Assembly (NCBI RefSeq): GCF_030499575.1
Contig: NZ_JASTLC010000001.1
Location: 3,806,001 to 3,870,000 of the forward strand
Length of the DNA: 64,000 nucleotides
Source: Streptomyces sp. DG2A-72
GTDB taxonomy: Bacteria; Actinomycetota; Actinomycetes; Streptomycetales; Streptomycetaceae
Direction: 5' to 3'
Part shown: positions 1 through 64,000 of the stretch, one piece after another
How the letters are laid out: every line of letters begins with the position of its first letter
Numbering within the stretch: the stretch's first letter is position 1
Program-made: the position numbers and the translations under genes
The notes under the pieces: model-generated
Told to the model about the DNA's origin: nothing
The model's database searches: none
What the model saw: the letters and a program-made list of their open reading frames with translations, nothing else

Positions 1-245
1 CGGTCGGGGCCGAGGCGACCACACCGGAGTTCTGGGTACGAGAGCTGCGCGAACCCGTCCGGTTCGCGGACGCGGTCGGCCGGCTGCACAAGGACGGTGT
101 GACGACCTGTCTCGAACTGGGCCCGGGCGACGTGCTGACCGACATGCTCGGCGGCTGCCTCCCCGATACCGGCCAGCCCCTGACCGCACTGGCGATGTAC
201 CGGGACTGGCAGGCCCTGCGCACGGGGGCCGGCATGCCCCACTGA
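1..245 (+). CDS. Acyltransferase/type I PKS C-terminal fragment (5' cut by window)
   Basis: The open frame runs off the left edge and ends with TGA at 243-245, leaving 80 residues. The visible sequence contains FWVRELREPVRFADAVGRL followed by LELGPGDVLTDML, the conserved end of a malonyl/acyl-CoA acyltransferase domain of polyketide synthases. After that motif only about 30 residues follow, with no linker into KR or ACP. It is therefore either a discrete acyltransferase, a PKS ending in AT, or a truncated PKS. The substrate-selecting motifs lie outside the window, so substrate cannot be inferred. Confidence 0.75.
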   Translation, partial: VGAEATTPEFWVRELREPVRFADAVGRLHKDGVTTCLELGPGDVLTDMLGGCLPDTGQPLTALAMYRDWQALRTGAGMPH

Positions 246-397
246 TCGCCACCTTCACCTGACTTCGCACACCCCGTTGACTCGTTGGACGGGGAGGCAC
301 CTCAGACGACGCCGTGGACGTTGTGCCCGGTCGGATCGGGACGGCACCCCCATCACGCGCACGTTTGATTCTCGTCACCCGCTCCATGACAAACCCC

Positions 398-892
398 TCA
401 GCCCTCCGTGCGGGGCCGCAGGGTCACGTGGAAGTTCTCTCCGCCGTAGAGGGACTCGTAGCGGATCTCCAGGTGCAGGCGCCGAGTTATGAGGTCTATG
501 AACTCGGCGTGAGCGTGTGGCTCGTACGGGTCCACGCTCAGCAAGAACTCCTCGTAGTCGGTGGCGATGGTCTGCGACTCGGTGAACGTCACGGCGTAGG
601 GCCATGCGACGAGGCCTTCACGTGCCCTGTCCGCGCCGGCCTTGTTCCACACGCCGATCACTTCGCCGTCCACCGTCAGGGATGTGCTGAGGACGACGGC
701 CGGGCCGAGACCGGCGTTGATGAGCCTGATCCCGGCCTTTTGCCCCTTGGACATCCTTCGTTGCAACTGGAGTATGGGCCGCACCGAGTGGCGGTTGTGC
801 TGCCGTGTCGCGCGGACTTCGTAGACCGAGACGGCGAACGATGCCACGGCGATCGCGACGGCACACGCCGCGATGACCGTCTCCCCGTCCAT
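398..892 (-). CDS. Hypothetical protein with one N-terminal membrane segment
   Basis: 164 residues from the ATG at 892, chosen because AGGAGG lies about 10 nt upstream; a longer frame continues to 988 but without a good RBS. Residues ~4-22 form a hydrophobic helix (VIAACAVAIAVASFAVSVY), then a basic stretch and a soluble domain of mixed beta character. It looks like a membrane-tethered cytoplasmic or extracytoplasmic domain; I do not recognise the family. It is the last gene of a short reverse-strand run and is convergent with the PKS fragment. Confidence 0.6.
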   Translation of the reverse strand: MDGETVIAACAVAIAVASFAVSVYEVRATRQHNRHSVRPILQLQRRMSKGQKAGIRLINAGLGPAVVLSTSLTVDGEVIGVWNKAGADRAREGLVAWPYAVTFTESQTIATDYEEFLLSVDPYEPHAHAEFIDLITRRLHLEIRYESLYGGENFHVTLRPRTEG

Positions 893-991
893 TCCGGGCC
901 GCCCCCTCCTTCGACTCATCCCGCTTGGAATGCCCGAAGAAGGAAGAACCCATGCGCCCCGGTGCCGGAGAGCTTGGATGGTCGTCAACCC

Positions 992-1426
992 TCAGTCGAG
1001 ACAGAACTCGTTGCCCTCGACGTCCTGCATCGCGATGCACGACTCGTTCTCGTCATCGGCAGGCAGCAGTTGCACGCGTACCGCGCCGAGCGCGACCAGT
1101 CGTGCGCACTCGGCTTCGAGCACGGCGAGGCGTTCTTCACCCACGAGCCCGGTGCCTACCCGCACGTCGAGGTGCACCCGATTCTTGACGACCTTGCCTT
1201 CGGGAACGCGCTGAAAGTACAGTCGCGGGCCCACACCCGAGGGATCACTGCAGGCGAACCATGAACCCTGATCCTCAGGCGGCAGGGAACGGTTGAAGTC
1301 GTCCCACGTGGCGAACCCTGACGGTGGCGGCGGTACGACGTACCCCAACACCTCGCACCAAAAACGAGCGACGCGCTCAGGTTCTGCGCAGTCGAAGGTG
1401 ACCTGGAACTGCTTGATCGACGCCAT
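992..1426 (-). CDS. VOC/glyoxalase-like domain protein
   Basis: 144 residues. FQVTFDCAEPERVARFWCEVLGY opens a vicinal-oxygen-chelate half and RVHLDVRVG begins the second strand set, followed by MQDVEGNEFCLD at the end. This is the single-domain Glyoxalase_6-like type common in Streptomyces. Family members bind small molecules or metals; the substrate here is unknown. The ATG at 1426 is preferred over the frame's first ATG at 1465 because the conserved strand starts at residue 5. It lies 42 bp downstream of the reductase gene on the same strand. Confidence 0.75.
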   Translation of the reverse strand: MASIKQFQVTFDCAEPERVARFWCEVLGYVVPPPPSGFATWDDFNRSLPPEDQGSWFACSDPSGVGPRLYFQRVPEGKVVKNRVHLDVRVGTGLVGEERLAVLEAECARLVALGAVRVQLLPADDENESCIAMQDVEGNEFCLD

Positions 1427-1468
1427 CGGCACACCATAACGAGACCCTGGATGCCATCGCCGCACGGG

Positions 1469-2041
1469 TCAGCGGACGACGTCGAAGACGTTCCACTGCA
1501 GACCGTTGGCGTAGACCCCGTGCTCGACGAGCTTCAGCTTCTGGGTGTCCTTGTCCGTGGCGCTGAAGAGCCGCTTGCCCGCGCCGAGCAGGAGCGGGAA
1601 GACGAGCAGGTGGTAGCGGTCGATCAGGCCGGCGTCCGACAGGGCCTGGTTCAGGGTGGCGCTGCCGTGGACGATGATCGGGCCGCCTTCGGTCTCCTTC
1701 AGCGTGGCGACTTCGTCGAGCGAGCGCAGGATCGTGGTCTCGCCCCAGTTCGACACCAGGTCGTCCCCGGTGAGGGTGGTGGAGACGACGTACTTCGGCA
1801 TCACCTTGTAGCCGGGGAAGTCCTCCATGTCGGGCCACACCGGGCTGAACGCCTCGTAGCTGGTCCGGCCCAGCAGCATCGCGGTGGCTTCCTTCTGCTC
1901 CCGGCCCTTGATCTCGTATGCCTCGGGGAGGAACTCGATGTCCTTGAAGGTCCACCCCGTGTTGCGGTAGCCGGGCTCGCCGCCGGGGGCCTCCACGACG
2001 CCGTCGAGCGAGATGAAAGCGGTGCTGATCAAAGTACGCAT
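1469..2041 (-). CDS. Dihydrofolate reductase/RibD C-terminal family reductase
   Basis: 190 residues starting MRTLISTAFISLDGVVEAPGG, the first strand and NADPH-binding start of the RibD_C/DHFR-like family; GRTSYEAFSPVWP and GGPIIVHGSATLNQAL are further family signatures. These proteins are predicted NADPH-dependent reductases of pterin- or flavin-like substrates, actual substrate unknown. GAGGAA sits six bases before the ATG at 2041, and the upstream extension to 2125 lacks family similarity. Likely co-transcribed with the VOC gene. Confidence 0.85.
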   Translation of the reverse strand: MRTLISTAFISLDGVVEAPGGEPGYRNTGWTFKDIEFLPEAYEIKGREQKEATAMLLGRTSYEAFSPVWPDMEDFPGYKVMPKYVVSTTLTGDDLVSNWGETTILRSLDEVATLKETEGGPIIVHGSATLNQALSDAGLIDRYHLLVFPLLLGAGKRLFSATDKDTQKLKLVEHGVYANGLQWNVFDVVR

Positions 2042-2361
2042 CAGGGTTCCTCGGTGTCTCGTGTCCGGGGTGTCTCGTGCCCGGTTCTCAGCAGGTTCGG
2101 TGGCGTGGGCGCACGCTACGCCCACACTCGCGGCTGCGGCGCACCAACCACGAACTCTGACTGCGGATCACGCAGAGACTCATCGGTCGCCTCCCGCGCA
2201 TCACCGCGGCCTTCCGCAGTCGTACGCAGCCGTAGGGACTGTGACGTCGGCCGCTTACCCCCGAGTTCGCCCCGGTTCCCGCTCCCGGCCTCAGCCTTGC
2301 GTGGCATCATGCGCGGAACGTCGTACGACGGCGTGGACGGACGCACAGCCACGGGGTACGC
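2042..2361. other. Gene-free divergent region
   Basis: About 320 bp between the start of the reductase gene (reverse) and the start of the TPR-CHAT gene (forward). I see no convincing reading frame with coding character, no long inverted repeat and no recognisable operator. It must hold promoters for both directions. Confidence 0.5.
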
Positions 2362-5300
2362 ATGTTGTGCAGAGCACTGGCGAAGGCATGGGCGGACACG
2401 GTCCGGATTCCCGGAGTCGCCGAAGACGGTCTACCCGACGCCCGCACCTGGGTCGCCGAGCTGACGCTGCTGGGCAATCCACAGGCGGTGTACGACAAGG
2501 TAAGCCGCAGCCACCCCAGTTGGCGCGCGGCCGGCACGCTCGCGCTGCTGCTCAGTGCGCGGGACGCGATGGCCCGGGGCGAGGAGCCCACCCCGCCGGT
2601 CGAGGGGGCGGGGGAACTGCTCCTCCTCGTCCTCGCCTCGCCCGACGCCTCGGAGAAGTCCGTGTGGACCAGCGCCGTCCGGGGGATCATCCTGGGCTAC
2701 GACCTTTTCATGGGCCACGGTTACTTCCTCATCGGCGCCACTCACCACCTCGAACGGGAGCGGGAAGCCCACCGCACCTATCAACTGGCGGCCCGCGAGT
2801 ACGCCACCGGCAGGTCCCAGGGCGCCGTGATCCTGGCCGCCCTCGCCCGGCTGGCCGCCGCGATCACCCGGCCCGACCTCGACACGGGGGCCCGCGACCC
2901 CGGGGTCCGCACCGCCCTCACCGAACTGGCGAACCTGGATGCCTCGGTGGTGGCCGGGCTGGAGCGGGCCTGGGAGAGCCACCTGGCGGAGCGAGGAGCG
3001 GCCGTACCGCGCATACCCGTGCGGGACCGGGCTCAGCCGTCGGCTCAACTCCCGTCTCCCGCAAGGCCGGTACGACCTTCGACGCCGTCCCCGGCCGCCG
3101 CGGAGGAAGTCCAGCGCGGGGCCGAGTTGCACAAGGCCGACCAGCTCGGGAAAGACGCGCTGGCCTCGCTCCGGAACGTCCCGCGCGCCCTGGAGCTCGC
3201 CAGGGAGGCTGACCGCATCGCGGCCGAGCACGGCCGGAAACCCACCGTGCTGGCCGCACTTGGCGACGAGTTGGTGCGTCGACGTGCCTGGGCGGAGGCC
3301 TACACCGTGCTGGAGGAGCGGCGGCGCGTCCAGCCGGCGGACCGGAAGGTCGTCCACCTGATGGCCCGTTGCCGCTTCGAGCGCGGGCTGTACTTCGCGG
3401 GCCGGAAGTTGCTGACCGATCTGCTCGGGCAACCGCCGGGGCCGGAGGACGTGGAGACGCTCACGTTCCTGTGCACCATCGCGGTCGGGCTCGGTGGTGA
3501 TCCTGAACTCGGCCGCTGGAAAGAGGAGTTGAAGCGGCTCGACCCCCTCCAGGAACCCCTCCCGGACAGGCTGACCACGCCCCGCACACCCCGGACGAAG
3601 ATCCACGTCGACCGGGGTGCCGACGCCGACAACAGGAACCGGCCCGCGCGCCGGGGCGGCTTCGACCCGACCGGCATGTCCCAGGACGAGTTCCAGGCCA
3701 ACTTCCTCGCGTCGTTCGTCGAATGGCTCCCCGAAGAGCAGCGCGCCGAGGCGACGCGGGACCTCACCAGGGACGATCCCGAGCTGACGGCCGAGGTGGG
3801 GCGGCTGCGGGACCGCAGTCGGGCCGAGGAACACTTCAAGGCGGGCGAAAGGTACTTCGGCACGGGCCGGTTGGACGACGCCGAGCGTGAGTACGAGGCG
3901 GCGATCGCGCTCGACCCCGACCACGGTTACGCCTGGCACTGCCTCGGAGACGTCTGGTACCTGCGCCGGAAGTACGACCTGGCCCAGGCGTACTGCGAGG
4001 AGTCCGTCGCCATCCAGCCCAGCGCGCAGGGGCTGTGGCTGATCGGCGAGTGCCTGCGCAACGGCGGGGCAGGGGCTCACCGCGCTCGCGCGTACTACCA
4101 GAAGGCCCTCGAACTGGACCCGGACTACGGGGCCGCGCGCAAGGCCCTCGCCGAACTCGACAGGACGAACCCGCCCCGACCGTTCGGCAGGCAGGGACGG
4201 CTGGAGGGCTCCCTGGACGCCGAGGGCGTCCTCCGCGCCCTGGGAATCATCAGCGGACCCCGCAAGTCGGGCCGGGCGAAAGGCAGTTCACGCCCTGTCA
4301 GCTCTGGTGATCCCGGCAGCGGCCACGGCGGCAGACTCGTCTCGGCCGCACAGGACAACGATCCTGACGGCTTCGCCCAGGTCGCCGAGGACAACGACCG
4401 CACCGCCGCCTGGATCGCCGCCGCGTCGCCCGACGCACTGTTCCAGGCCATCTTGCAGGCGATGACCATCGGTTACCACTACCAGATCAAGGACCGGGAC
4501 CACACCCGCTGGACCCTGTGGGCCGAACGGCAGCTCCAGCTCGCCCGAGCCCTGCCCAGGGATCTCGCCCCGGCCCCGCGTCGCCTCGGCCTCGGCCGTG
4601 ACCGCCTGCTAGCCGACGCCTACGCGGTGGTCGCGGCCGTACGGACCGCCGAGCACCGGCTGCCGGAAGCCAAGGCCTGTCTCCTCCAGGCCCGGGAACT
4701 GCTCCTCGCGGACGAGGCCGCGATGCGGGCCGCCGGGATCACCGAGAGCGAGTACGACCGGCTGTTCTCGCAGACCAGCCCGCACGCCTCGACCCTGCAC
4801 AGCCTCGCCACCGTGTGCGACCGGCTCGGCGATCGGGCCGCCTGCCTGACGTACACCCGCGAGGCGCGTGCGGCGGAGGCGGCGCACCCCACCACCGGCA
4901 CCCAGGTCGACACCCTCGCCGCCGTCAGTCATATCGCCCTAGAACGGGGCATGACGGACGATGGTATCGGCGCGATCCAGGAGGCCGTCTACCTCGCCGA
5001 GGACGAGAATCCCCGGCTCGTGCTGCCGTACACGCTGATCAGGGCGCTCACCATGCTCGGCCGGACCAGGCACCGGCTCGGTTTCCACCGCAGCGCCCTC
5101 GCCTGCTTCGTGCGTGCCCGGGAGCTCGATCGGACCGGCAACTCCGCCCGGCTGTCGGCAAACCACTTCGACATCGCCCGGGTGCTGCGGGCCCGCCCCG
5201 ACATCGGCGAGGCCCTGGGCGGCGACGCCCGCCACCATCTGGAACAGGCCGTCATCCACGCGAGTGTCCCGCAGGAGGGGAGCACCGCCACCCCGCTCGA

Positions 5301-6918
5301 CTGGACCGCCTCCGACGGCACCCGCCACCGTGTCATCGACACCGCGGACGCCACCCCCGCACTCCTCGAACTCGCCGGTCTGCTCCAGGAATCGGGGGAA
5401 TACGACACCGCCGTACACCTTCTGACCATGGTTACCGATGCCGCCGTACAACTGCGCGCGAAAGCCGCCGACCCCGAGCAGCGCATCGCCGTACAGAACG
5501 AGCAGATGGCCGCCTTCACCCAGCTGACCCGGCTGCACTTCCGGCGTGCCGCCGAGGGCGATCCCGGCTCGCACGCGCGCGCCGCCTGGGCCGCCCACGA
5601 GTCCATGCGGGCCCGCACCTTCCTCGACACCCTCGGCGAGGGCGACCTGCCCGCACCGGCCGGCGTCCCGCGCGAACTCGTGGCGCGCGAGGCGACCCTG
5701 CTGGCCCGGCGGCGCAGGCTGCGCGGCCTGCCGGGGGACCGCAGCCCGGCGTTCTGGGACTCCTACCGCGAGATCGAGGGCGAACTGGACGACCTGTGGG
5801 CCCAGGTGCTCCGTCGGGCCCCGTCCGCCGCGGACTACGTCCAGGTACGGCAGGGCAGTCCGGCCGACCCCGCCGACATCGCCCGCCGCCTGGCGACGGG
5901 CGCGGACGACGGTCGTACGGTCGTCCTGGCGAGCCTTGTCCTCCTCGACGACCACACGCTGGGCGTGATCGCGCTGCGCTCCGACGGCACGGGGCCGGTG
6001 CTGCGCAGCCGGGCAGCCGACGTCCGCGAACTGGGCGGGTTCGTACGGCAGAACTTCGGCGCCGCCGACCGGGTGCGGCTGCTCGCCACCGACGCGGAAG
6101 ATCTCTTCCAAGCCCAACTCGCCCCGGTCCGCGAGCTGTTGACGAGCGTCTGTGACCCCGGTGAGCGGCTGCTCGTCTGCCCCACGGGTTTTCTGCACCA
6201 CGTCCCGCTCGGCGCCGTCCGCACCGGAGGGCGGGGCGGCGAAGTCCTGCTGGAGCGCAACCCCTTGGGCGTCCTGCCCAGCGGCTCCTTCCTGCGCGGC
6301 CGGGACGGGAGCGGTCACGACCGGACGGGCCTCCGGGGGCCCCACGGCATACAGATCTTCGGCGATCCCACCGGAGACCTCCCCGGCGCCCGGAAGGAAG
6401 CCCAACTCCTCGCCCGGACACCGGGATCCCGGCTCACCCTGGGGTCCGGGGCCACCGTCGACGTCGTCCGCCGCGCGCTCACCGGGTCCTCGGTGCTGCA
6501 TCTCGCCGCGCACGCCCGCTTCGATCCCGACGATCCGCTCGGCTCGGGCGTCCTGCTGGCCGGGGGCGGCGTCCTCACCGCGCGGGACGTGATCCGCTTG
6601 CGTGCCCCGGACCTCTCCCTGGTGACGCTGTCCGCCTGCGAGACCGGCGTGAGCGCGACCGATGCCGCCGACGAACTCATGGGTCTGCCCAGGGCGTTGC
6701 TGTTCGCCGGGGCGGACTCGGTGGTCGCCGGGCTGTGGAAGGTGCCGGACGATGCCACGGTGACGATCATGCGGGCGTTCTACGACGGGATCGGCCGCCA
6801 GGGTCTCGCCAGGATCGACGCCCTGCGCGCCGCCGCCCTGGAGGCGAGGGAGCAGGAGCGCGACCCGGCGCGGTTCGACCGCTGGGCCGGATTCCAACTG
6901 GTCGGCGCCTGGCAGTGA
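2362..6918 (+). CDS. TPR-CHAT domain protein (caspase-like protease)
   Basis: 1518 residues. The first ~470 residues are helical and include a charged linker near 230. TPR units follow at roughly 487-600 (HFKAGERYFGTGRLDDAERE, then ALELDPDYGAARKALAEL). Helical repeats continue to about residue 1130, and a CHAT domain fills the last ~350 residues. The CHAT catalytic dyad is visible: HLAAHA with His1384 and SACETG with Cys1426, followed by the DELMGLPRALLFAG and WKVPDDAT motifs of the family. CHAT proteases are caspase relatives used in bacterial defence and conflict systems (for example the TPR-CHAT of type III-E CRISPR and gasdermin-activating proteases). The protein is probably cytoplasmic, with no signal or membrane segment. 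It leads a three-gene operon, the next gene starting 32 bp downstream. ATG at 2362 is the first in-frame start; RBS is weak, so the start is uncertain. Confidence 0.88.
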   Translation: MLCRALAKAWADTVRIPGVAEDGLPDARTWVAELTLLGNPQAVYDKVSRSHPSWRAAGTLALLLSARDAMARGEEPTPPVEGAGELLLLVLASPDASEKSVWTSAVRGIILGYDLFMGHGYFLIGATHHLEREREAHRTYQLAAREYATGRSQGAVILAALARLAAAITRPDLDTGARDPGVRTALTELANLDASVVAGLERAWESHLAERGAAVPRIPVRDRAQPSAQLPSPARPVRPSTPSPAAAEEVQRGAELHKADQLGKDALASLRNVPRALELAREADRIAAEHGRKPTVLAALGDELVRRRAWAEAYTVLEERRRVQPADRKVVHLMARCRFERGLYFAGRKLLTDLLGQPPGPEDVETLTFLCTIAVGLGGDPELGRWKEELKRLDPLQEPLPDRLTTPRTPRTKIHVDRGADADNRNRPARRGGFDPTGMSQDEFQANFLASFVEWLPEEQRAEATRDLTRDDPELTAEVGRLRDRSRAEEHFKAGERYFGTGRLDDAEREYEAAIALDPDHGYAWHCLGDVWYLRRKYDLAQAYCEESVAIQPSAQGLWLIGECLRNGGAGAHRARAYYQKALELDPDYGAARKALAELDRTNPPRPFGRQGRLEGSLDAEGVLRALGIISGPRKSGRAKGSSRPVSSGDPGSGHGGRLVSAAQDNDPDGFAQVAEDNDRTAAWIAAASPDALFQAILQAMTIGYHYQIKDRDHTRWTLWAERQLQLARALPRDLAPAPRRLGLGRDRLLADAYAVVAAVRTAEHRLPEAKACLLQARELLLADEAAMRAAGITESEYDRLFSQTSPHASTLHSLATVCDRLGDRAACLTYTREARAAEAAHPTTGTQVDTLAAVSHIALERGMTDDGIGAIQEAVYLAEDENPRLVLPYTLIRALTMLGRTRHRLGFHRSALACFVRARELDRTGNSARLSANHFDIARVLRARPDIGEALGGDARHHLEQAVIHASVPQEGSTATPLDWTASDGTRHRVIDTADATPALLELAGLLQESGEYDTAVHLLTMVTDAAVQLRAKAADPEQRIAVQNEQMAAFTQLTRLHFRRAAEGDPGSHARAAWAAHESMRARTFLDTLGEGDLPAPAGVPRELVAREATLLARRRRLRGLPGDRSPAFWDSYREIEGELDDLWAQVLRRAPSAADYVQVRQGSPADPADIARRLATGADDGRTVVLASLVLLDDHTLGVIALRSDGTGPVLRSRAADVRELGGFVRQNFGAADRVRLLATDAEDLFQAQLAPVRELLTSVCDPGERLLVCPTGFLHHVPLGAVRTGGRGGEVLLERNPLGVLPSGSFLRGRDGSGHDRTGLRGPHGIQIFGDPTGDLPGARKEAQLLARTPGSRLTLGSGATVDVVRRALTGSSVLHLAAHARFDPDDPLGSGVLLAGGGVLTARDVIRLRAPDLSLVTLSACETGVSATDAADELMGLPRALLFAGADSVVAGLWKVPDDATVTIMRAFYDGIGRQGLARIDALRAAALEAREQERDPARFDRWAGFQLVGAWQ

Positions 6919-6950
6919 CCTGCGCAGGCCACGCACACGCACAACAAGGT

Positions 6951-7739
6951 ATGGAGCGGACCGAAGTGACAGTGACCGAGCACGAGTTCACCTACAGCGT
7001 GGAACTCGACCTCGATGCCGACCACGAGGAAATGGGGATGTTACGGGAGGCTGCGCCGACCCCGGGGACGGGATCCTTGTCCCGCGTGGCCGCCCCTGAG
7101 CAGTCCCTCTGGGGCGTCGACCAGCCCCCCGTGGTCGTGAGCGACGAGGACCTCAGATTCCTGCGCCGCGAGAACCGGATGGCCGTCGCCCGCGCCGCTC
7201 CCACCAAGGTGGAGAGCACCGACCTGCCGCCCGGCACCGCCGCCTACCACGTACCGCTGCTCTTCGTCCTGCACGCGCACCCTGAGTGCGCGTTCACCTA
7301 CGCCCGACTCCAGGTGGACCTCACGCCGACCCCGGGCAGCACCGTCATCGACATGTCGCCGCGCGAGGTGCAGGAGCTGCCGATGGAGATCGAGAGCCGA
7401 CGGGTCGTCGGGCTGTCCTTCAAGGCCGTGCCGAGCGTCTTCGACCTCAGCACCTCGCACGAGCAGGCGCTGACGCAGACCATGTACGTGCCCACGCTGA
7501 CGACCTCCGGCGTCGGCTTCACCAAGGCCTGCTGGGACTTCTACCCCAGGTCCGGCTATCTCCACGCCGACCAGGAACTCCACATCCTGCTGCGCGCCCC
7601 GGCCGACACCCCCGTCCTCGCCGGTCTCACCGTCCGCGCCAAGGTCACCCGGCGCGGCCGTAAGGGCGGATTCCCCCTGCTCGCCAGAGTCCGGGACCTG
7701 CACAGGCCCGTTCACCTGGCCGGGCCCGAACCAGTCTGA
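6951..7739 (+). CDS. Unrecognised protein encoded between TPR-CHAT and TPR genes
   Basis: 262 residues from the ATG at 6951, placed 32 bp after the CHAT gene; the open frame extends upstream inside that gene but coding there belongs to the other frame. No signal peptide or membrane helix. The middle (HVPLLFVLHAHPECAFTYARL onward) alternates hydrophobic and polar residues like a beta-sandwich, and the end (TVRAKVTRRGRKG) is basic. I do not recognise the family. Because it is locked between a protease and a TPR protein, it could be the protease's substrate, adaptor or sensor; that is inference from context only. Confidence 0.75.
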   Translation: MERTEVTVTEHEFTYSVELDLDADHEEMGMLREAAPTPGTGSLSRVAAPEQSLWGVDQPPVVVSDEDLRFLRRENRMAVARAAPTKVESTDLPPGTAAYHVPLLFVLHAHPECAFTYARLQVDLTPTPGSTVIDMSPREVQELPMEIESRRVVGLSFKAVPSVFDLSTSHEQALTQTMYVPTLTTSGVGFTKACWDFYPRSGYLHADQELHILLRAPADTPVLAGLTVRAKVTRRGRKGGFPLLARVRDLHRPVHLAGPEPV

Positions 7740-7748
7740 GAGCCGGAC

Positions 7749-8771
7749 GTGTTCGACGAGTACGTACACGATCCCGCGGCCCTGCGCGCCATGGACCGAC
7801 TTATCGTCCGGATGGACAGCCGGCGCCTCGACTTCGACCGTGGTCTGGCGTTCGACCAGCAGGCCCTGCGCGATGCCGACCTGGTCCTGCGGGCGGCGCG
7901 TGGCACGCCGGTCGAGGGGCCGACCGCGGTCATGGTCGCCGGAATCCACTATCTGCGGTTCATCGATCTGCCCCAGGCGGAGGGCCAGGCATCCCTGGAG
8001 GCGGCGGTCGCGCTGACCGTGCCCTACGCCCGCCACGATCCACGGATCCGGAGTCTCCTCAAGGGGTTCGCCCAGACCGCCCCGGAGCTGCTTCCCCCTG
8101 ATCTGCGCGCACAACTGCACACCCCGGGGATGACCTTCGGCAAGTTCAAGACCAACTCCGCGGCGGACATCCTTAAGCGGGCCAAGCCCACGTCCGCCGG
8201 CGACCCGGGACTGCGGTACGCCATCACGCTGTTCCGGCACGCCCTCGACGACCTCTCCGCGACTCCGGCCGATCGCGCCGACACGCTCAACCAGCTGGCC
8301 ATGGCCTACGAGAAGCGGCAGGAACTGTCCGGTGCCGTCACCGACATGGAGCCGGTGATCCGCACCTGGCGGGAGGCGGTGGCGACCGTGCCCACCGGGA
8401 CGCAGGAGCACGCCATCTACCTCCACCGGTTGAGCGCCGCCCTGGAGAAACGCTTCGAACTGCGCTCGGACCCGGCCGACCTGGACGAGTCGGTGACGAC
8501 CGCCCGCGCGGCCTGCGAGGCCGTAGCCCGAAGTCACTGGCTCGTCCCGATGTTCCGGAACAACCTCAGTCTCGCGCTGTGCCGCCGGGGGAACGCCGCA
8601 GACCTGGACGAGGCCGTGACCGCCGCCCGTACCGCGCTCAGCGCGGCAGGCCCCGACCACAAGGCGATCACCCTGTTCCGCACCACTCTGACCAAGGCCT
8701 TGCACGCCCGTTTCAGGAACACCGGAGACTGGCGCGACCTGCGGGAGGCGATGCGCCTGGACGGAGCGTGA
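7749..8771 (+). CDS. TPR-like helical repeat protein, third gene of the CHAT operon
   Basis: 340 residues starting at GTG, 9 bp after the preceding stop, so translationally close-coupled. The C-terminal half holds repeats of the type LEKRFELRSDPADLDESV and FRNTGDWRDLREAM. Streptomyces proteins with this RF-x-TGD-x-x-DLDEA repeat are often fused to a CHAT domain; here the repeats are on a separate chain. The first 150 residues (FDQQALRDADLVLRAARG and following) are helical. It probably binds the CHAT protein or its trigger. No catalytic motif is visible. Confidence 0.75.
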   Translation: MFDEYVHDPAALRAMDRLIVRMDSRRLDFDRGLAFDQQALRDADLVLRAARGTPVEGPTAVMVAGIHYLRFIDLPQAEGQASLEAAVALTVPYARHDPRIRSLLKGFAQTAPELLPPDLRAQLHTPGMTFGKFKTNSAADILKRAKPTSAGDPGLRYAITLFRHALDDLSATPADRADTLNQLAMAYEKRQELSGAVTDMEPVIRTWREAVATVPTGTQEHAIYLHRLSAALEKRFELRSDPADLDESVTTARAACEAVARSHWLVPMFRNNLSLALCRRGNAADLDEAVTAARTALSAAGPDHKAITLFRTTLTKALHARFRNTGDWRDLREAMRLDGA

Positions 8772-8787
8772 TCCGTAAGCGCATTCA

Positions 8788-8961
8788 TCACCGCCCTGGA
8801 GGATCACCGCGCACCACGCCCAGAACGTGTCGTACGCAACCCACCGCAAGGGCAACTGCGGCGACCGCAGATACGAGGATGGCCCCAAGCGCCACCGTCA
8901 CACCGGCTGAAATCATTGTTGCAATCACGATGACGGTCCACCACGGCGCGTCGGACTCCAT
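8788..8961 (-). CDS. Possible small membrane protein (57 aa)
   Basis: A short frame begins ATG at 8961 with GGGGGG five to ten bases upstream and ends TGA at 8788. The product MESDAPWWTVIVIATMIS and the following residues form one long hydrophobic stretch (TVIVIATMISAGVTVALGAI) and a second (SAVAAVALAVG), so a one- or two-helix membrane protein. It overlaps the tail of the acyltransferase frame on the same strand in another phase, and both cannot be wholly correct. No known family. Confidence 0.45.
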   Translation of the reverse strand: MESDAPWWTVIVIATMISAGVTVALGAILVSAVAAVALAVGCVRHVLGVVRGDPPGR

Positions 8962-10351
8962 AGCGCACCCCCCAGCCGATCATGAGTACCAGGCAGGACG
9001 CCGGGCTGTGGACGATGGTTCCGCGGGCTCGATCACTGGGCGATGTGCATCGTGAAGTCGCAGGGCGGTGGGGTGTGAGGGGCGGCAGGGAAGATCGGGC
9101 CAGTCTCCGGCCCCATCTCTGCCCCGGCGCCTCGACATAGCGGTACGTCAGCACGCACAGCGGCAACAGCACGACGTAGAAGGCCACTTCGAGTACGAGG
9201 TCGTCGTGCGGCCGGCGTCCGATCGTGCCGTCGCTCACCGCCAGCAGCAGTGGATGGACGAGGTAGACCGAGTAGCTGATCGTGCCGAGTCCCGTCAGGA
9301 GGCGGGGGATGTGTCGGTGGCGCAGCGTCAGGCCTGCCGCGAAGGTGAACACGGCCAGGAGGAGGGCCAGGGTCCAGCCGCGGGGTGTGAAGTTGTCCCC
9401 GCCCATGTCCCCGCCCGTGTCCCCGTCGCCGTACGCACTTCCGACCGCGCAGGCGACCACCACGACGGCCGCGCACGCCACGTATGACCACTTGCTCTGG
9501 CCGGTGTCGGCCCGGTACACCGCCGTACCGAGGAACATCACGGCGAGGATCACCAGGCCTTCCCACACCGGGACCGTGCCGTTGAAGGCGACCAGGAGCA
9601 GTGTGAGGACGCCGCCCAGCACGCCCCCGAACATCCGCAGCGCCGCCGATCCGGTGCTCGCGCAGCAGATGGCGATCGCCATCACGACCGAGGCGAGCGC
9701 GATCAGCGGGCCGGTGCCGAGTGCGTCGGAGAGGAAAGAGACCGGCAGCGCGAGCCCTGCCGTCACGCTCAGGGCGGCGACCGCCGCCAGGGTGACGGCC
9801 ACCGCGACGGAACGCCGGTGCAGGCGGACCGTGAAGAGAGCGACGACCAAGAGGTAGAAGGCCATCTCGTACGAGAGCGTCCACAGGACGAGCAGGAGAT
9901 TGGGTGTGCCCAACAGCTCCTGGAACAGCGTGAGATGGGCCGCGGCCACCGAGGTGACGCTCTGTCCGCCGAAGTCCCGGATCTCCGCCACGCCCAGCGC
10001 CCCGGCTGCCAGTGCGCCGGTGACGACGGCCGCCCACAGGGGGTAGATGCGGAAGACGCGGCCGGTCCAGAACGTCCGTACGCAGCCTCGGCGTTCCAGC
10101 GATGCGGGGATGATGTAGCCGCTCACCAGGAAGAACACCAGGATGCCGTAGCGGCTGGTGTTGAACTCCGGCATCAACTCCCGTCGGAACTCCGCCATGA
10201 AGGAGTACGACGAGTGGTCGAACACCACGACCAGCGCCGCGATGCCGCGCAACGCGTCCAGCCAGCCGAGCCGCGACGGACTGGGCGGACGAGACAAACC
10301 GGGCAGTCCTGACGTGGGTAATCGGGGCGACTCGGAGAGTGAGGGCTTCAT
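8804..10351 (-). CDS. Acyltransferase 3 family membrane protein, C-terminus uncertain
   Basis: 515 residues as read. After ~30 residues comes LGWLDALRGIAALVVVFDHSSY, the AT3 signature with the catalytic HDR-region histidine, then about ten membrane helices ending TISYSVYLVHPLLLA and YRYVEAPGQRWGRRLAR. The family O-acylates sugars or lipids at the membrane. ATG at 10351 follows GAGAAGGG; the longer upstream frame is not supported. The last ~90 codons after RRLARSS are Arg/Pro/Cys-rich and unlike the family, and overlap a small membrane frame at 8788-8961. A neighbouring frame stops at 9033. A lost or gained base near 9050-9110 would explain this. Confidence 0.8.
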   Translation of the reverse strand: MKPSLSESPRLPTSGLPGLSRPPSPSRLGWLDALRGIAALVVVFDHSSYSFMAEFRRELMPEFNTSRYGILVFFLVSGYIIPASLERRGCVRTFWTGRVFRIYPLWAAVVTGALAAGALGVAEIRDFGGQSVTSVAAAHLTLFQELLGTPNLLLVLWTLSYEMAFYLLVVALFTVRLHRRSVAVAVTLAAVAALSVTAGLALPVSFLSDALGTGPLIALASVVMAIAICCASTGSAALRMFGGVLGGVLTLLLVAFNGTVPVWEGLVILAVMFLGTAVYRADTGQSKWSYVACAAVVVVACAVGSAYGDGDTGGDMGGDNFTPRGWTLALLLAVFTFAAGLTLRHRHIPRLLTGLGTISYSVYLVHPLLLAVSDGTIGRRPHDDLVLEVAFYVVLLPLCVLTYRYVEAPGQRWGRRLARSSLPPLTPHRPATSRCTSPSDRARGTIVHSPASCLVLMIGWGVRYGVRRAVVDRHRDCNNDFSRCDGGAWGHPRICGRRSCPCGGLRTTRSGRGAR

Positions 10352-10432
10352 CACCCTTCTCACGAGCCGCCCTTCTTCCGTGTTCAGCTGGAGTCTTCCC
10401 TGTTCAGCCGGAGACAGAAGCAGGGCCCCGGC

Positions 10433-10451
10433 CCCGGGCTTGTGGCCCGGG
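10433..10451 (-). terminator. Hairpin after the small secreted peptide gene
   Basis: Perfect 7-bp arms CCCGGGC/GCCCGGG around a 5-nt loop, 40 bp after the stop of the reverse-strand peptide gene and before the acyltransferase start. Probably a factor-independent terminator of the GC-rich actinomycete type without a strong U tract. Just beside it, 10381-10414 carries two direct copies of TGTTCAGC(T/C)GGAG 20 bp apart. Confidence 0.5.
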
Positions 10452-10493
10452 TGCCGAGACCCGTTGCGGTGAGCTACCAGTGTCGGATCGCCG

Positions 10494-10748
10494 CTAGTGG
10501 CCGTGGCCGCAGCTGGAGCCGACGTGCTGGTGTTGCCCGCCCGCGTTGCCTTCGCCGTTGATCGCGTTGCCCAGGAGGCCGTTGAGGAGGCCAACCTGGC
10601 CAAGGAGGCCGACGTTCAAGTCGTGAGACTTGCAGCCTCCACCGCCGTACATGACGGGCGCGCTCTGGGCGGTCGCGGTGCCGGTGGCTATGCAGCTGAA
10701 CGTACCCATCATGGCGGCCGCAACAGCGGCCTTCTGAAGCTTGCGCAT
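10494..10748 (-). CDS. Small secreted Gly/His/Cys-rich peptide
   Basis: 84 residues with a classic Sec signal peptide (MRKLQKAAVAAAMMGTFSC..., cleavage expected after TATAQ near residue 28). The mature ~56 residues read GGGGCKSHD, a hydrophobic NVGLLGQVGLLNGLLGN core, and GGQHQHVGSSCGHGH. The two mature cysteines (GGGGC and SSCGHGH) could form a disulfide; the His-rich end suggests metal binding. The hydrophobic core recalls chaplin-like surface peptides but it is not a clear chaplin. A strong AGGAGG RBS precedes the ATG at 10748. Family function unknown. Confidence 0.75.
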   Translation of the reverse strand: MRKLQKAAVAAAMMGTFSCIATGTATAQSAPVMYGGGGCKSHDLNVGLLGQVGLLNGLLGNAINGEGNAGGQHQHVGSSCGHGH

Positions 10749-10840
10749 GTCTCCTCCTTGCGTGAGTAGAGCGCACCATCAAAAGATCCACTTTGCGCTC
10801 GTATCGGAGGCTAATCCGATATCTCCCACGGCGCTCTTCG

Positions 10841-10880
10841 GAGCTGCCATACGGGGCGCGGAGCTGCCATACGGGGCACG
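10841..10880. repeat. 20-bp tandem duplication
   Basis: Two adjacent 20-bp copies, GAGCTGCCATACGGGGCGCG and GAGCTGCCATACGGGGCACG, differing at one base. They sit in the gap between the DUF4037 gene end and the upstream side of the secreted-peptide gene. No function evident. Confidence 0.9.
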
Positions 10881-10949
10881 GGACACGCCCGAACCGGCTA
10901 CATCGGCCCCTTCCAGGGCCCTGGCTGATAACCCCTCACCCTTCACCGC

Positions 10950-12056
10950 TCACCGCGGCTTTCTCATCACGTCGCTCATGGCCCGCGTCAGTTCCGGTCG
11001 CGTCAGGACGTCCGTGCTGTCCATGAACTGGTCCGCCGACCCGACGGCCGGCAGGTCCCGGAGGGTGGGGTCGGTGATGCGGGCGCTCAGGGCGCGGGCG
11101 AAGCGTTCGGCGTGCAGGACGCGGAAGGGCCTGGAGTGGTACGGGCGGGTGGTCGGGTCCACGCGGTGGGTGAGGTCGAGCTGGTTGTGGATGCCGGCGA
11201 CGATCTCGTAAGCCTGCGCGAGGTGCCGTTCGCGGGTGTGCCAGTCCGTGGCCGCGAGGGCGGCGGTCAGGACGGGGGTGAGGCGGGGGGCCGCGTGGGT
11301 GCGGGCGAAGGCGCTGCCGAGCCATTTGGCGTACGGCGGGTAGCGGCGGTCCATGAGGAGGCACAGCCGCATCAGGTCACGGACGAGGCGGGCGGCGACG
11401 ACGGCGGAGCCGAGTTCGTCGCCGACTTCGCCGCAGCGGCCGACGAAGGCCTCTTCCTGGGAGATGCGCTGCCATTGGCAGGCCAGGACGTGGAGCCAGA
11501 CGTCGTGCGGGTACCAGCGGAGGGTGTGGCGTAAGGGGCCGAGTTCATGGAGGCCGTCGTGGAACACGGCGCCGGCGGTGACCTCGGCGAGGAGCTGGGT
11601 GGGGGTGGCCAGCCAGTCCGTGGGGGTGACGCCCTGCCACGGGTCGAAGCCGAGTTCGTCGGTGAACCAGGCGGCGCGATGGGTGACCTCGATGCGGTGG
11701 TGGACCGGTCCGTCGGTTTCCTGCATGACGCGGGTGTCGCCGTCGCCGGTGGGGGCGAAGTGGGTGGGGTAGCCCTCGAAGGTCTTCGGAAGGTGTTCGG
11801 TCAGTACGTGTCTGATGCGGCCGCCGTGCCGGGAGACGTCGCTTCTGCGGAGGAAGAGCTGCAGACGTGGGCCCCATTCGTGGTCCGCCGAGCGGGGGGT
11901 GTCGAAGCCGAGGACTTCCGATCCGCTTCCGATACGGGCGGCGGAGTGCGGGATTCCGGGGGCGGCTTCCTCAAGGAGGGGGCGTACGGCATCTGTGTAG
12001 AAGCGGCGGGAGAGTTCAAGGCCCGGTATGAAAGGTGGCATATTCGTGAAGCTCAT
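10950..12056 (-). CDS. DUF4037 domain protein (nucleotidyltransferase-like)
   Basis: 368 residues from ATG 12056 (GGGGAAGG upstream). The start MPPFIPGLELSRRFYTDAVR and the block GSGSEVLGFDTPRSADHEWGPRLQLFL are typical of DUF4037; GSGSEVLGFDTPRSADHEWG resembles the GS...D-x-D core of nucleotidyltransferase-fold proteins. The middle contains WFTDELGFDP and the helical C-terminus handles the rest. Members are predicted NTases of unknown substrate, sometimes aminoglycoside-like modifying enzymes or toxins. Divergent from the LRR gene. Confidence 0.8.
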   Translation of the reverse strand: MSFTNMPPFIPGLELSRRFYTDAVRPLLEEAAPGIPHSAARIGSGSEVLGFDTPRSADHEWGPRLQLFLRRSDVSRHGGRIRHVLTEHLPKTFEGYPTHFAPTGDGDTRVMQETDGPVHHRIEVTHRAAWFTDELGFDPWQGVTPTDWLATPTQLLAEVTAGAVFHDGLHELGPLRHTLRWYPHDVWLHVLACQWQRISQEEAFVGRCGEVGDELGSAVVAARLVRDLMRLCLLMDRRYPPYAKWLGSAFARTHAAPRLTPVLTAALAATDWHTRERHLAQAYEIVAGIHNQLDLTHRVDPTTRPYHSRPFRVLHAERFARALSARITDPTLRDLPAVGSADQFMDSTDVLTRPELTRAMSDVMRKPR

Positions 12057-12184
12057 GCCGGAGCACCTTCCCCGTCCGCACATGATCGTGCGGAAAAGTT
12101 TCACACCCGCCGCGCGATCGTCGTACGGCATCAAGTCGCCTTGCCCGAAGGGGCGTTGTCAGACCCGTCCGCTAACGTCCCTTC

Positions 12185-14041
12185 ATGACTTCAGGCAACG
12201 GGAACACCGCAGGTCGGCTGGACGAGTTACGCGCGGGCGTGGGGACGGCCACGCCGGTTCAGGCGCGTAAGGCGGTACGGGAACTGGTCCTCGTCGTCGA
12301 CGACGGGGAGGCGCTCGAACTCGCCGTCCGGTACGCCCCTACGGCGGACCTGTCCTCCGAGATGCTGCTGCGGCTGTGGGAGGGGGCCGCCGATCCGGAC
12401 GCGTTCTGTGCCGCCCTGCTCGCGCCCGCGTTCCGCCGCGAAGGACGGACCGAACTGCGGTTGCAGCGGCGCAGTTCGCTGCTGGGCCTGCGGCATCTGA
12501 CCATGCTTCGTACGCTCCACGTCTTGCGGTGCAAGGAGATCACGGACCTCACCGAGGTCGGCGCGCTGAGCGGGCTGACCGAGCTCGATCTGAACGGCTG
12601 TTCGGGCATCGAGGATCTGACGCCGCTCGGCCGGCTCACCGAGCTGGTCCGGCTCAACCTGCACCGGTGCCGGGCCGTGACGGACTTCGCGCCGCTGCTG
12701 ACGCTCGGGCGGCTGCGTGAGCTGGACCTGAGCGTGACCAAGGTGTCCCGGCTGTCCTCCGCCGACGGCTTCGGCCCGGCGTTCCCCGTGCTGGAGAGCC
12801 TGTCGCTGCGAGCGTGCCGTGCCTTCAAGGACGCACGGCAGCTGTCCGGGCTGCAGCGGCTCACCCGTCTCGACCTGGGCCATACGGGTGTCCGCGACCT
12901 GGCGGGCGTACGGGATCTCCCCGCCCTCACCCACCTGGACCTGCGGGACTGCGCACAACTGCGCAGCCTGACCGGCATCGACGCCCTGACGGCGCTGACC
13001 GACCTGGTCCTCGACAACTGCTCCCGCCTCAGCACCCTGCAGGGCCTCGGCGCCCACCCCCGGCTGACCCGGCTCACCATCGCGAAGTGCCCCGAACTGC
13101 GGGACCTGGTCGGGCTGTCGCCGCCGGCCGGCCTGACCGAGCTGACGATCAAGCAATGCGAGCGGCTGACGTCCGTGCGCGGCGTCGGAACGCTGCGCAC
13201 CCTGACGACGTTCAGTGTCACCCTCTGCCCCGCGCTGGAGGACTACGCCGAGCTGAGTTCCCTTCCGTTGCTCAGCCACCTGAAACTGCACGGACTTGAG
13301 CAGCTCCGGGATCTCTCACCGTTCGACGCCGTCCCGGGACTGCGGCAGCTGGACATATGGCACTGCCCGGGACTGACCGACCTCGAAACACTGGGAGACC
13401 ATGGCCAGTTGACCAAGTTGACGGTCGGTGTGTGCGAGAACCTGCGGACACCGGGCAGCCTCACCGGCCTGCCCGCCCTGCGGGAGCTGGAGTTCAACTG
13501 CCGGGCCATGACCGGCCTCGGATGCCTCGGCAATCTCCCCTCACTGAGGAAACTCGAGGTGATCAGCGGCACGTTGGAGAGCATCGACCCCGTGGCCGGG
13601 ACCCCGCTGGTCGAAGTGGCACTCTACGGAGTGGAAGGACTGACGTCCCTCCGCGCCCTGGAGCAGTGCTCCGACCTGCGCGAGCTGACGGTCCACCGGT
13701 GCGACCATGTCGAGGAACTCCCCGTCGGCCCGCACGGCACGCTCTCCCTCGCCTTCCTGGACTGGAAGGACCTGTCACCCCTCACCGGACGTGACAGCAT
13801 CCGCACGCTCCACCTCAACTCCATGAACACACTTCAGGACTTGAGCGCCCTGACCACCCTCCCCGCCCTCGCCCACCTCAGCTTCAACACCGTCTCCGCC
13901 CAGGAGAACTTCGAGACGCTGCTCGAACTGCCGGCCCTGGAGCGGCTCACGATGCCGGGAGGACTGTTCAGGAGGAGAGGGGTGTACGACGCCGTCGTGG
14001 ACGAACTCGCCGCGCGCGGGGTGGCCGTATCGCACGGGTGA
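12185..14041 (+). CDS. Leucine-rich repeat protein
   Basis: 618 residues. After a ~95-residue helical N-terminus come about twenty consecutive LRRs of 22-24 residues, for example LTELDLNGCSGIEDLTPLGR and LRELDLS..., with conserved Leu spacing and a recurring Cys at the asparagine-ladder position. LRR domains are binding platforms; in Streptomyces this type is often fused to NACHT/STAND NTPases but no NTPase motif is present here. No signal peptide, so cytoplasmic. The function is unknown. ATG at 12185 is the first in-frame start, and the only larger frames in the region are antisense. Confidence 0.88.
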   Translation: MTSGNGNTAGRLDELRAGVGTATPVQARKAVRELVLVVDDGEALELAVRYAPTADLSSEMLLRLWEGAADPDAFCAALLAPAFRREGRTELRLQRRSSLLGLRHLTMLRTLHVLRCKEITDLTEVGALSGLTELDLNGCSGIEDLTPLGRLTELVRLNLHRCRAVTDFAPLLTLGRLRELDLSVTKVSRLSSADGFGPAFPVLESLSLRACRAFKDARQLSGLQRLTRLDLGHTGVRDLAGVRDLPALTHLDLRDCAQLRSLTGIDALTALTDLVLDNCSRLSTLQGLGAHPRLTRLTIAKCPELRDLVGLSPPAGLTELTIKQCERLTSVRGVGTLRTLTTFSVTLCPALEDYAELSSLPLLSHLKLHGLEQLRDLSPFDAVPGLRQLDIWHCPGLTDLETLGDHGQLTKLTVGVCENLRTPGSLTGLPALRELEFNCRAMTGLGCLGNLPSLRKLEVISGTLESIDPVAGTPLVEVALYGVEGLTSLRALEQCSDLRELTVHRCDHVEELPVGPHGTLSLAFLDWKDLSPLTGRDSIRTLHLNSMNTLQDLSALTTLPALAHLSFNTVSAQENFETLLELPALERLTMPGGLFRRRGVYDAVVDELAARGVAVSHG

Positions 14042-14047
14042 AGTTCT

Positions 14048-14368
14048 TCAGGACGCCGGGTCCGTGCTGCCGCCGCGGCGCAGGGCGCGGGCGCAGCAGC
14101 CGATGATCGTGGCGTTGACGATCGCCCCGATCACGACGGCGAGGACGAGCATCGCGCCGTTGTCCGGCAGCGCGAGCAGCACCACGCTGACCGGGGCGGT
14201 GGCGAGCAGCGGTATGACACCTGCCATGGACTCGTCCGAGCGGTCGGCGACGGTCACCGCGAGCGCCCCCACGAGCAGGACGGCACAGACGGCGAGGTAG
14301 ACGCGGGCGACGACGTCGCTGAGCGCGAGACGCAGGATGCGGGGAAGGGATCGGCCGGAAGCTGTCAC
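14048..14368 (-). CDS. Small integral membrane protein (SCO4225-like)
   Basis: 106 residues from GTG 14368 with GAGGAG nine bases upstream; an ATG-started frame extends to 14437 without RBS. Three or four hydrophobic segments: DVVARVYLAVCAVLLVGALA, GVIPLLATAPVSVVLLALP and MLVLAVVIGAIVNATIIGCCA. The VARVYLAVCAVLLVG opening resembles a family annotated after SCO4225 in Streptomyces, to my memory. Convergent with the LRR gene (6 bp between stops). Confidence 0.7.
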   Translation of the reverse strand: MTASGRSLPRILRLALSDVVARVYLAVCAVLLVGALAVTVADRSDESMAGVIPLLATAPVSVVLLALPDNGAMLVLAVVIGAIVNATIIGCCARALRRGGSTDPAS

Positions 14369-14506
14369 GGTGGTGGACTCCTCGGTGGGGTCGCGTGCTG
14401 TGCGGCGGTTCGCTCTCTTCGCCTTGGACCACACCACGGTTGACCGGCAACTCGCTTTCCATGCGTGGGCGGAGGAGTTCGCCGTTGTGGGCTGGAGAGG
14501 TATCGG

Positions 14507-14822
14507 ATGAAGACGCCGCAGTCACCGCCTGACGCCGACTCGGCTTACCTCGCACTCGACGACCCGTGTACGGCACCCGCAGGCGATCGCCTGGCGTGGG
14601 ACGAACTGCGCATCGACGACTACGACAACCAGCTGCACCGCGTTCCGATCCCTCTTGAACGTGCGCACGGCCACATATGGGCGACCAAGGCCACTGTGTG
14701 GGTTCCTGCTGGGGGTGACCAACTGGTCCTTCTGGGGGAACCCCGGAGCGGGCAGAACCATGCTCGACCAGGCGGTGAACCGCCTCATTCGGCAAGGGTG
14801 GCGCGACGCGTACCCGCAGTGA
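14507..14822 (+). pseudogene. Frameshifted small hypothetical gene
   Basis: ATG 14507 follows GGAGAGG. The frame reads MKTPQSPPDADSAYLALDDP to HIWATKATVW, then becomes Pro/Arg-rich nonsense. Removing one G of the GGG at about 14700-14702 joins it to FLLGVTNWSFWGNPGAGRTM and NRLIRQGWRDAYPQ, ending TGA at 14820-14822, a natural-looking C-terminus. So the gene is ~104 codons with a single-base insertion, either genuine decay or a sequencing error. Family not recognised. Confidence 0.6.
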
Positions 14823-14924
14823 CTTCGTGACCTCAAGGCCGAGCGGCTCGCTTTTCGGGACGGGTCCCCGGACCCAGACGGTATCCATGGCCTGAGCTTC
14901 GGCAGGTCGGCGGCGAGGGGGTGG

Positions 14925-15356
14925 GTGGCGATGTTGTTGCTCAGCGAGATCGGGATGCGACTGGGGACGGCCGCAGCCGGTGTGGGTTCGGCAATTCTGG
15001 CGGTGACCTTCGGTGATCTTGTCATGCGCTTGGTGGCTGTCTGGCTCGCCGTGATCTTCTTGAGCCTGTTCACGGTGATGGTGGTCGCGGATATCCGGGA
15101 GCGGCGGGGCCTTCCGCCGCCGAAGATCCATGGGACCGGCCGGCCCGGAGCCGCCGAATGGGTCTTCGTCGTGGTCTTCGACGCCCTCATGGCTCTCTTC
15201 GTCTACGCGGGAGTCCTCGACGTGCAGCGGGGCGGTGAAGGCGAGTTGCTGGTCGCCGGCGTGATAGCCGTCGGGATGGTGCTGCTTCTCACCGGCGGCG
15301 TCGTGCGCCGTTGGTGGCGGCATCGCCGCGCCGGGACGACCGGTGGGAGGCGTTGA
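14925..15356 (+). CDS. Four-helix membrane protein
   Basis: 143 residues starting GTG 14925 (or ATG 14931, two codons later; GAGGGGG lies upstream of both). Hydrophobic helices are visible at AVWLAVIFLSLFTVMVVA, EWVFVVVFDALMALFVYAG and LLVAGVIAVGMVLLLTGG plus an N-terminal one, followed by a basic tail (VVRRWWRHRRA). No domain recognised. Confidence 0.6.
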   Translation: MAMLLLSEIGMRLGTAAAGVGSAILAVTFGDLVMRLVAVWLAVIFLSLFTVMVVADIRERRGLPPPKIHGTGRPGAAEWVFVVVFDALMALFVYAGVLDVQRGGEGELLVAGVIAVGMVLLLTGGVVRRWWRHRRAGTTGGRR

Positions 15357-15374
15357 ACGCCTCGTTGGGCGGCG

Positions 15375-15834
15375 TCAACGTCCGTCGCCGGGTGGTCGGG
15401 TCCATGGATCGGCTCTGCGGACGAGTGTCGTGACGCGGTGGCCCAGGGGCGGCGGGAGGTGGTGGAGGAAGGTGTGGGCCCTGCGGCGGAGGGCGGGGGA
15501 CGTGGTGGTCCGCAGGAGGGCGCGGTGGGCGACGGTGGTCTTGCCCGGCCGGCCCACGGACAGGCGGAGTTGGGACTCCCGAGGCGTCCAGTTGGGGATG
15601 ACCAGGCGGGGTGGGGTGCCCACGGTCATCGTGGGCAGGTGCGGGCCGGCTCCCGCGTCGGGGTGCAGGGCCGTCACCCGCAGGTGGCGGCCCACGCCGA
15701 GGAGTTGGGCGTAGACCCAGACGTTGTGGGCGCCGGGAGGCAGGGGCCGGCCGCCGGTCAGCGTCAAGGCCTCCAGGGCGGTCGTGCCCGAGACGACCAC
15801 CCGGTGCCGGCACCACAATGCTGACCTTGAGCAT
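15375..15834 (-). pseudogene. Probable remnant of a larger (glycosyltransferase-like?) gene
   Basis: Two phases appear to belong to one former gene. ATG 15834 opens MLKVSIVVPAPG, which looks like the first strand of a GT2 glycosyltransferase, but that phase soon turns into Arg/Pro-rich sequence. The other phase, open from 15932, reads VVVSGTTALEALTLTGGRPL and GAHNVWVYAQLLGVGRHLRV to its stop at 15375 and looks like a genuine C-terminal beta domain. A gene that lost its middle and shifted phase would fit. Assignment is weak. Confidence 0.35.
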
Positions 15835-15957
15835 CGCGACCCCTCTGTACAGATCGGGAGGTACGGATCGGGAGCGGATGGCGCAGTCATCACGTTATGG
15901 GAGGATTCAGGCCAGAGCGAGTCATCACGCACGTCGGCGCGTCACTGGCTCACTGGA

Positions 15958-17436
15958 TCACTGGTACGCGACGGCCGACTCGCTGTACTTGCAGTGCGTA
16001 CCGTCCGCGCCCGTCCCCAACGACGTCGGCTCGTCACCGGAGTCGTTGCCCTTGAAGCGCTCGCAGACGGTGATGTCCTTGTCGCCGACGATCGTCACGC
16101 CCGAAAGGGTCGCGGTGTCGCCGAAGTTGGCGTTGACGCCGACGAGGACGTTTCCGGGGGCGGTCGCCTTGACGTTGCTGATGACGATGTGGCGCTGGTA
16201 CTGGGTGGAGCAGTTGCCGCAGGAGCGGACCAGCTTGCCGAAGTCCTCGACCTGGAAGTTCTTGATGGTGAGGGTGCCGGCGCCGTTGAACTGGAGGACC
16301 TTGTCGTCCGCCTTGCGCGCACCGCCGCCGTCGACCACGTACGTCGCCGACGCCGACTTGCCCTTGAAGCTGGCCGCGTCCTCGCCGACGTCCTCCCACC
16401 ACACGTTCTGCAGCGTGCAACTGCCCAGGCAGTGGACGCCGTCGGCGGCCGGTGAGCCGAGGACGACGTTCTTCAGGACCGCGCCGTCGGCGAGTTCGAA
16501 GAGCGGGTCCTGGCCCTCGGACTGGCTGTCGCCGCCGAGGCCGCCGAAGCCGTAGAAGCGGGCGAGGCCGCCGTCGTACGTACCGGAGACCGCGATCGTG
16601 GCCGTGACCGCCTTGTTGCCGGTGGGGGTCGGCCAGGCGCCCAGGGTGGTGCCGCCGGTGGCGGCCGGGGCGGCGGTGGGGGTCTTGGTCGCGGGGGCGG
16701 ATGTGGAGGGTGTGGCCGAGGGGGACTTGGTCGCGGAGGCGGACGGCGACGGGGAGGGCGACTTGGTGGCAGAGGCCGAAGGCGTCGCAGGGGTTGTCGG
16801 CCTCGCGTCCCCCTCCCCCGCCAGCGTCCAGCTCTTCGTGCGCGCCTTGTCACACGAGTTCTGCTGCAGCAGCCCCGCCTTCACATTGAGGCACTTGGCG
16901 CTCTCCGCGTTGACCAGGTGGTACGCGTCCCCGACCGCCGCCGGCTTCCACACCTGCGCGGCACTGCCGTCACACGCCTGCAGCTGTACGGCCTTCCCCG
17001 CCGACTTCGACGCGCCCTTCACCCCGGCGCACAGCGCGCCGTCCGACGACTTGACGGTGAATCCCCCGTCGCTGTCGGCCAGTTGCCAGGTCTGGGCAGT
17101 CTGCTCGGAGCCGGTGTTCGCGCACGCGGCCGTCGCCAGCTGGGTTCCGGCCGCGGTCGACGGTACGGTCACGCAGGTGCTGTCGGCGGCGTTCACCAGG
17201 TGATACGTGTCGGCGCCGGGGCCCGATGCCGACGCCGTCATCAGCACACCGCCGGTGACCGCGCCCGCGCCGAGCGCCATGACCAGGCCGCCGATCAGCA
17301 CTCCCCTGCGGCGGCTCGTCTTCCTGCGCCGTGGCCTGCGCACAGCTGCTCTCTCGCTCACGTCGTCGCTCTCGTTCGGAGGTTCGGAGGGCGGAAGCGG
17401 CCCGCCGAGACAGCCGTGCGCTGCCTTCTGCCGCAT
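15958..17436 (-). CDS. Pectate lyase (PL3-like) with ricin-type lectin domain
   Basis: 492 residues from ATG 17436 (AGGAG nine bases upstream; GTG 17361 is an alternative). Residues ~30-70 are an Arg-rich then hydrophobic signal/anchor (RRRGVLIGGLVMALGAGAV). Residues ~74-208 form a ricin B-like carbohydrate-binding domain with YHLVNAADSTC and YHLVNAESAKC repeats and QTWQLADSDGG. A Thr/Pro/Ser linker covers ~211-266. The last ~225 residues match PL3 pectate lyases: DGVHCLGSCTLQNVWWEDVG and DAASFKGKSA. It is exported and cleaves pectin while the lectin holds plant polymer. A four-copy short repeat lies upstream. Confidence 0.88.
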   Translation of the reverse strand: MRQKAAHGCLGGPLPPSEPPNESDDVSERAAVRRPRRRKTSRRRGVLIGGLVMALGAGAVTGGVLMTASASGPGADTYHLVNAADSTCVTVPSTAAGTQLATAACANTGSEQTAQTWQLADSDGGFTVKSSDGALCAGVKGASKSAGKAVQLQACDGSAAQVWKPAAVGDAYHLVNAESAKCLNVKAGLLQQNSCDKARTKSWTLAGEGDARPTTPATPSASATKSPSPSPSASATKSPSATPSTSAPATKTPTAAPAATGGTTLGAWPTPTGNKAVTATIAVSGTYDGGLARFYGFGGLGGDSQSEGQDPLFELADGAVLKNVVLGSPAADGVHCLGSCTLQNVWWEDVGEDAASFKGKSASATYVVDGGGARKADDKVLQFNGAGTLTIKNFQVEDFGKLVRSCGNCSTQYQRHIVISNVKATAPGNVLVGVNANFGDTATLSGVTIVGDKDITVCERFKGNDSGDEPTSLGTGADGTHCKYSESAVAYQ

Positions 17437-17544
17437 CGGATGCCACTCCTGTGCCACTCCTGCCGCATCAGCCGCCTCTCGGACCGCTTCCGCCCCTTCT
17501 GTTGCCGCAGGAGGGGGAAGGGTTGCCGCGGGGACGAGATTCTT

Positions 17545-17597
17545 TTGCGCGCCGATCTTTGCGCGCCGACCCTGCACGCCGACCTTGCGCGCCGCGG
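17545..17597. repeat. 13-14-bp tandem repeat, four copies
   Basis: The core TGCGCGCCGA(T/C)C begins at 17546, 17560, 17573 (one mismatch) and 17586, i.e. periods of 14, 13 and 13 bp. It occupies the ~180-bp gap between the IMPase gene end and the pectate lyase start, so on the reverse strand it lies in the lyase 5' region. No known operator matches. Confidence 0.85.
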
Positions 17598-17616
17598 TGA
17601 GTTCCCGAGCTGCGGA

Positions 17617-18414
17617 TCACTCAGGCCGTACGGTCGCCCGCCACAACTCCGCCGCCTCGCCCGCCACTCCGGGCGCCGTCAGCAGCAACGGCTCGTCGTA
17701 CGCCGGGAGTCGCGGCAGCGCCACCGCGCCCGCCTCCGTGGCGATGAGGAGGGCCGGAAGGCTGTCCACGGGGTGGAACTCGCCGATCGCGGTGGCGGAG
17801 GCGCGGCCCGCGGCGACCTGGGCCAGGGAGAGGGCGGTGGAGCCCATGACGCGGACGGTGCAGTGGCGGGCGGAGAGTTCGGCGAGGAGGGCGTCCATGC
17901 CGGGCCAGTGGGCGTGGGCGGCCCATTCGGTGAGGAAGACATGGCCGGTGAGGGTGGTGTGGTCGGCGGCGTAGGTGGGGGCGCCGTTCAGGTGGGCGCC
18001 CCTGCCGCGGGCGGCCGTGAAGATCTCGCGGCGCCACGGGTCGGCCACGACGCCCAGGAGGGGGCTGCCGTCGGGGGCGGCCAGGCCCAGGGAGAAGGAG
18101 CACCAGCCGATGCCGTGCGCGTAGTTCGTCGTACCGTCGACCGGGTCGATCACCCAGTGCGGGGCGTCGGGCGCGCCCTCGTGGACGCCGTGTTCCTCGC
18201 CCTCGATGCCGTACGAGGGGAACTTCGAGCGCAGCAGCGACCGTACGTACGTCTCGATCTCCTCGTCCGTGTCCGTGACGATGTCGGCGGGGCTCGCCTT
18301 CTCCCGCACCGGACCGTCCGCCGCGCCACGCGGTCGGCGGATCACCTCCGACGCCCACTCGGCCAGCTCGGTCGCGACGGTCAGGGCGCGGTCGAGGTCA
18401 TCAGTCACGGTCAC
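17617..18414 (-). CDS. Inositol monophosphatase family phosphatase
   Basis: 265 residues beginning with GTG 18414. Metal-binding signatures are intact: GIEGEEHG (first Glu), WVIDPVDGTTNYAHG (DPxDGT motif) and GEFHPVDSLPALLIATEAGA near the end. Enzymes of the family dephosphorylate inositol-1-phosphate, histidinol phosphate or related sugars using Mg2+. It starts 17 bp after the alpha/beta hydrolase stop, so they form an operon. The substrate is not resolvable from sequence alone. Confidence 0.9.
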   Translation of the reverse strand: MTVTDDLDRALTVATELAEWASEVIRRPRGAADGPVREKASPADIVTDTDEEIETYVRSLLRSKFPSYGIEGEEHGVHEGAPDAPHWVIDPVDGTTNYAHGIGWCSFSLGLAAPDGSPLLGVVADPWRREIFTAARGRGAHLNGAPTYAADHTTLTGHVFLTEWAAHAHWPGMDALLAELSARHCTVRVMGSTALSLAQVAAGRASATAIGEFHPVDSLPALLIATEAGAVALPRLPAYDEPLLLTAPGVAGEAAELWRATVRPE

Positions 18415-18431
18415 GGTTCACTCGCTGTTCT

Positions 18432-19220
18432 TCAGAGGAAGGAACGCACGGCCGCGTGCAGGCGTTCCGGCTGGTCCAGATGTACGTCGTGAGCCGCGGC
18501 CGGGATCACTTCGAGGGCGGTACGGGTCGGGCGGCGGGCCCGCATGTCCCTGTGGTCGCGCGCGGGCATCGTGCCGTCCGCTCCTCGGATCACGAGCGCC
18601 GGGCAGGTGATCCTGCTCCAGTCGTCCCAGTAGTCGTGCGCGGCCAGTTCCGTCACGGCCGCGATCATTGTGTCGCGGTCGACCCTCGGGTACCAGCCGC
18701 CCTCCCGTTCCTCCACGTTCGCCGCCCACGCCTCATGACCGAAGAAGGCCCGGGCCGCGGCCGGCGAGCGGAACGGCGTCGGCCAGCTCTCCAGCCAGGC
18801 CGCGATGCGGGAGGGCAGGTCCGGGGTCGGGCCGCCCGGGCCTGCCTCGATGAGGATCAGGGACTTCACGAGGGTGGGGTGCGCGGCGGCCAGCAGCATG
18901 GCCGTGTGGCCGCCCAGGGACTGGCCGATCAGGGTCACGGGGGCCAGGGAGAGCTCCTCGATCAGGGCCACGGCGTCCGCGACGCAGGCCGCCCGGCTGA
19001 TCGTCGGCGGGCGGCGGGTGCTCGCGCCATGGCCCCGGGCGTCGTACGTCACCACCCGGCGGCCCTCGTCCAGCAGCCGCCGCACCAGGTCGTCCCACTC
19101 GCCCATGTGACCCGCGAGGCCGTGCAGGAGGAGTACGGGGTCGGGGGCCTGCGGGTTGGGCGACGGGCTGTGGTCGCGGTAGGCGATGTGGGTGCCGTCC
19201 GGGGTGGTGAGCGTCGTCAC
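18432..19220 (-). CDS. Alpha/beta hydrolase
   Basis: 262 residues from GTG 19220 with AGGAA upstream. Oxyanion-hole motif LLLHGLAGHMGEW, nucleophile elbow IGQSLGG, and a C-terminal AAAHDVHLDQPE containing the catalytic His; PALVIRGADGTM carries the acidic residue strand. No signal peptide, so cytoplasmic. The family covers esterases, epoxide hydrolases and haloperoxidase-like enzymes; substrate unknown. First gene of the pair with the IMPase. Confidence 0.9.
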   Translation of the reverse strand: MTTLTTPDGTHIAYRDHSPSPNPQAPDPVLLLHGLAGHMGEWDDLVRRLLDEGRRVVTYDARGHGASTRRPPTISRAACVADAVALIEELSLAPVTLIGQSLGGHTAMLLAAAHPTLVKSLILIEAGPGGPTPDLPSRIAAWLESWPTPFRSPAAARAFFGHEAWAANVEEREGGWYPRVDRDTMIAAVTELAAHDYWDDWSRITCPALVIRGADGTMPARDHRDMRARRPTRTALEVIPAAAHDVHLDQPERLHAAVRSFL

Positions 19221-19253
19221 ATGTGTTCCTCTGTTCCTTTCCTTTCAGATCCG

Positions 19254-19757
19254 TCAGTCCGGCGGCGTCAGATCCGCCCTGCCGAACAACAGGGCGTAGC
19301 CGGGCGGTAGGTGGCTGACGATGCGGTCGACCAGGTCCTCGCCGGCCAGCTGCGGCAGCACGCTCAGGACCGAGCTCACGTCCCAGCGGGCCGTCGCCGG
19401 GGTCGCTCCCTCTATGCGGGCCGCCACCGACTCCACGAACTCCGCCGCGGTGAGCGGGCGCGTGACCGGGATCTGGGAGGCGACCACCCGGGCGGCTTCT
19501 TCGGGGAGGGCCTGGGCGAGGTCGACGCGTTCGTCGCCGATGACACGGCCGCCAAGGGCGGAGAGGACGATGCGGGTGACGCGTTCCGCTTCCGCGGTCG
19601 TCGTGTACTGGCCGGCTTCCCGTACCTTGCCGATCAGTTCACGCCATTGGGGGCTGCGGTGCTCTTCCCTGCGGTGTCGGTCGTCTCCCTTCATCGTGGT
19701 CGTGGCGGGCAGGGTCGTTCTCGGAATCGTCACGCTGGGTACCGACGTCACGCTCAT
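19254..19757 (-). CDS. DUF2267 protein
   Basis: 167 residues. The first ~30 are Thr/Pro-rich and basic; from WRELIGKVREAGQYTTTAEAE the DUF2267 helical domain runs to the end (VLSVLPQLAGEDLVDRIVSHLPPGYALLF). Members pair two copies of a helix bundle and often occur next to stress genes. GGAGGAG lies nine bases before ATG 19757. It follows the Hsp20 gene by 30 bp on the same strand, suggesting a stress operon. Biochemical role unknown. Confidence 0.85.
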   Translation of the reverse strand: MSVTSVPSVTIPRTTLPATTTMKGDDRHRREEHRSPQWRELIGKVREAGQYTTTAEAERVTRIVLSALGGRVIGDERVDLAQALPEEAARVVASQIPVTRPLTAAEFVESVAARIEGATPATARWDVSSVLSVLPQLAGEDLVDRIVSHLPPGYALLFGRADLTPPD

Positions 19758-19787
19758 TGTCGGGGCTCCTCCGGGGGCGGAATACGG

Positions 19788-20105
19788 TCAGCTCCTCAGC
19801 TGCTTCCGATCGCTGCCGCCGCTGATCTGGATACGGCGCGGCTTGGCCTGTTCGGCGATCGGGATGCGCAGGGTGAGCACGCCGGCGTCGTACGAGGCGG
19901 CGATGCGTTCCGTGTCGAGGGTGTCACCGAGGAAGAGCTGGCGGCTGAAGGTGCCCGTGGGACGCTCGGCGACCAGCGGGTCGAAGTGGACGATGAAGTC
20001 GTCCCCGGAACGGTAGGCGTCCATCGCCATCGCGGGGCGGGTGTCGCCGAAGACCTGCTGCGCGAGGCGATCGAACTCGCGGAAGGGGTCGGTGCGCATG
20101 AGCAT
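19788..20105 (-). CDS. Hsp20/alpha-crystallin small heat-shock protein with internal deletion
   Basis: 105 residues from ATG 20105 (AGAGGAG nine bases upstream; an in-frame GTG precedes it). The start [20 protein letters not shown] and end [20 protein letters not shown] are canonical for Streptomyces Hsp20, normally ~140-150 residues. At residues ~42-50 the text goes [19 protein letters not shown]. The family has about 35 extra residues there (FDLPGV..., the V/IERNVLTVRAER strand), so part of the alpha-crystallin beta-sandwich is missing in frame. The chaperone may be non-functional or altered. Two codons downstream features and the promoter look intact. Confidence 0.85.
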
Positions 20106-20157
20106 CACGGGTCACTCCTCTCATCAGGCGCTGCGGATGCGATGCCCTACGGCTTCT

Positions 20158-20199
20158 TATATAACTCCGAGGAGAAAACTTGACAAGCCTCGACTCAGG
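20158..20199 (-). promoter_or_regulatory. Hsp20 promoter with HAIR-like (HspR-type) operator
   Basis: Reading the reverse strand, a -35 box TTGTCA (20181-20186) is separated by exactly 17 bp from a -10 box TATATA (20158-20163), about 53 bp before the Hsp20 start. Overlapping the -35, 20179-20199 reads CCTGAGT, seven bases, TGTCAAG. The HspR operator HAIR is CTTGAGT-N7-ACTCAAG; 11 of 14 arm positions match with the exact spacer length. HspR control of this chaperone is an inference; RheA control is known for hsp18 in another species. Confidence 0.5.
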
Positions 20200-20266
20200 T
20201 TCACGTGTTCACGCAGCGTGCGGGTTAGCCTCGCCGCATATCGATCGTGAGCGGTTGGAGGCAGGC

Positions 20267-20569
20267 ATGGCGAAGGTTCCCAGCGCGGTGGTCGCCGCGA
20301 GCGGGCTCGTCGGCGGGTACGGCGTGGCGCGGTGGACCAAGAAGCGGGAGCTCGGCGGTGCGGTGCTGGCCGTCGCCGGGGCCGCGGCCGCCTTGCAGTG
20401 GCGGCAGCAGGCCGGCGGGAAGGCCGCCGGCGCGCTGACGGCCGCGTATGTCGCCGGTTTCGCCGGTTCCCACCCGCTCGCGAAGAAGGTGGGCGCCTGG
20501 CCTGCCGTCTTCGGTGTCGCGGGGGCCGTGGCCCTCGCCTCGTGGGCGGTCGCGGACCGGCGGGGCTGA
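20267..20569 (+). CDS. Small hydrophobic Gly/Ala-rich protein
   Basis: 100 residues from ATG 20267, with GGAGG seven bases upstream. Ala/Gly-rich hydrophobic stretches (AVVAASGLVGGYGVARW, GGAVLAVAGAAAALQW, ALTAAYVAGFAGSHPLA, VFGVAGAVALASWAVA) suggest a multi-pass membrane protein. Similar small proteins are common in Streptomyces; function unknown. Divergent from the Hsp20 gene with 161 bp between starts. Confidence 0.7.
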   Translation: MAKVPSAVVAASGLVGGYGVARWTKKRELGGAVLAVAGAAAALQWRQQAGGKAAGALTAAYVAGFAGSHPLAKKVGAWPAVFGVAGAVALASWAVADRRG

Positions 20570-20570
20570 G

Positions 20571-21593
20571 TCACGGTGGGGTGAGGCGGTACAGGGCGGA
20601 GCCATGAGCCGGTAGCTCCGCGTGGAGGCTGTGGCCGTCGTGGGCGATGTCCGTGATTGTCCGCCGGCGAGAACACGGCCGCGTAGCGCGTACGTCCGTC
20701 GGTGTCGTCGGCGGTCCACAGCACGAGGTCCCTCTCCCGCAGCACCTCGCGGTTGCCCCTGCTGTGTCTCTGCCGGGCTGGTGGGCAGATCACCGCCCGT
20801 CATCAGCGGGGAACGGGAGATCAGCCACAGGCTCAGCAGGCTGATCTGCTCGTCGCGGGTGAGACGGCAGAGGCGGTCCTCGCCCCGCTCGGCCCGGATG
20901 CCGATGCGGCCGAGCGGCAGCATGTCGGCGTCGGCCCAGCCACGTTCGTCCTGCCAGGGTGCCCACCTGGCCATCCGGCCGAACTGCGCCTCCACGTCCT
21001 CCCACCGGTCCCACAGGTCGTCGCAGACACGCCACATCGTGGCCGTCTCCCGCAGATGGTCGAGGTGGGCGAGGGAGACGTCCGTACCGGAAGACAGGCT
21101 CAGCTCGATGGGTCGTCGGCCTTGATGAAGTCGACACCCCAGCGGGCGAATTGGGCGACCTGGCCGTCGTAGTACGCCTGGGCACCCGGGTGGTCATGAT
21201 CGAGGCCGTAGTTGTCGCTGTTCCACGCGCATACGGAGCCGGTGTCGGCGATCTCGTCGGCGGTGAAGCCGGTGCCCGTGACGGGCAGCCGGGCGGCGAC
21301 CGCGCGGCGCGGGATGCCGCGCATGATGTGCAGGCCGAAACGCAGGCCCGGTCGATGCACGCGCTCGGCGAGCGGCCCGAATCCGGCGCCGCCGGCCGCG
21401 GACGGGAACCGGTTCGGGGCGGGGAGCTGGCGGCCGTGGGCGTCGAGGACGAGCCGGGCGTCGGGGTTGTAGCCGTGGGCGCGGGCTGTGGGCTCGTACC
21501 ACTGGATGTCCACGACGACGGTGTCCCAGCTGTTCCGGCCCATCGGGGGCGCAGGGCGCGGTCGGGGAGCGGGCGACGTGCGGGGTGGGTCAT
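20571..21593 (-). pseudogene. GH27-like alpha-galactosidase pseudogene
   Basis: Coding pieces in several phases line up in the right order on the reverse strand. They are MTHPARRPLPDRALRP; then MGRNSWDTVVVDIQWYEPTA through GVDFIKADD; then MWRVCDDLWDRWEDVEAQFG through LWLISRSPLMTGGDLP; then NREVLRERDLVLWTADDTDG; and finally SLHAELPAHGSALYRLTPP with TGA at 20571. NSWDTVVVDIQWYEP and FIKADD are TIM-barrel/acid-base regions of GH27 alpha-galactosidase-like enzymes. At least three or four phase changes are needed, and ~50 residues near the FIKADD-MWRV junction are compressed, so this is a decayed gene. Confidence 0.75.
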
Positions 21594-21634
21594 GGGTGAA
21601 GGGCTCCTGAGCGAGTGCGCGCGACGTGACCTGG

Positions 21635-22000
21635 CTACGACTGGGTCTGGTGGCTCAGCACATTCACCACCCGCCCGTTCGGATCCCGGACGAAGAAGCG
21701 TCGTACGCCCCACTCCTCGTCCCGCAGCTCCCGTACGATCTCCGCGCCCGAGGCCGCCACGCGCGCGTACACCGCGTCGACGTCCTCCACCTCCACGCTC
21801 AGGTCGGAGACGACGGGTGCGGTGCGCTCCTCGGTGAAGAGGCTGATCTGGGCGGTGGGGTTGGCGGGGGACGCGAGCGTCACCACCCAGCCCATGTTCA
21901 TGACCTCCTCGAAGCCGAGAAGACCGTAGAAATCACCGCCGGCCTTCATCGCTTCCTCGGACGGGACCTGCACGTTGGGGACGATCCTGCGAATGGTCAT
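21635..22000 (-). CDS. VOC family protein
   Basis: 121 residues. Starts MTIRRIVPNVQVPSEEAMKA, contains FYGLLGFEEVMNMGWVVTLA and ends RRFFVRDPNGRVVNVLSH, the full betaalphabetabetabeta pattern of a bleomycin-resistance/glyoxalase-like fold with the DPNGR turn. Possibly a small-molecule binding or resistance protein; substrate unknown. Separate from the pseudogene upstream by about 40 bp and divergent from the alginate-lyase-like gene. Confidence 0.85.
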   Translation of the reverse strand: MTIRRIVPNVQVPSEEAMKAGGDFYGLLGFEEVMNMGWVVTLASPANPTAQISLFTEERTAPVVSDLSVEVEDVDAVYARVAASGAEIVRELRDEEWGVRRFFVRDPNGRVVNVLSHQTQS

Positions 22001-22091
22001 CGGACGCGGCTCCTCATCGGCGTCGGTTTTCTGTTATCGCCCACAGTCTCCTCCCGTCTCCTGACCGTCCCCAGCCGCAGGCACCCGAGGA

Positions 22092-23567
22092 ATGAGCCAC
22101 GTGACACGACAGATCAGCCGCCGGAGCATGCTCAAGGCCACGGGCGCGGCAGCCGGAGCGGCCGGTATCGGTACGGCCGCGATCCCCACGCCCACAGCGG
22201 CGGCCGGCGCCTACGCGCACCCCGGCCTCCTGCACACCCGTACCGACCTGGCCCGTATGGCGGCCAAGGTGAAGGCGGGTGCCGCGCCCTACACCGCCGG
22301 GTTCGCCAAGCTGACCGCCAACCGCCATGCGCAGAGCGGCTGGACGGCCAACCCGCAGGCCACCGTCGTCCGGGGCGGCGACGGCCAGAACTACGCGACC
22401 CTCTACAACGACATCCACGCCGCCTACCAGAACGCCCTGCGCGGCCACATCAGCGGCGACGACGCCCACCTCGACACCGCCGTGGCGGTCCTGAACGCCT
22501 GGTCGGCCAAGCTCACCGCGCTCGCCGGAAACGCCGACCGCTTCCTGGCCGCCGGCCTCTACGGCTACCAGTTCGCCAACGCGGCCGAACTCGTCCGCGA
22601 CCACCCCGACTTCGAGCTCGCCCGGTCCCAGGAGATGCTGTCCACCGTCTTCGCATCGGTCAGCGACGACTTCCTGGTCCGGCACAACGGCGCCGTCGTC
22701 ACCAACTACTGGCCCAACTGGGACCTCGCCAACATGGCGTGCGTCCTGGCCACCGGCATCTTCTGCGAGGACAAGGCCCAGGTCGCCCGCGCCGTCGACT
22801 ACTTCAAGAACGGTGAGGGCCTCGGCGCCGTCAAGAAGGCCATCCCCGTCGTGTACGACGACGGACTCGCGGAGTGGCTGGAGGCGGGCCGCGACCAGGG
22901 GCACGCGCTGCTCGGCGTCGGTCTGATGGGCACGTTCTGCGAGATGGCGTGGAACCAGGGGATCGACCTGTACGGCTATGACGACAGCCGGTTCTTCAAG
23001 GGCGCGCAGTACGTGGCCAAGTGGAGCATGGGCGGCGACGTTCCCTACACCGCGAACACGCGGGCCAAGGGGGCCATCAACGGCTGGTCGGGCAGCGAGA
23101 CCGTGACTGACGCCGCGGCCGTCGATCCCGCGTCGACCCGCCCGATCTGGGCGATGATCGCCAACCACTACACCAAGCGGCGGGGCATGTCCGCGTCCTA
23201 CCTCACCCAGATCGCCGCGAAGTCCGCGCCGGAGGGCGGGGGCGGGGACTACGGCCCCAACAGCGGGGGCTTCGACCAACTGGGCTTCGGTACGTTGGCG
23301 TTCACGCGGGACAAGTCCGAGAACCCGTCGGCATCCCCGAGCCCGTCGGCTACGGCGTCCGCTTCCACTTCTGCTCCCGCGGGTGGCTCGGACCCCCGTC
23401 CGCAGGGATCGGCCACACCCTCCGCGTCGCCCGCCTCCGACGGGAATCTCGCCGCCACGGGCTCCAACGAGGCCGTCGGCTGGACCGCCGCCGCGGGGGT
23501 CGCCGCGGTCGCCGGCGGCGTGCTGTTCATGCGCCGGCGTGACCGGGTCCGGCGCGAGAGCCAGTAG
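22092..23567 (+). CDS. Alginate lyase family protein, Tat-exported and sortase-anchored
   Basis: 491 residues. Twin-arginine signal RQISRRSMLKATGAAAGAAG at the start; mature protein from ~YAHPGLLHTRTDLARMAAKV, an alginate_lyase (PL5-like) helical barrel ending KWSMGGDVPYTANTR and PIWAMIANHYTKRRGMSASYL. After a Ser/Pro linker (~410-455) it ends LAATGSNEAVGW, a hydrophobic helix and MRRRDRVRRESQ. LAxTG plus helix plus basic tail is a sortase E-type wall anchor. Together this describes a cell-wall-displayed polysaccharide lyase. Substrate could be alginate-like or other acidic polymer. Confidence 0.85.
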   Translation: MSHVTRQISRRSMLKATGAAAGAAGIGTAAIPTPTAAAGAYAHPGLLHTRTDLARMAAKVKAGAAPYTAGFAKLTANRHAQSGWTANPQATVVRGGDGQNYATLYNDIHAAYQNALRGHISGDDAHLDTAVAVLNAWSAKLTALAGNADRFLAAGLYGYQFANAAELVRDHPDFELARSQEMLSTVFASVSDDFLVRHNGAVVTNYWPNWDLANMACVLATGIFCEDKAQVARAVDYFKNGEGLGAVKKAIPVVYDDGLAEWLEAGRDQGHALLGVGLMGTFCEMAWNQGIDLYGYDDSRFFKGAQYVAKWSMGGDVPYTANTRAKGAINGWSGSETVTDAAAVDPASTRPIWAMIANHYTKRRGMSASYLTQIAAKSAPEGGGGDYGPNSGGFDQLGFGTLAFTRDKSENPSASPSPSATASASTSAPAGGSDPRPQGSATPSASPASDGNLAATGSNEAVGWTAAAGVAAVAGGVLFMRRRDRVRRESQ

Positions 23568-23961
23568 TCACCCGGCACGGTGGCTGGGGTGAGGCGGGTC
23601 GCGCAGCCCGGCGCTGACGGGGCGCCGCCTGCGCCCACCCGTGCCGCCCCAGGCGGCACGCATGCCCGCAGCTGGGCGGGACCGGCCCGCCGCCTACTGG
23701 GCGGGCGCCGCCCCGCAGCACGCATGCCCGCAAGTCGGCGCGTCGGCCGGCCCGCAGTCGCCCGCGGCGGGACGGGGACGGGGCGGGGGGTGTCCGCCCG
23801 CAGCGGCGGGCGTCAACGCGGGGCACCTGCGGACAAAGGGCAACCGCCCGACCGAGGACGGACACCCCCGCCCCGGCCCCGACCCACCCACCGACAGCAG
23901 GCGCTACGCGCACCCCCACTTCAGCCGCAGCCCCGCCGGGAGGCATCCCCACCACACGGCC
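23568..23961. repeat. Gene-free region with dispersed repeats
   Basis: Between convergent genes. 23598-23671 is a copy of a dispersed element also at 27633-27743 (shared GTCGCGCAGCCCGGCGCT, GCCGCCTGCGCCCACCC and AGGCGGCACGCATGCCCGCA). A degenerate further copy of the GCACGCATGCCCGCA end lies near 23717-23735. 23770-23880 is a long imperfect inverted repeat: CGGGGACGGGGCGG... on one side and ...CCGCCCCGGCCCCG on the other, with inner arms GTGTCC/GGACAC, that could form a large cruciform. No coding sequence seen. Confidence 0.75.
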
Positions 23962-24450
23962 CTACCTCTGCAACACCCCCTCCGCCCAGTCCTCCCCCTC
24001 CCTCTCCCCCTCCCGCTCCCGACGGAACGCCCGCCCCACCGTCGCCGCGACCAGCACCCCCGCCGCGATCACCAGACTGAAGAAGGCCCAGGCCAGCGGC
24101 CAGGCCCCGGCGAAGCCGTCCGGCGGGCCGGGGTGGGTGCGCAGCGAGATGTACATCAGAGTGACGGGCGGGGCGGCGATCAGGACCAGGGGCCACGCCA
24201 AGTGGTCACGATGGCCGAAGTACGCCGCCAGGAGCAGCAGAGCGACAGCCAGGAGGATCACGCCCACGCCCGTCACAGGCGTCGTCTCATGGACAGAGCC
24301 CGGGGTTTCGACGCGGTTGCGCAGGTCCCAGGGGATGCAGACCAGGTACGCCGCCGCAGCGAGCACGGCGCCGAGTGCGCGGGTCAGCCAGCGTTCCGGC
24401 CAGGAGCGCGTCCGCAGAGGGCTCAGCAGCTTCTCGGTCTTCTCGGTCAT
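23962..24450 (-). CDS. Four-helix membrane protein
   Basis: 162 residues. Cytoplasmic start MTEKTEKLLSPLRTRSWPER, then hydrophobic helices ALGAVLAAAAYLVCIPW, VGVILLAVALLLLAAYF, AWPLVLIAAPPVTLMYI and PLAWAFFSLVIAAGVLVAAT, and an Arg/Glu-rich tail REREGEREGED. No recognised domain. Last gene before the repeat cluster. Confidence 0.7.
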   Translation of the reverse strand: MTEKTEKLLSPLRTRSWPERWLTRALGAVLAAAAYLVCIPWDLRNRVETPGSVHETTPVTGVGVILLAVALLLLAAYFGHRDHLAWPLVLIAAPPVTLMYISLRTHPGPPDGFAGAWPLAWAFFSLVIAAGVLVAATVGRAFRREREGEREGEDWAEGVLQR

Positions 24451-24517
24451 GCATACGAGGGTTCTCCTCCGGACCGGCGTTCGACAGAGTACGCGTACTC
24501 AGACGTACGTAGTCGGC

Positions 24518-24650
24518 AGCGCCCCAGAGGGGCGCGGGGCTGTATCAATTTGCGGCTCCGCCGCGTGGGCGCGACCAGCCACGACGGCACCGCAGACGAC
24601 CGACGGCACCGCAGACGACCGACGGCACCGCACACCCAGCGGAGCGCTCA
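24518..24650. repeat. Dispersed intergenic element (family B) with internal tandem repeat
   Basis: Resembles 50107-50199: both carry GGGGCGCGGGG, then GCGCGACCAGCCACGAC, then GCAGACGA-CGACGGC and end GGCGGAGCGCT or AGCGGAGCGCT. Such elements are scattered through Streptomyces genomes, often at gene ends. This copy has an internal 19-bp unit (CGACGGCACCGCAGACGAC) tandemly repeated about 2.7 times at 24582-24633. Confidence 0.75.
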
Positions 24651-26060
24651 CGCCCCGACCACCCGCGTCAGCGTATAGATCAGCAGCCCCGCCAACGACC
24701 CCACCACCGTCCCGTTGATCCGGATGAACTGCAGATCACGCCCGATGTGCGCCTCGATCTTCCGCGTCGTGTGCTCCGCGTCCCACCCGGCGACCGTGTC
24801 GGTGATCAGGGAGGTGATCTCCTTGCGATACGTGGAGACCACATACACCGCGGCCCCCTCCACCCAGCTGTCGACCTTGCCCTGCAACCGGGAGTCGTCC
24901 GCCATCCGCGCCCCGAGGGACAGCAGCGAGGCCCGCACCCGAAGCCGCAGCTCACTGCGCTCGTCCTCGGCCGCCGAGACGATCATCGAGCGTACGGCGG
25001 TCCACGCGGACGCGATCAGATCCTGGACCTCGCCCCGCCCCAGCACCTCCCCCTTCAGCCGCTCGACACGCGCGCGCGTGTCCGTGTCGGACTGGAGGTC
25101 GGAAGCGAAATCAGTCAGAAACCGGTCGAGCGCACCCCGAGCCGGATGCGACGGCATGTCCCGCATCTCGGTCACGAACCGCAGCAGCTCCTTGTAGACC
25201 CGCTCACCGACCTTCCGGTCGACGAACCGCGGCGTCCATCCCGGAGCCCCGCCCTGCACGGCGTCCATGACCTGCTCGTCATGCAGCACGAGCCAGTCGT
25301 GCGCACGCGAGACGACAAGATCGACGACCCGCTTGTGCCCCCCGTCGGCGACGACCTTCTCCAGCATCTTCCCGATACCGGGCGCGATCTCCTGCGCATC
25401 GGCCCGCCGCGTGATCGCCTCCCCCACCACGGCCTGCACATCGGAGTCCCGCAACACGGTCAACGCACCCCGCAGAGCGGCGGACAACTCGGCCGTCACC
25501 CGGTCGGCATGCTCCGGCTCCGCAAGCCACGCGCCCAGCCGGCTCCCGATCCCGACGGCCCGCAACCGCTGCCGTACGACGTCCTGAGAGAGGAAGTTCT
25601 CGCCGACGAACTCGCCCAGGGAGACGCCCAGCTGGTCCTTCTTGGTCGGGATGATCGCGGTGTGCGGAATGGGCAGCCCGAGCGGGCGCCGGAAGAGAGC
25701 GGTCACAGCGAACCAGTCGGCGAGCGCGCCGACCATGCCCGCCTCGGCAGCCGCGGCGACATACCCCGCCCAAGGACCGGCACCCTCGCCCGCGGCCCAC
25801 TTGGCCAGGACGTACACCACCGCCACGAACAGCAGCAGCCCGGCAGCGGTGAGCTTCATACGGCGCACCCCGCGCTGCTTCTCCTCGTCCGCGGCGCTGA
25901 ACGTCGTCATCGCGCGCGCGGCAGCGGCGGGGACGCCCCGGTTACCGGCGGCCCCGGGACGGGCATGCTGCTCTACATCAGCCGCACCCGTTCCACCCGG
26001 TTCATCAGGTTTGGTACGTTCCATCCACTCCACCCGTTCGCGGCCCCTCGTACTCCTCAT
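24648..26060 (-). CDS. DUF445 membrane-associated protein
   Basis: 470 residues starting ATG 26060 after GGAAGGGAC. The first ~65 are polar; residues ~66-110 form a hydrophobic pair (LTAAGLLLFVAVVYVLAKW and AGYVAAAAEAGMVGALADWFAVTALFRRPLG). LADWFAVTALFRRPLG is the DUF445 signature. A long helical middle and a C-terminal helix IRINGTVVGSLAGLLIYTL follow. The family is predicted inner-membrane with a coiled-coil periplasmic/cytoplasmic body; physiological role unknown. It is divergent from the SGNH esterase gene, 191 bp between starts. Confidence 0.85.
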   Translation of the reverse strand: MRSTRGRERVEWMERTKPDEPGGTGAADVEQHARPGAAGNRGVPAAAARAMTTFSAADEEKQRGVRRMKLTAAGLLLFVAVVYVLAKWAAGEGAGPWAGYVAAAAEAGMVGALADWFAVTALFRRPLGLPIPHTAIIPTKKDQLGVSLGEFVGENFLSQDVVRQRLRAVGIGSRLGAWLAEPEHADRVTAELSAALRGALTVLRDSDVQAVVGEAITRRADAQEIAPGIGKMLEKVVADGGHKRVVDLVVSRAHDWLVLHDEQVMDAVQGGAPGWTPRFVDRKVGERVYKELLRFVTEMRDMPSHPARGALDRFLTDFASDLQSDTDTRARVERLKGEVLGRGEVQDLIASAWTAVRSMIVSAAEDERSELRLRVRASLLSLGARMADDSRLQGKVDSWVEGAAVYVVSTYRKEITSLITDTVAGWDAEHTTRKIEAHIGRDLQFIRINGTVVGSLAGLLIYTLTRVVGA

Positions 26061-26251
26061 TGTCCCTTCCTGACCGACTCCCGGAACGGAACAAGAGTTC
26101 CCGGCGTCTGTACGGACGGGGGAACCTCAGGGAGAAATCAGGGTGGCGAAACGGGGGGCCTGTTCAACTACCCCCATACCCATGCCTCATCATGGGTGAT
26201 GATCGCATCGGAGCCTCGGGCTCCCAATCCACCCGAGGAGTCACGCACCGC

Positions 26252-27589
26252 ATGACCAGGAAAGCCGGTTATGCCCTGCTTGCCGCGATCGTCGCCCTGA
26301 TCGTGGCACTGTCCGCTGCCATATACGTCGGCGTCGCCGCCGGTGACGGCAGCGGCGGCAGCAGGGAGAACCTCGCCGGATCCCGTACCCCGCGCAATCC
26401 CGCCGAGCCCGCCTCCACCGGCACCTGGGTCGGCACCTGGTCCGCGTCCCCGGTCGGCGCCGAGCCCGGCACCGAGATCACGGGCCTGGCGAACCGTTCG
26501 GTACGCAACGTCGTGCACACGAGCGCGGGCGGCACCTTCGCCCGGATCACCCTCTCCAACCTCTACGGCCAGTCCCCGCTGACGATCACACACGCGTCCA
26601 TCGCCATCGCGGCCGGCGACGACACGGCCGCGGCGGCTCCCGGGACGATGCGCAGGCTGACCTTCAACGCCAGCACCACCGTCGTCGTACCGGCCGGCCA
26701 GCAGACGATGAGCGACGCCGTCCGCATCACCGTCCCCAACGACAGCGACGTACTGGTCACCACGTACTCCCCCACCGCGACCGGGCCGGTCACCTACCAC
26801 CCGCGCTCACGGCAGATCTCGTACGCCGCCCAGGGCGACCTCACCGAGGACGTGACCGGTACCCCGTACACCCAGCAGGTCGAGTACTGGCGCTATCTGA
26901 CCGCCCTCGACGTGCTGAGCAACGAGTCCAACGGCACCGTCGTCGCGTTCGGCGACTCGCTCACCGACGGCGTCGGCTCCTCCACGGGCGCCAACAACCG
27001 CTGGCCCGACCTCCTTTCGGACCGGCTGCGCGAGGCCGTCGAGAACGGCGACGACGTGCCGCGCTACAGCTTCGTCAACCAGGGCATCGGCGGGAACCAG
27101 GTCCTCGCCAACGGGTTCGGCCGCCCCGCCGAGAACGAGGCCGGCCTCGGCCGCTTCGGCCGGGACGTCCTCAGCCGCACGAACGTCAAGGTCGTCATCA
27201 TCGACCTCGGCGTGAACGACATCCTCCGCAACCCCGGCCACGCCGACCCCGACGCGATCCTGGGCGGCCTGCGCACCCTCGTCCAGCAGGCCCACGCGCG
27301 CGGGCTGAAGGTCATCGGGGCGACGCTGATGCCGTTCGGCGGGCACAACGGCTACTCCGCCGAGCGGGAGGGCGTACGCCAGGCCGTCAACGCCGGGATC
27401 CGCGCGGGCAAGGTCTTCGACGCGGTCGTCGACTTCGACGAGGCGGTACGAGACCCGTACGACCCCCGCAAGTTCCGCCCCGACTACGACTCCGGGGACC
27501 ATCTGCACCCCAGCGACAAGGGGTATGAGCGGATAGCGGAGGAGTTCAACCTGGACGACTTGAAGGGCGGAGCACCGGCGAAGCTGTAG
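26252..27589 (+). CDS. Secreted SGNH/GDSL-type esterase
   Basis: 445 residues from ATG 26252 (GAGGAG upstream). Signal anchor MTRKAGYALLAAIVALIVAL, then a Ser/Gly/Asn linker. The body has block I VAFGDSLTDGVGSS with nucleophile Ser236, block III (IIDLGVNDI), block V GDHLHPSDKGYERIA with Asp416 and His419, and the oxyanion Gly in NQGIGGNQVL. An N-terminal beta domain of ~150 residues precedes block I, as in Streptomyces secreted lipases/carbohydrate esterases. Extracellular; ester substrate unknown. Confidence 0.92.
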   Translation: MTRKAGYALLAAIVALIVALSAAIYVGVAAGDGSGGSRENLAGSRTPRNPAEPASTGTWVGTWSASPVGAEPGTEITGLANRSVRNVVHTSAGGTFARITLSNLYGQSPLTITHASIAIAAGDDTAAAAPGTMRRLTFNASTTVVVPAGQQTMSDAVRITVPNDSDVLVTTYSPTATGPVTYHPRSRQISYAAQGDLTEDVTGTPYTQQVEYWRYLTALDVLSNESNGTVVAFGDSLTDGVGSSTGANNRWPDLLSDRLREAVENGDDVPRYSFVNQGIGGNQVLANGFGRPAENEAGLGRFGRDVLSRTNVKVVIIDLGVNDILRNPGHADPDAILGGLRTLVQQAHARGLKVIGATLMPFGGHNGYSAEREGVRQAVNAGIRAGKVFDAVVDFDEAVRDPYDPRKFRPDYDSGDHLHPSDKGYERIAEEFNLDDLKGGAPAKL

Positions 27590-27632
27590 TTGCCGTGCGC
27601 CAGAGGCTGAGCGGCGCTCGGCCGGAAGGGGC

Positions 27633-27743
27633 GTCGCGCAGCCCGGCGCTAAACGGGGTGCCGCCTGCGCCCACCCTCCCCCACTCTCGGCTTCGCTCGA
27701 GCGGGGGGACCCCCATCGCCCCAGGCGGCACGCATGCCCGCAG
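27633..27743. repeat. Dispersed intergenic element (family A), second copy
   Basis: Shares its two ends with 23598-23671: GTCGCGCAGCCCGGCGCT on the left and GCCCCAGGCGGCACGCATGC on the right. Between them this copy has an extra block at about 27677-27716 with CTCTCGGCTTCGCTCGAG and GGGGGGACCCCC, a palindrome-rich insert also typical of Streptomyces intergenic regions. Lies between convergent genes. Confidence 0.8.
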
Positions 27744-27753
27744 GCTGACGGCT

Positions 27754-28578
27754 CTAGTCCTCCCCGCGCCGACGCCGCTCCCGCCGTTCCCGCTGCACCT
27801 CGCGCCGCTCCTCATGACGGTCGTGCATCAGGCTCCGGTGCCCGTCCAGCATCCGCCGATGAGCGTCGTGCATGTCGTCCCGGACGGACCCCTGCAGCTC
27901 CCGCTTCGACGCCTTCCGGTCCAGCTTCTCCTGCCGCCGTTCCTCCCGCAGCCGCTGCTTCTCGGCCCGGGTCAGCTTGCGCTCGACCCCCACGCCGCCC
28001 CAGAAGGCGAACCCCGTGACGATCACACGAGGCGCCCCGGGCTCCCCGGGCACGCCCTCCTCACGCTGGTCGAAGCCGCCCATGATGCCGATCCCCCGGA
28101 CGACGACCTCGACACCGGGCGGCACGATCACACCCATCCCGCCCATGATCGCGATGCAGTTGATCTCGACCTCACGGTCCGCGAAGTTCGCCTCGCGCAG
28201 ATCGATCTCACCGCCGCCCCAGAAGGCGAAGCAGTTGAACCGCCTGGGCACGGTCCAGCGCCCCTTGCGCTGGAAGCCGGACATCACGGCGACAGCCCAC
28301 GTGGACGAGCCCTCGCCGCCGACGATCCGCTGGGCCCAACTCCCGTTCTGCTCGGGCTTCTTGGCCATGTCGACGGTCGGCGGGGTCACCCCGGCGGCGG
28401 GCAGGTCACGGGTGATCGGCGTCAGTTCGCCGTACGTCCGTGCCTTGTACGTCGCGTCCAGCCGCTCCTCGAACTCCGTCATGTCGAGCCGCCCCTCGGC
28501 CAGGGCGTCCCGCAGTACCTCGGCGACTCGTTCACGATCGGCGTCGGAAGCGCGCAGTTCCGGGGCATCGTCCGTCAT
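27754..28578 (-). CDS. DUF1707/DUF2154 cell-wall stress-response-like protein
   Basis: 274 residues. N-terminal DUF1707 (LRASDADRERVAEVLRDALA, GRLDMTEFEERLDATYKART), a linker, then a LiaF-like/DUF2154 beta helix with repeats FNCFAFWGGGEIDLREANF, IMGGMGVIVPPGVEVVV and GFAFWGGVGVERKLT. The last ~70 residues are an unusually basic/acidic tail (REERRQEKLDRKASKREL and so on) that may be a coiled coil. Related proteins sense or dampen cell-wall antibiotic stress; specific role unknown. Convergent with the SGNH esterase. Confidence 0.85.
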   Translation of the reverse strand: MTDDAPELRASDADRERVAEVLRDALAEGRLDMTEFEERLDATYKARTYGELTPITRDLPAAGVTPPTVDMAKKPEQNGSWAQRIVGGEGSSTWAVAVMSGFQRKGRWTVPRRFNCFAFWGGGEIDLREANFADREVEINCIAIMGGMGVIVPPGVEVVVRGIGIMGGFDQREEGVPGEPGAPRVIVTGFAFWGGVGVERKLTRAEKQRLREERRQEKLDRKASKRELQGSVRDDMHDAHRRMLDGHRSLMHDRHEERREVQRERRERRRRGED

Positions 28579-28611
28579 ATCCCTCAGCCTACGAGTTCGA
28601 CGGCTCGGACA

Positions 28612-29576
28612 CTATGCGGTCGCCTTCTCCTCGTACATTCTGGCGATCACGGCCTCGATGTCCGGCTCCCGCACCGACAGGTCCACCAGCGGATACTCCG
28701 CCGCGATCCGCGCCACCAGCGGCGCCGCCGACTCCGACGCCGGGAAGGCGAGCCACTGGCGCGGCCCTTCCACCCGTACGACCCTGGCGGGCGGCGCCTC
28801 GATCGGCGGGAGTTCCCGCTCCAGGTCCACCACCAGGGTGCGTTCGCTCTCCCCGCCTCGTGCAGGCCGGCGAGCGGGCCGTCGTACATCAGGCGGCCGT
28901 GGTCGATGACCATCACGCGGGAGCACAGCTGCTCGATGTCCTGGAGGTCGTGCGTGGTCAGCAGGACCGTGGTGCCGCGCTCGGTGTTCAACTCCCGCAG
29001 GAATTCCCGCACCTTGGCCTTGGAGATGACATCGAGGCCGATCGTCGGCTCGTCGAGATAGAGCACCTCGGGGTCGTGCAGCAGCGCCGCCGCGATGTCG
29101 CCGCGCATCCGCTGGCCGAGCGAGAGCTGGCGTACGGGCACATCCAACAGGGCGTCCAGTTCGAGGAGTTCGACGCAGCGGTCGAGGTTCTCGCGGTAAC
29201 GGGCGTCCGGGATCCGGTACATGCGGTGCATCAGACGGTACGAGTCGATCAGCGGCAGGTCCCACCACAGCGTCGTACGCTGCCCGAACACCACCCCGAT
29301 CCGGTGGGCGAGACGCGTGCGCTCACGCGACGGGTCGATCCCGGCGACACGCAGCCGACCGCCGCTCGGGGTGAGGATACCGGTGAGCATTTTGATCGTG
29401 GTGGACTTTCCGGCGCCGTTCGGGCCGATGTAGCCGACCATCTCGCCACGCGCCACGGAGAAGGTGATCGAGTCGACCGCTCGCACCTCACGCCGCTCAC
29501 GTTTGAGGAAGCCGGCCTTCTTGCGGACGACGAAGACCTTCTCGACTCCGTCGAGCTCGATGAAACCCTCTGTCAC
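28612..29576 (-). pseudogene. ABC transporter ATP-binding protein, single-base frameshift near C-terminus
   Basis: From GTG 29576: EGFIELDGVEKVFVVRKKAG, Walker A GPNGAGKST, LSLGQRMRGDIAAALLHDPE signature, Walker B VLYLDEPTIGLD and the H-loop TTHDLQDIEQL are all intact. At ~28855 the phase breaks after GLHEAG. The next phase continues GESERTLVVDLERELPPIEA to IARMYEEKATA, ending 28612. One lost G in the GGGG run restores a ~320-residue ATPase of the ABC-2 exporter type. The shift hits only the C-terminal regulatory domain. It may be a sequencing error. Confidence 0.85.
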
Positions 29577-29581
29577 TGGCC

Positions 29582-30426
29582 CTAACTCCCTGTACTCCGG
29601 TACGAACGAAGCCCCACTCGCCACGCCACACCCGCCAGCGCACAGCACACTCCGGCGGCGAGCGGCGACATGAACGTCACCCACGTCGGCAAGTCGAGCG
29701 GATACGGCCGCCCCAGCACGTAGGAGGCGGGCAGCCAGTTGACGAAGGCGAGCGGCACCATGAACGTCACCCCGCGCACCAGGTCCTTCCCGAACAGCGT
29801 CGGGGGTACTGCAGCATCGTGGTGCCGCCGTACGTGAACGCGTTCTGCACCTGGGCGGCGTCCTGCGCCAGGAACTGGAAGGCCGCGCCCGCGACGAAGA
29901 TCGCCCCGAAGATCACCGCGCCGCTGACCAGCATCACCGGCACCAGCAGCGCCTTCGGCGCACTCCAGTCGACGTCGACGGCGAACAGCGCCCAGCCCAG
30001 CACCAACGACCCCTGTATGACCCGGCCGAACCGGCGCAGCGGGAACTGGTCCGCGGCGACCTGGGCGAGCACCGGAACGGGCCGTACCAGCAGTGTGTCG
30101 AACGACCCGTCGCGTATCCGGGCGCCCAGGCCCTCCGACGAGCCGAGCAGCAGGTCGGTGATTCCGAACGCCGTCGCCGACAGCCCGTACAGGAAGGCCA
30201 CCTCGGGCAGAGTCCAGCCGCCGAGCGAGTCGACCTGCGAGAACATCAGCAGGATGCTGACGAAGTCCATCCCGGACAGCAGCAGGTTGCCGAAGACCGT
30301 GACGACGAAGGAGGTGCGGTAGGTCATGCCGGCCCGGATCCACATCCCGGCGATCAGCAGGTAAGCCCGCACACCGTCCGTGATCTTGGAGGAGTCCCTG
30401 AGAGCGACCTTCGTGGTCTCACCCAC
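29582..30426 (-). pseudogene. ABC-2 type permease, single-base frameshift
   Basis: Starts MGETTKVALRDSSKITDGVR at 30426 and runs with six helices (SFVVTVFGNLLLSGMDFVSI, ALLVPVMLVSGAVIFGAIFV and others) to FTYGGTTMLQYP. A missing C in the CCCCC run at ~29806-29812 shifts phase; the correct continuation PTLFGKDLVRGVTFMVPLAF to GLRSYRSTGS ends at 29582. Length restored: ~280 residues, typical of the DUF990/ABC-2 pairs. It overlaps the upstream permease gene by 8 bp. The same operon has a second homopolymer break in the ATPase. Confidence 0.85.
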
Positions 30427-31225
30427 CCTGCACCACCACCCTCCGCGTAGCCGCCGACTGCAACAGCCGCCCCGCCGCCAGCAGTGCCACCGCCCACGCC
30501 GTCTGGAAGGCGAACGCCCCGAACGGGTCGGCCTCCCCCATCAGCACATCCGCCGGCACCTGGAGCTGCCCGGCCCACGGCAACGCCCGGACCACGTCGC
30601 CGAGCGCGTCGGGGAAGGCGTTCAGGGGCAGTGTCATGCCCGAGCAGAAGATGCCCGTGACCATCAGGGCCTGCATGACGCCCCTGGCGTCCATGAGCCA
30701 GAACACGCTCAAGGCCACCAGATAGCGGATCCCGAAGCTGACGACCGCCGCCAGCAACAGCGCGACCAGGAACGCCGCCCAGGTGCCGACGTCCCTGGGC
30801 AGGGCCATCGGGAAGAACAGCGCACCGAAGACGAACGGGATCACACCCCGCCCCGCCAACTGGAACAGCATCCGCCCCAAGTCGCTCGCCAGCCACCACA
30901 GTTGGAGATCGGCCGGCCGGTACAGATCGACCGCGATCTCACCGGTGCGGATGCGTTCCATGAGCTCGGTCTCGAAGCCTCCGCCCTGGATGGCCAGCGC
31001 CGCGAACAGGGCCTGCCCCAGCCACACATAGGTCACGGCCTGCGCCTGGTCGTACCCGCCCAGATCCGGCCGCTCGTCCCACAGCGCCAGATACGTGTAC
31101 ACGAGGATCAGCCCGAACACGGTATTGGTGAACACCCCGGCCGCCGTGGCCACCCGATACGTCGCGTACCGTCGAAAACTCCCCGCCGCCACGGCCACGT
31201 ACAACCGCACCGAGCCCACACCCAC
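30419..31225 (-). CDS. ABC-2 type permease
   Basis: 268 residues, six predicted helices: YRVATAAGVFTNTVFGLILV, AVTYVWLGQALFAALAIQGG, VIPFVFGALFF, WAAFLVALLLAAVVSFGIRY, VMQALMVTGIFCSGMTLPLN and FQTAWAVALLAAGRLLQSAA. It is homologous in layout to the following permease; together with the ATPase they form an exporter of unknown substrate. Most upstream of the three-gene reverse operon. The gene is intact. Confidence 0.85.
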   Translation of the reverse strand: MGVGSVRLYVAVAAGSFRRYATYRVATAAGVFTNTVFGLILVYTYLALWDERPDLGGYDQAQAVTYVWLGQALFAALAIQGGGFETELMERIRTGEIAVDLYRPADLQLWWLASDLGRMLFQLAGRGVIPFVFGALFFPMALPRDVGTWAAFLVALLLAAVVSFGIRYLVALSVFWLMDARGVMQALMVTGIFCSGMTLPLNAFPDALGDVVRALPWAGQLQVPADVLMGEADPFGAFAFQTAWAVALLAAGRLLQSAATRRVVVQGG

Positions 31226-31424
31226 AGCCCTCCTCGCCCGCGCCCGGCACCGAAGCGCAGGAGCCTAGTGCGCCGGCGACGTGGACTGCCACGTATTTTC
31301 CGGGCCAGACGCGTGCCGAGGTCGGGGAACTGATCGGTGAGTGCGACAGTCTTCAACAGGGGGACACAGAAGGCGTACGAGGCGTACGGGAACGTACGAC
31401 GTAAAACAGGAGTCCGTGCACAAC

Positions 31425-33782
31425 ATGAACGACGAGCCGCAGCCGCACCAGCCGGGCCCTGGCAAGAAGCGGCCCAAGCGCACCGGTTGGCGCCGGCTGA
31501 TCCCGACCTGGCGCATGGTGCTCAGCACCTGCGTCATCGGGACGCTGGTGCTGTTCGGCCTGTTCTTCCTCGGCTACTCCCTGGTCAAGATCCCGCCCGC
31601 GAACGCGCTCGCGACCAAGCAGAGCAACATCTACCTCTACGCGGACGGCAGTCAGCTCGCCCGTGACGGCGAGGTCAACCGGGAGAACGTCACCCTCGCG
31701 CAGATCTCCAAGGCCGCCCAGCATTCCGTACTGGCCGCCGAGGACCGCGACTTCTACTCCGAGTCCGCGATCGACCCCACGGCCATGGTCCGCGCCGCCT
31801 GGAACACGGCGACCGGAAAGGGCAAGCAGTCCGGCTCGACGATCACTCAGCAGTATGTGAAGAACTACTACCTGGCCCAGGAACAGACCGTCACCCGCAA
31901 GGTGAAGGAGTTCTTCATCTCGATCAAGCTGGACCAGGAGCAGAGCAAGGACGACATCCTCCAGGGCTACCTCAACACCAGCTACTTCGGCCGCAACGCC
32001 TACGGCATCCAGGCCGCCGCCCAGGCCTACTACGGCATGGACGCCGTCGACCTGGACGCCGCCCACGGCGCCTACCTCGCCGCCCTGCTGAACGCGCCCA
32101 GCGAGTACGACGTCGTCGCCCACCCCGAGAACAAGGCCGCCGCCGAGGCCCGTTGGAGTTACGTCCTCGACGGCATGGTCAAGGAGGGCTGGCTGAGCAA
32201 GGCCGACCGGGCGGGCCTGAAGTTCCCGATGCCGAAGGAACAGACCGTCTCGACCGGCATGTCCGGGCAGCGCGGTTACATCGTCGCCGCGATCAAGGAC
32301 TACCTCACCCAGAACAAGATCGTCACCGCGGAGGAACTGGACGCCGGCGGCTACCGGATCACGACCACCCTGCAGAAGGGCCGGCAGAACGCCTTCGTGA
32401 AGGCCGTCGACGACCAGTTGATGTCCAAGCTCGACAAGAAGAACAACAAGGTCGACACCTACGTCCGCGCGGGCGGCGCCGCCGTCGAGCCCAAGACCGG
32501 CAAGGTCGTCGCCATGTACGGCGGCATCGACTACGTGAAGCAGTACACGAACAACGCCACCCGCCGCGACTTCCAGGTCGGCTCCACCTTCAAGCCGTTC
32601 GTGTTCACCTCCGCCGTCGAGAACGAGTCCGTCACCCAGGACGGCCGCCTCATCACCCCGAACACGGTCTACGACGGCACCAGCGAACGCCCCGTCCAGG
32701 GCTGGAACGGCTCCTACGCCCCCGAGAACGAGGACAAGCACAACTACGGCGACATCACCGTCCGCACCGCCACCGACAAGTCCGTCAACTCGGTGTACGC
32801 GCAGATGGCCGTCGACGTAGGCCCCGACAAGGTCCGCCAGACCGCGGTCGACCTCGGCATCCCGGGCACCACCCCCGACCTGACCGCCACCCCGTCCATC
32901 GCCCTCGGCCCGGCCACCGCCAGCGTCCTCGACATGGCGGAGGCGTACGCGACCCTCGCCAACCACGGCAAGCACGGCACGTACACCCTGATCGACAAGA
33001 TCACCAAGGACGGCGCGGACGTCGTGGACCTGCCCAAGCGGTCCACCCGGCAGGTCGTCACCCGCGAGGCCGCCGACACCACGACGTCGATGCTGCAGAG
33101 CGTCGTCGACAACGGCACCGCCACCGCCGCCCAGGCCGCCGGCCGGCCGGCGGCGGGCAAGACCGGCACCGCGGAGGAGGACACGGCCGCCTGGTTCGCG
33201 GGCTACACCCCCGACCTGGCGACGGTCGTCTCCGTCATGGGCCAGGACCCGGTCACGGCCGCGCACAAGTCCCTGTACGACGCGATGGGCGAGCCCCGTA
33301 TCAACGGCGGCGGAGCGCCCGCCGACATCTGGGCCCAGTTCACCAAGGACGCCCTGAAGGGCACCCCGGTCAGCGAATTCGACCTCCAGCTCCAGGAGGG
33401 CGCGGACGAGCCGCAACAGCCGACGACCGCGCCGTCCGCCGACCCGGACACGGACGCCCCGACCGACGACGCGACCACCGGACAGCCCACGGACGGCACC
33501 ACCACCGGCGGCCAGAACACCCAGGGCCAGACCGACGGCGGCACGACCACCACGGGCGGCACGACGACCGGTGGCACGACGACCGACGGGGGCACCACCG
33601 GAGACACCACCACCGGCGGCGCCACCACCGACGGCGGAACGACGGGCGAGCCGACCACGGGCGGTACGACGGGAGGCGACACGTCGACCGGCGGGACGAC
33701 CGGCGACACGACGGGCGGCGACACCGGCGGCGATACGACAGAGGGGACGTCGGCGGGCGGAGACCCACCGCTCTTTCAGTGA
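31425..33782 (+). CDS. Class A penicillin-binding protein (transglycosylase/transpeptidase)
   Basis: 785 residues from ATG 31425 (GTG 31416 alternative; AGGAG upstream). Short basic cytoplasmic start, TM helix MVLSTCVIGTLVLFGLFFLG, a GT51 transglycosylase domain with EDRDFY (Glu106), GSTITQQYVKN and KVKEFFISIKL, then a transpeptidase domain with SxxK Ser387 (GSTFKPF), SxN Ser453 (SVNSVYAQM) and KTG Lys579 (AGKTGTAEE). The C-terminal ~110 residues are Thr/Gly-rich (TTTGGTTTGG type). Polymerises and crosslinks peptidoglycan. Followed by a terminator hairpin. Confidence 0.95.
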   Translation: MNDEPQPHQPGPGKKRPKRTGWRRLIPTWRMVLSTCVIGTLVLFGLFFLGYSLVKIPPANALATKQSNIYLYADGSQLARDGEVNRENVTLAQISKAAQHSVLAAEDRDFYSESAIDPTAMVRAAWNTATGKGKQSGSTITQQYVKNYYLAQEQTVTRKVKEFFISIKLDQEQSKDDILQGYLNTSYFGRNAYGIQAAAQAYYGMDAVDLDAAHGAYLAALLNAPSEYDVVAHPENKAAAEARWSYVLDGMVKEGWLSKADRAGLKFPMPKEQTVSTGMSGQRGYIVAAIKDYLTQNKIVTAEELDAGGYRITTTLQKGRQNAFVKAVDDQLMSKLDKKNNKVDTYVRAGGAAVEPKTGKVVAMYGGIDYVKQYTNNATRRDFQVGSTFKPFVFTSAVENESVTQDGRLITPNTVYDGTSERPVQGWNGSYAPENEDKHNYGDITVRTATDKSVNSVYAQMAVDVGPDKVRQTAVDLGIPGTTPDLTATPSIALGPATASVLDMAEAYATLANHGKHGTYTLIDKITKDGADVVDLPKRSTRQVVTREAADTTTSMLQSVVDNGTATAAQAAGRPAAGKTGTAEEDTAAWFAGYTPDLATVVSVMGQDPVTAAHKSLYDAMGEPRINGGGAPADIWAQFTKDALKGTPVSEFDLQLQEGADEPQQPTTAPSADPDTDAPTDDATTGQPTDGTTTGGQNTQGQTDGGTTTTGGTTTGGTTTDGGTTGDTTTGGATTDGGTTGEPTTGGTTGGDTSTGGTTGDTTGGDTGGDTTEGTSAGGDPPLFQ

Positions 33783-33816
33783 CCGGATAAGCACAGCAAG
33801 GTAGCAAGGGGAACGG

Positions 33817-33852
33817 AAAAGGGGCTGGTGACGATGGTCACCGGCCCCTTTC
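33817..33852 (+). terminator. Factor-independent terminator
   Basis: A-run, GGGGCTGGTGAC, 3-nt loop region, GGTCACCGGCCCC, then TTTCTC. The stem is 12-13 bp with one mismatch and sits between the convergent PBP and GroES-like genes, so it may act in both directions. Confidence 0.8.
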
Positions 33853-33862
33853 TCCCTCTGAT

Positions 33863-34219
33863 CTACAGATACAGCCCCGTGGAGTCCTCGGATCCCTCGA
33901 AGCGGTCCGCGGCCACGGCATGCAGATCGCGCTCGCGCATGAGCACGTAGGGGATGCCCCGCACCTCCACCTCGGCCCGGTCCTCCGGGTCGTAAAGGAC
34001 CCGGTCGCCCGGCTCCACGGTCCGTACGTTCTGCCCCACCGCGACGACCTCGGCCCAGGCCAGTCGCCGCCCGACCGCCGCGGTGGCGGGAATCAGGATG
34101 CCCCCGCCCGACCGCCGCTCACCCTCACCGGTCTCCTGCCGCACGAGTACACGGTCGTGCAGCATCCGGATCGGCAGCTTGTCGTGCTGGGTGCTGTGCT
34201 CGTTTCTGTTGGCGCTCAC
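33863..34219 (-). CDS. GroES-like co-chaperonin family protein
   Basis: 118 residues. A polar ~18-residue leader, then PIRMLHDRVLVRQETGEGERRSGGGILIP (mobile-loop region), AWAEVVAVGQNVRTVEPGDRVLYDPED and VLMRERDLHAV, the GroES beta-barrel layout. Genuine GroES is ~100 residues next to groEL; this is an additional divergent paralog with no GroEL gene nearby. It may modulate a specific client. Start ATG 34219. Confidence 0.85.
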   Translation of the reverse strand: MSANRNEHSTQHDKLPIRMLHDRVLVRQETGEGERRSGGGILIPATAAVGRRLAWAEVVAVGQNVRTVEPGDRVLYDPEDRAEVEVRGIPYVLMRERDLHAVAADRFEGSEDSTGLYL

Positions 34220-34262
34220 GCCACGAACCTACCTGCCTTTGACCCGTCCGTAAGCCGCTGGG

Positions 34263-34592
34263 TCAGCCCTTACGGCGCCGGGTGCCCAGGGCCAGCAGCC
34301 CCACGAGCCCGACGGCGACGAGAGCGACGGGCACGATGCGCTCGAGCCGAGGCGCGCCCTCGCCGTCGACGAACTGCCCCTTCACATCGCTCACGACCCG
34401 ATTGACGCCCACATAGGCCCGGCCGAGGGTCCGGTCCACATTGGAGACGACCTTGGCCTTGGCGTCCCCGACGATCGTCTTCGGATGCACTCGCACCCCG
34501 ATCTCGTCGAGCGTCTCGGCCAGCACGTCACGGCGATGCTTGATGTCCGCCTCGATCTGCGCCGGGGTTCTGGTGTCCGAGGTGTCCGCCAC
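34263..34592 (-). CDS. DUF3618 protein
   Basis: 109 residues. TPAQIEADIKHRRDVLAETLDEIGVRVHPKTIVGDAKAKV is the DUF3618 helix pair, followed by one TM helix IVPVALVAVGLVGLLALGTRRRKG at the C-terminus. Members are small membrane-anchored proteins of unknown function found near DUF1232/phage-shock-like genes. It precedes the GroES-like gene on the same strand with a 43-bp gap. Confidence 0.85.
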   Translation of the reverse strand: MADTSDTRTPAQIEADIKHRRDVLAETLDEIGVRVHPKTIVGDAKAKVVSNVDRTLGRAYVGVNRVVSDVKGQFVDGEGAPRLERIVPVALVAVGLVGLLALGTRRRKG

Positions 34593-34687
34593 CGTACGGC
34601 CTCCGAAGTCTGGTGCTGCGCTGTTCCGGACAGTCTGTCAGCTCTTACGCCGACCGCACTGTCAGGACCCCCCGTTACTCTGGCGGA

Positions 34688-35155
34688 ATGAGTGAGCGAC
34701 TGCAGCCCGGGGACACCGCCCCCGCCTTCACCCTCCCCGACGCCGACGGCACCGAGGTCTCCCTGTCCGACCACAAGGGCCGCAAGGTCATCGTCTACTT
34801 CTACCCGGCCGCCCTGACCCCCGGCTGCACGAAGCAGGCCTGCGACTTCACGGACAACCTGGAGGTGCTGGCGGGCGCGGGGTACGACGTCATCGGCATT
34901 TCCCCCGACGCCCCGGAAAAGCTGGCCAAGTTCCGCGAGAAGGAAAACCTCAAGGTCACGCTGGTCGGGGACCCCGAGAAGACCGTCATCGAGGCGTACG
35001 GCGCGTACGGCGAGAAGAAGAACTACGGCAAGACCTACATGGGCGTCATCCGGTCGACGGTGGTCGTGGACGAGGAGGGGAAGGTGGAGCGGGCGCTGTA
35101 CAACGTGCGGGCCACCGGGCACGTGGCCAAGATCATCAAGGATCTGGGGATCTGA
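34688..35155 (+). CDS. bcp: Thioredoxin-dependent peroxiredoxin (BCP/PrxQ type)
   Basis: 155 residues from ATG 34688. MSERLQPGDTAPAFTLPDADG and VIVYFYPAALTPGCTKQACDF give the peroxidatic Cys in PGCTKQACDF with the resolving Cys five residues later, the atypical two-Cys PrxQ arrangement. KNYGKTYMGVIRSTVVVDEEGKVE is the C-terminal half. Reduces hydrogen peroxide and organic hydroperoxides with thioredoxin. Divergent from the DUF3618 gene, 95 bp apart. A hairpin follows. Confidence 0.95.
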   Translation: MSERLQPGDTAPAFTLPDADGTEVSLSDHKGRKVIVYFYPAALTPGCTKQACDFTDNLEVLAGAGYDVIGISPDAPEKLAKFREKENLKVTLVGDPEKTVIEAYGAYGEKKNYGKTYMGVIRSTVVVDEEGKVERALYNVRATGHVAKIIKDLGI

Positions 35156-35179
35156 GGGCACGCTTTTCTTGAGCGTGAG

Positions 35180-35210
35180 CGGCTCGTACCGGGTGATCCG
35201 GTACGGGCCG
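35180..35210 (+). terminator. Terminator of bcp
   Basis: CGGCTCGTACCGG, five-base loop, CCGGTACGGGCCG, 25 bp after the bcp stop. The 13-bp stem carries one G-T/U-type mismatch and is followed by TTCCGCATTT. Confidence 0.65.
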
Positions 35211-35301
35211 TTCCGCATTTCGGGCGTGACTGTCCGATAAGCGGTTCGTTACTCCGTGCGAGGCCACGAACGGGTGGTCGGGAACGGAGGAACGAACAGG
35301 T

Positions 35302-36330
35302 ATGCAGACCGCACCAGTCCCGGCGATGCCGCCTGCGGACCCGTACAGCAAGGAACGGCTCGCACCCGTCGTCGCCGAAGCGCGCAACTGGACGGACCTG
35401 ATGCGGCGGCTCGGACTCCGGTCCAGTGGAGGGCAACGGCGCGTGCTCCAGGAGAAAGTTGCCGGTCACGGGCTCGACACCAGCCACTTCGTCAAGCGCA
35501 GCCCATGGCGCAAGTACCCGGACTCCGCCATCGCCGAGGCTGCCGCCTCGTCGCCCTCGCTGCGCGAAGTAGCGCTGAAGCTGGGTGCCACGCCAGCCAC
35601 CGGCACCCTGTCACACATTCGCCGCCGCATTCACGCTGCGGGCATCGATATCAGCCACTTCCCCGGCATCAACCTGCCTGACCTGGACCTTCCCTTCACC
35701 GCCGAGCAACTCACGGCAGCTGCAGCAGTGGCAACCAGTGTGCGGGGGGTGGCTCGCATCTTGGGAGTACCAGACGACAGCCGCTCGCGCGCAACTCTGA
35801 GCCGCATGCTGCGCGCCCAGTGCATCGACACGGGGCACTTCTCACATCGTCGTATGTCGATCCCCGAGGACAGGCTCCGCGACCTCGTACAACACTCCAC
35901 GAGCTACGCCGACGTGATGCGCGGCCTCGGTCTGGAGGCAAACGACACCAATCACCGGCGTATCCGACGTGTGGCAGCTCGACTCGGCTTGGACACGAGC
36001 CACTTCAAGCGCCGGACATGGGGCCGGCCCGAGCGCCCCGCGCCCGCGCCCAGCGCTGACCGAGTACTGATTGTCCTGCCCTCCGACGCCGGACGGACCA
36101 ACAGATCTCAGCTTCACCGCGCCCTGACCGAGATCGGCGTGCCATACGCATGCGAGGCCTGTGGCAACCTGGGCGAGTGGCTGGGCCAGCCAATCACGTT
36201 GCAGATCGACCACGTCAACGGAGATTGGCGCGACAACCGCCGAGAAAATCTGCGGTATCTGTGCCCTAACTGCCACACGTTGACGGAGACCTGGTGTCGC
36301 CAGAAGGTGAGGACACCTATCGCCGCCTGA
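35302..36330 (+). CDS. HNH endonuclease with repeated DNA-binding modules
   Basis: 342 residues from ATG 35302 after GGAGGAACGAACAGG. Four related helix-turn-helix-like modules each end in an H-F motif: GLDTSHFVKR, GIDISHFPG, CIDTGHFSHR and GLDTSHFKRR, spaced ~70-85 residues. The C-terminus is an HNH nuclease with zinc-binding CEACGNLGEW and LQIDHVNGDWRDNRRENLRYLCPNCHTL. This combination is known in actinomycete HNH proteins that probably recognise specific DNA. It lies directly upstream of a tRNA-Leu gene, a common place for mobile DNA, but no integrase is seen. Confidence 0.9.
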   Translation: MQTAPVPAMPPADPYSKERLAPVVAEARNWTDLMRRLGLRSSGGQRRVLQEKVAGHGLDTSHFVKRSPWRKYPDSAIAEAAASSPSLREVALKLGATPATGTLSHIRRRIHAAGIDISHFPGINLPDLDLPFTAEQLTAAAAVATSVRGVARILGVPDDSRSRATLSRMLRAQCIDTGHFSHRRMSIPEDRLRDLVQHSTSYADVMRGLGLEANDTNHRRIRRVAARLGLDTSHFKRRTWGRPERPAPAPSADRVLIVLPSDAGRTNRSQLHRALTEIGVPYACEACGNLGEWLGQPITLQIDHVNGDWRDNRRENLRYLCPNCHTLTETWCRQKVRTPIAA

Positions 36331-36384
36331 CTTGCTCTACCCGTACACTGAACGCTGCCGGTCGAGCATGATGACCGTTTTTGA

Positions 36385-36470
36385 GCGGCCGTGGCGAAAT
36401 TTGGTAGCACGCGCGGGCCTTAGAAGCCCGTGGGCGAAAGCCCGTGTGGGTTCGAGTCCCACCGGCCGCA
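36385..36470 (+). tRNA. tRNA-Leu (anticodon UAG)
   Basis: 86 nt. Acceptor arm GCGGCCG/CGGCCGC, discriminator A; D arm starts GCGA...; anticodon stem CGGGC/GCCCG with loop CTTAGAA, giving anticodon TAG; long class II variable arm GGGCGAAAGCCC; T arm GTGGG TTCGAGT CCCAC. CCA is not encoded (CAC follows). Reads CUA/CUG-type leucine codons. Followed at once by a terminator. Confidence 0.93.
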
Positions 36471-36475
36471 CACGC

Positions 36476-36505
36476 AGAGGGGCCGTCCGGCTGGGCGGCC
36501 CCTCT
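36476..36505 (+). terminator. Terminator between tRNA-Leu and rdgB
   Basis: AGAGGGGCCGTCC, loop GGCT, GGGCGGCCCCTCT: a 13-bp stem with one mismatch. It stops the tRNA transcript and, read on the other strand, that of rdgB ending at 36514. Confidence 0.8.
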
Positions 36506-36513
36506 CCCGTGCC

Positions 36514-37116
36514 TCAGTCCAACAACTCCCGAACCACCGGCACCAACGCCCGAAACGCCTTCCCCCTATGACTGATCGCGTTCTTCTCCTCCGCGCTCAG
36601 CTCAGCGCACGTCCGCGTCTCCCCCTCCGGCTGCAGAATCGGGTCGTACCCGAACCCGTTCGTGCCGACCGGCGTATGCCGGAGCACGCCCCGCAGCTGC
36701 CCCTCGACCACCCGCTCCGTCCCGTCCGGCAACGCAAGCGCCGCCGCGCACGCGAAGTGGGCGCCTCGGTGTTCGTCGGGGATGTCGGAGAGCTGGGCGA
36801 GCAGCAGCTCAAGGTTGGCGCGGTCGTCGCCGTGCTTGCCCGCCCAGCGGGCGGAGAAGATGCCCGGCGCGCCGTTCAGGACGTCGACGCAGAGGCCGGA
36901 GTCGTCGGCTACGGCGGGCAAGCCGGTTGCCTGGGCGAGGGCGTGGGCCTTCAGCAGGGCGTTCTCGGCGAACGTGACGCCCGTTTCCTTGACGTCGGGG
37001 ATGTCGGGGTAGGCGTCCGCGCCGACGAGGTCGTGGGGCAGGCCTGCGTCGGCGAGGATCGCCTTCAGCTCGGTGATTTTTCCGGCGTTGCGGGTGGCGA
37101 GGATCAGGCGGGTCAT
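36514..37116 (-). CDS. rdgB: XTP/dITP diphosphatase (RdgB/HAM1)
   Basis: 200 residues beginning MTRLILATRNAGKITELKAIL, with the substrate loop T-x-N-x-x-K, DDSGLCVDVLNGAPGIFSARWAG and GTNGFGYDPIL and the C-terminal SHRGKAFRAL, all diagnostic. Hydrolyses non-canonical purine triphosphates (ITP, XTP, dITP) to monophosphates and PPi, keeping them out of nucleic acids. It lies downstream of rph and a lipoprotein gene on the same strand, a conserved actinomycete arrangement. Confidence 0.97.
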   Translation of the reverse strand: MTRLILATRNAGKITELKAILADAGLPHDLVGADAYPDIPDVKETGVTFAENALLKAHALAQATGLPAVADDSGLCVDVLNGAPGIFSARWAGKHGDDRANLELLLAQLSDIPDEHRGAHFACAAALALPDGTERVVEGQLRGVLRHTPVGTNGFGYDPILQPEGETRTCAELSAEEKNAISHRGKAFRALVPVVRELLD

Positions 37117-37149
37117 GGCGTCCAGTATCCCGGCCCCGCCGACCGTGTC

Positions 37150-37551
37150 TTACGGCGTGCAGACCTTCGTCAGTTCGCCGGCCGCGTCGGTGACCGGGCT
37201 GATGTCGGGGGTCTCGTCACCGCTCTTGACGGCGTCACGGACGTTGGTGACGGCCTGCTGGAGGTCGTCCACCGCCTTGTTGACGTCGGCGTTGTCCGTC
37301 TTGTCGCCGATCTTGTCGAGGTTCTTGTCGATGGAGTCGAGGGACTCCTCGAGCTGGGTCGGGTCGTTGGCGGCGCTCTCCACGGCCTGCTGGAGGTCGG
37401 TGACGCTGTCGGCGATGGCATCGGCGGTCTGGACGCAGTCCAGTGCCTTGTTGACGGCGTCGCAGCCGGTGGTCAGTCCGACTGTCAGCCCGACAGCCGC
37501 GATGGTGGCGACGATGGCTATGCGCGGACGACGGCTACGGCTCACGGCCAT
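37150..37551 (-). CDS. Putative secreted lipoprotein
   Basis: 133 residues. Basic start and hydrophobic core IAIVATIAAVGLTVGLTTGC ending in a lipobox (LTTGC, Cys ~29). The mature part is helical and acidic with heptad-like spacing (ADSVTDLQQAVESAANDPTQ, LEESLDSIDKNLDKIGDKTD, NKAVDDLQQAVTNVRDAVKS) and ends in a second Cys. Probably a membrane-tethered coiled-coil protein. Between rph and rdgB; function unknown. Confidence 0.8.
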   Translation of the reverse strand: MAVSRSRRPRIAIVATIAAVGLTVGLTTGCDAVNKALDCVQTADAIADSVTDLQQAVESAANDPTQLEESLDSIDKNLDKIGDKTDNADVNKAVDDLQQAVTNVRDAVKSGDETPDISPVTDAAGELTKVCTP

Positions 37552-37696
37552 GGTTCGTTTCCTCCCTGGCGCAGGCCTCGGAAGGCCCCCCGTTACTTGG
37601 CCGGGCGCACAGTGGCAAACCGTGCGCCCGTACCCCTAGTGACGCGAGGCCGGGCTGTGTGGTTGCCCGCGGCTGCCTGCTGTCTTGGTGCGTCCT

Positions 37697-38434
37697 TTAC
37701 TTTTCGAGGACGGTATCAAGTGCCTTGCGCTGGAGGACAGCGAGTTCTGTGCAGCCGGAAACGGCCAGGTCGAGCAGGGCGTTGAGCTCGTCGCGGGCGA
37801 AGGGTTCGGCTTCGGCGGTGCCCTGGACCTCGACGAAGCGGCCGTCGCCGGTGCAGACGACGTTCATGTCGGTCTCGGCCTTGACGTCCTCTTCGTAGCA
37901 GAGGTCGAGGAGCGGGATGCCGCCGACGATGCCGACGGAGACCGCCGACACCGTACCCGTGAGGGGCTGGCGGCCGGCCTTGATCAGCTTCTTGCCCTGG
38001 GCCCAGGAGACCGCGTCGGCCAGGGCCACGTAGGCGCCGGTGATCGCCGCGGTGCGTGTGCCGCCGTCCGCTTGGAGGACGTCGCAGTCGAGGACGATGG
38101 TGTTCTCGCCGAGTGCCTTGTAGTCGATGACCGCGCGCAGTGAGCGGCCGATGAGGCGGCTGATCTCGTGCGTACGGCCGCCGATCTTGCCCTTGACGGA
38201 TTCGCGGTCGCCGCGGGTGTTGGTGGCGCGGGGCAGCATGGAGTATTCGGCGGTGACCCAGCCCTCGCCGCTGCCCTTGCGCCAGCGCGGGACCCCTTCG
38301 GTGACGGAGGCGGTGCAGAAGACCTTGGTGTCGCCGAAGGAGACGAGGACGGAGCCCTCGGCGTGCTTGCTCCAGCCACGTTCGATGGTGACGGGGCGGA
38401 GCTGTTCAGGGGTGCGGCCGTCGATTCGAGACAT
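37697..38434 (-). CDS. rph: Ribonuclease PH
   Basis: 245 residues. [59 protein letters not shown] and [20 protein letters not shown] are the phosphorolytic exonuclease hallmarks; the phosphate-binding arginines (RGDRES) are present. Trims tRNA 3' ends with inorganic phosphate. ATG at 38434. Probably the first gene of the rph-lipoprotein-rdgB run. Confidence 0.97.
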
Positions 38435-38461
38435 GGCGTTGAGCCTAGCCGTACATGCGGA

Positions 38462-38492
38462 AGGGGCTCCTCCCGCGTCGGGAAGAGCCCCT
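38462..38492 (-). terminator. Terminator after nagF
   Basis: AGGGGCTCCTCCCG, CGT loop, CGGGAAGAGCCCCT: 13 of 14 bases pair. Lies between the nagF stop (38548) and the rph start (38434), separating the two same-strand transcripts. Confidence 0.75.
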
Positions 38493-38547
38493 CGTCAGTG
38501 AGCGGGTGTGCGCACACCGGTGAGGGGCGTGCGCACATCGTGTCTTC

Positions 38548-38781
38548 TCACATCATGTCTTCGATGTCCGCCGCGATCGGGTCCGCGTCGGTGCCGATGA
38601 CGACCTGGATCGCCGAGCCCATCTTGACGACGCCGTGTGCGCCGGCCGCCTTGAGGGCTGCCTCGTCCACGAGGGAGGGGTCGTTGACCTCGGTGCGCAG
38701 GCGGGTGATGCAGCCCTCGACCTCTTCGATGTTGTCGATGCCGCCCAGCCCGGCAACGATCTTCTCAGCCTTGGTGGCCAT
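38548..38781 (-). CDS. nagF: PTS EIIB component, GlcNAc/glucose family
   Basis: 77 residues, a stand-alone EIIB domain: MATKAEKIVAGLGGIDNIEE then VEGCITRLRTEVNDPSLVDE with the phospho-accepting Cys24 in the GCITRLR motif. It passes phosphate from EIIA (Crr) to the sugar on the EIIC permeases. The EIIC genes nagE1 and nagE2 lie beside it without EIIB domains of their own, so this protein must serve them. Divergent from nagE1 with a DasR-type site between; matches the known nagF/nagE1/nagE2 arrangement. Confidence 0.92.
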   Translation of the reverse strand: MATKAEKIVAGLGGIDNIEEVEGCITRLRTEVNDPSLVDEAALKAAGAHGVVKMGSAIQVVIGTDADPIAADIEDMM

Positions 38782-38899
38782 GTTGTTTCTCCCTGATCCG
38801 AACCGGTTTGTCGCAGTAACCCACAGTTGGCCCATCTTTGCGAGCGGTCGTGTCGTAAGTGCCGAATGATGGCGACCACAACAGCGGAACCGTCCGTCA

Positions 38900-38915
38900 A
38901 CTGGTCTACACCACC
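38900..38915 (+). promoter_or_regulatory. DasR-responsive element (dre) between nagF and nagE1
   Basis: ACTGGTCTACACCACC matches the dre consensus ACTGGTCTAGACCACT at 14 of 16 positions. It lies 17 bp before nagE1 and ~120 bp before nagF. DasR, the GntR-type GlcN-6-P sensor, represses GlcNAc PTS and chitin genes in Streptomyces, so both divergent genes are probably under it. Confidence 0.8.
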
Positions 38916-38931
38916 TTACCGAGGGGCGTCC

Positions 38932-40224
38932 ATGAGTTCCGACAGCGCCGCCGTCGGCAGTCCCGTCCGCGCTCGCTGGAACAGTCTGTTCCAGGGGCTG
39001 CAGAAGATGGGCCGCAGTCTTCAGTTGCCCATCGCGGTCCTGCCGGCCGCGGGCATCCTCAACCGCCTTGGGCAGCCTGATGTGTTCGGCAAGGGCGGGC
39101 TCGGCTGGGACAACGTCTCCAAGGTGATGGGCGGTGCGGGCGGCGCGCTGCTGGACGGCTCGCTGGGGCTGCCGATGCTGTTCTGCGTCGGTGTCGCGAT
39201 CGGTATGGCGAAGAAGGCGGACGGGTCGACGGCGCTCGCGGCCGTCGTCGGGTTCCTCGTCTACTACAACGTGCTGCGGCAGTTCCCGGAGGGGTGCGGG
39301 GACGGGGCGACGAAGGTGGCGACCGGCTGCCAGGCGGCGGACGGGACGGTGACCGCGTTCACGTACCAGAATCCGGGGGTCTTCGGCGGCATCATCATCG
39401 GCCTGTTGTCGGCCTACTTCTGGCAGCGCTACCACCGCACCAGGCTGGTCGACTGGCTGGGCTTCTTCAACGGCCGCCGGCTGGTGCCGATCATCATGGC
39501 GTTCGTGGCGATCGCGTTCGCGGCGCTGTGTCTGTGGATCTGGCCGCCGATCGGTGACGCGCTGGAGGACTTCAGCGACTGGATGAGCGATCTGGGCGCG
39601 TGGGGCGCGGGTATGTTCGGTGTCGCCAACCGGGCGCTGCTGGTGATCGGTCTGCATCAGTTCCTGAACGTGCCCATCTGGTTCCAGTTCGGCACGTACA
39701 CCAAGCCGGACGGCACGGTGGTGCACGGCGACATCAACATGTTCCTGGCGGGCGACCCGGACGCGGGCCAGTTCACCTCGGGCTTCTTCCCGATCATGAT
39801 GTTCGCCCTGCCGGCCGCGGCTCTCGCCATCACGCACTGCGCGAGGCCGAGCCGCCGCAAGGAGGTGGGCGGCCTGATGCTGTCGGTGGCGCTGACCTCC
39901 TTCGTCACCGGCATCACCGAGCCGATCGAGTACTCGTTCCTCTTCATCGCGCCTCTGCTGTACGTGGTCCACGCCGTGCTGACCGGCGTCTCGATGGCGG
40001 TGACCTGGGGCCTGGGCGTCCACGACGGCTTCAGCTTCTCGGCCGGCCTGATCGACTACGTGATCAACTGGAACCTCGCGACGAGACCCTGGGCGATCAT
40101 TCCGATCGGTTTGTGCTTCGCCCTCGTCTATTACGTCATCTTCCGCTTCGCGATCACGAGGTTCGATTTGAAGACTCCGGGCAGGGAACCGGAGGAGGAG
40201 GTGGAAGACGTCACCAAGGTCTGA
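38932..40224 (+). CDS. nagE1: PTS GlcNAc-type EIIC permease NagE1
   Basis: 430 residues from ATG 38932 (GAGGGG upstream). EIIC of the glucose/GlcNAc superfamily: MGRSLQLPIAVLPAAGILNR at the first helix, AIGMAKKADGSTALAAVVGF, NRALLVIGLHQFLNVPIWFQ, GFFPIMMFALPAAALAI and VTSFVTGITEPIEYSFLFIA-like GITEPIEY, the substrate-site loop. Ten helices, no EIIA or EIIB domain. A close relative of NagE2 and possibly a secondary transporter. The 3' end overlaps a 16-bp tandem repeat. Confidence 0.93.
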   Translation: MSSDSAAVGSPVRARWNSLFQGLQKMGRSLQLPIAVLPAAGILNRLGQPDVFGKGGLGWDNVSKVMGGAGGALLDGSLGLPMLFCVGVAIGMAKKADGSTALAAVVGFLVYYNVLRQFPEGCGDGATKVATGCQAADGTVTAFTYQNPGVFGGIIIGLLSAYFWQRYHRTRLVDWLGFFNGRRLVPIIMAFVAIAFAALCLWIWPPIGDALEDFSDWMSDLGAWGAGMFGVANRALLVIGLHQFLNVPIWFQFGTYTKPDGTVVHGDINMFLAGDPDAGQFTSGFFPIMMFALPAAALAITHCARPSRRKEVGGLMLSVALTSFVTGITEPIEYSFLFIAPLLYVVHAVLTGVSMAVTWGLGVHDGFSFSAGLIDYVINWNLATRPWAIIPIGLCFALVYYVIFRFAITRFDLKTPGREPEEEVEDVTKV

Positions 40225-40273
40225 CGCCACCAAGATCTGGCGTCACCAAGGTCTGACGTCACCAAGGTCCGGC
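40210..40273 (+). repeat. 16-bp tandem repeat (4 copies) over the nagE1 stop codon
   Basis: Units GTCACCAAGGTCTGAC, GCCACCAAGATCTGGC, GTCACCAAGGTCTGAC, GTCACCAAGGTCCGGC run head to tail. The first contains the last codons (VTKV) and TGA stop of nagE1, so the gene end was copied three times downstream; the third unit still reads VTKV-stop. Confidence 0.92.
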
Positions 40274-40316
40274 GAGAATCGCGGGTTCCTTATGCGCCCT
40301 TCACCGTGCTAAAACA

Positions 40317-40343
40317 GGTCTACACCACTGAGTGGTGTAGACC
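40317..40343 (+). promoter_or_regulatory. Perfect palindromic DasR-type site upstream of nagE2
   Basis: GGTCTACACCACT, one base, AGTGGTGTAGACC: two 13-bp arms that are exact reverse complements. Each arm contains the GGTCTA/TAGACC core of the dre, and overlapping sites can be read in both directions. Lies 83 bp before the GTG of nagE2, in its promoter. Known biology: nagE2 is a principal DasR target. Confidence 0.85.
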
Positions 40344-40426
40344 ATGCGGTATTTCCGCGTGGCATCGAGACGCCGCCGTCCCCCTTCCCATGTCCCTGGG
40401 CGGCGCCATGCCCAATGGAGGAAGTT

Positions 40427-41692
<1,266 letters not shown>

Positions 41693-41705
41693 GCCCCTCC
41701 AGCCC

Positions 41706-41748
41706 ATGAGAAGGCTCCCGGAGCATCGCGCTCCGGGAGCCTTCTCAT
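41706..41748 (+). terminator. Strong bidirectional terminator
   Basis: ATGAGAAGGCTCCCGGAGC, loop ATCGC, GCTCCGGGAGCCTTCTCAT: 19-bp perfect arms with no mismatch. Serves the convergent nagE2 and MBL-fold genes. Confidence 0.9.
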
Positions 41749-41758
41749 GTATCGGAAC

Positions 41759-42511
41759 TCAGATCTCGTACGTCACCCTCGGCGCCGCCAGTTCCACCGG
41801 GCCGTCGTACACCGCGCGGGCGTCGGCCAGGTTGATCTGGGGGTCGGTCCACGGGGGGATGTGGGTGAGGACGAGGCGGCGGGCGCCTGCCCGGGCCGCC
41901 GTCTCACCCGCCTCGCGGCCGTTGAGGTGCAGGTCGGGGATGTTTTCCTTGCCGTGCGTGAACGCGGCCTCGCACAGGAACAGGTCGGTGTCGCGGGCGA
42001 GTTCGTCGAGCGTCGGGGTGACGCCCGTGTCGCCGGAGTACGTCAGGGACTTCCCGTCGTGCTCGACGCGGATGCCGTACGCCTCCACCGGATGGGCCAC
42101 GCGTTCCGTGTGCACCGTGAACGGGCCGATGTCGAAGGTGGACGGCTTGACCGTGTGGAAGTCGAAGACCTCGCTCATCGAGGAGGCCGAGGGGGTGTCC
42201 GCGTAGGCGGTGGTCAGCCGGTGTTCCGTGCCCTCGGGTCCGTAGACGGGGAGCGGGTCGCAGCGGCCACCGTCGTGGCGGTAGTAGCGCGCGACGAAGT
42301 ACGCGCACATGTCGATGCAGTGGTCGGCGTGCAGATGGCTGAGGAAGATCGCGTCAAGGTCGTAGAGACCGCAGTGGCGCTGCAGCTCGCCCAGGGCACC
42401 GTTGCCCAGGTCGAGAAGCAGCCGGAAGCCGTCGGCCTCGACGAGGTAGCTCGAGCAGGCCGATTCCGCGGACGGGAACGACCCCGAGCAGCCGACGACG
42501 GTGAGCTTCAT
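41759..42511 (-). CDS. MBL-fold metallohydrolase (RNase Z-like)
   Basis: 250 residues from ATG 42511. Begins MKLTVVGCSGSFPSAESACS, metal site FLSHLHADHCIDMCAYFVAR (HxHxDH), SGDTGVTPTLDELA (Asp ligand) and RLVLTHIPPWTD (His ligand). All beta-lactamase-fold ligands are present. The layout is close to RNase Z and cyclic phosphodiesterase-like members, but the flexible tRNA arm is absent. It is the conserved gene between nagE2 and the PemK/cysM locus. Confidence 0.9.
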   Translation of the reverse strand: MKLTVVGCSGSFPSAESACSSYLVEADGFRLLLDLGNGALGELQRHCGLYDLDAIFLSHLHADHCIDMCAYFVARYYRHDGGRCDPLPVYGPEGTEHRLTTAYADTPSASSMSEVFDFHTVKPSTFDIGPFTVHTERVAHPVEAYGIRVEHDGKSLTYSGDTGVTPTLDELARDTDLFLCEAAFTHGKENIPDLHLNGREAGETAARAGARRLVLTHIPPWTDPQINLADARAVYDGPVELAAPRVTYEI

Positions 42512-42726
42512 GAAGCAGAAACCTCCGCTGGCGGGAATTGACATTTGGGTGCGTCGGGAGTCGTGCGGTCCGTCGAGCGTAAGGCGCAAAACCTCCGGTC
42601 GCTCCTCCGCCAAGGGCTGTTGTGGGCGAACTCACCTGCGGTGTCACCGGTTCGGCTCGACGTGGGGAGCGTGTGCCGGGTGAGAAGGGCGCGCGGGTGC
42701 GGGTGCGCGCCGGTACCGTCTGTCGT

Positions 42727-43176
42727 ATGGATACGTCCTGGTGGCTCGCGCTCGCGGCGGTGGTACTGCTCGCGCTGGTCGCTGCGCTGGTGGACGGCTG
42801 GGGGCGGCGTGGGCCGCGGGGGCGCAGGACGCGGCCGCCGGGGCGGCCCGGCGAGCGGGTGGTGGCGCGGCCGCAGCCCGCGGAGATCTGGTGGGCGAGC
42901 GTGCCCTTCGAGGACGGGCCGGGGGGTAAGGACCGGCCGTGCCTGGTGCTCTCGGTGCGGGGGCGGCGGGCGACCGTCGCGAAGATCACCAGCAAGTATC
43001 ACGATGAGCGGGCCGGGGTGATTCCGTTGCCGCCGGGGGCCGTCGGCGATGCGCAGGGGCGCGCGAGCTTCTTGGAGACGGACGAGTTGCGTGACGTGCC
43101 GATGGGGGACTTCCGGCGACGGGTGGGGGTGGTGGACCCGGTCCTTTGGGACCAGGTCCGTCACTTGGCTACGTGA
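42727..43176 (+). CDS. PemK/MazF-like protein with N-terminal membrane helix
   Basis: 149 residues from ATG 42727. One helix WWLALAAVVLLALVAALVDG, a basic linker, then PAEIWWASVPFEDGPGGKDRPCLVLSVRG, the start of the PemK/MazF fold, and KITSKYHDERAGVIPLP and SFLETDELRDVP. The RPCLV and S/T motifs of the RNase core are visible. No antitoxin gene is adjacent, and the membrane anchor is unusual for a free toxin, so it may be a domesticated RNase or a non-toxic relative. Convergent with cysM (7 bp between stops). Confidence 0.85.
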   Translation: MDTSWWLALAAVVLLALVAALVDGWGRRGPRGRRTRPPGRPGERVVARPQPAEIWWASVPFEDGPGGKDRPCLVLSVRGRRATVAKITSKYHDERAGVIPLPPGAVGDAQGRASFLETDELRDVPMGDFRRRVGVVDPVLWDQVRHLAT

Positions 43177-43183
43177 GCAAGCC

Positions 43184-44140
<957 letters not shown>

Positions 44141-44419
44141 TCAGACCATGCCGCCGGCCACGGCCGGCAGGATCGTGACGTTGTCGCCGTCGGTGAGCTT
44201 GGTGTTGATGCCGTCGAGGAAGCGGACGTCCTCGTCGTTGAGGTAGACGTTGACGAAGCGGCGCAGCTGGTCGCCGTCCACGATGCGGGCCTGGATGCCG
44301 TTGTGCCGGGTCTCGAGGTCGGCGAACAGCGCGGCGAGGGTGTCACCGCTGCCCTCCACCGCCTTCTGACCGTCGGTGTACTGGCGGAGGATGGTCGGGA
44401 TGCGGACCTCGATGGCCAT
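44141..44419 (-). CDS. cysO: CysO-type sulfur carrier protein (MoaD/ThiS fold)
   Basis: 92 residues: MAIEVRIPTILRQYTDGQKA, SGDTLAALFADLETRHNGIQ, RFVNVYLNDEDVRFLDGIN and TKLTDGDNVTILPAVAGGMV. Ubiquitin-like fold with a C-terminal GG, but two residues (Met-Val) follow it. In related systems such tails are clipped by a JAMM protease before thiocarboxylation; the mec gene is 290 bp upstream. It carries sulfur to CysM. Confidence 0.93.
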   Translation of the reverse strand: MAIEVRIPTILRQYTDGQKAVEGSGDTLAALFADLETRHNGIQARIVDGDQLRRFVNVYLNDEDVRFLDGINTKLTDGDNVTILPAVAGGMV

Positions 44420-44537
44420 GGCTCAGGGCTCCTGTCGGGAGAAAGTCTGTCGTTGGACGCGCGGCAGCGCAGATACGGCGTGGTGTGGTGCGTGTGCGGC
44501 GCCGCGGCTCACGGCCGTACGGCGGCAGGGGTCGGCG

Positions 44538-44633
44538 TCAACAGATGGCGCTGGCGAGCCTGCACAGGTCGACGTGCAGCCGCGCCACGAGCAGCGTGCC
44601 CGGCGTCTTTTCGCTCACGTCGTGGAAAACCAT
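44538..44633 (-). CDS. Cysteine-ending leader peptide
   Basis: 31 codons: MVFHDVSEKTPGTLLVARL, then HVDLCRLASAIC and TGA at 44538. The HVDL-x-R-x-A-S-A-x-C ending belongs to the short leader peptides found upstream of sulfur/cysteine genes in Streptomyces (a family I recall being annotated as putative leader peptide). Two Cys codons, the last before the stop, suggest attenuation: ribosome stalling when Cys-tRNA is low. It starts 118 bp before cysO. The DNA between contains GC-rich complementary runs that could form competing hairpins. Confidence 0.75.
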   Translation of the reverse strand: MVFHDVSEKTPGTLLVARLHVDLCRLASAIC

Positions 44634-44712
44634 GGGGTCATCGTATCGATTCCCGGTCCGGCTCCTGGAATGTGATCTCGCATTTCGGACACATTTCATC
44701 CGCAGTACGAGA

Positions 44713-45135
44713 TCAGTACGACTCCACCACCTTGACCTCCTCCTCCGTCACCTCGCCCTCGACGATCCGGAACGAGCGGAACTGGAACGGGCCGAGGTCG
44801 TCCGTGTCCGCCGTCGAGACGAGGACGTAGTGCGCGCCGGGCTCGTTGGCGTACGAGATGTCCGTGCGGGAGGGGTGGGCCTCGGTCGCCGTGTGGGAGT
44901 GGTAGATGACCACCGGCTCCTCGTCGCGGTCGTCCATCTCGCGGTAGAGCTTGAGCAGATCGCCGGAGTCGAACTCGTAGAACGTGGGCGACATGGCTGC
45001 GTTCAGCATGGGGATGAAGCGCTCGGGGCGGTCCGAGCCCGCCGGGCCCGCGATCACGCCGCACGCCTCGTCGGGGTGGTCCTTGCGCGCGTGGGCGACG
45101 ATCCGGTCGACGAGGTCCTGGGTGATGGTCAGCAT
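44713..45135 (-). CDS. mec: JAMM/MPN+ metalloprotease Mec
   Basis: 140 residues. Catalytic zinc motif complete: Glu23 in DEACGVI, HxH at His79/His81, Ser89 and Asp92 in YHSHTATEAHPSRTD. In mycobacteria Mec releases cysteine from the CysO-Cys adduct formed by CysM. Here it probably also trims the CysO tail. Located upstream of the leader peptide on the same strand; separate transcript possible. Confidence 0.92.
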   Translation of the reverse strand: MLTITQDLVDRIVAHARKDHPDEACGVIAGPAGSDRPERFIPMLNAAMSPTFYEFDSGDLLKLYREMDDRDEEPVVIYHSHTATEAHPSRTDISYANEPGAHYVLVSTADTDDLGPFQFRSFRIVEGEVTEEEVKVVESY

Positions 45136-45158
45136 GTTCAGCAGGATAAGCAGAAGAC

Positions 45159-45187
45159 AGCCCCGTACCGGTGGGTGGTACGGGGCT
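45159..45187 (-). terminator. Terminator hairpin after the amino acid permease
   Basis: AGCCCCGTACC, loop, GGTACGGGGCT: perfect 11-bp arms, 27 bp beyond the permease stop and 24 bp before the mec start; terminates the permease transcript. Confidence 0.75.
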
Positions 45188-45213
45188 GCCCATATGCCGG
45201 ACGTCCGGCGCCG

Positions 45214-46635
45214 TCAGCCGACCTTCTGCAGGTCCGGCTCGCGGCGCTGCGTGACCTCCGGGTTCCGCGACCTGAGCACGACCCAGCCGATGGCCAGCGC
45301 GGCGGCCCAGCCGGCCATCACGTACAGGCAGACGCGGGAGTCGGCGTCGTACGCGATCAGGCCGGTGACGAAGAGCAGGAACGCGATGGCCACGTAGGAG
45401 AACACCGCGCCGCCCGGGGCCGGGAAGGAGGAGGCGGGAAGACGGCCCGCGACCACCGCGCGGCGGTAGAGGACGTGGCTGATCAGGATCATCAGCCAGG
45501 TCCAGATGCCGGCCGCGGTCGCCACCGAGGTGACGTAGCCGAAGGCCTTCTCCGGGACGATGTAGTTGAGGATCACGCCGATGCCCATGAAGAGCACGGA
45601 GATGACGATGCCGAAGGCGGGGGTCTTGGTCGACGACAGCTTGCTGAAGACCTTGGGGGCCTCACCGCTGTCGGCGAGGTTCCGCAGCATACGGCCGGTG
45701 GAGTACATGCCGGAGTTGCAGGACGACAGGGCAGCGGTCAGTACGACGAAGTTGACGATGCCGGCGGCGGCCGGGATGCCGATCACCGCGAAGGCCTTCA
45801 CGAACGGGCTGACGCCCTCCGCGAACTCGGTCCACTTCACCACGCACAGGATGACGGTGAGCGCACCGACGTAGAACAGCGCGATACGCCAGGGCAGGGT
45901 GTTGATCGCCTTGGGGAGGGTCTTCTCCGGGTTCTCGGACTCGCCGGCCGTGACACCGACCAGCTCGACCGCGAGGTAGGCGAACATGACGCCCTGCAGG
46001 GTCATCAGGGACGAGCCGACGCCCTTGGGGAAGAAGCCGTCGAAGGCCCAGAGGTTGGAGACCGCGGCGGTGTCACCGGCGGCGCTGAAACCGAAGGTGA
46101 GCACGCCGAGACCGATCACGATCATGCCGATCAGTGCGGTCACCTTGACCATCGAGAACCAGAACTCGATCTCACCGAACAGCTTGACCGAGATCAGATT
46201 GGCCGCGAACAGAACGATCAGGAAGACCAGCGCCGTGACCCATTGCGGGATCGACGGGAACCAGTAGTTCACGTAGATCGCGGCGGCCGTCAGTTCGGCC
46301 ATGCCGGTGACGACCCACATCAGCCAGTACGTCCAGCCGGTGAAGTAGCCGAAGAACGGGCCGAGGAATTCGCGGGAGTACTCCGCGAAGGAGCCCGAGA
46401 CCGGGCGGTAGAGCAGGAGCTCGCCGAGCGCCCGCATGATGAAGAAGATGATGACGCCGGCGATGGCGTACATGAGGATGAGGCTGGGTCCGGCCTTGGC
46501 GATGTTCGCCCCGGCTCCCAGGAACAGGCCGACGCCGATGGCGCCGCCGATCGCGATCATCTGGACCTGGCGACTGCCGAGCCCGCGCTCGTACCCCTCT
46601 TCAGGGGTCTCCGTGCCGACCTGGGCGGAGGTCAT
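45214..46635 (-). CDS. Amino acid permease (APC superfamily)
   Basis: 473 residues from ATG 46635 (MEKGAPHM at 46656 is the alternative). Twelve helices; first motif MIAIGGAIGVGLFLGAGANI is the AAT-family substrate loop, and PVSGSFAEYSREFLGPFFGY, ISVKLFGEIEFWFSMVKV and SSCNSGMYSTGRMLRNLADS are typical. Imports a neutral or basic amino acid by proton symport; substrate unassigned. Upstream 46753-46826 contains two hairpins. Confidence 0.92.
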   Translation of the reverse strand: MTSAQVGTETPEEGYERGLGSRQVQMIAIGGAIGVGLFLGAGANIAKAGPSLILMYAIAGVIIFFIMRALGELLLYRPVSGSFAEYSREFLGPFFGYFTGWTYWLMWVVTGMAELTAAAIYVNYWFPSIPQWVTALVFLIVLFAANLISVKLFGEIEFWFSMVKVTALIGMIVIGLGVLTFGFSAAGDTAAVSNLWAFDGFFPKGVGSSLMTLQGVMFAYLAVELVGVTAGESENPEKTLPKAINTLPWRIALFYVGALTVILCVVKWTEFAEGVSPFVKAFAVIGIPAAAGIVNFVVLTAALSSCNSGMYSTGRMLRNLADSGEAPKVFSKLSSTKTPAFGIVISVLFMGIGVILNYIVPEKAFGYVTSVATAAGIWTWLMILISHVLYRRAVVAGRLPASSFPAPGGAVFSYVAIAFLLFVTGLIAYDADSRVCLYVMAGWAAALAIGWVVLRSRNPEVTQRREPDLQKVG

Positions 46636-46752
46636 GTGTGGTGCGCCTTTCTCCATGCCGACCCGGGCCTTCGTCGGCCTCGGATCGGGTCTCGATCCCC
46701 CCGGACTGCTGGAGCGTGGTGCCTGACCGGCGGTCTGCCGATCGGTGGCGCA

Positions 46753-46826
46753 CCCGGCGGAACAATGGGTGGTGTTCGCCGGGCGGTCGTGAAGATCTAT
46801 CACGGCCGCCATGCTGATCAGCCGTG
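46753..46826 (-). promoter_or_regulatory. Two hairpins in the 5' region of the permease gene
   Basis: 46753-46783: CCCGGCGGAACA ... TGTTCGCCGGG, 11 bp paired with a bulged G. 46801-46826: CACGGC ... GCCGTG with a 14-base loop. They lie ~120-190 bp before the ATG and could be leader structures or operators. No riboswitch family recognised. The rest of the ~300-bp gap shows no gene. Confidence 0.4.
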
Positions 46827-46953
46827 CGGGATGTGGCACACAGCACAGAGAAAAGCGGACAAAGAGCACTCAGAGGTGCATACAACACCGCTGCGGTGAC
46901 GGGATCGTTATTCGGATTTGAGCGTCCGATTACCGAACACAACACCGTCACAA

Positions 46954-47556
46954 TCAGGGCATAAGTGTGGAGACAAGCGTCTCCTGGAGCCCGCCCAGCC
47001 ACAGATACGCCATCACCATCGGCTTGCGCGGATCCTCGTCCGGCAGCCGGTAGAGGAGGTCGGTGTCCTCTTCGTCCGTGATGTCGAGCCGGGAGCCGAT
47101 CGCCAGGCGCAGGTCGTTGAGGGCGCCGAGCCACTGCCGGGACTCTCCGTCCGACAGCTTGAGGACCGCCCCGCCCTCGTCGACCGGGCGCAGCGCGTCC
47201 AGGGAGCGGATCACCGCGAGGGCGTTCTCACGCTTCCCGGCGCGCAGGTCGTTCTCGGTGTAGCGGCGGAACTCGGCGGAGTACGCCTTCTGCTCCGCGG
47301 CCTCCTCGGTCTGCGGCGTGCCCTCCGGGTCGCTGTAGGCGTCCGGGAAGAGCCGCTTGAGGACCGGGTCGGCGGGCGGTTCGCTCGGGCCCTCGGCGAA
47401 CAGCTCGGCCAGCGGGTCCTCAGGGCCGTCCTCGCCGGGACCGGGGCCGATGAGTTCCAGGAGCTGGACGGCCAGCGACCGGATGATGGAGATCTCGACG
47501 TCGTCGAGTGCGACGGCCGCGCCGCCGCCGGGGAGCGGTTCGAATTGACCTGGCAT
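46954..47556 (-). CDS. DUF2017 protein
   Basis: 200 residues: MPGQFEPLPGGGAAVALDDV, EISIIRSLAVQLLELIGPGP, RRYTENDLRAGKRENALAVI and RPVDEGGAVLKLSDGESRQW. A helical cytoplasmic protein with an acidic linker at ~45-90, conserved directly downstream of clpS in actinobacteria. Suggests a link to ClpS/ClpP proteolysis, not proven. Separated from clpS by tandem repeats. Confidence 0.88.
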   Translation of the reverse strand: MPGQFEPLPGGGAAVALDDVEISIIRSLAVQLLELIGPGPGEDGPEDPLAELFAEGPSEPPADPVLKRLFPDAYSDPEGTPQTEEAAEQKAYSAEFRRYTENDLRAGKRENALAVIRSLDALRPVDEGGAVLKLSDGESRQWLGALNDLRLAIGSRLDITDEEDTDLLYRLPDEDPRKPMVMAYLWLGGLQETLVSTLMP

Positions 47557-47570
47557 GAAGTGAGTTCGCT

Positions 47571-47645
47571 ACTTCCGGTCCTGCGAGCGGGTTCGGATTA
47601 CTTCCGGTCCTGCCTACGAGTTCGGGTCATTTCCGGTCGTGCTGG
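47571..47645 (-). repeat. 29-bp tandem repeat covering the clpS stop codon
   Basis: Unit begins ACTTCCGGTCCTGC (plus strand) at 47571, 47600 and, as ATTTCCGGTCGTGC, at 47629; exact 29-bp period with diverged second halves (GAGCGGGTTCGG / CTACGAGTTCGG). The 47629 copy holds the last codons (HDRK) and stop of clpS, so the gene end has been duplicated downstream into the gap before the DUF2017 gene. Confidence 0.9.
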
Positions 47646-47944
47646 AGGGTGGCCCACAGACCGTAGCCGTGCATCGCCTGCACGTCGCGCTCCATCTCCT
47701 CGCGGGTCCCGCTGGAGACGACCGCCCGGCCCTTGTGGTGGACGTCGAGCATGAGCTTGGTGGCCTTGTCCTTCGAGTAGCCGAAGTACGTCTGGAAGAC
47801 ATAGGTCACATAGCTCATGAGGTTGACCGGGTCGTTGTGCACGATCGTGACCCAGGGGACGTCCGGCTCGGGTACGGCGAAGACCTCCTCCGCCGACTGG
47901 GGGCGTTCGATCTCTACGGGCGCGGGTGACGTCACATGGCCCAT
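47627..47944 (-). CDS. clpS: ATP-dependent Clp protease adaptor ClpS
   Basis: 105 residues from ATG 47944 (GTG 47935 alternative). [22 protein letters not shown] is the N-degron pocket motif (V-x-NDD/P-x-x-x-M), and [20 protein letters not shown] and [11 protein letters not shown] complete the fold. It delivers N-end-rule substrates to ClpC/ClpA. Divergent from pncB; the intergenic palindrome may serve both. Confidence 0.95.
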
Positions 47945-48007
47945 GCTGCCACCGGAGGGGGGTGGTCGCACAAATGCGCACCGCGATCGACCCCGATCGA
48001 CCCCAAA

Positions 48008-48037
48008 TCGTCAGACTGACGAGATGGGGGGTATCAT
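48008..48037 (+). promoter_or_regulatory. Palindromic operator and promoter of pncB
   Basis: 48008-48022 is a perfect palindrome TCGTCAG-A-CTGACGA. It overlaps a plausible -35 (TCGTCA, 4/6) which is 18 bp from TATCAT at 48032-48037, a 5/6 -10 box. The transcript would begin within about 3 bp of the pncB ATG at 48046, so the mRNA is probably leaderless. An unidentified repressor of NAD salvage, perhaps also of clpS, is likely. Confidence 0.6.
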
Positions 48038-48045
48038 CCTTAGTC

Positions 48046-49392
48046 ATGAACACAGCGGACCTTGGGCTGCCGGTGGATGTTCCCTCGACGGCGCTCTTCA
48101 CGGACCAGTACGAGCTGACGATGCTGCAGGCCGCGCTGAGGGCGGGCACCGCCGAGCGGCGGAGCGTGTTCGAGGTCTTCACCCGGCGGCTGCCCGACGG
48201 GCGGCGCTACGGCGTCGTCGCGGGCACCGGACGGGTGCTGGACGCCGTGGAGAACTTCCGTTTCGACGCGGACGTCCTCGGCTTTCTGCGCGAGCGCGGC
48301 ATCGTCGACGAGGAGACCCTGACGTGGCTCGCCGGCTACCGCTTCAGCGGTGACATCTGGGGCTACCCCGAGGGCGAGGTGTACTTCCCGGGCTCGCCGA
48401 TCATGCGGGTCGAGGGCTCCTTCGCCGAGTGCGTACTGCTGGAGACCGTGATCCTGTCCATCCTCAACCACGACTCCGCGGTGGCCGCGGCGGCGTCCCG
48501 GATGTCGGCGGCGGCCGGAGACCGGCCCCTGATCGAGATGGGCGCCCGCCGCACCCACGAGCTGTCGGCCGTCGCCGCCGCCCGCGCCGCGTACGTCGGC
48601 GGCTTCGCGACCACCTCGGACCTGGCCGCCGGCTTCCGCTACGGCATCCCGACCGTCGGCACGTCCGCGCACGCCTTCACCCTGCTCCACGACCGCGAGC
48701 GGGACGCCTTCCAGGCCCAGGTGAACTCGCTGGGCCGGAACACGACGCTGCTGGTGGACACGTACGACGTCGCCGAAGCCGTCCGTACGGCGGTGGAGGT
48801 CGCCGGGCCCGAGCTGGGTGCCGTGCGGATCGACTCCGGGGACCTGCTGCTGGTCGCGCACCGGGTGCGGCAGCAGCTGGACGAGCTGGGCGCGAGCGCC
48901 ACGAAGATCGTCGTCACCTCGGACCTGGACGAGTACGCGATCGCCTCGCTGGCGGCGGCGCCGGTGGACGCGTACGGCGTGGGCACCCAGCTGGTGACGG
49001 GATCCGGCCATCCCACGTGCTCGATGGTCTACAAACTGGTCGCCCGCGCCGAGTCCGCCGACCCGAAGGAACCGCTGGTCCCGGTCGCGAAGAAGTCCAC
49101 CGGCGGTAAAACGTCCATCGGCGGCCGCAAGTGGGCCGCTCGACGGCTGGACGAGGACGGGGTCGCCGAGGCCGAGGTCGTCGGCACCGGACCGGTCCCC
49201 GGCGAGCTGGCCGACCGGCAACTGCTCGTGGAGCTGGTCAAGGGCGGTGACGTGGTCGCACGTGAACCGCTGGACGTTCCGCGCGACCGGCACATAGCCG
49301 CCCGCGCGAATCTGCCGCTGTCCGCTACGCAGCTGTCCCGGGGGGAACCCGTGATTCCGACCGAGTACGTCCACGGGCGCTCGGGTAGCTAA
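48046..49392 (+). CDS. pncB: Nicotinate phosphoribosyltransferase
   Basis: 448 residues from ATG 48046. STALFTDQYELTMLQAALRA, VFEVFTRRLPDGRRYGVVAG, ARRTHELSAVAAARAAYVGG, TVGTSAHAFTLLHDRE and VRIDSGDLLLVAHRVRQQLD are NAPRTase signatures; the phospho-His region and the active-site pocket (GTQLVTGSGHP) are present. Makes nicotinate mononucleotide from nicotinate, PRPP and ATP for NAD salvage. Followed 130 bp later by pncA, so the pathway is clustered. Confidence 0.95.
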   Translation: MNTADLGLPVDVPSTALFTDQYELTMLQAALRAGTAERRSVFEVFTRRLPDGRRYGVVAGTGRVLDAVENFRFDADVLGFLRERGIVDEETLTWLAGYRFSGDIWGYPEGEVYFPGSPIMRVEGSFAECVLLETVILSILNHDSAVAAAASRMSAAAGDRPLIEMGARRTHELSAVAAARAAYVGGFATTSDLAAGFRYGIPTVGTSAHAFTLLHDRERDAFQAQVNSLGRNTTLLVDTYDVAEAVRTAVEVAGPELGAVRIDSGDLLLVAHRVRQQLDELGASATKIVVTSDLDEYAIASLAAAPVDAYGVGTQLVTGSGHPTCSMVYKLVARAESADPKEPLVPVAKKSTGGKTSIGGRKWAARRLDEDGVAEAEVVGTGPVPGELADRQLLVELVKGGDVVAREPLDVPRDRHIAARANLPLSATQLSRGEPVIPTEYVHGRSGS

Positions 49393-49522
49393 AGGCGGCG
49401 CTCCGGCGCAAGCCCTGAAATGCCCCCTCCCCTAGGGCCCTCCCAGTCTCTAGGCTCGTAACTTCACACCGGCGGGCCCGCACCCTGATCCACCCCGACC
49501 CCATAGTCGAAGGACACCGACC

Positions 49523-50107
49523 ATGCGCCGCGCCTTGATCGTCGTAGACGTGCAGAACGATTTCTGCGAGGGGGGCAGCCTCGCGGTGGCCGGGGGTGCC
49601 GATGTGGCCGCCGCCATCACCGAGCTGATCGGGCAGGCGCCCGCCGGCTACCGGCATGTGGTGGCCACGCGCGACCACCACATCGCGCCCGGCGGACACT
49701 TCGCCAGCAACCCCGACTACGTCCACTCCTGGCCGGCGCACTGTGTCGCCGGCACCGAGGGCGTGGGCTTCCACCCCAACTTCGCGCCCGCCGTCGCCTC
49801 GGGCGCCGTCGACGCCGTGTTCGACAAGGGGGCGTACTCGGCGGCGTACAGCGGCTTCGAGGGCGCCGACGAGAACGGCGTCCCGCTGGCCGACTGGCTG
49901 CGCGCCCGCGAGGTCACCGAGGTGGACGTGGTCGGGATCGCGACCGACCACTGCGTGCGCGCCACCGCGCTGGATGCGGCGCGTGAGGGGTTCCGTACAC
50001 AGGTGCTGCTGGACCTGACCGCCGGGGTGGCCGAGGAGACCACCGAGCGGGCACTGGAGGAGATGCGGGAGGCGGGGGTCGAACTTTCGGGCAAGCCGGT
50101 CGTCTAG
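49523..50107 (+). CDS. pncA: Nicotinamidase
   Basis: 194 residues. Catalytic triad Asp9 (VVDVQNDF), Lys102 (FDKGAYSAAYSGF) and Cys144 (ATDHCVRAT); metal ligands in TRDHHIAPGGHFAS (Asp51, His53 region). Hydrolyses nicotinamide to nicotinate, feeding PncB. Separate promoter or co-transcription with pncB cannot be decided; the gap contains no terminator hairpin. Confidence 0.96.
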   Translation: MRRALIVVDVQNDFCEGGSLAVAGGADVAAAITELIGQAPAGYRHVVATRDHHIAPGGHFASNPDYVHSWPAHCVAGTEGVGFHPNFAPAVASGAVDAVFDKGAYSAAYSGFEGADENGVPLADWLRAREVTEVDVVGIATDHCVRATALDAAREGFRTQVLLDLTAGVAEETTERALEEMREAGVELSGKPVV

Positions 50108-50199
50108 TGCCCCGAAGGGGCGCGGGGAACTGCGCGACCAGCCACGACCAGGCCCGCAGACGATCGACGGCCCCTCGCGGCCCTTCCGGCGGAGCGCTA
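50107..50199. repeat. Dispersed intergenic element (family B), second copy
   Basis: TGCCCCGAAGGGGCGCGGGG, AACTGCGCGACCAGCCACGA, CCCGCAGACGATCGACGGC and TTCCGGCGGAGCGCT correspond, block by block, to 24518-24650. It begins at the pncA stop and overlaps the end of the next convergent gene. Hairpin potential CCCGAAGGGG at its start suggests it doubles as a terminator. Confidence 0.8.
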
Positions 50200-50532
50200 C
50201 GCAGGCGTCGCCGGACGCCTTCGCAGTGCCCTGATCGGGTGCCACAGCTCCTGCGACAGGGCCGGTACGCCGTCGTCCGGGGCCGTACGCCATATCAGGC
50301 CGTCGGGGTGGTGGAGGACCGCGGTGATCTCGTCCGGGGTCGGCGGGGCCGCGTTGCCGCGGAGGTAGACCGCGCGCATGCCCAGGTTGCGGAGCCTGGT
50401 CAGGGCTCGCGCCCGGTTCTGGGCGTGCACCAGGACACGTACACAGCCCGTGCCGTCGACGGTGGGGCTGGGCAGGTTCAACGCCACCACCACGCTGCCC
50501 GACGGCAGCCTGCAGAAGCCTCCTACGGCCAT
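50197..50532 (-). CDS. Conserved hypothetical protein
   Basis: 111 residues, MAVGGFCRLPSGSVVVALNL start; RVLVHAQNRARALTRLRNLGM and MRAVYLRGNAAPPTPDEITAVLHHPDG, ending RPATPA. An alpha/beta pattern but no family I recognise with certainty. A gene of this type sits here in related Streptomyces, as far as I recall. It is convergent with pncA with a repeat element between. Confidence 0.7.
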   Translation of the reverse strand: MAVGGFCRLPSGSVVVALNLPSPTVDGTGCVRVLVHAQNRARALTRLRNLGMRAVYLRGNAAPPTPDEITAVLHHPDGLIWRTAPDDGVPALSQELWHPIRALRRRPATPA

Positions 50533-50653
50533 TCAGTCACTTCCCCGTTCCCAGTGGTGTCAATAAGAGAATCACAGGACGCACCTAAACACGATCGGCG
50601 GCAACCCGCCAGGGGCTACCGCCGAATCGCGCTCTGACCTGCGGAAACGTTGA

Positions 50654-50850
50654 CTACTTCACCGCGGGGCCGACTTCGAGCGAGATCGTCGAGCCGTCCT
50701 TGGCCTCCTTGACGATCTTGATCTTGGTGTTGGTGTCAGTGATCTTGAGGCCCGCGAGCGGGGTGCTCTCGTCGTAGTAGGTGCGCCGCCGTCGGAGTAG
50801 TAGCGGAAGCGGAGTTGGACGCTCTTGCCCGCGTCCGGGCACGCGGAAGG
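50654..50850 (-). pseudogene. 3' fragment of a secreted-protein-like gene
   Basis: The reverse strand has PDAGKSVQLRFRYYSDG in one phase and TYYDESTPLAGLKITDTNTK, IKIVKEAKDGSTISLEVGPA, VK-stop in the next, joined by a single phase change at ~50790. The 5' part is missing before ~50850. It looks like the C-terminal beta domain of a larger secreted or lipoprotein gene lost by deletion. The rest of the gap to 51074 shows no gene. Confidence 0.5.
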
Positions 50851-51074
50851 GGTTCCTGGGTGGGGCCTTACTAACGGGCGCGTGGGTCCGTCCACTTGCT
50901 GGACGGTGTGACTCGATGCGCCCCCCATGCACCGATACTGTTGGTTAGGTCACGCTTACCGTTCGTTCCACTCGGGCATCCCTGCGATTAGAGTCGGTTG
51001 GCGGCTCGCCCGGAAGCCGACGCAATGCCAGGCCGGCGCCCCTTCTCACCCCCATTTCCGAGGACACGATTGCC

Positions 51075-51341
51075 ATGCCTCGTCCGACTGCGCCTCGACC
51101 GACCGCCGCACAGCTCGCCTACGGTTCATGCACCGTGATCTTCTCGACCCTCGCCATGCTGCTGCTGTCACAAACGAGTTCAGGTGTGGGGATCGCGGTC
51201 ATCGCCGTCGCGGCGCTCGCTCTCGGGCTCCTGGTCGCCATGACGGTTCCCCTGCCGAAGCCGAGCGCGGCCACCGCGCCAACGGCTGAGGCCCCCACCA
51301 CGCCGGAGCGCGTACCGGTGAATTCCGGCAAGGCTGCCTGA
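51075..51341 (+). CDS. Small two-helix membrane protein
   Basis: 88 residues from ATG 51075. Pro/Thr-rich start MPRPTAPRPTAAQLAYGSCT, two hydrophobic helices (VIFSTLAMLLLSQTSSG and GIAVIAVAALALGLLVAMTV) and an Ala/Pro-rich tail. Function unknown. Convergent with the RDD gene across a strong terminator. Confidence 0.7.
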   Translation: MPRPTAPRPTAAQLAYGSCTVIFSTLAMLLLSQTSSGVGIAVIAVAALALGLLVAMTVPLPKPSAATAPTAEAPTTPERVPVNSGKAA

Positions 51342-51365
51342 ATCTCGCAGCCTGATCTCGTACGT

Positions 51366-51405
51366 ACGACCGGCGGGCCCGCGATGTCGCGGGCCCGCCG
51401 GTCGT
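51366..51405. terminator. Strong bidirectional terminator
   Basis: ACGACCGGCGGGCCCGCGA, loop TG, TCGCGGGCCCGCCGGTCGT: 19-bp perfect arms. Lies between the convergent membrane-protein gene and the RDD gene. Confidence 0.85.
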
Positions 51406-51417
51406 TCGTCGTGCCCG

Positions 51418-52047
51418 TCAGGTGGTGACCACGACCGTCTTGGCCGCCTTGTCGTGCAGGCCCTGCTTGTACGGCTTGTCGAAGTAGCTCACGCCGCCCG
51501 AGATCGCGGTCCAGATGCAGGCGCAGCAGAAGGCGAACGGGATCCACAGCACCAACGACCGCACCAGCGCCGTCTGCACCGAGGGCGTGGAGCCGTTGTC
51601 GAGGTTGGCCACCCGCATCTTCAGCCACTTCTTGCCCAGGGTCTGCCCGGTCTTGGCCATCAGGAAGGTGTCGTAGGCGATGTAGAGCACGGCGGCGACC
51701 GCGGACTGCGCGAACGACTTGCCGTACTCGACCTCGTCGGCGCCGACGTCGTACTCGCTGACACCGAAGCCCCAGGTGAGCAGCCAGACGACGATCCCGA
51801 CGAGGATCATGTCGATGATGCGGGCGAGCGTGCGTTTGCCGCTGTCGGCGAGCGGGGGCATACCGGCGAGCGGATCGCTCGGGTACGAGCCGCCGCCGTA
51901 GGGGTCACCGCCGTAGGGCGGGGGCTGGGCGCCGCCGTACGGGGCGCCGTACGGCGAGCCCGATCCCTGTTCTGGCGGGGGCTGCTTCCTGAACGGGTCG
52001 TCTTCCGGCGGCTGCTGACCGGAGCCGGGGGGCGGTTCGCTGCTCAT
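51418..52047 (-). CDS. RDD family membrane protein
   Basis: 209 residues. A Pro/Gly/Tyr-rich cytoplasmic N-terminus (GSPYGAPYGGAQPPPYGG type) to ~65, then the RDD domain: KRTLARIIDMILVGIVVWLL with the Arg-Asp pair, AVAAVLYIAYDTFLMAKTGQ, TLGKKWLKMRVANLDNGSTP and LWIPFAFCCACIWTAISGG. RDD proteins are membrane proteins of unclear role, some transporting Na+. Tandem with the next, larger RDD gene. Confidence 0.88.
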   Translation of the reverse strand: MSSEPPPGSGQQPPEDDPFRKQPPPEQGSGSPYGAPYGGAQPPPYGGDPYGGGSYPSDPLAGMPPLADSGKRTLARIIDMILVGIVVWLLTWGFGVSEYDVGADEVEYGKSFAQSAVAAVLYIAYDTFLMAKTGQTLGKKWLKMRVANLDNGSTPSVQTALVRSLVLWIPFAFCCACIWTAISGGVSYFDKPYKQGLHDKAAKTVVVTT

Positions 52048-52136
52048 GGCCCGAGTCGACCGCGAACCTTCCGGCTCCGCATCCGGCGAGCGGCCGTCCG
52101 GAGTACGAAATCAACTGGTCCTTCTGGAGTACACCG

Positions 52137-53651
52137 TCACCCGGCGACGAACGTATGCGCCGCCTTGTCGTGCCAGCACTGGCGCCAGGGCCGGTCGAAC
52201 AGGCACCACATGACGCCCACCACACCGACGACGAGCAGCCCGGGCACGCTGTAGACGAGCCAGCGGCGGACGGCCGCGCCGAACGACGGGGGCTCGTGGC
52301 CCTCGATGTCGCGCACGTCCAGACCGAGCAGCTTCTTGCCGAGGGTGCGGCCCCATTTGTGGGTGGGCAGCGCCTCGTAGGCGACGCCGAAGAGAAGCAG
52401 GACGGCCAGGACGATGCCGAGATACGTCGATGTCGTGCCGTCGAGCAGCCAGACGGTGACGGTCTCGCCGGACAGCTTGGCCGCGTCGATCTTCTCGTTG
52501 ACGTGGTCCATCGCCTTGGTGCCGAGAGGGACGGCGGCGACGGAGGTGACGGCGGCGAGGACGAGGGTGTCGACGAGCCGGGCGGCGAGCCGCTTGCCGA
52601 GCGCGGCCGGACGGGCCGAAGCCTGACGCATGGCAGCCGCCTGGAAGATGTCCTCCACCGGCGGCTTCCAGGGCGCCACGGGCTGGTCCTCGCCGGGCCC
52701 TCCGGCGAGCCGGTGCACCTGCTGCGCCCAGGAGGGCTGCCCGCCACCGGGGCCGCTCGTCACGGGCGTGGCGGACTGGGGGGCGCCGGACTGCTGGGGG
52801 ACGGCGGGGGACGGTTGCTGGGGGGCGGTGGGGGCGGGCGTGGCGGAGGCGGGCGTGGCGGACTGCTGCACGGCGGCGGCACGGGCGGCGGCGGCCTTTC
52901 CGGCGCCGAAGCCGGGGCTTCCAGGGGTGCCGGAGGAAGACTCGGCGCCACCACTCGGCGCCCCCGTCCCGGCAGAACCGGTTCCGCTTGGGGTCGTTCC
53001 GGCTGTGCTCCCGCTCTGCGCCCCCGCTCCCCTGGTCTGCTGTGGGGTGCGCGGGGAGAGCGCGCGGAACTTCATCGTGCCGTCGGGGGCCTCGTCGGTG
53101 CCGGGGCTCGCGGACGCGGGCGACGCGCCGGGCCCGGGTGTCGGCCGGCGGAAGACGAACGTGTTGCCGGAGGCGACGCCGTCCGACTCGGTGGGCGGGA
53201 TGCTCGCCGTGCCGTCCGTGCGGGCGGTGGCCTGGCCGTCCGGCTGGGCCTGGGGGTCCGCGGGCACCCTCGGGTCGGCGTCCTGCGCGGCGCCCCAGGA
53301 GACACGGCGGTCCTGGTCGCCGCCGAAGCCGGTCTGCCGGGAACGGTCGGCGCCCCACGCGGACGCGGGCTCGGGCCGGCTGCCGTACTGGGCGTCGGCC
53401 GGGCTGGGGGCGCCCGACGCACCCGCCGGGTCCTCGTCGAAGAAGTGCGGGCCCGTCTCCTCGACCTGCGCCGGAGCCGGGTCGGTGCCGGGCGGCGGGG
53501 CGAGCGGCTCGCCGTCCGTCGGGGCCGGACGGCTGGTGCCCGGAACCCAGGAGGCGCCGTTCCAGTACCGGACATATCCGGGAATGGAGGGGTCCGGGTA
53601 GTAGCCCTCGCGGGGCCTGTCGTCACCTGGGGCCGGGGTTGGGGCGCTCAT
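52137..53651 (-). CDS. DUF2510-RDD family membrane protein
   Basis: 504 residues. N-terminal DUF2510 motif EGYYPDPSIPGYVRYWNGAS (residues ~15-40), a ~270-residue disordered Pro/Ala/Ser/Gly linker, then an RDD domain at ~345-500 (GKRLAARLVDTLVLAAVTSV, LAVLLLFGVAYEALPTHKWG, RTLGKKLLGLDVRDIEGHEP). DUF2510 reads as a protein-binding cap. Adjacent to the first RDD gene, 89 bp apart, so probably a pair formed by duplication. Confidence 0.88.
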   Translation of the reverse strand: MSAPTPAPGDDRPREGYYPDPSIPGYVRYWNGASWVPGTSRPAPTDGEPLAPPPGTDPAPAQVEETGPHFFDEDPAGASGAPSPADAQYGSRPEPASAWGADRSRQTGFGGDQDRRVSWGAAQDADPRVPADPQAQPDGQATARTDGTASIPPTESDGVASGNTFVFRRPTPGPGASPASASPGTDEAPDGTMKFRALSPRTPQQTRGAGAQSGSTAGTTPSGTGSAGTGAPSGGAESSSGTPGSPGFGAGKAAAARAAAVQQSATPASATPAPTAPQQPSPAVPQQSGAPQSATPVTSGPGGGQPSWAQQVHRLAGGPGEDQPVAPWKPPVEDIFQAAAMRQASARPAALGKRLAARLVDTLVLAAVTSVAAVPLGTKAMDHVNEKIDAAKLSGETVTVWLLDGTTSTYLGIVLAVLLLFGVAYEALPTHKWGRTLGKKLLGLDVRDIEGHEPPSFGAAVRRWLVYSVPGLLVVGVVGVMWCLFDRPWRQCWHDKAAHTFVAG

Positions 53652-53916
53652 GTCCGTCGTCCCGTATCTGCTCGGGGGTCATCTGGGGGCCTCCACATCT
53701 ACCAGACCGGCGCAACAACCACCGCCAGTCCCGTAGGACCCACCCCTTTCCGGGCAACCTCGTACACGTACTTCACACGACCCGGAGCCAAGCGACACCC
53801 GCTCGGCGAAAAAAGTTACGGGAACCCGCGTAATGGTTCCGGCCCCTCCCCTCTCTCCACTCGTACGGGCCCACGCCAGGGCCCACGAGAGCGACATGAG
53901 AGAGGAAACACGCCCT

Positions 53917-54327
53917 ATGTACAGCGTGGTAGAGCGGGAGCTGGAGCTGAGGCTCATCCTGTCGCCCGAGCGGAGCATCGCGGTCCCGGCCCGGCTCGGC
54001 TTCCGCAGCGACGACCCGTACGCCGTCCACATCTCCTTCCACATCAACTCCGATGCCCCAGTGCACTGGACCTTCGCCCGTGACCTGCTCGTCGAGGGCG
54101 TGTTCCGGCCCTGCGGCAACGGGGACGTACGGGTGTGGCCGACGAAGGCCGAGGGGCGCAGCGTCGTCCTGATGGCGCTGAGTTCACCCGACGGGGACGC
54201 CCTGCTGGAGGCTCCCGCGGCCCAGGTGTCGGCCTGGCTCGAGCGCACGCTGCGGGTGGTGCCCCCGGGGACTGAGGGCGAGCAGCTGGGGATCGACGAC
54301 GCGCTCGACCAGCTGCTCGCCCAGTGA
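53917..54327 (+). CDS. ssgG: SsgA-like protein (SALP), probably SsgG
   Basis: 136 residues from ATG 53917 (ATG 53896 also possible). VVERELELRLILSPERSIAV, ARLGFRSDDPYAVHISFHIN, PVHWTFARDLLVEGVFRPCG and AAQVSAWLERTLRVVPPGTE define the SALP family, unique to sporulating actinomycetes, which controls cell division and septum placement in sporulation. The genomic neighbourhood (clpS, pncB, RDD genes, hppD) matches S. coelicolor ssgG (SCO2924), which affects septum-site choice. Symbol based on context. Confidence 0.85.
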   Translation: MYSVVERELELRLILSPERSIAVPARLGFRSDDPYAVHISFHINSDAPVHWTFARDLLVEGVFRPCGNGDVRVWPTKAEGRSVVLMALSSPDGDALLEAPAAQVSAWLERTLRVVPPGTEGEQLGIDDALDQLLAQ

Positions 54328-54344
54328 GTCATAGAAGACCGCGG

Positions 54345-55745
54345 TCAGAAGAGCTTGCCCGGGTTCAGGATGCCCAGCGGGTCGAAGACGGACTTCACCG
54401 CCCGCTGCATCTCCACCCCCACCGGGCCGATCTCGCGGGCCAGCCACTCCTTCTTCAGCACGCCCACGCCGTGTTCGCCGGTGATCGTGCCGCCGAGTTC
54501 CAGGCCGAGGGCCATGATCTCGTCGAAGGACTCGCGGGCGCGCCGGGACTCGTCGGGGTCCTGGGCGTCGAAGCAGACGGTCGGGTGCGTGTTGCCGTCG
54601 CCGGCGTGGGCGACGACGCCGATGGTGAGCTGGTACTTCTCGGCGATCCGCTCGGTCCCTTCGAGCATGTCGCCGAGGCGCGAGCGGGGCACGCACACGT
54701 CGTCGATCATCGTCGTGCCCTTGACCGCCTCCAGCGCGGTGAGCGACAACCGCCGTGCCTGGAGGAGGAGTTCCGACTCGGCCAAGTCGTCCGCCGGTAC
54801 GACCTGGGTGGCGCCTGCCGCCTCGCAGAGCGCACCGAGGGCGGCGAGGTCGGCGGCGGGGTCCGGGGTGTCGAAGGCCGCCAGCAGCAGCGCCTCCGTC
54901 GACTCGGGCAGTCCCATGTGCGCCAGGTCGTTGACGGCCTTCACCGTCGTACGGTCCATCAGTTCGAGGAGGGACGGCACGTGTCCTCCCTCCATGATCC
55001 GGCACACCGCATCGCACGCGGCGGTCCCGGACGCGAACTCGGCGGCCAGCACCAACTGCTGCGGCGGCTGCGGCCTCAGCCCCAGAATCGCCCGTACGAC
55101 GATGCCCAGCGAGCCCTCCGAACCCACGAACAGGCGGGTCATGTCGTACCCGGCGACACCCTTCGCCGTGCGGCGGCCGGTGGTCATGAGCCGCCCGTCG
55201 GCCAGGACGACGTCCAGGCCGAGGACGTACTCGGCGGTGACCCCGTACTTCACACAGCACAGGCCGCCCGACGCCGTCCCGATGTTGCCGCCGATCGTGC
55301 ACATCTCCCAGCTGGAGGGGTCCGGCGGGTAGTACAGACCGTGTTCGCCGACCGCGCGGGACAGGGCGGCGTTGATGACGCCGGGTTCGACGACGGCGAT
55401 ACGGTCGACCGGGTTGATCTCGAGGATGCGGTCCATCTTGGTGAGGGACAGCACGATGCAGCCGTCGGAGGCGTTCGCCGCGCCCGACAGGCCGGTGCGG
55501 GCGCCCTGCGGGACGACCGGGACGCGCAGCTCGGTGGCGATGCGCATGACGTGCTGCACCTCTTCGACCGTGCGCGGCAGTACGACCACGGCGGGGACGC
55601 CGGCCGGGCAGAAGCTGGCCATGTCGTTGGCGTAGGACGCCGTGACGCCGGGGTCGGTGAGGACGGCCTCGGCGGGCAGGCCGCTGAGCAGGCGGTCGAC
55701 GAGGTTGGACGTTACTTCGTCGCGAGGCGCTTCGATACGGCTCAT
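54345..55745 (-). CDS. FAD-linked oxidase (GlcD/D-lactate dehydrogenase type)
   Basis: 466 residues from ATG 55745. FAD-binding-4 domain: VVLPRTVEEVQHVMRIATEL, VPVVPQGARTGLSGAANASD, CTIGGNIGTASGGLCCVKYG and GSEGSLGIVVRAILGLRP; C-terminal FAD-oxidase domain with HAGDGNTHPTVCFD and GTITGEHGVGVLKKEWLARE, which carries metal/substrate ligands. Oxidises a 2-hydroxy acid such as D-lactate or glycolate; substrate unresolved. No glcE/glcF partners nearby. Confidence 0.93.
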   Translation of the reverse strand: MSRIEAPRDEVTSNLVDRLLSGLPAEAVLTDPGVTASYANDMASFCPAGVPAVVVLPRTVEEVQHVMRIATELRVPVVPQGARTGLSGAANASDGCIVLSLTKMDRILEINPVDRIAVVEPGVINAALSRAVGEHGLYYPPDPSSWEMCTIGGNIGTASGGLCCVKYGVTAEYVLGLDVVLADGRLMTTGRRTAKGVAGYDMTRLFVGSEGSLGIVVRAILGLRPQPPQQLVLAAEFASGTAACDAVCRIMEGGHVPSLLELMDRTTVKAVNDLAHMGLPESTEALLLAAFDTPDPAADLAALGALCEAAGATQVVPADDLAESELLLQARRLSLTALEAVKGTTMIDDVCVPRSRLGDMLEGTERIAEKYQLTIGVVAHAGDGNTHPTVCFDAQDPDESRRARESFDEIMALGLELGGTITGEHGVGVLKKEWLAREIGPVGVEMQRAVKSVFDPLGILNPGKLF

Positions 55746-55843
55746 GATCACAGGTTCGCACCCGGGGCCATCGGTGTGAACCCCGTCCGCACAAGGCTTC
55801 GGGTGCGGGAATGCGGTCGTCGTGTTGACGCACAGTGAGCGCC

Positions 55844-57262
55844 ATGGGGAACCAAGAGGAAGCGCCGGCCGAGGTGCGCAAGCCTGTTGCCCGGTGGGTG
55901 CCGATCGCGGCCGTCGCCGCATGCGCCGTACTCGGCGTGGTGCTGATGCTGCTGCCCTCGGAACGGCCGGAGTCGCGGGCGCCCGCTCCGGCGCCGGGGG
56001 CGCAGGCGCTGACGGCGGTCGGTTCCGGGGTGCCGGCCGCGCTGCCCGACCTGGCGGCGCTGATCGGCGAGCGCGAGGCACGGGTGCGGGCGCATCCCCA
56101 GGACGCGCGGTCGTGGGCGGTGCTCGGGACGGCGTACGTCGAACAGGGGCGGCGGATCGCGGATCCGTCCTACTTCCCGCGGGCCGAGCAGGCGCTGCGC
56201 ACCTCGCTGCGGACGCGGGCGCAGGGGAATGTGCGGGCGCTGACCGGGATGGCGGCGCTGGCGAACGCCCGACGTGACTTTCCGGCGGCCCGGAAGTGGG
56301 GGCAGGACGCGCTGCGGCTGGACGCGAAGCGCTGGACGACGTACCCGGTGCTCATCGACGCCTATACAGGGCTGGGCGATCACAAGGCGGCCAAGCGGAC
56401 GCTGGACCGGATGCTGGAGCTGCACTCCGGGCCTGCCGCCCTCGCGCGGGCCGGGGCCGTCTACCGCGACCACGGCTGGCGCGAGGACGCCGCCGCCGCG
56501 CTGGCCGACGCGGCGGCCGGAGCCGAGGCGCCCGCCGAGAAGGCCGCGTATCTGGAGCGGGGCGGGCAGCTGGCGTTCGAGCGCGGGGACCTCGACGTCG
56601 CGCTGCGGCACTTCCAGGAGGCGGTCCGTATCGACCCCGACCAGCGGGCCGCGCAGGCCGGGCAGGGGCGGGCGCTGGCGGCGCTGGGGCGGACGTCGGA
56701 GGCGCTGAACTCGTACCGGATGGCCCTCGCCAAGCAGACGCTGCCGCAATACGCCCTGGAACTGGGCGAGTTGTACGAGTCGCTGGGGCTCGATCAGGCG
56801 GCGCGTGTGCAGTACGGCCTGCTGCGGGAGCGGGTGCGCGGTGCGGCGGCGGGCGGGGCCGACGAGGAGCTGGTCCTCGGGCAGTTCGAGGCGGACCACG
56901 GGGACCCGGAGGCGGCGGTACGGCGACTGCGCGCCGAGTGGCAACGCCAGCCCGGGATCGCCGTGGCCGACGCGCTGGGGTGGGCGCTGCACCGGGCCGG
57001 GCAGCACGAGGAGGCGCTGAAGTTCGCGGCACGGGCGACGGACAAGGAGCATGGGGGCGGGGTGCGCAGTGCCCTGTACGCGTTTCACCGGGGCATGATC
57101 GAGGGCGAGTTGGAGCTGTACGGGCTCGCCCGGCGGCACCTTCAGGAGGCGCTGCGGATCAACCCGCACTTCTCGCCGTGGCGGGCTCCCACGGCACGGG
57201 AGGCGTTGCGGGGACTCGGCGACCTGCCGGCCGACGAGCCCCTCCCTGGCGAGTCTTCCTAG
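55844..57262 (+). CDS. TPR protein with N-terminal membrane anchor
   Basis: 472 residues from ATG 55844. One TM helix WVPIAAVAACAVLGVVLMLL, Pro-rich spacer, then many TPRs: DARSWAVLGTAYVEQGRRIA, ARKWGQDALRLDAKRWTTYP, GDLDVALRHFQEAVRIDPDQ, AAQAGQGRALAALGRTSEAL and LARRHLQEALRINPHFSPWR. Extracytoplasmic scaffold or envelope protein of unknown partner. Divergent from the oxidase gene; ends 30 bp before the convergent hppD. Confidence 0.85.
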   Translation: MGNQEEAPAEVRKPVARWVPIAAVAACAVLGVVLMLLPSERPESRAPAPAPGAQALTAVGSGVPAALPDLAALIGEREARVRAHPQDARSWAVLGTAYVEQGRRIADPSYFPRAEQALRTSLRTRAQGNVRALTGMAALANARRDFPAARKWGQDALRLDAKRWTTYPVLIDAYTGLGDHKAAKRTLDRMLELHSGPAALARAGAVYRDHGWREDAAAALADAAAGAEAPAEKAAYLERGGQLAFERGDLDVALRHFQEAVRIDPDQRAAQAGQGRALAALGRTSEALNSYRMALAKQTLPQYALELGELYESLGLDQAARVQYGLLRERVRGAAAGGADEELVLGQFEADHGDPEAAVRRLRAEWQRQPGIAVADALGWALHRAGQHEEALKFAARATDKEHGGGVRSALYAFHRGMIEGELELYGLARRHLQEALRINPHFSPWRAPTAREALRGLGDLPADEPLPGESS

Positions 57263-57270
57263 CTGTTCTT

Positions 57271-58842
<1,572 letters not shown>

Positions 58843-58983
58843 CTCCAGCGCGCGATCGACCCGACTGTCGGTTTTGATGGCATCGTCCGGGCCTCCACCG
58901 CGATCGTCATGGAGAACCCTGTTCCGCTGCGGATCATCCCGCTGGTGGAGCAGGCGGCGGAGGGCTTGGACGGACGGGAGTGA
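58843..58983 (+). pseudogene. C-terminal remnant of an AsnC/Lrp-family regulator
   Basis: 46 codons plus stop: LQRAIDPTVGFDGIVRASTA, IVMENPVPLRIIPLVEQAAE, GLDGRE. The GFDGIVRASTAIVMENPVPLR text is the conserved end of the Lrp/AsnC regulator normally divergent from hppD in Streptomyces. The helix-turn-helix and most of the RAM domain are gone; no in-frame start gives the lost part. The betaine ABC permease begins 23 bp later. Confidence 0.8.
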
Positions 58984-59006
58984 CCGAGCCACTGGGGTGA
59001 CCGCGG

Positions 59007-59654
59007 GTGAACTTCTGGGAGTACCTGGGCAACCGGCATCAGCAGTTGCTCGCGGATGCCGGGCAACACGCCAGCGCGGTCTTCCAGTGCATGGTCGTGG
59101 CGACCGTGCTGGGCGTCCTGATCGGGATCGTGACCTACCGGAGCGAGTGGGCCGGAAGCCTCGCCACGACGACCACCTCGACCATTCTGACCATCCCGTC
59201 GCTCGCCATGATCGGTCTGCTCATCCCGATCGTCGGGCTGGGAGTGCCGCCCACGGTGATCGCGCTGACGCTGTACGGGCTGCTGCCGATCGTGCGCAAC
59301 GCGATCGTCGGGCTGCGCGGGGTCGATCCGACGCTGGTGGACGCGGCGGCCGGCATCGGGATGTCGCGCGTGGCCCGGCTGGTGCGGATCGAGCTGCCGC
59401 TGGCCTGGCCGCCGATCCTGACCGGGATCCGGGTCTCCACGCAGATGCTGATGGGCATCGCGGCGATCGCGGCGTACGCCTCCGGGCCCGGCCTCGGCAA
59501 TGTGATCTTCCGCGGGCTGGCCTCGCTGGGCAGCAAGAACGCGATCAACCAGGTGCTCGCGGGAACGCTCGGGATCATCATCCTGGCGCTGTTGTTCGAT
59601 GCCGCGTACGTCCTCATCGGACGGCTGACCATCCCCAGGGGGATCCGTGCCTGA
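59007..59654 (+). CDS. Betaine/choline-type ABC importer permease
   Basis: 215 residues from GTG 59007. Membrane helices with the EAA-loop AAGIGMSRVARLVRIELPLA, plus FQCMVVATVLGVLIGIVTYR, TTTTSTILTIPSLAMIGLLI and AINQVLAGTLGIIILALLFD. OpuCB/ProW-like. First of four overlapping genes (permease, ATPase, permease, binding protein), translationally coupled: its stop overlaps the ATPase start by 8 bp. Confidence 0.92.
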   Translation: MNFWEYLGNRHQQLLADAGQHASAVFQCMVVATVLGVLIGIVTYRSEWAGSLATTTTSTILTIPSLAMIGLLIPIVGLGVPPTVIALTLYGLLPIVRNAIVGLRGVDPTLVDAAAGIGMSRVARLVRIELPLAWPPILTGIRVSTQMLMGIAAIAAYASGPGLGNVIFRGLASLGSKNAINQVLAGTLGIIILALLFDAAYVLIGRLTIPRGIRA

Positions 59655-59731
59655 GACCTCCGTGCCTGAGACCTCCGTGCCTGAGACCTCCGTAGCCGAG
59701 ACCTCCGTAGCCGAGACCTCCGTAGCCGAGA
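59647..59731 (+). repeat. 15-bp tandem repeat at the ABC ATPase start
   Basis: GTGCCTGAGACCTCC three times, then GTAGCCGAGACCTCC twice and a partial sixth. In frame it encodes (V-P/A-E-T-S)n. The first three units each supply an in-frame GTG start (59647, 59662, 59677). Confidence 0.95.
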
Positions 59732-60960
59732 AGACGACCTCCGGTGCCTCCATCGAGCTGGAGAACCTCACCAAGCGGTATCCGGGGAGCCCACAGCCGG
59801 CCGTGGACAGCGTGAACATGGAGATCAAGGCGGGCGAGATCGTCATCTTCGTCGGGCCCTCCGGCTGCGGAAAGTCCACGACGCTCAAGATGATCAACCG
59901 GCTGATCGAACCGACCGGCGGGCGCATCCGCATCAACGGCGAGGACGTCACCGACATGGACCCGGTGAAGCTGCGCCGCAACGTCGGGTACGCCATCCAG
60001 GCGTCCGGTCTCTTCCCGCACATGACAGTCGCCCAGAACATCGCGCTGGTGCCGAAGATGATCGGCTGGCCGAAGGCGCGGATCAGATCGCGGGTGGAGG
60101 AGATGCTGGACCTCGTCGGGCTCGACCCGGGCGAGTTCCACGGCCGCTATCCGCGCCAGCTCTCCGGCGGTCAGCAGCAACGCGTGGGCGTGGCACGGGC
60201 GTTGGCCGCCGATCCGCCGGTGTTGTTGATGGACGAGCCGTTCGGCGCGGTCGACCCGATCACCCGCGATCACCTCCAGGACGAGCTGATCAGGCTGCAG
60301 CACGAACTGCACAAGACGATCGTCTTCGTCACCCATGACTTCGACGAGGCGATCAAGCTCGGTGATCGCATCGCCGTGCTGCGCGAACGGTCCCACATCG
60401 CTCAGTTCGACACCCCGGAGGCGATCCTCACCAACCCGGCCGACGACTTCGTATCGGGGTTCGTCGGAGCCGGGGCGGCGCTGAAGCGGCTGAACCTCAC
60501 CCGCGTACGGGATGTGGAGATCACCGACTATCCGACGGTCACCGTCGACGACCCGCTCCAGCAGATCTTCAACAAGCTGCGCGCCAGCGGCACCAACGAG
60601 ATCCTCCTGCTCGACAAGCGCGGACGGCCGTACAAGTGGCTCCGGCGCGGCGACATGATGCGCGCCCGGGGCTCGCTGGCCCGCGCGGGCACGCTCGTGC
60701 ACGACACGGTGACCCGGGACGCGACCCTCCGCGACGCGCTGGAGGCGGTCCTCACCGACAACGCGGGGCGGGTCGCGGTGACCGGGCGACGCGGCGAGTA
60801 CACGGGCGTCGTCGACATGGAGACGCTGATGAACTCCGTGCACGAGCTGCTGGAGGCCGACCGGCTGGACGCCATGGAGCACCAGCACGAACTGGAGGAG
60901 ACCCGGGCCCTGCAGACGCACGCCGAGCAGGAGGGCGTCGGAGGGGAGAAGAAGGCGTGA
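59647..60960 (+). CDS. Betaine/choline-type ABC importer ATPase with CBS domains
   Basis: 437 residues. After a repetitive N-terminus (~30 residues) comes SIELENLTKRYPGSPQPAVD, Walker A GPSGCGKSTTLK, signature LSGGQQQRVGVARALA, Walker B VLLMDEPFGAVDPITRD and VFVTHDFDEAIKLGDR. C-terminal tandem CBS domains span ~280-400, sensing ionic strength in OpuA relatives. Powers uptake of a quaternary ammonium osmolyte. Start among three repeated GTG codons is uncertain. Confidence 0.94.
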   Translation: MPETSVPETSVPETSVAETSVAETSVAEKTTSGASIELENLTKRYPGSPQPAVDSVNMEIKAGEIVIFVGPSGCGKSTTLKMINRLIEPTGGRIRINGEDVTDMDPVKLRRNVGYAIQASGLFPHMTVAQNIALVPKMIGWPKARIRSRVEEMLDLVGLDPGEFHGRYPRQLSGGQQQRVGVARALAADPPVLLMDEPFGAVDPITRDHLQDELIRLQHELHKTIVFVTHDFDEAIKLGDRIAVLRERSHIAQFDTPEAILTNPADDFVSGFVGAGAALKRLNLTRVRDVEITDYPTVTVDDPLQQIFNKLRASGTNEILLLDKRGRPYKWLRRGDMMRARGSLARAGTLVHDTVTRDATLRDALEAVLTDNAGRVAVTGRRGEYTGVVDMETLMNSVHELLEADRLDAMEHQHELEETRALQTHAEQEGVGGEKKA

Positions 60961-61814
60961 CCACCTCTTCCGACCAGCGCCCCCAAGGCGAGCACGAGGT
61001 CAAGGGGCACGCCTTCCGGGACGAGGGCGAGGCCAACGGCGACCAGGAACCGCCGCCGCCACGGGCGGTGGCACAGCGCCGGATCGGCTGGCAGAAGCTC
61101 ACCTTCCTGCCGGTCGTCCTCATCGCCGTGCTGCTGGCGACCTGGCTGTGGTTCGAGCAGGCCGACCTGGACCCCCTCTCCGAGAACGCGCTGTCGGACG
61201 GCCAGGTGTCCAAGGCCCTGTGGCAGCACATCGAACTCACGGTGATCTCCACCTTCTTCGTGCTGATCATCGCGATCCCGCTGGGCATCCTGCTGACCCG
61301 CAAGGCCATGAGGAAGGCGACCCCGGTGGCGATGGCGGTCGCCAACATGGGTCAGGCGACGCCCGCGATCGGCCTGCTCGCCCTGCTGGTGATCTGGCTG
61401 GGCATCGGCCGGAAGGCGGCCCTGATCGGCATCATCGTCTACGCCATCCTGCCGGTGCTGTCGAACACGATCGCCGGCCTGAAGGCCAATGACCCGACCC
61501 TGCTGGAGGCCGCCCGCGGCATCGGCATGTCCCCGCTCGGCGTGCTCTCCCGCGTCGAACTGCCGCTGGCGGTCCCGCTGATCCTGGCGGGCGTGCGGAC
61601 GGCGCTCGTCCTGAACGTCGGTACGGCGACGCTGGCGACGTTCGGCGGGGGCGGCGGGCTGGGCGTACTGATCACGACCGGTATCACCAACCAGCGGATG
61701 CCCGTGCTGATGCTGGGTTCGGTCCTCACGGTCGTACTCGCCCTGCTGGTGGACTGGCTGGCCTCACTGGCCGAACTGCTGCTGCGGCCGCGGGGGTTGG
61801 AGGTGGGGACATGA
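60957..61814 (+). CDS. Betaine/choline-type ABC importer permease 2
   Basis: 285 residues starting GTG at 60957 (overlap of 4 bp, GTGA, with the ATPase stop). Polar ~50-residue N-terminus, then helices LTFLPVVLIAVLLATWLWF, HIELTVISTFFVLIIAIPLG, QATPAIGLLALLVIWLG and the EAA loop AARGIGMSPLGVLSRVELPL. Homologous to the first permease; OpuCD-like partner. Ends with ATGA overlap into the binding protein gene. Confidence 0.93.
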   Translation: MTTSSDQRPQGEHEVKGHAFRDEGEANGDQEPPPPRAVAQRRIGWQKLTFLPVVLIAVLLATWLWFEQADLDPLSENALSDGQVSKALWQHIELTVISTFFVLIIAIPLGILLTRKAMRKATPVAMAVANMGQATPAIGLLALLVIWLGIGRKAALIGIIVYAILPVLSNTIAGLKANDPTLLEAARGIGMSPLGVLSRVELPLAVPLILAGVRTALVLNVGTATLATFGGGGGLGVLITTGITNQRMPVLMLGSVLTVVLALLVDWLASLAELLLRPRGLEVGT

Positions 61815-62773
61815 GGCGGCGGCTGTGCGCGGTGCTGGCTATGGCCGTCATGGTGAGTGGCTGCGGTCTGACCAGCGGGTCGCCGATGGTGGACGACGTC
61901 CGTCCCGGTTCGATCGGACAGGGCGAGCCCCTCAAGGGCGCCGACCTCACCGTCACCTCCAAGGAGTTCACCGAACAGCTCATCCTCGGCGCGATCATGG
62001 GCATCGCCTTCGAAGCGGCCGGCGCGGACGTGCTCGACCGCACCGGCATCCAGGGCTCCGTCGGCGCCCGCGAGGCGGTCAAGGGCGGCGACGCGGACGG
62101 GATGTACGAGTACACGGGCACCGCCTGGATCACCTACCTCGGCAACAGCGAGCCCATCGCCGACCCGCAGAAGCAGTGGGAGGCGGTGCGGGACGCGGAC
62201 GCGAAGAACGGGCTGACCTGGCTGCCGCCGGCGTCGCTCAACAACACGTACGCCCTCGCCATGAACCAGGCCAACTTCAAGAAGTACGGCACGAAGACCC
62301 TCTTCGACGTGGCCGCCCTGTCGAAGTCCGACCCGAGCGCGGTGACGCTCTGCGTGGAGGGCGAGTTCGCCAACCGGGCGGACGGATTGCCGGGCATGCA
62401 GAAGGCGTACGGCATGGACGTACCGGCGGGCAACATCACGCAGATGGACACCGGGATCATCTACACGCAGGCGGCGAAGGGCAGTTGCACCTACGGGGAG
62501 GTCTTCACCACCGACGGGCGCATCAAGTCGATGAACCTCGAGGTGATGCGGGACGACAAGAAGTTCTTCCCCAACTACAACGCGGCGCCCGAGATCAACT
62601 CCAAGACGCTGAAGAAGTATCCGGCGATCGCGGACGTCCTCGACCCGGTCACCAGGCGGTTGGACAACGCGGTGGCGCAGGAGCTGAACGCGAAGGTGGA
62701 TGTCGAGGGGGAGGATCCGCATCAGGTGGCGTTGGACTGGATGGTGGAGGAGGGGTTTGTCAGGGAGGGGTGA
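61811..62773 (+). CDS. Betaine/choline-type substrate-binding lipoprotein
   Basis: 320 residues. Signal and lipobox VLAMAVMVSGCGLTSG (Cys ~18). Periplasmic-type OpuAC/ProX fold: ADLTVTSKEFTEQLILGAIM, GADVLDRTGIQGSVGAREAV, GDADGMYEYTGTAWITYLGN and KNGLTWLPPASLNNTYALAM. The aromatic Trp/Tyr residues (YEYTGTAWITY, LTWLPP) could form a cation-pi box for the quaternary ammonium. Overlaps the permease gene by 4 bp (ATGA). Confidence 0.93.
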   Translation: MRRRLCAVLAMAVMVSGCGLTSGSPMVDDVRPGSIGQGEPLKGADLTVTSKEFTEQLILGAIMGIAFEAAGADVLDRTGIQGSVGAREAVKGGDADGMYEYTGTAWITYLGNSEPIADPQKQWEAVRDADAKNGLTWLPPASLNNTYALAMNQANFKKYGTKTLFDVAALSKSDPSAVTLCVEGEFANRADGLPGMQKAYGMDVPAGNITQMDTGIIYTQAAKGSCTYGEVFTTDGRIKSMNLEVMRDDKKFFPNYNAAPEINSKTLKKYPAIADVLDPVTRRLDNAVAQELNAKVDVEGEDPHQVALDWMVEEGFVREG

Positions 62774-62800
62774 GGGGGCTGGACCTGCTTACAAAGGACC

Positions 62801-62839
62801 CGTTGCAAAGGTCTCTTTGCAACGCTACCTTTGCATGCA
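62801..62839 (+). promoter_or_regulatory. Operator/promoter of the ArsR-like gene, probably leaderless
   Basis: CGTTGCAAAG, GTCT, CTTTGCAACG is a perfect 10-bp palindrome (62801-62824). TTGCAA at 62803-62808 reads as a -35, TACCTT at 62826-62831 as a -10 with a 17-bp spacer, putting the start of transcription at or next to the ATG at 62839. The mRNA is therefore probably leaderless and the ArsR-type protein probably binds its own promoter. Confidence 0.7.
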
Positions 62840-63426
62840 TGACCGAGCCCGAAGAGCCCAAGGTGCGCACACTGGATGCCCGCTCACTGCGCGGGCTGGC
62901 GCATCCGCTGCGCATTCAGCTGCTGGTCGCGTTGCGGCGGCATGGACCGGCCACGGCGTCGATGCTCGCGGAGCGGCTGGGTGAGTCGAGCGGCGCCACC
63001 AGCTACCACCTGCGCCAGCTCGCCGCGCACGGCTTCGTGGAGGACGCGCCGGAGCGAGGCAAGGGGCGGGAGCGGTGGTGGCAGGCGGCCGACGATGGCG
63101 TGCGGTTCGACGAGACGCTGCGCCGGGACCCGGATCCGAGCGTGCGCGGTGCGGCAGCCGTGTTCATGCACGAGGTTTCGAACGTGCACACCCAGGAGCT
63201 CGCGACCTGGCTCGGCAATCCGAGCGACTGGTCGGTGGAGTGGGACCGCGCGAGCGATCTGAGCGACTTCACGCTGCGGCTCACGCCCGAGCTCGCCGAG
63301 GAACTCATCGAGAAGATGCACGACCTGGTGCAGAGCTATGCGTCACTGCCATCTCTGTCCGAGGACACCCCGGACGCGGAGACGGTACGCGTCCACACGC
63401 ACGTCTTTCCCAGCCCGACGCATTGA
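62839..63426 (+). CDS. ArsR/winged-helix transcriptional regulator
   Basis: 195 residues from ATG 62839. HTH: SLRGLAHPLRIQLLVALRRH, GPATASMLAERLGESSGATS, YHLRQLAAHGFVEDAPERGK and GRERWWQAADDGVRFDE, an ArsR-type winged helix with a beta-wing. The C-terminal ~100 residues (TLRLTPELAEELIEKMHDLV) are helical and lack Cys metal sites. Probably a repressor of its own operon or a nearby transporter; ligand unknown. Followed by a small ORF 14 bp later. Confidence 0.9.
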   Translation: MTEPEEPKVRTLDARSLRGLAHPLRIQLLVALRRHGPATASMLAERLGESSGATSYHLRQLAAHGFVEDAPERGKGRERWWQAADDGVRFDETLRRDPDPSVRGAAAVFMHEVSNVHTQELATWLGNPSDWSVEWDRASDLSDFTLRLTPELAEELIEKMHDLVQSYASLPSLSEDTPDAETVRVHTHVFPSPTH

Positions 63427-63440
63427 GAGGCGACCACCCG

Positions 63441-63641
63441 ATGCACCCCGACATCCATCTCGCCCTGCATCACGCCCGTGCCGCCGAGCTGCGTGCCGAG
63501 GCAGCGGCACACCGTCTCGCGGGCGCCACGGCGAAGCCCGGCCGTCCCTTGCGGACCCGCGTCGGCTGGACCCTCGTAGAAGTGGGCCTGCGACTGGCCA
63601 CCCCCAGACCGTCGGCCCCGGCGCCCAGCCCTAGCAGCTAG
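63441..63641 (+). CDS. Small basic protein downstream of the regulator
   Basis: 66 residues from ATG 63441: MHPDIHLALHHARAAELRAE, AAAHRLAGATAKPGRPLRTR, VGWTLVEVGLRLATPRPSAP. Helical N-terminus with the pattern HLALHHARAAELRAEA and a short C-terminal hydrophobic helix. Similar small proteins occur next to regulators in Streptomyces; function unknown. Its last 11 bp overlap the end of the convergent protease gene. Confidence 0.7.
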   Translation: MHPDIHLALHHARAAELRAEAAAHRLAGATAKPGRPLRTRVGWTLVEVGLRLATPRPSAPAPSPSS

Positions 63642-64000
63642 GCACGGAACCCTTCCCGCTCTCCAACGCCACCAGCGCACTGACCGCGCCCTTGAGGTTG
63701 GTCACCGGAATCAGCCGCAGCCCCTTCGGCAGCTCCGACTTCGCGTCGCCGCACTCGTCCTTCGGGACCAGGAACACGGTCGCCCCGTCGCGCCGCGCGG
63801 CCTGCGTCTTCAGGGCGACGCCGCCGACCGCGCCGACCGTTCCGTCGGCCTCGATCGTCCCCGTGCCGGCGACGCTACGACCGCCGGTGAGGTCGCCGCC
63901 GCTGCCGTTGCCGTTGAGCTTGTCGATGATGCCGAGGGAGAAGAGGAGCCCGGCGCTGGGGCCGCCGACGTCGGCGAGCCTCAGGGTGACCTTGACGTTC
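63631..64000 (-). CDS. PDZ/Lon-type (YlbL-like) protease, C-terminal part
   Basis: Runs off the right edge; ~123 C-terminal residues are visible, ending SGKGSVPSC with TAG at 63631. GGPSAGLLFSLGIIDKLNGN carries the Lon Ser in PSAG, and GTIEADGTVGAVGGVALKTQ the catalytic Lys (VALKTQ). This is the S16/Lon catalytic domain that follows a PDZ domain in YlbL-type proteins, which are membrane-anchored. Upstream parts are outside the window. Confidence 0.9.
   Translation of the reverse strand, partial: NVKVTLRLADVGGPSAGLLFSLGIIDKLNGNGSGGDLTGGRSVAGTGTIEADGTVGAVGGVALKTQAARRDGATVFLVPKDECGDAKSELPKGLRLIPVTNLKGAVSALVALESGKGSVPSC

Follow-up and report, generated by a model that had tools for sequence, protein, structure and literature searches.

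A rare bacterial protein family linked to CHAT genes and its possible role as an effector of predicted haemolysin-type fold

The opening of pores by caspase-like proteases is a theme common to animals, fungi and bacteria, and to our knowledge it has so far been tied to gasdermins. A locus of the soil bacterium Streptomyces sp. DG2A-72 raises the question of whether a protease of this kind could be paired with a partner of another fold. The window, the whole 64,000-nucleotide stretch of DNA that was analysed (G000:C1:3806001-3870000, from a genome of 10.58 Mb), carries a gene for a TPR-CHAT protein followed by two smaller genes, here called A, B and C. Their features and the flanking ORFs are as follows.

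1469-2125, - strand: ORF with a RibD_C domain (Pfam), before A
2362-6918, + strand: gene A, 1518 aa, ORF with Pfam CHAT and TPR matches, start shared with locus L001
3823-4128, + strand: TPR stretch of A, residues 488-589 (Pfam TPR_2, TPR_1 and TPR_8, the best TPR matches)
6094-6909, + strand: CHAT domain of A, residues 1245-1516 (PF12770, 183.7 bits, E 6.7e-54)
6511-6513, + strand: predicted catalytic His1384 of A, in the LAAHARF motif that starts at residue 1381
6637-6639, + strand: predicted catalytic Cys1426 of A, in the SACETG motif that starts at residue 1424
6951-7739, + strand: gene B, 262 aa, ORF with a structure model, fold matches and CHAT linkage, start possibly GTG 6966
7083-7085, + strand: Arg45 of B, speculative candidate cleavage position in a low-confidence N-terminal linker
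7383-7508, + strand: residues 145-186 of B, a candidate pre-stem in the mid-sequence hairpin region
7749-8771, + strand: gene C, 340 aa, ORF with a TPR_10 match at the cut-off, possible accessory
8804-10603, - strand: acyltransferase ORF behind C, the next with a known domain

The three ORFs are all read from the + strand, with 32 bp between A and B and 9 bp between B and C. The preliminary description had reported this arrangement, together with an intact CHAT domain bearing His1384 and Cys1426 and a middle protein of no recognised family, and each of these observations was confirmed. Since both flanking domain-bearing ORFs read from the - strand, A, B and C look like a single transcription unit. 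A promoter and terminator scan, in which streptomycete promoters are poorly covered, returned no promoter-like site, and 1 terminator-like site was found against 1.2 expected. Streptomyces sp. GESEQ-4 carries a near-identical A-B-C locus (L001), where the counterpart proteins share 90% (A), 90% (B) and 84% (C) identity with those of the window. Translation of B may begin at GTG 6966 instead of ATG 6951, because the related protein P0001 starts at the equivalent residue and a GGAG lies just upstream.

The CHAT score of A is well above the curated PF12770 cut-off of 24 bits and both active-site motifs are in place, which identifies A as a TPR-CHAT protein with predicted proteolytic activity. The two columns hold H and C in 42 of 42 aligned CHAT rows representing 39 distinct genes, 26 of them without a linked B-like gene; kept in CHAT genes whether linked to B or not, the dyad is therefore a family-wide trait and no special sign of the A-B pair. 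The domain also matches PDB chains titled 'CHAT domain protein' (E 2.7e-7), which we take to be Craspase entries. Craspase (Csx29 TPR-CHAT and Csx30; PMC10028731) likewise combines a TPR-CHAT protease with a dedicated partner gene. The two systems differ in that A reaches only 43.1 bits against the Csx29 family NF041237, where the cut-off is 300, a score on which membership of type III-E CRISPR was rejected, and in that no Cas gene occurs among the Pfam-scanned neighbours.

Is B a dedicated partner of such proteins? B is recognised by none of Pfam, NCBIfam and PADLOC, and its family is rare. Among 5.8 billion proteins, 16 relatives were retrieved by a one-sequence search and 48 by a profile search, the latter from the 7,995 best candidates scored, with labels that include Streptomyces, Geodermatophilus, Micromonospora, Nonomuraea, Alloactinosynnema, Pseudonocardiaceae and Solirubrobacteraceae. 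Within the genus, 11 of 392 genomes have matches, of which ten are strong loci in ten genomes, the present one included, and two weak ones (G079 and the second locus of G221) are members of a more distant family; samples of the phylum (396 genomes) and of the class (394 genomes) have B in its own genome only. A CHAT ORF lies directly 5' of B in all ten strong loci and in L001, and PF12770 searches of the same genomes agree with this adjacency for the strong loci. Occurrence of the middle gene away from any CHAT gene, which according to the preliminary description would speak against a partnership, was seen in none of the ten strong loci (392 genomes). The distance from CHAT to B ranges from -17 to +83 bp in the ten loci fetched (L001 and L016-L024), with starts of B chosen by the analyst, and in four of them the genes overlap or are 1 bp apart. 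The reverse does not hold: B adjoins 4 (G000, G014, G053 and G054) of the 131 CHAT matches, two under the cut-off included, present in 61 genomes, and the genome of the window has 2 CHAT matches in total. Over ten loci (L001 omitted as a near-copy), CHAT and B distances are correlated with r 0.945, a value reached in 0 of 10,000 permutations, at B identities of 28-73%. The correlation fits co-function or joint inheritance alike, and the pair has been kept together over long divergence.

The claim of a protease with a dedicated partner is upheld by this linkage and co-divergence; a conserved three-gene system, which had been proposed along with it, is not, since the window and L001 are the only places where C accompanies A and B, and it is missing from all nine other B loci. 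C, described earlier as a TPR protein with RFxxTGD/DLDEA-type repeats, has marginal TPR support in Pfam (TPR_10, 27.6 bits against a cut-off of 27.5). The repeats are degenerate but have matches in TPR arrays of 44 among 121 genus genomes, its own included. In genomes G001-G060, 23 distinct frames carry C-like repeats once an overlapping frame that contains a stop is set aside, and 18 of these also have a CHAT match as judged by coordinates and frame length. The full span of C (residues 1-340) is matched only by C itself among the 121 genus genomes; partial matches extend over residues 15-336 in G093 (31% identity, in a 610-aa frame) and 58-337 in G098 (29%), the rest being shorter repeat matches. 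C is possibly an accessory protein or adaptor.

The more distant family, A4, comprises 19 proteins and was reached through one weak B match. Its alignment to the B family covers 131 columns, with a probability of 94.2% and an E of 1.1e-7 in a single comparison. Its 23 matches in 295 genomes have PF12770 within 2 kb in 14 cases and lack it there in 9. Among the 14, the match in G168 is a B-family gene and an ORF intervenes in G196. An EAD1-CHAT fusion is the 3' neighbour of the A4 gene in G058, G236 and G099. As for the nine, the A4 gene precedes a gene for an EAD1 protein in G165 and its near-identical counterpart, judged by eye, in G055; there is no such gene at the loci of G069 and G180 and no CHAT match on the same contig in G271, G195 and G075, the remaining two being G150 and G096. 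Members of the B/A4 superfamily are usually, not always, encoded beside a caspase-superfamily protein. EAD1-CHAT fusion proteins lie directly behind A4-family genes at L083, L085, L086 and L080; in the last, EAD1 is the sole domain recognised and the His motif seems to be missing.

A function for B is suggested by its structure model. The better of two models has a predicted alpha-haemolysin/leukocidin-type fold by Foldseek and by a second aligner, the latter having re-scored Foldseek's list only, and the many matches are copies of one fold class. The toxin rows of Foldseek have TM-scores of only 0.29-0.37 and rmsd of 11-17 A, which counts against a pore-former. With the model made first, which was weaker, adaptin-ear sandwiches and TTHA1873 scored about as high as pore-formers; pore-former matches are stronger and more uniform with the better one. 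Gasdermins are absent among the 50 rows listed for the fold matches of B, which does not in itself exclude a gasdermin fold. At the sequence level, B has no relative in the PDB at E <= 10, and neither leukocidin nor gasdermin Pfam models match any of 50 B members at E <= 1.

The pre-stem of alpha-haemolysin/leukocidin proteins sits mid-sequence. At this place the model of B has a hairpin with strands 145-151, 155-161, 173-178 and 182-186, which is its weakest part, with low confidence over 151-168. Across residues 145-159, hydrophobic side chains take turns with polar or small ones, the first strand being the only one in the hairpin to alternate cleanly; the core strand 222-235 alternates more strongly, and the return strand is charged and contains Pro181, kept in 49 of 50 members. 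The evidence for this hairpin as a pre-stem is mixed. Simple hydropathy detects no signal-peptide-like or transmembrane stretch in the A3 and A4 proteins, 68 in number. B members begin with an acidic segment, the median net charge over their first 30 residues being -7 (range -12 to -3). Behind this segment, 46 of 50 aligned relatives share Arg45, at a place where the alignment is gappy. Since bacterial gasdermins are reported (PMC9612521) to undergo cleavage after Leu or Arg, near the C-terminus, Arg45 is put forward as a candidate site and no more. A catalytic or metal site made of H108, H110 and C113 was considered and dropped: in alignment A3, 49 of 50 rows retain H108 and as many retain C113, but H110 is H in 28 of 50; in alignment A2, Q replaces H108 in the L018-L021 group, where one of the four members retains C113.

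The relatives of A provide a further view of the partner gene. A tree was built from 39 CHAT domains, of which 13 are linked to B or A4 and the other 26 show no match to either family in their short flanks. A branch supported 100/99 places all linked rows and five unlinked ones on one side and 21 unlinked rows on the other; the B-linked rows form two parts within their side. In four of the five nearest unlinked CHAT loci, inspection by eye suggests a polytopic protein in the open frame that follows, which hints at a downstream slot for membrane-acting partners. At L050, L053, L055 and L058, in the CHAT clade next to the B-linked one, CHAT is followed by an ORF of 168-238 aa and by another open frame, some 294-328 aa long, which by eye resembles a polytopic membrane protein. 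At L022 (reverse strand, 6482-11295), a stand-alone CHAT protein (343 aa), B, a hydrophobic 210-aa protein that Pfam does not recognise and, last, a TPR protein of about 795 aa are encoded in a row. Sensor and protease therefore need not share one chain.

The preliminary description had taken the middle protein for a substrate or adaptor; the predicted haemolysin-type fold shifts this reading towards a probable membrane-acting effector. We propose, at slightly less than an even chance, that A and B are a protease-gated effector pair, a switch resembling pyroptosis in which the pore-former is not a gasdermin. In this scheme the TPR region of A would sense an infection or stress signal and activate the caspase-like CHAT domain, in which the active-site residues are present. 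The protease would then cleave or otherwise release B, presumably a cytosolic protein of predicted alpha-haemolysin/leukocidin-type fold, with the acidic N-terminal segment as candidate inhibitory part. B could thereupon oligomerise and insert a beta-hairpin into the membrane of its own cell, which would be killed or arrested, possibly in defence; C would act as a TPR accessory. Weak fold scores, a weak hairpin, the null result with leukocidin models, the gappy surroundings of Arg45 and the lack of any defence, phage or plasmid match all count against this reading.

Part of this evidence suits other readings. The low TM-scores, the charged return strand and the lack of an export or membrane segment would be expected of a CHAT substrate that acts as a regulator or signalling protein, like Csx30 in type III-E CRISPR, and whose beta-sandwich merely resembles haemolysins; the TPR-CHAT protease Csx29 is described as cutting a sigma factor inhibitor (PMC10028731). 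We consider this somewhat unlikely, as the better model favours pore-formers more strongly and uniformly than the weaker one and the polytopic-looking frames behind four of five unlinked CHAT genes suggest a membrane-partner slot. B might instead not be a substrate at all and bind and control the CHAT protein as a sensor, inhibitor or scaffold. Close co-divergence and translational proximity suit any stable complex, the Arg45 signal is weak for what is only a candidate cleavage site, and L022 encodes CHAT, B and the TPR protein as separate chains; a haemolysin-type fold would nevertheless be an odd choice for a scaffold, and we regard this arrangement as improbable.

A regulator of development or housekeeping in Streptomyces that plays no part in conflict would account for the absence of B relatives from 50,697 phage records, 72,556 plasmid records and a viral contig scan, and for the outcome of the PADLOC search, in which 0 families matched A, B or C and 50 B members gave 3 member matches at chance level; PHROGs matches were at chance level as well. 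The patchy presence of B (strong in 10 of 392 genus genomes, and confined to its own genome in the samples of 396 and 394) is unlike that of a core developmental gene and makes such a role very improbable.

The effector pair proposed here would work like the bacterial gasdermin system (PMC9612521), where a protease gene likewise adjoins that of a small cytosolic protein and protease-gated perforation of the cell's own membrane is proposed, as it is here for A and B. The differences are the predicted haemolysin-type fold of B and its lack of a gasdermin Pfam match in 50 members, with palmitoylation and a C-terminal cut on the gasdermin side. B resembles the alpha-haemolysin/leukocidin family in predicted fold and in the low-confidence hairpin at the pre-stem place, and departs from it in having no sequence match to the leukocidin models of Pfam or to any PDB chain at E <= 10, no export signal by hydropathy and a gene that adjoins a protease gene. 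Caspase and EAD conflict systems are treated in PMC10907252, PMC7159879 and PMC8195603; those described for multicellular bacteria by Kaur et al. likewise involve actinomycete caspase-superfamily proteases, and A4 adjoins EAD1-CHAT proteins, but Pfam finds no MoxR, vWA or STAND ATPase among the three proteins of the unit and seven neighbours. Neither 'hemolysin' nor 'leukocidin' occurs in the main texts of PMC7159879 and PMC8195603, and a pair of CHAT and haemolysin-type proteins is not described among the literature matches listed, which cover few subscription papers and are no proof of novelty.

If B is a pore-former, the combination of protease and pore would have been reached with an unrelated fold and could be tested as a general principle; a major secreted pore-forming family would have an intracellular counterpart in fold, and some of the numerous CHAT genes of Streptomyces type (4 of 131 in 61 genomes) would have a likely partner. 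A broader proposal, which we hold possible but rather doubtful, is that intracellular proteins of alpha-haemolysin/leukocidin fold are acidic-tailed precursors released by TPR-CHAT or EAD1-CHAT proteases, undescribed executioners of actinomycetes that would represent a second, gasdermin-independent form of protease-gated self-perforation and may share ancestry with secreted haemolysin-type proteins.

Other genes of the window lie behind A-B-C. A DUF4037 protein (10950-12134, - strand, E 6.2e-34) is by position behind C in L001 too. It is followed by a 618-aa leucine-rich repeat protein (12185-14041, + strand, LRR_4 E 6.9e-35), of which L001 has a 92% identical copy, there too close behind A-B-C. 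Further on, a protein with pectate lyase and ricin-type lectin domains (15958-17577, - strand, PF03211 E 7.6e-79) is, by its domains, an ordinary secreted enzyme.
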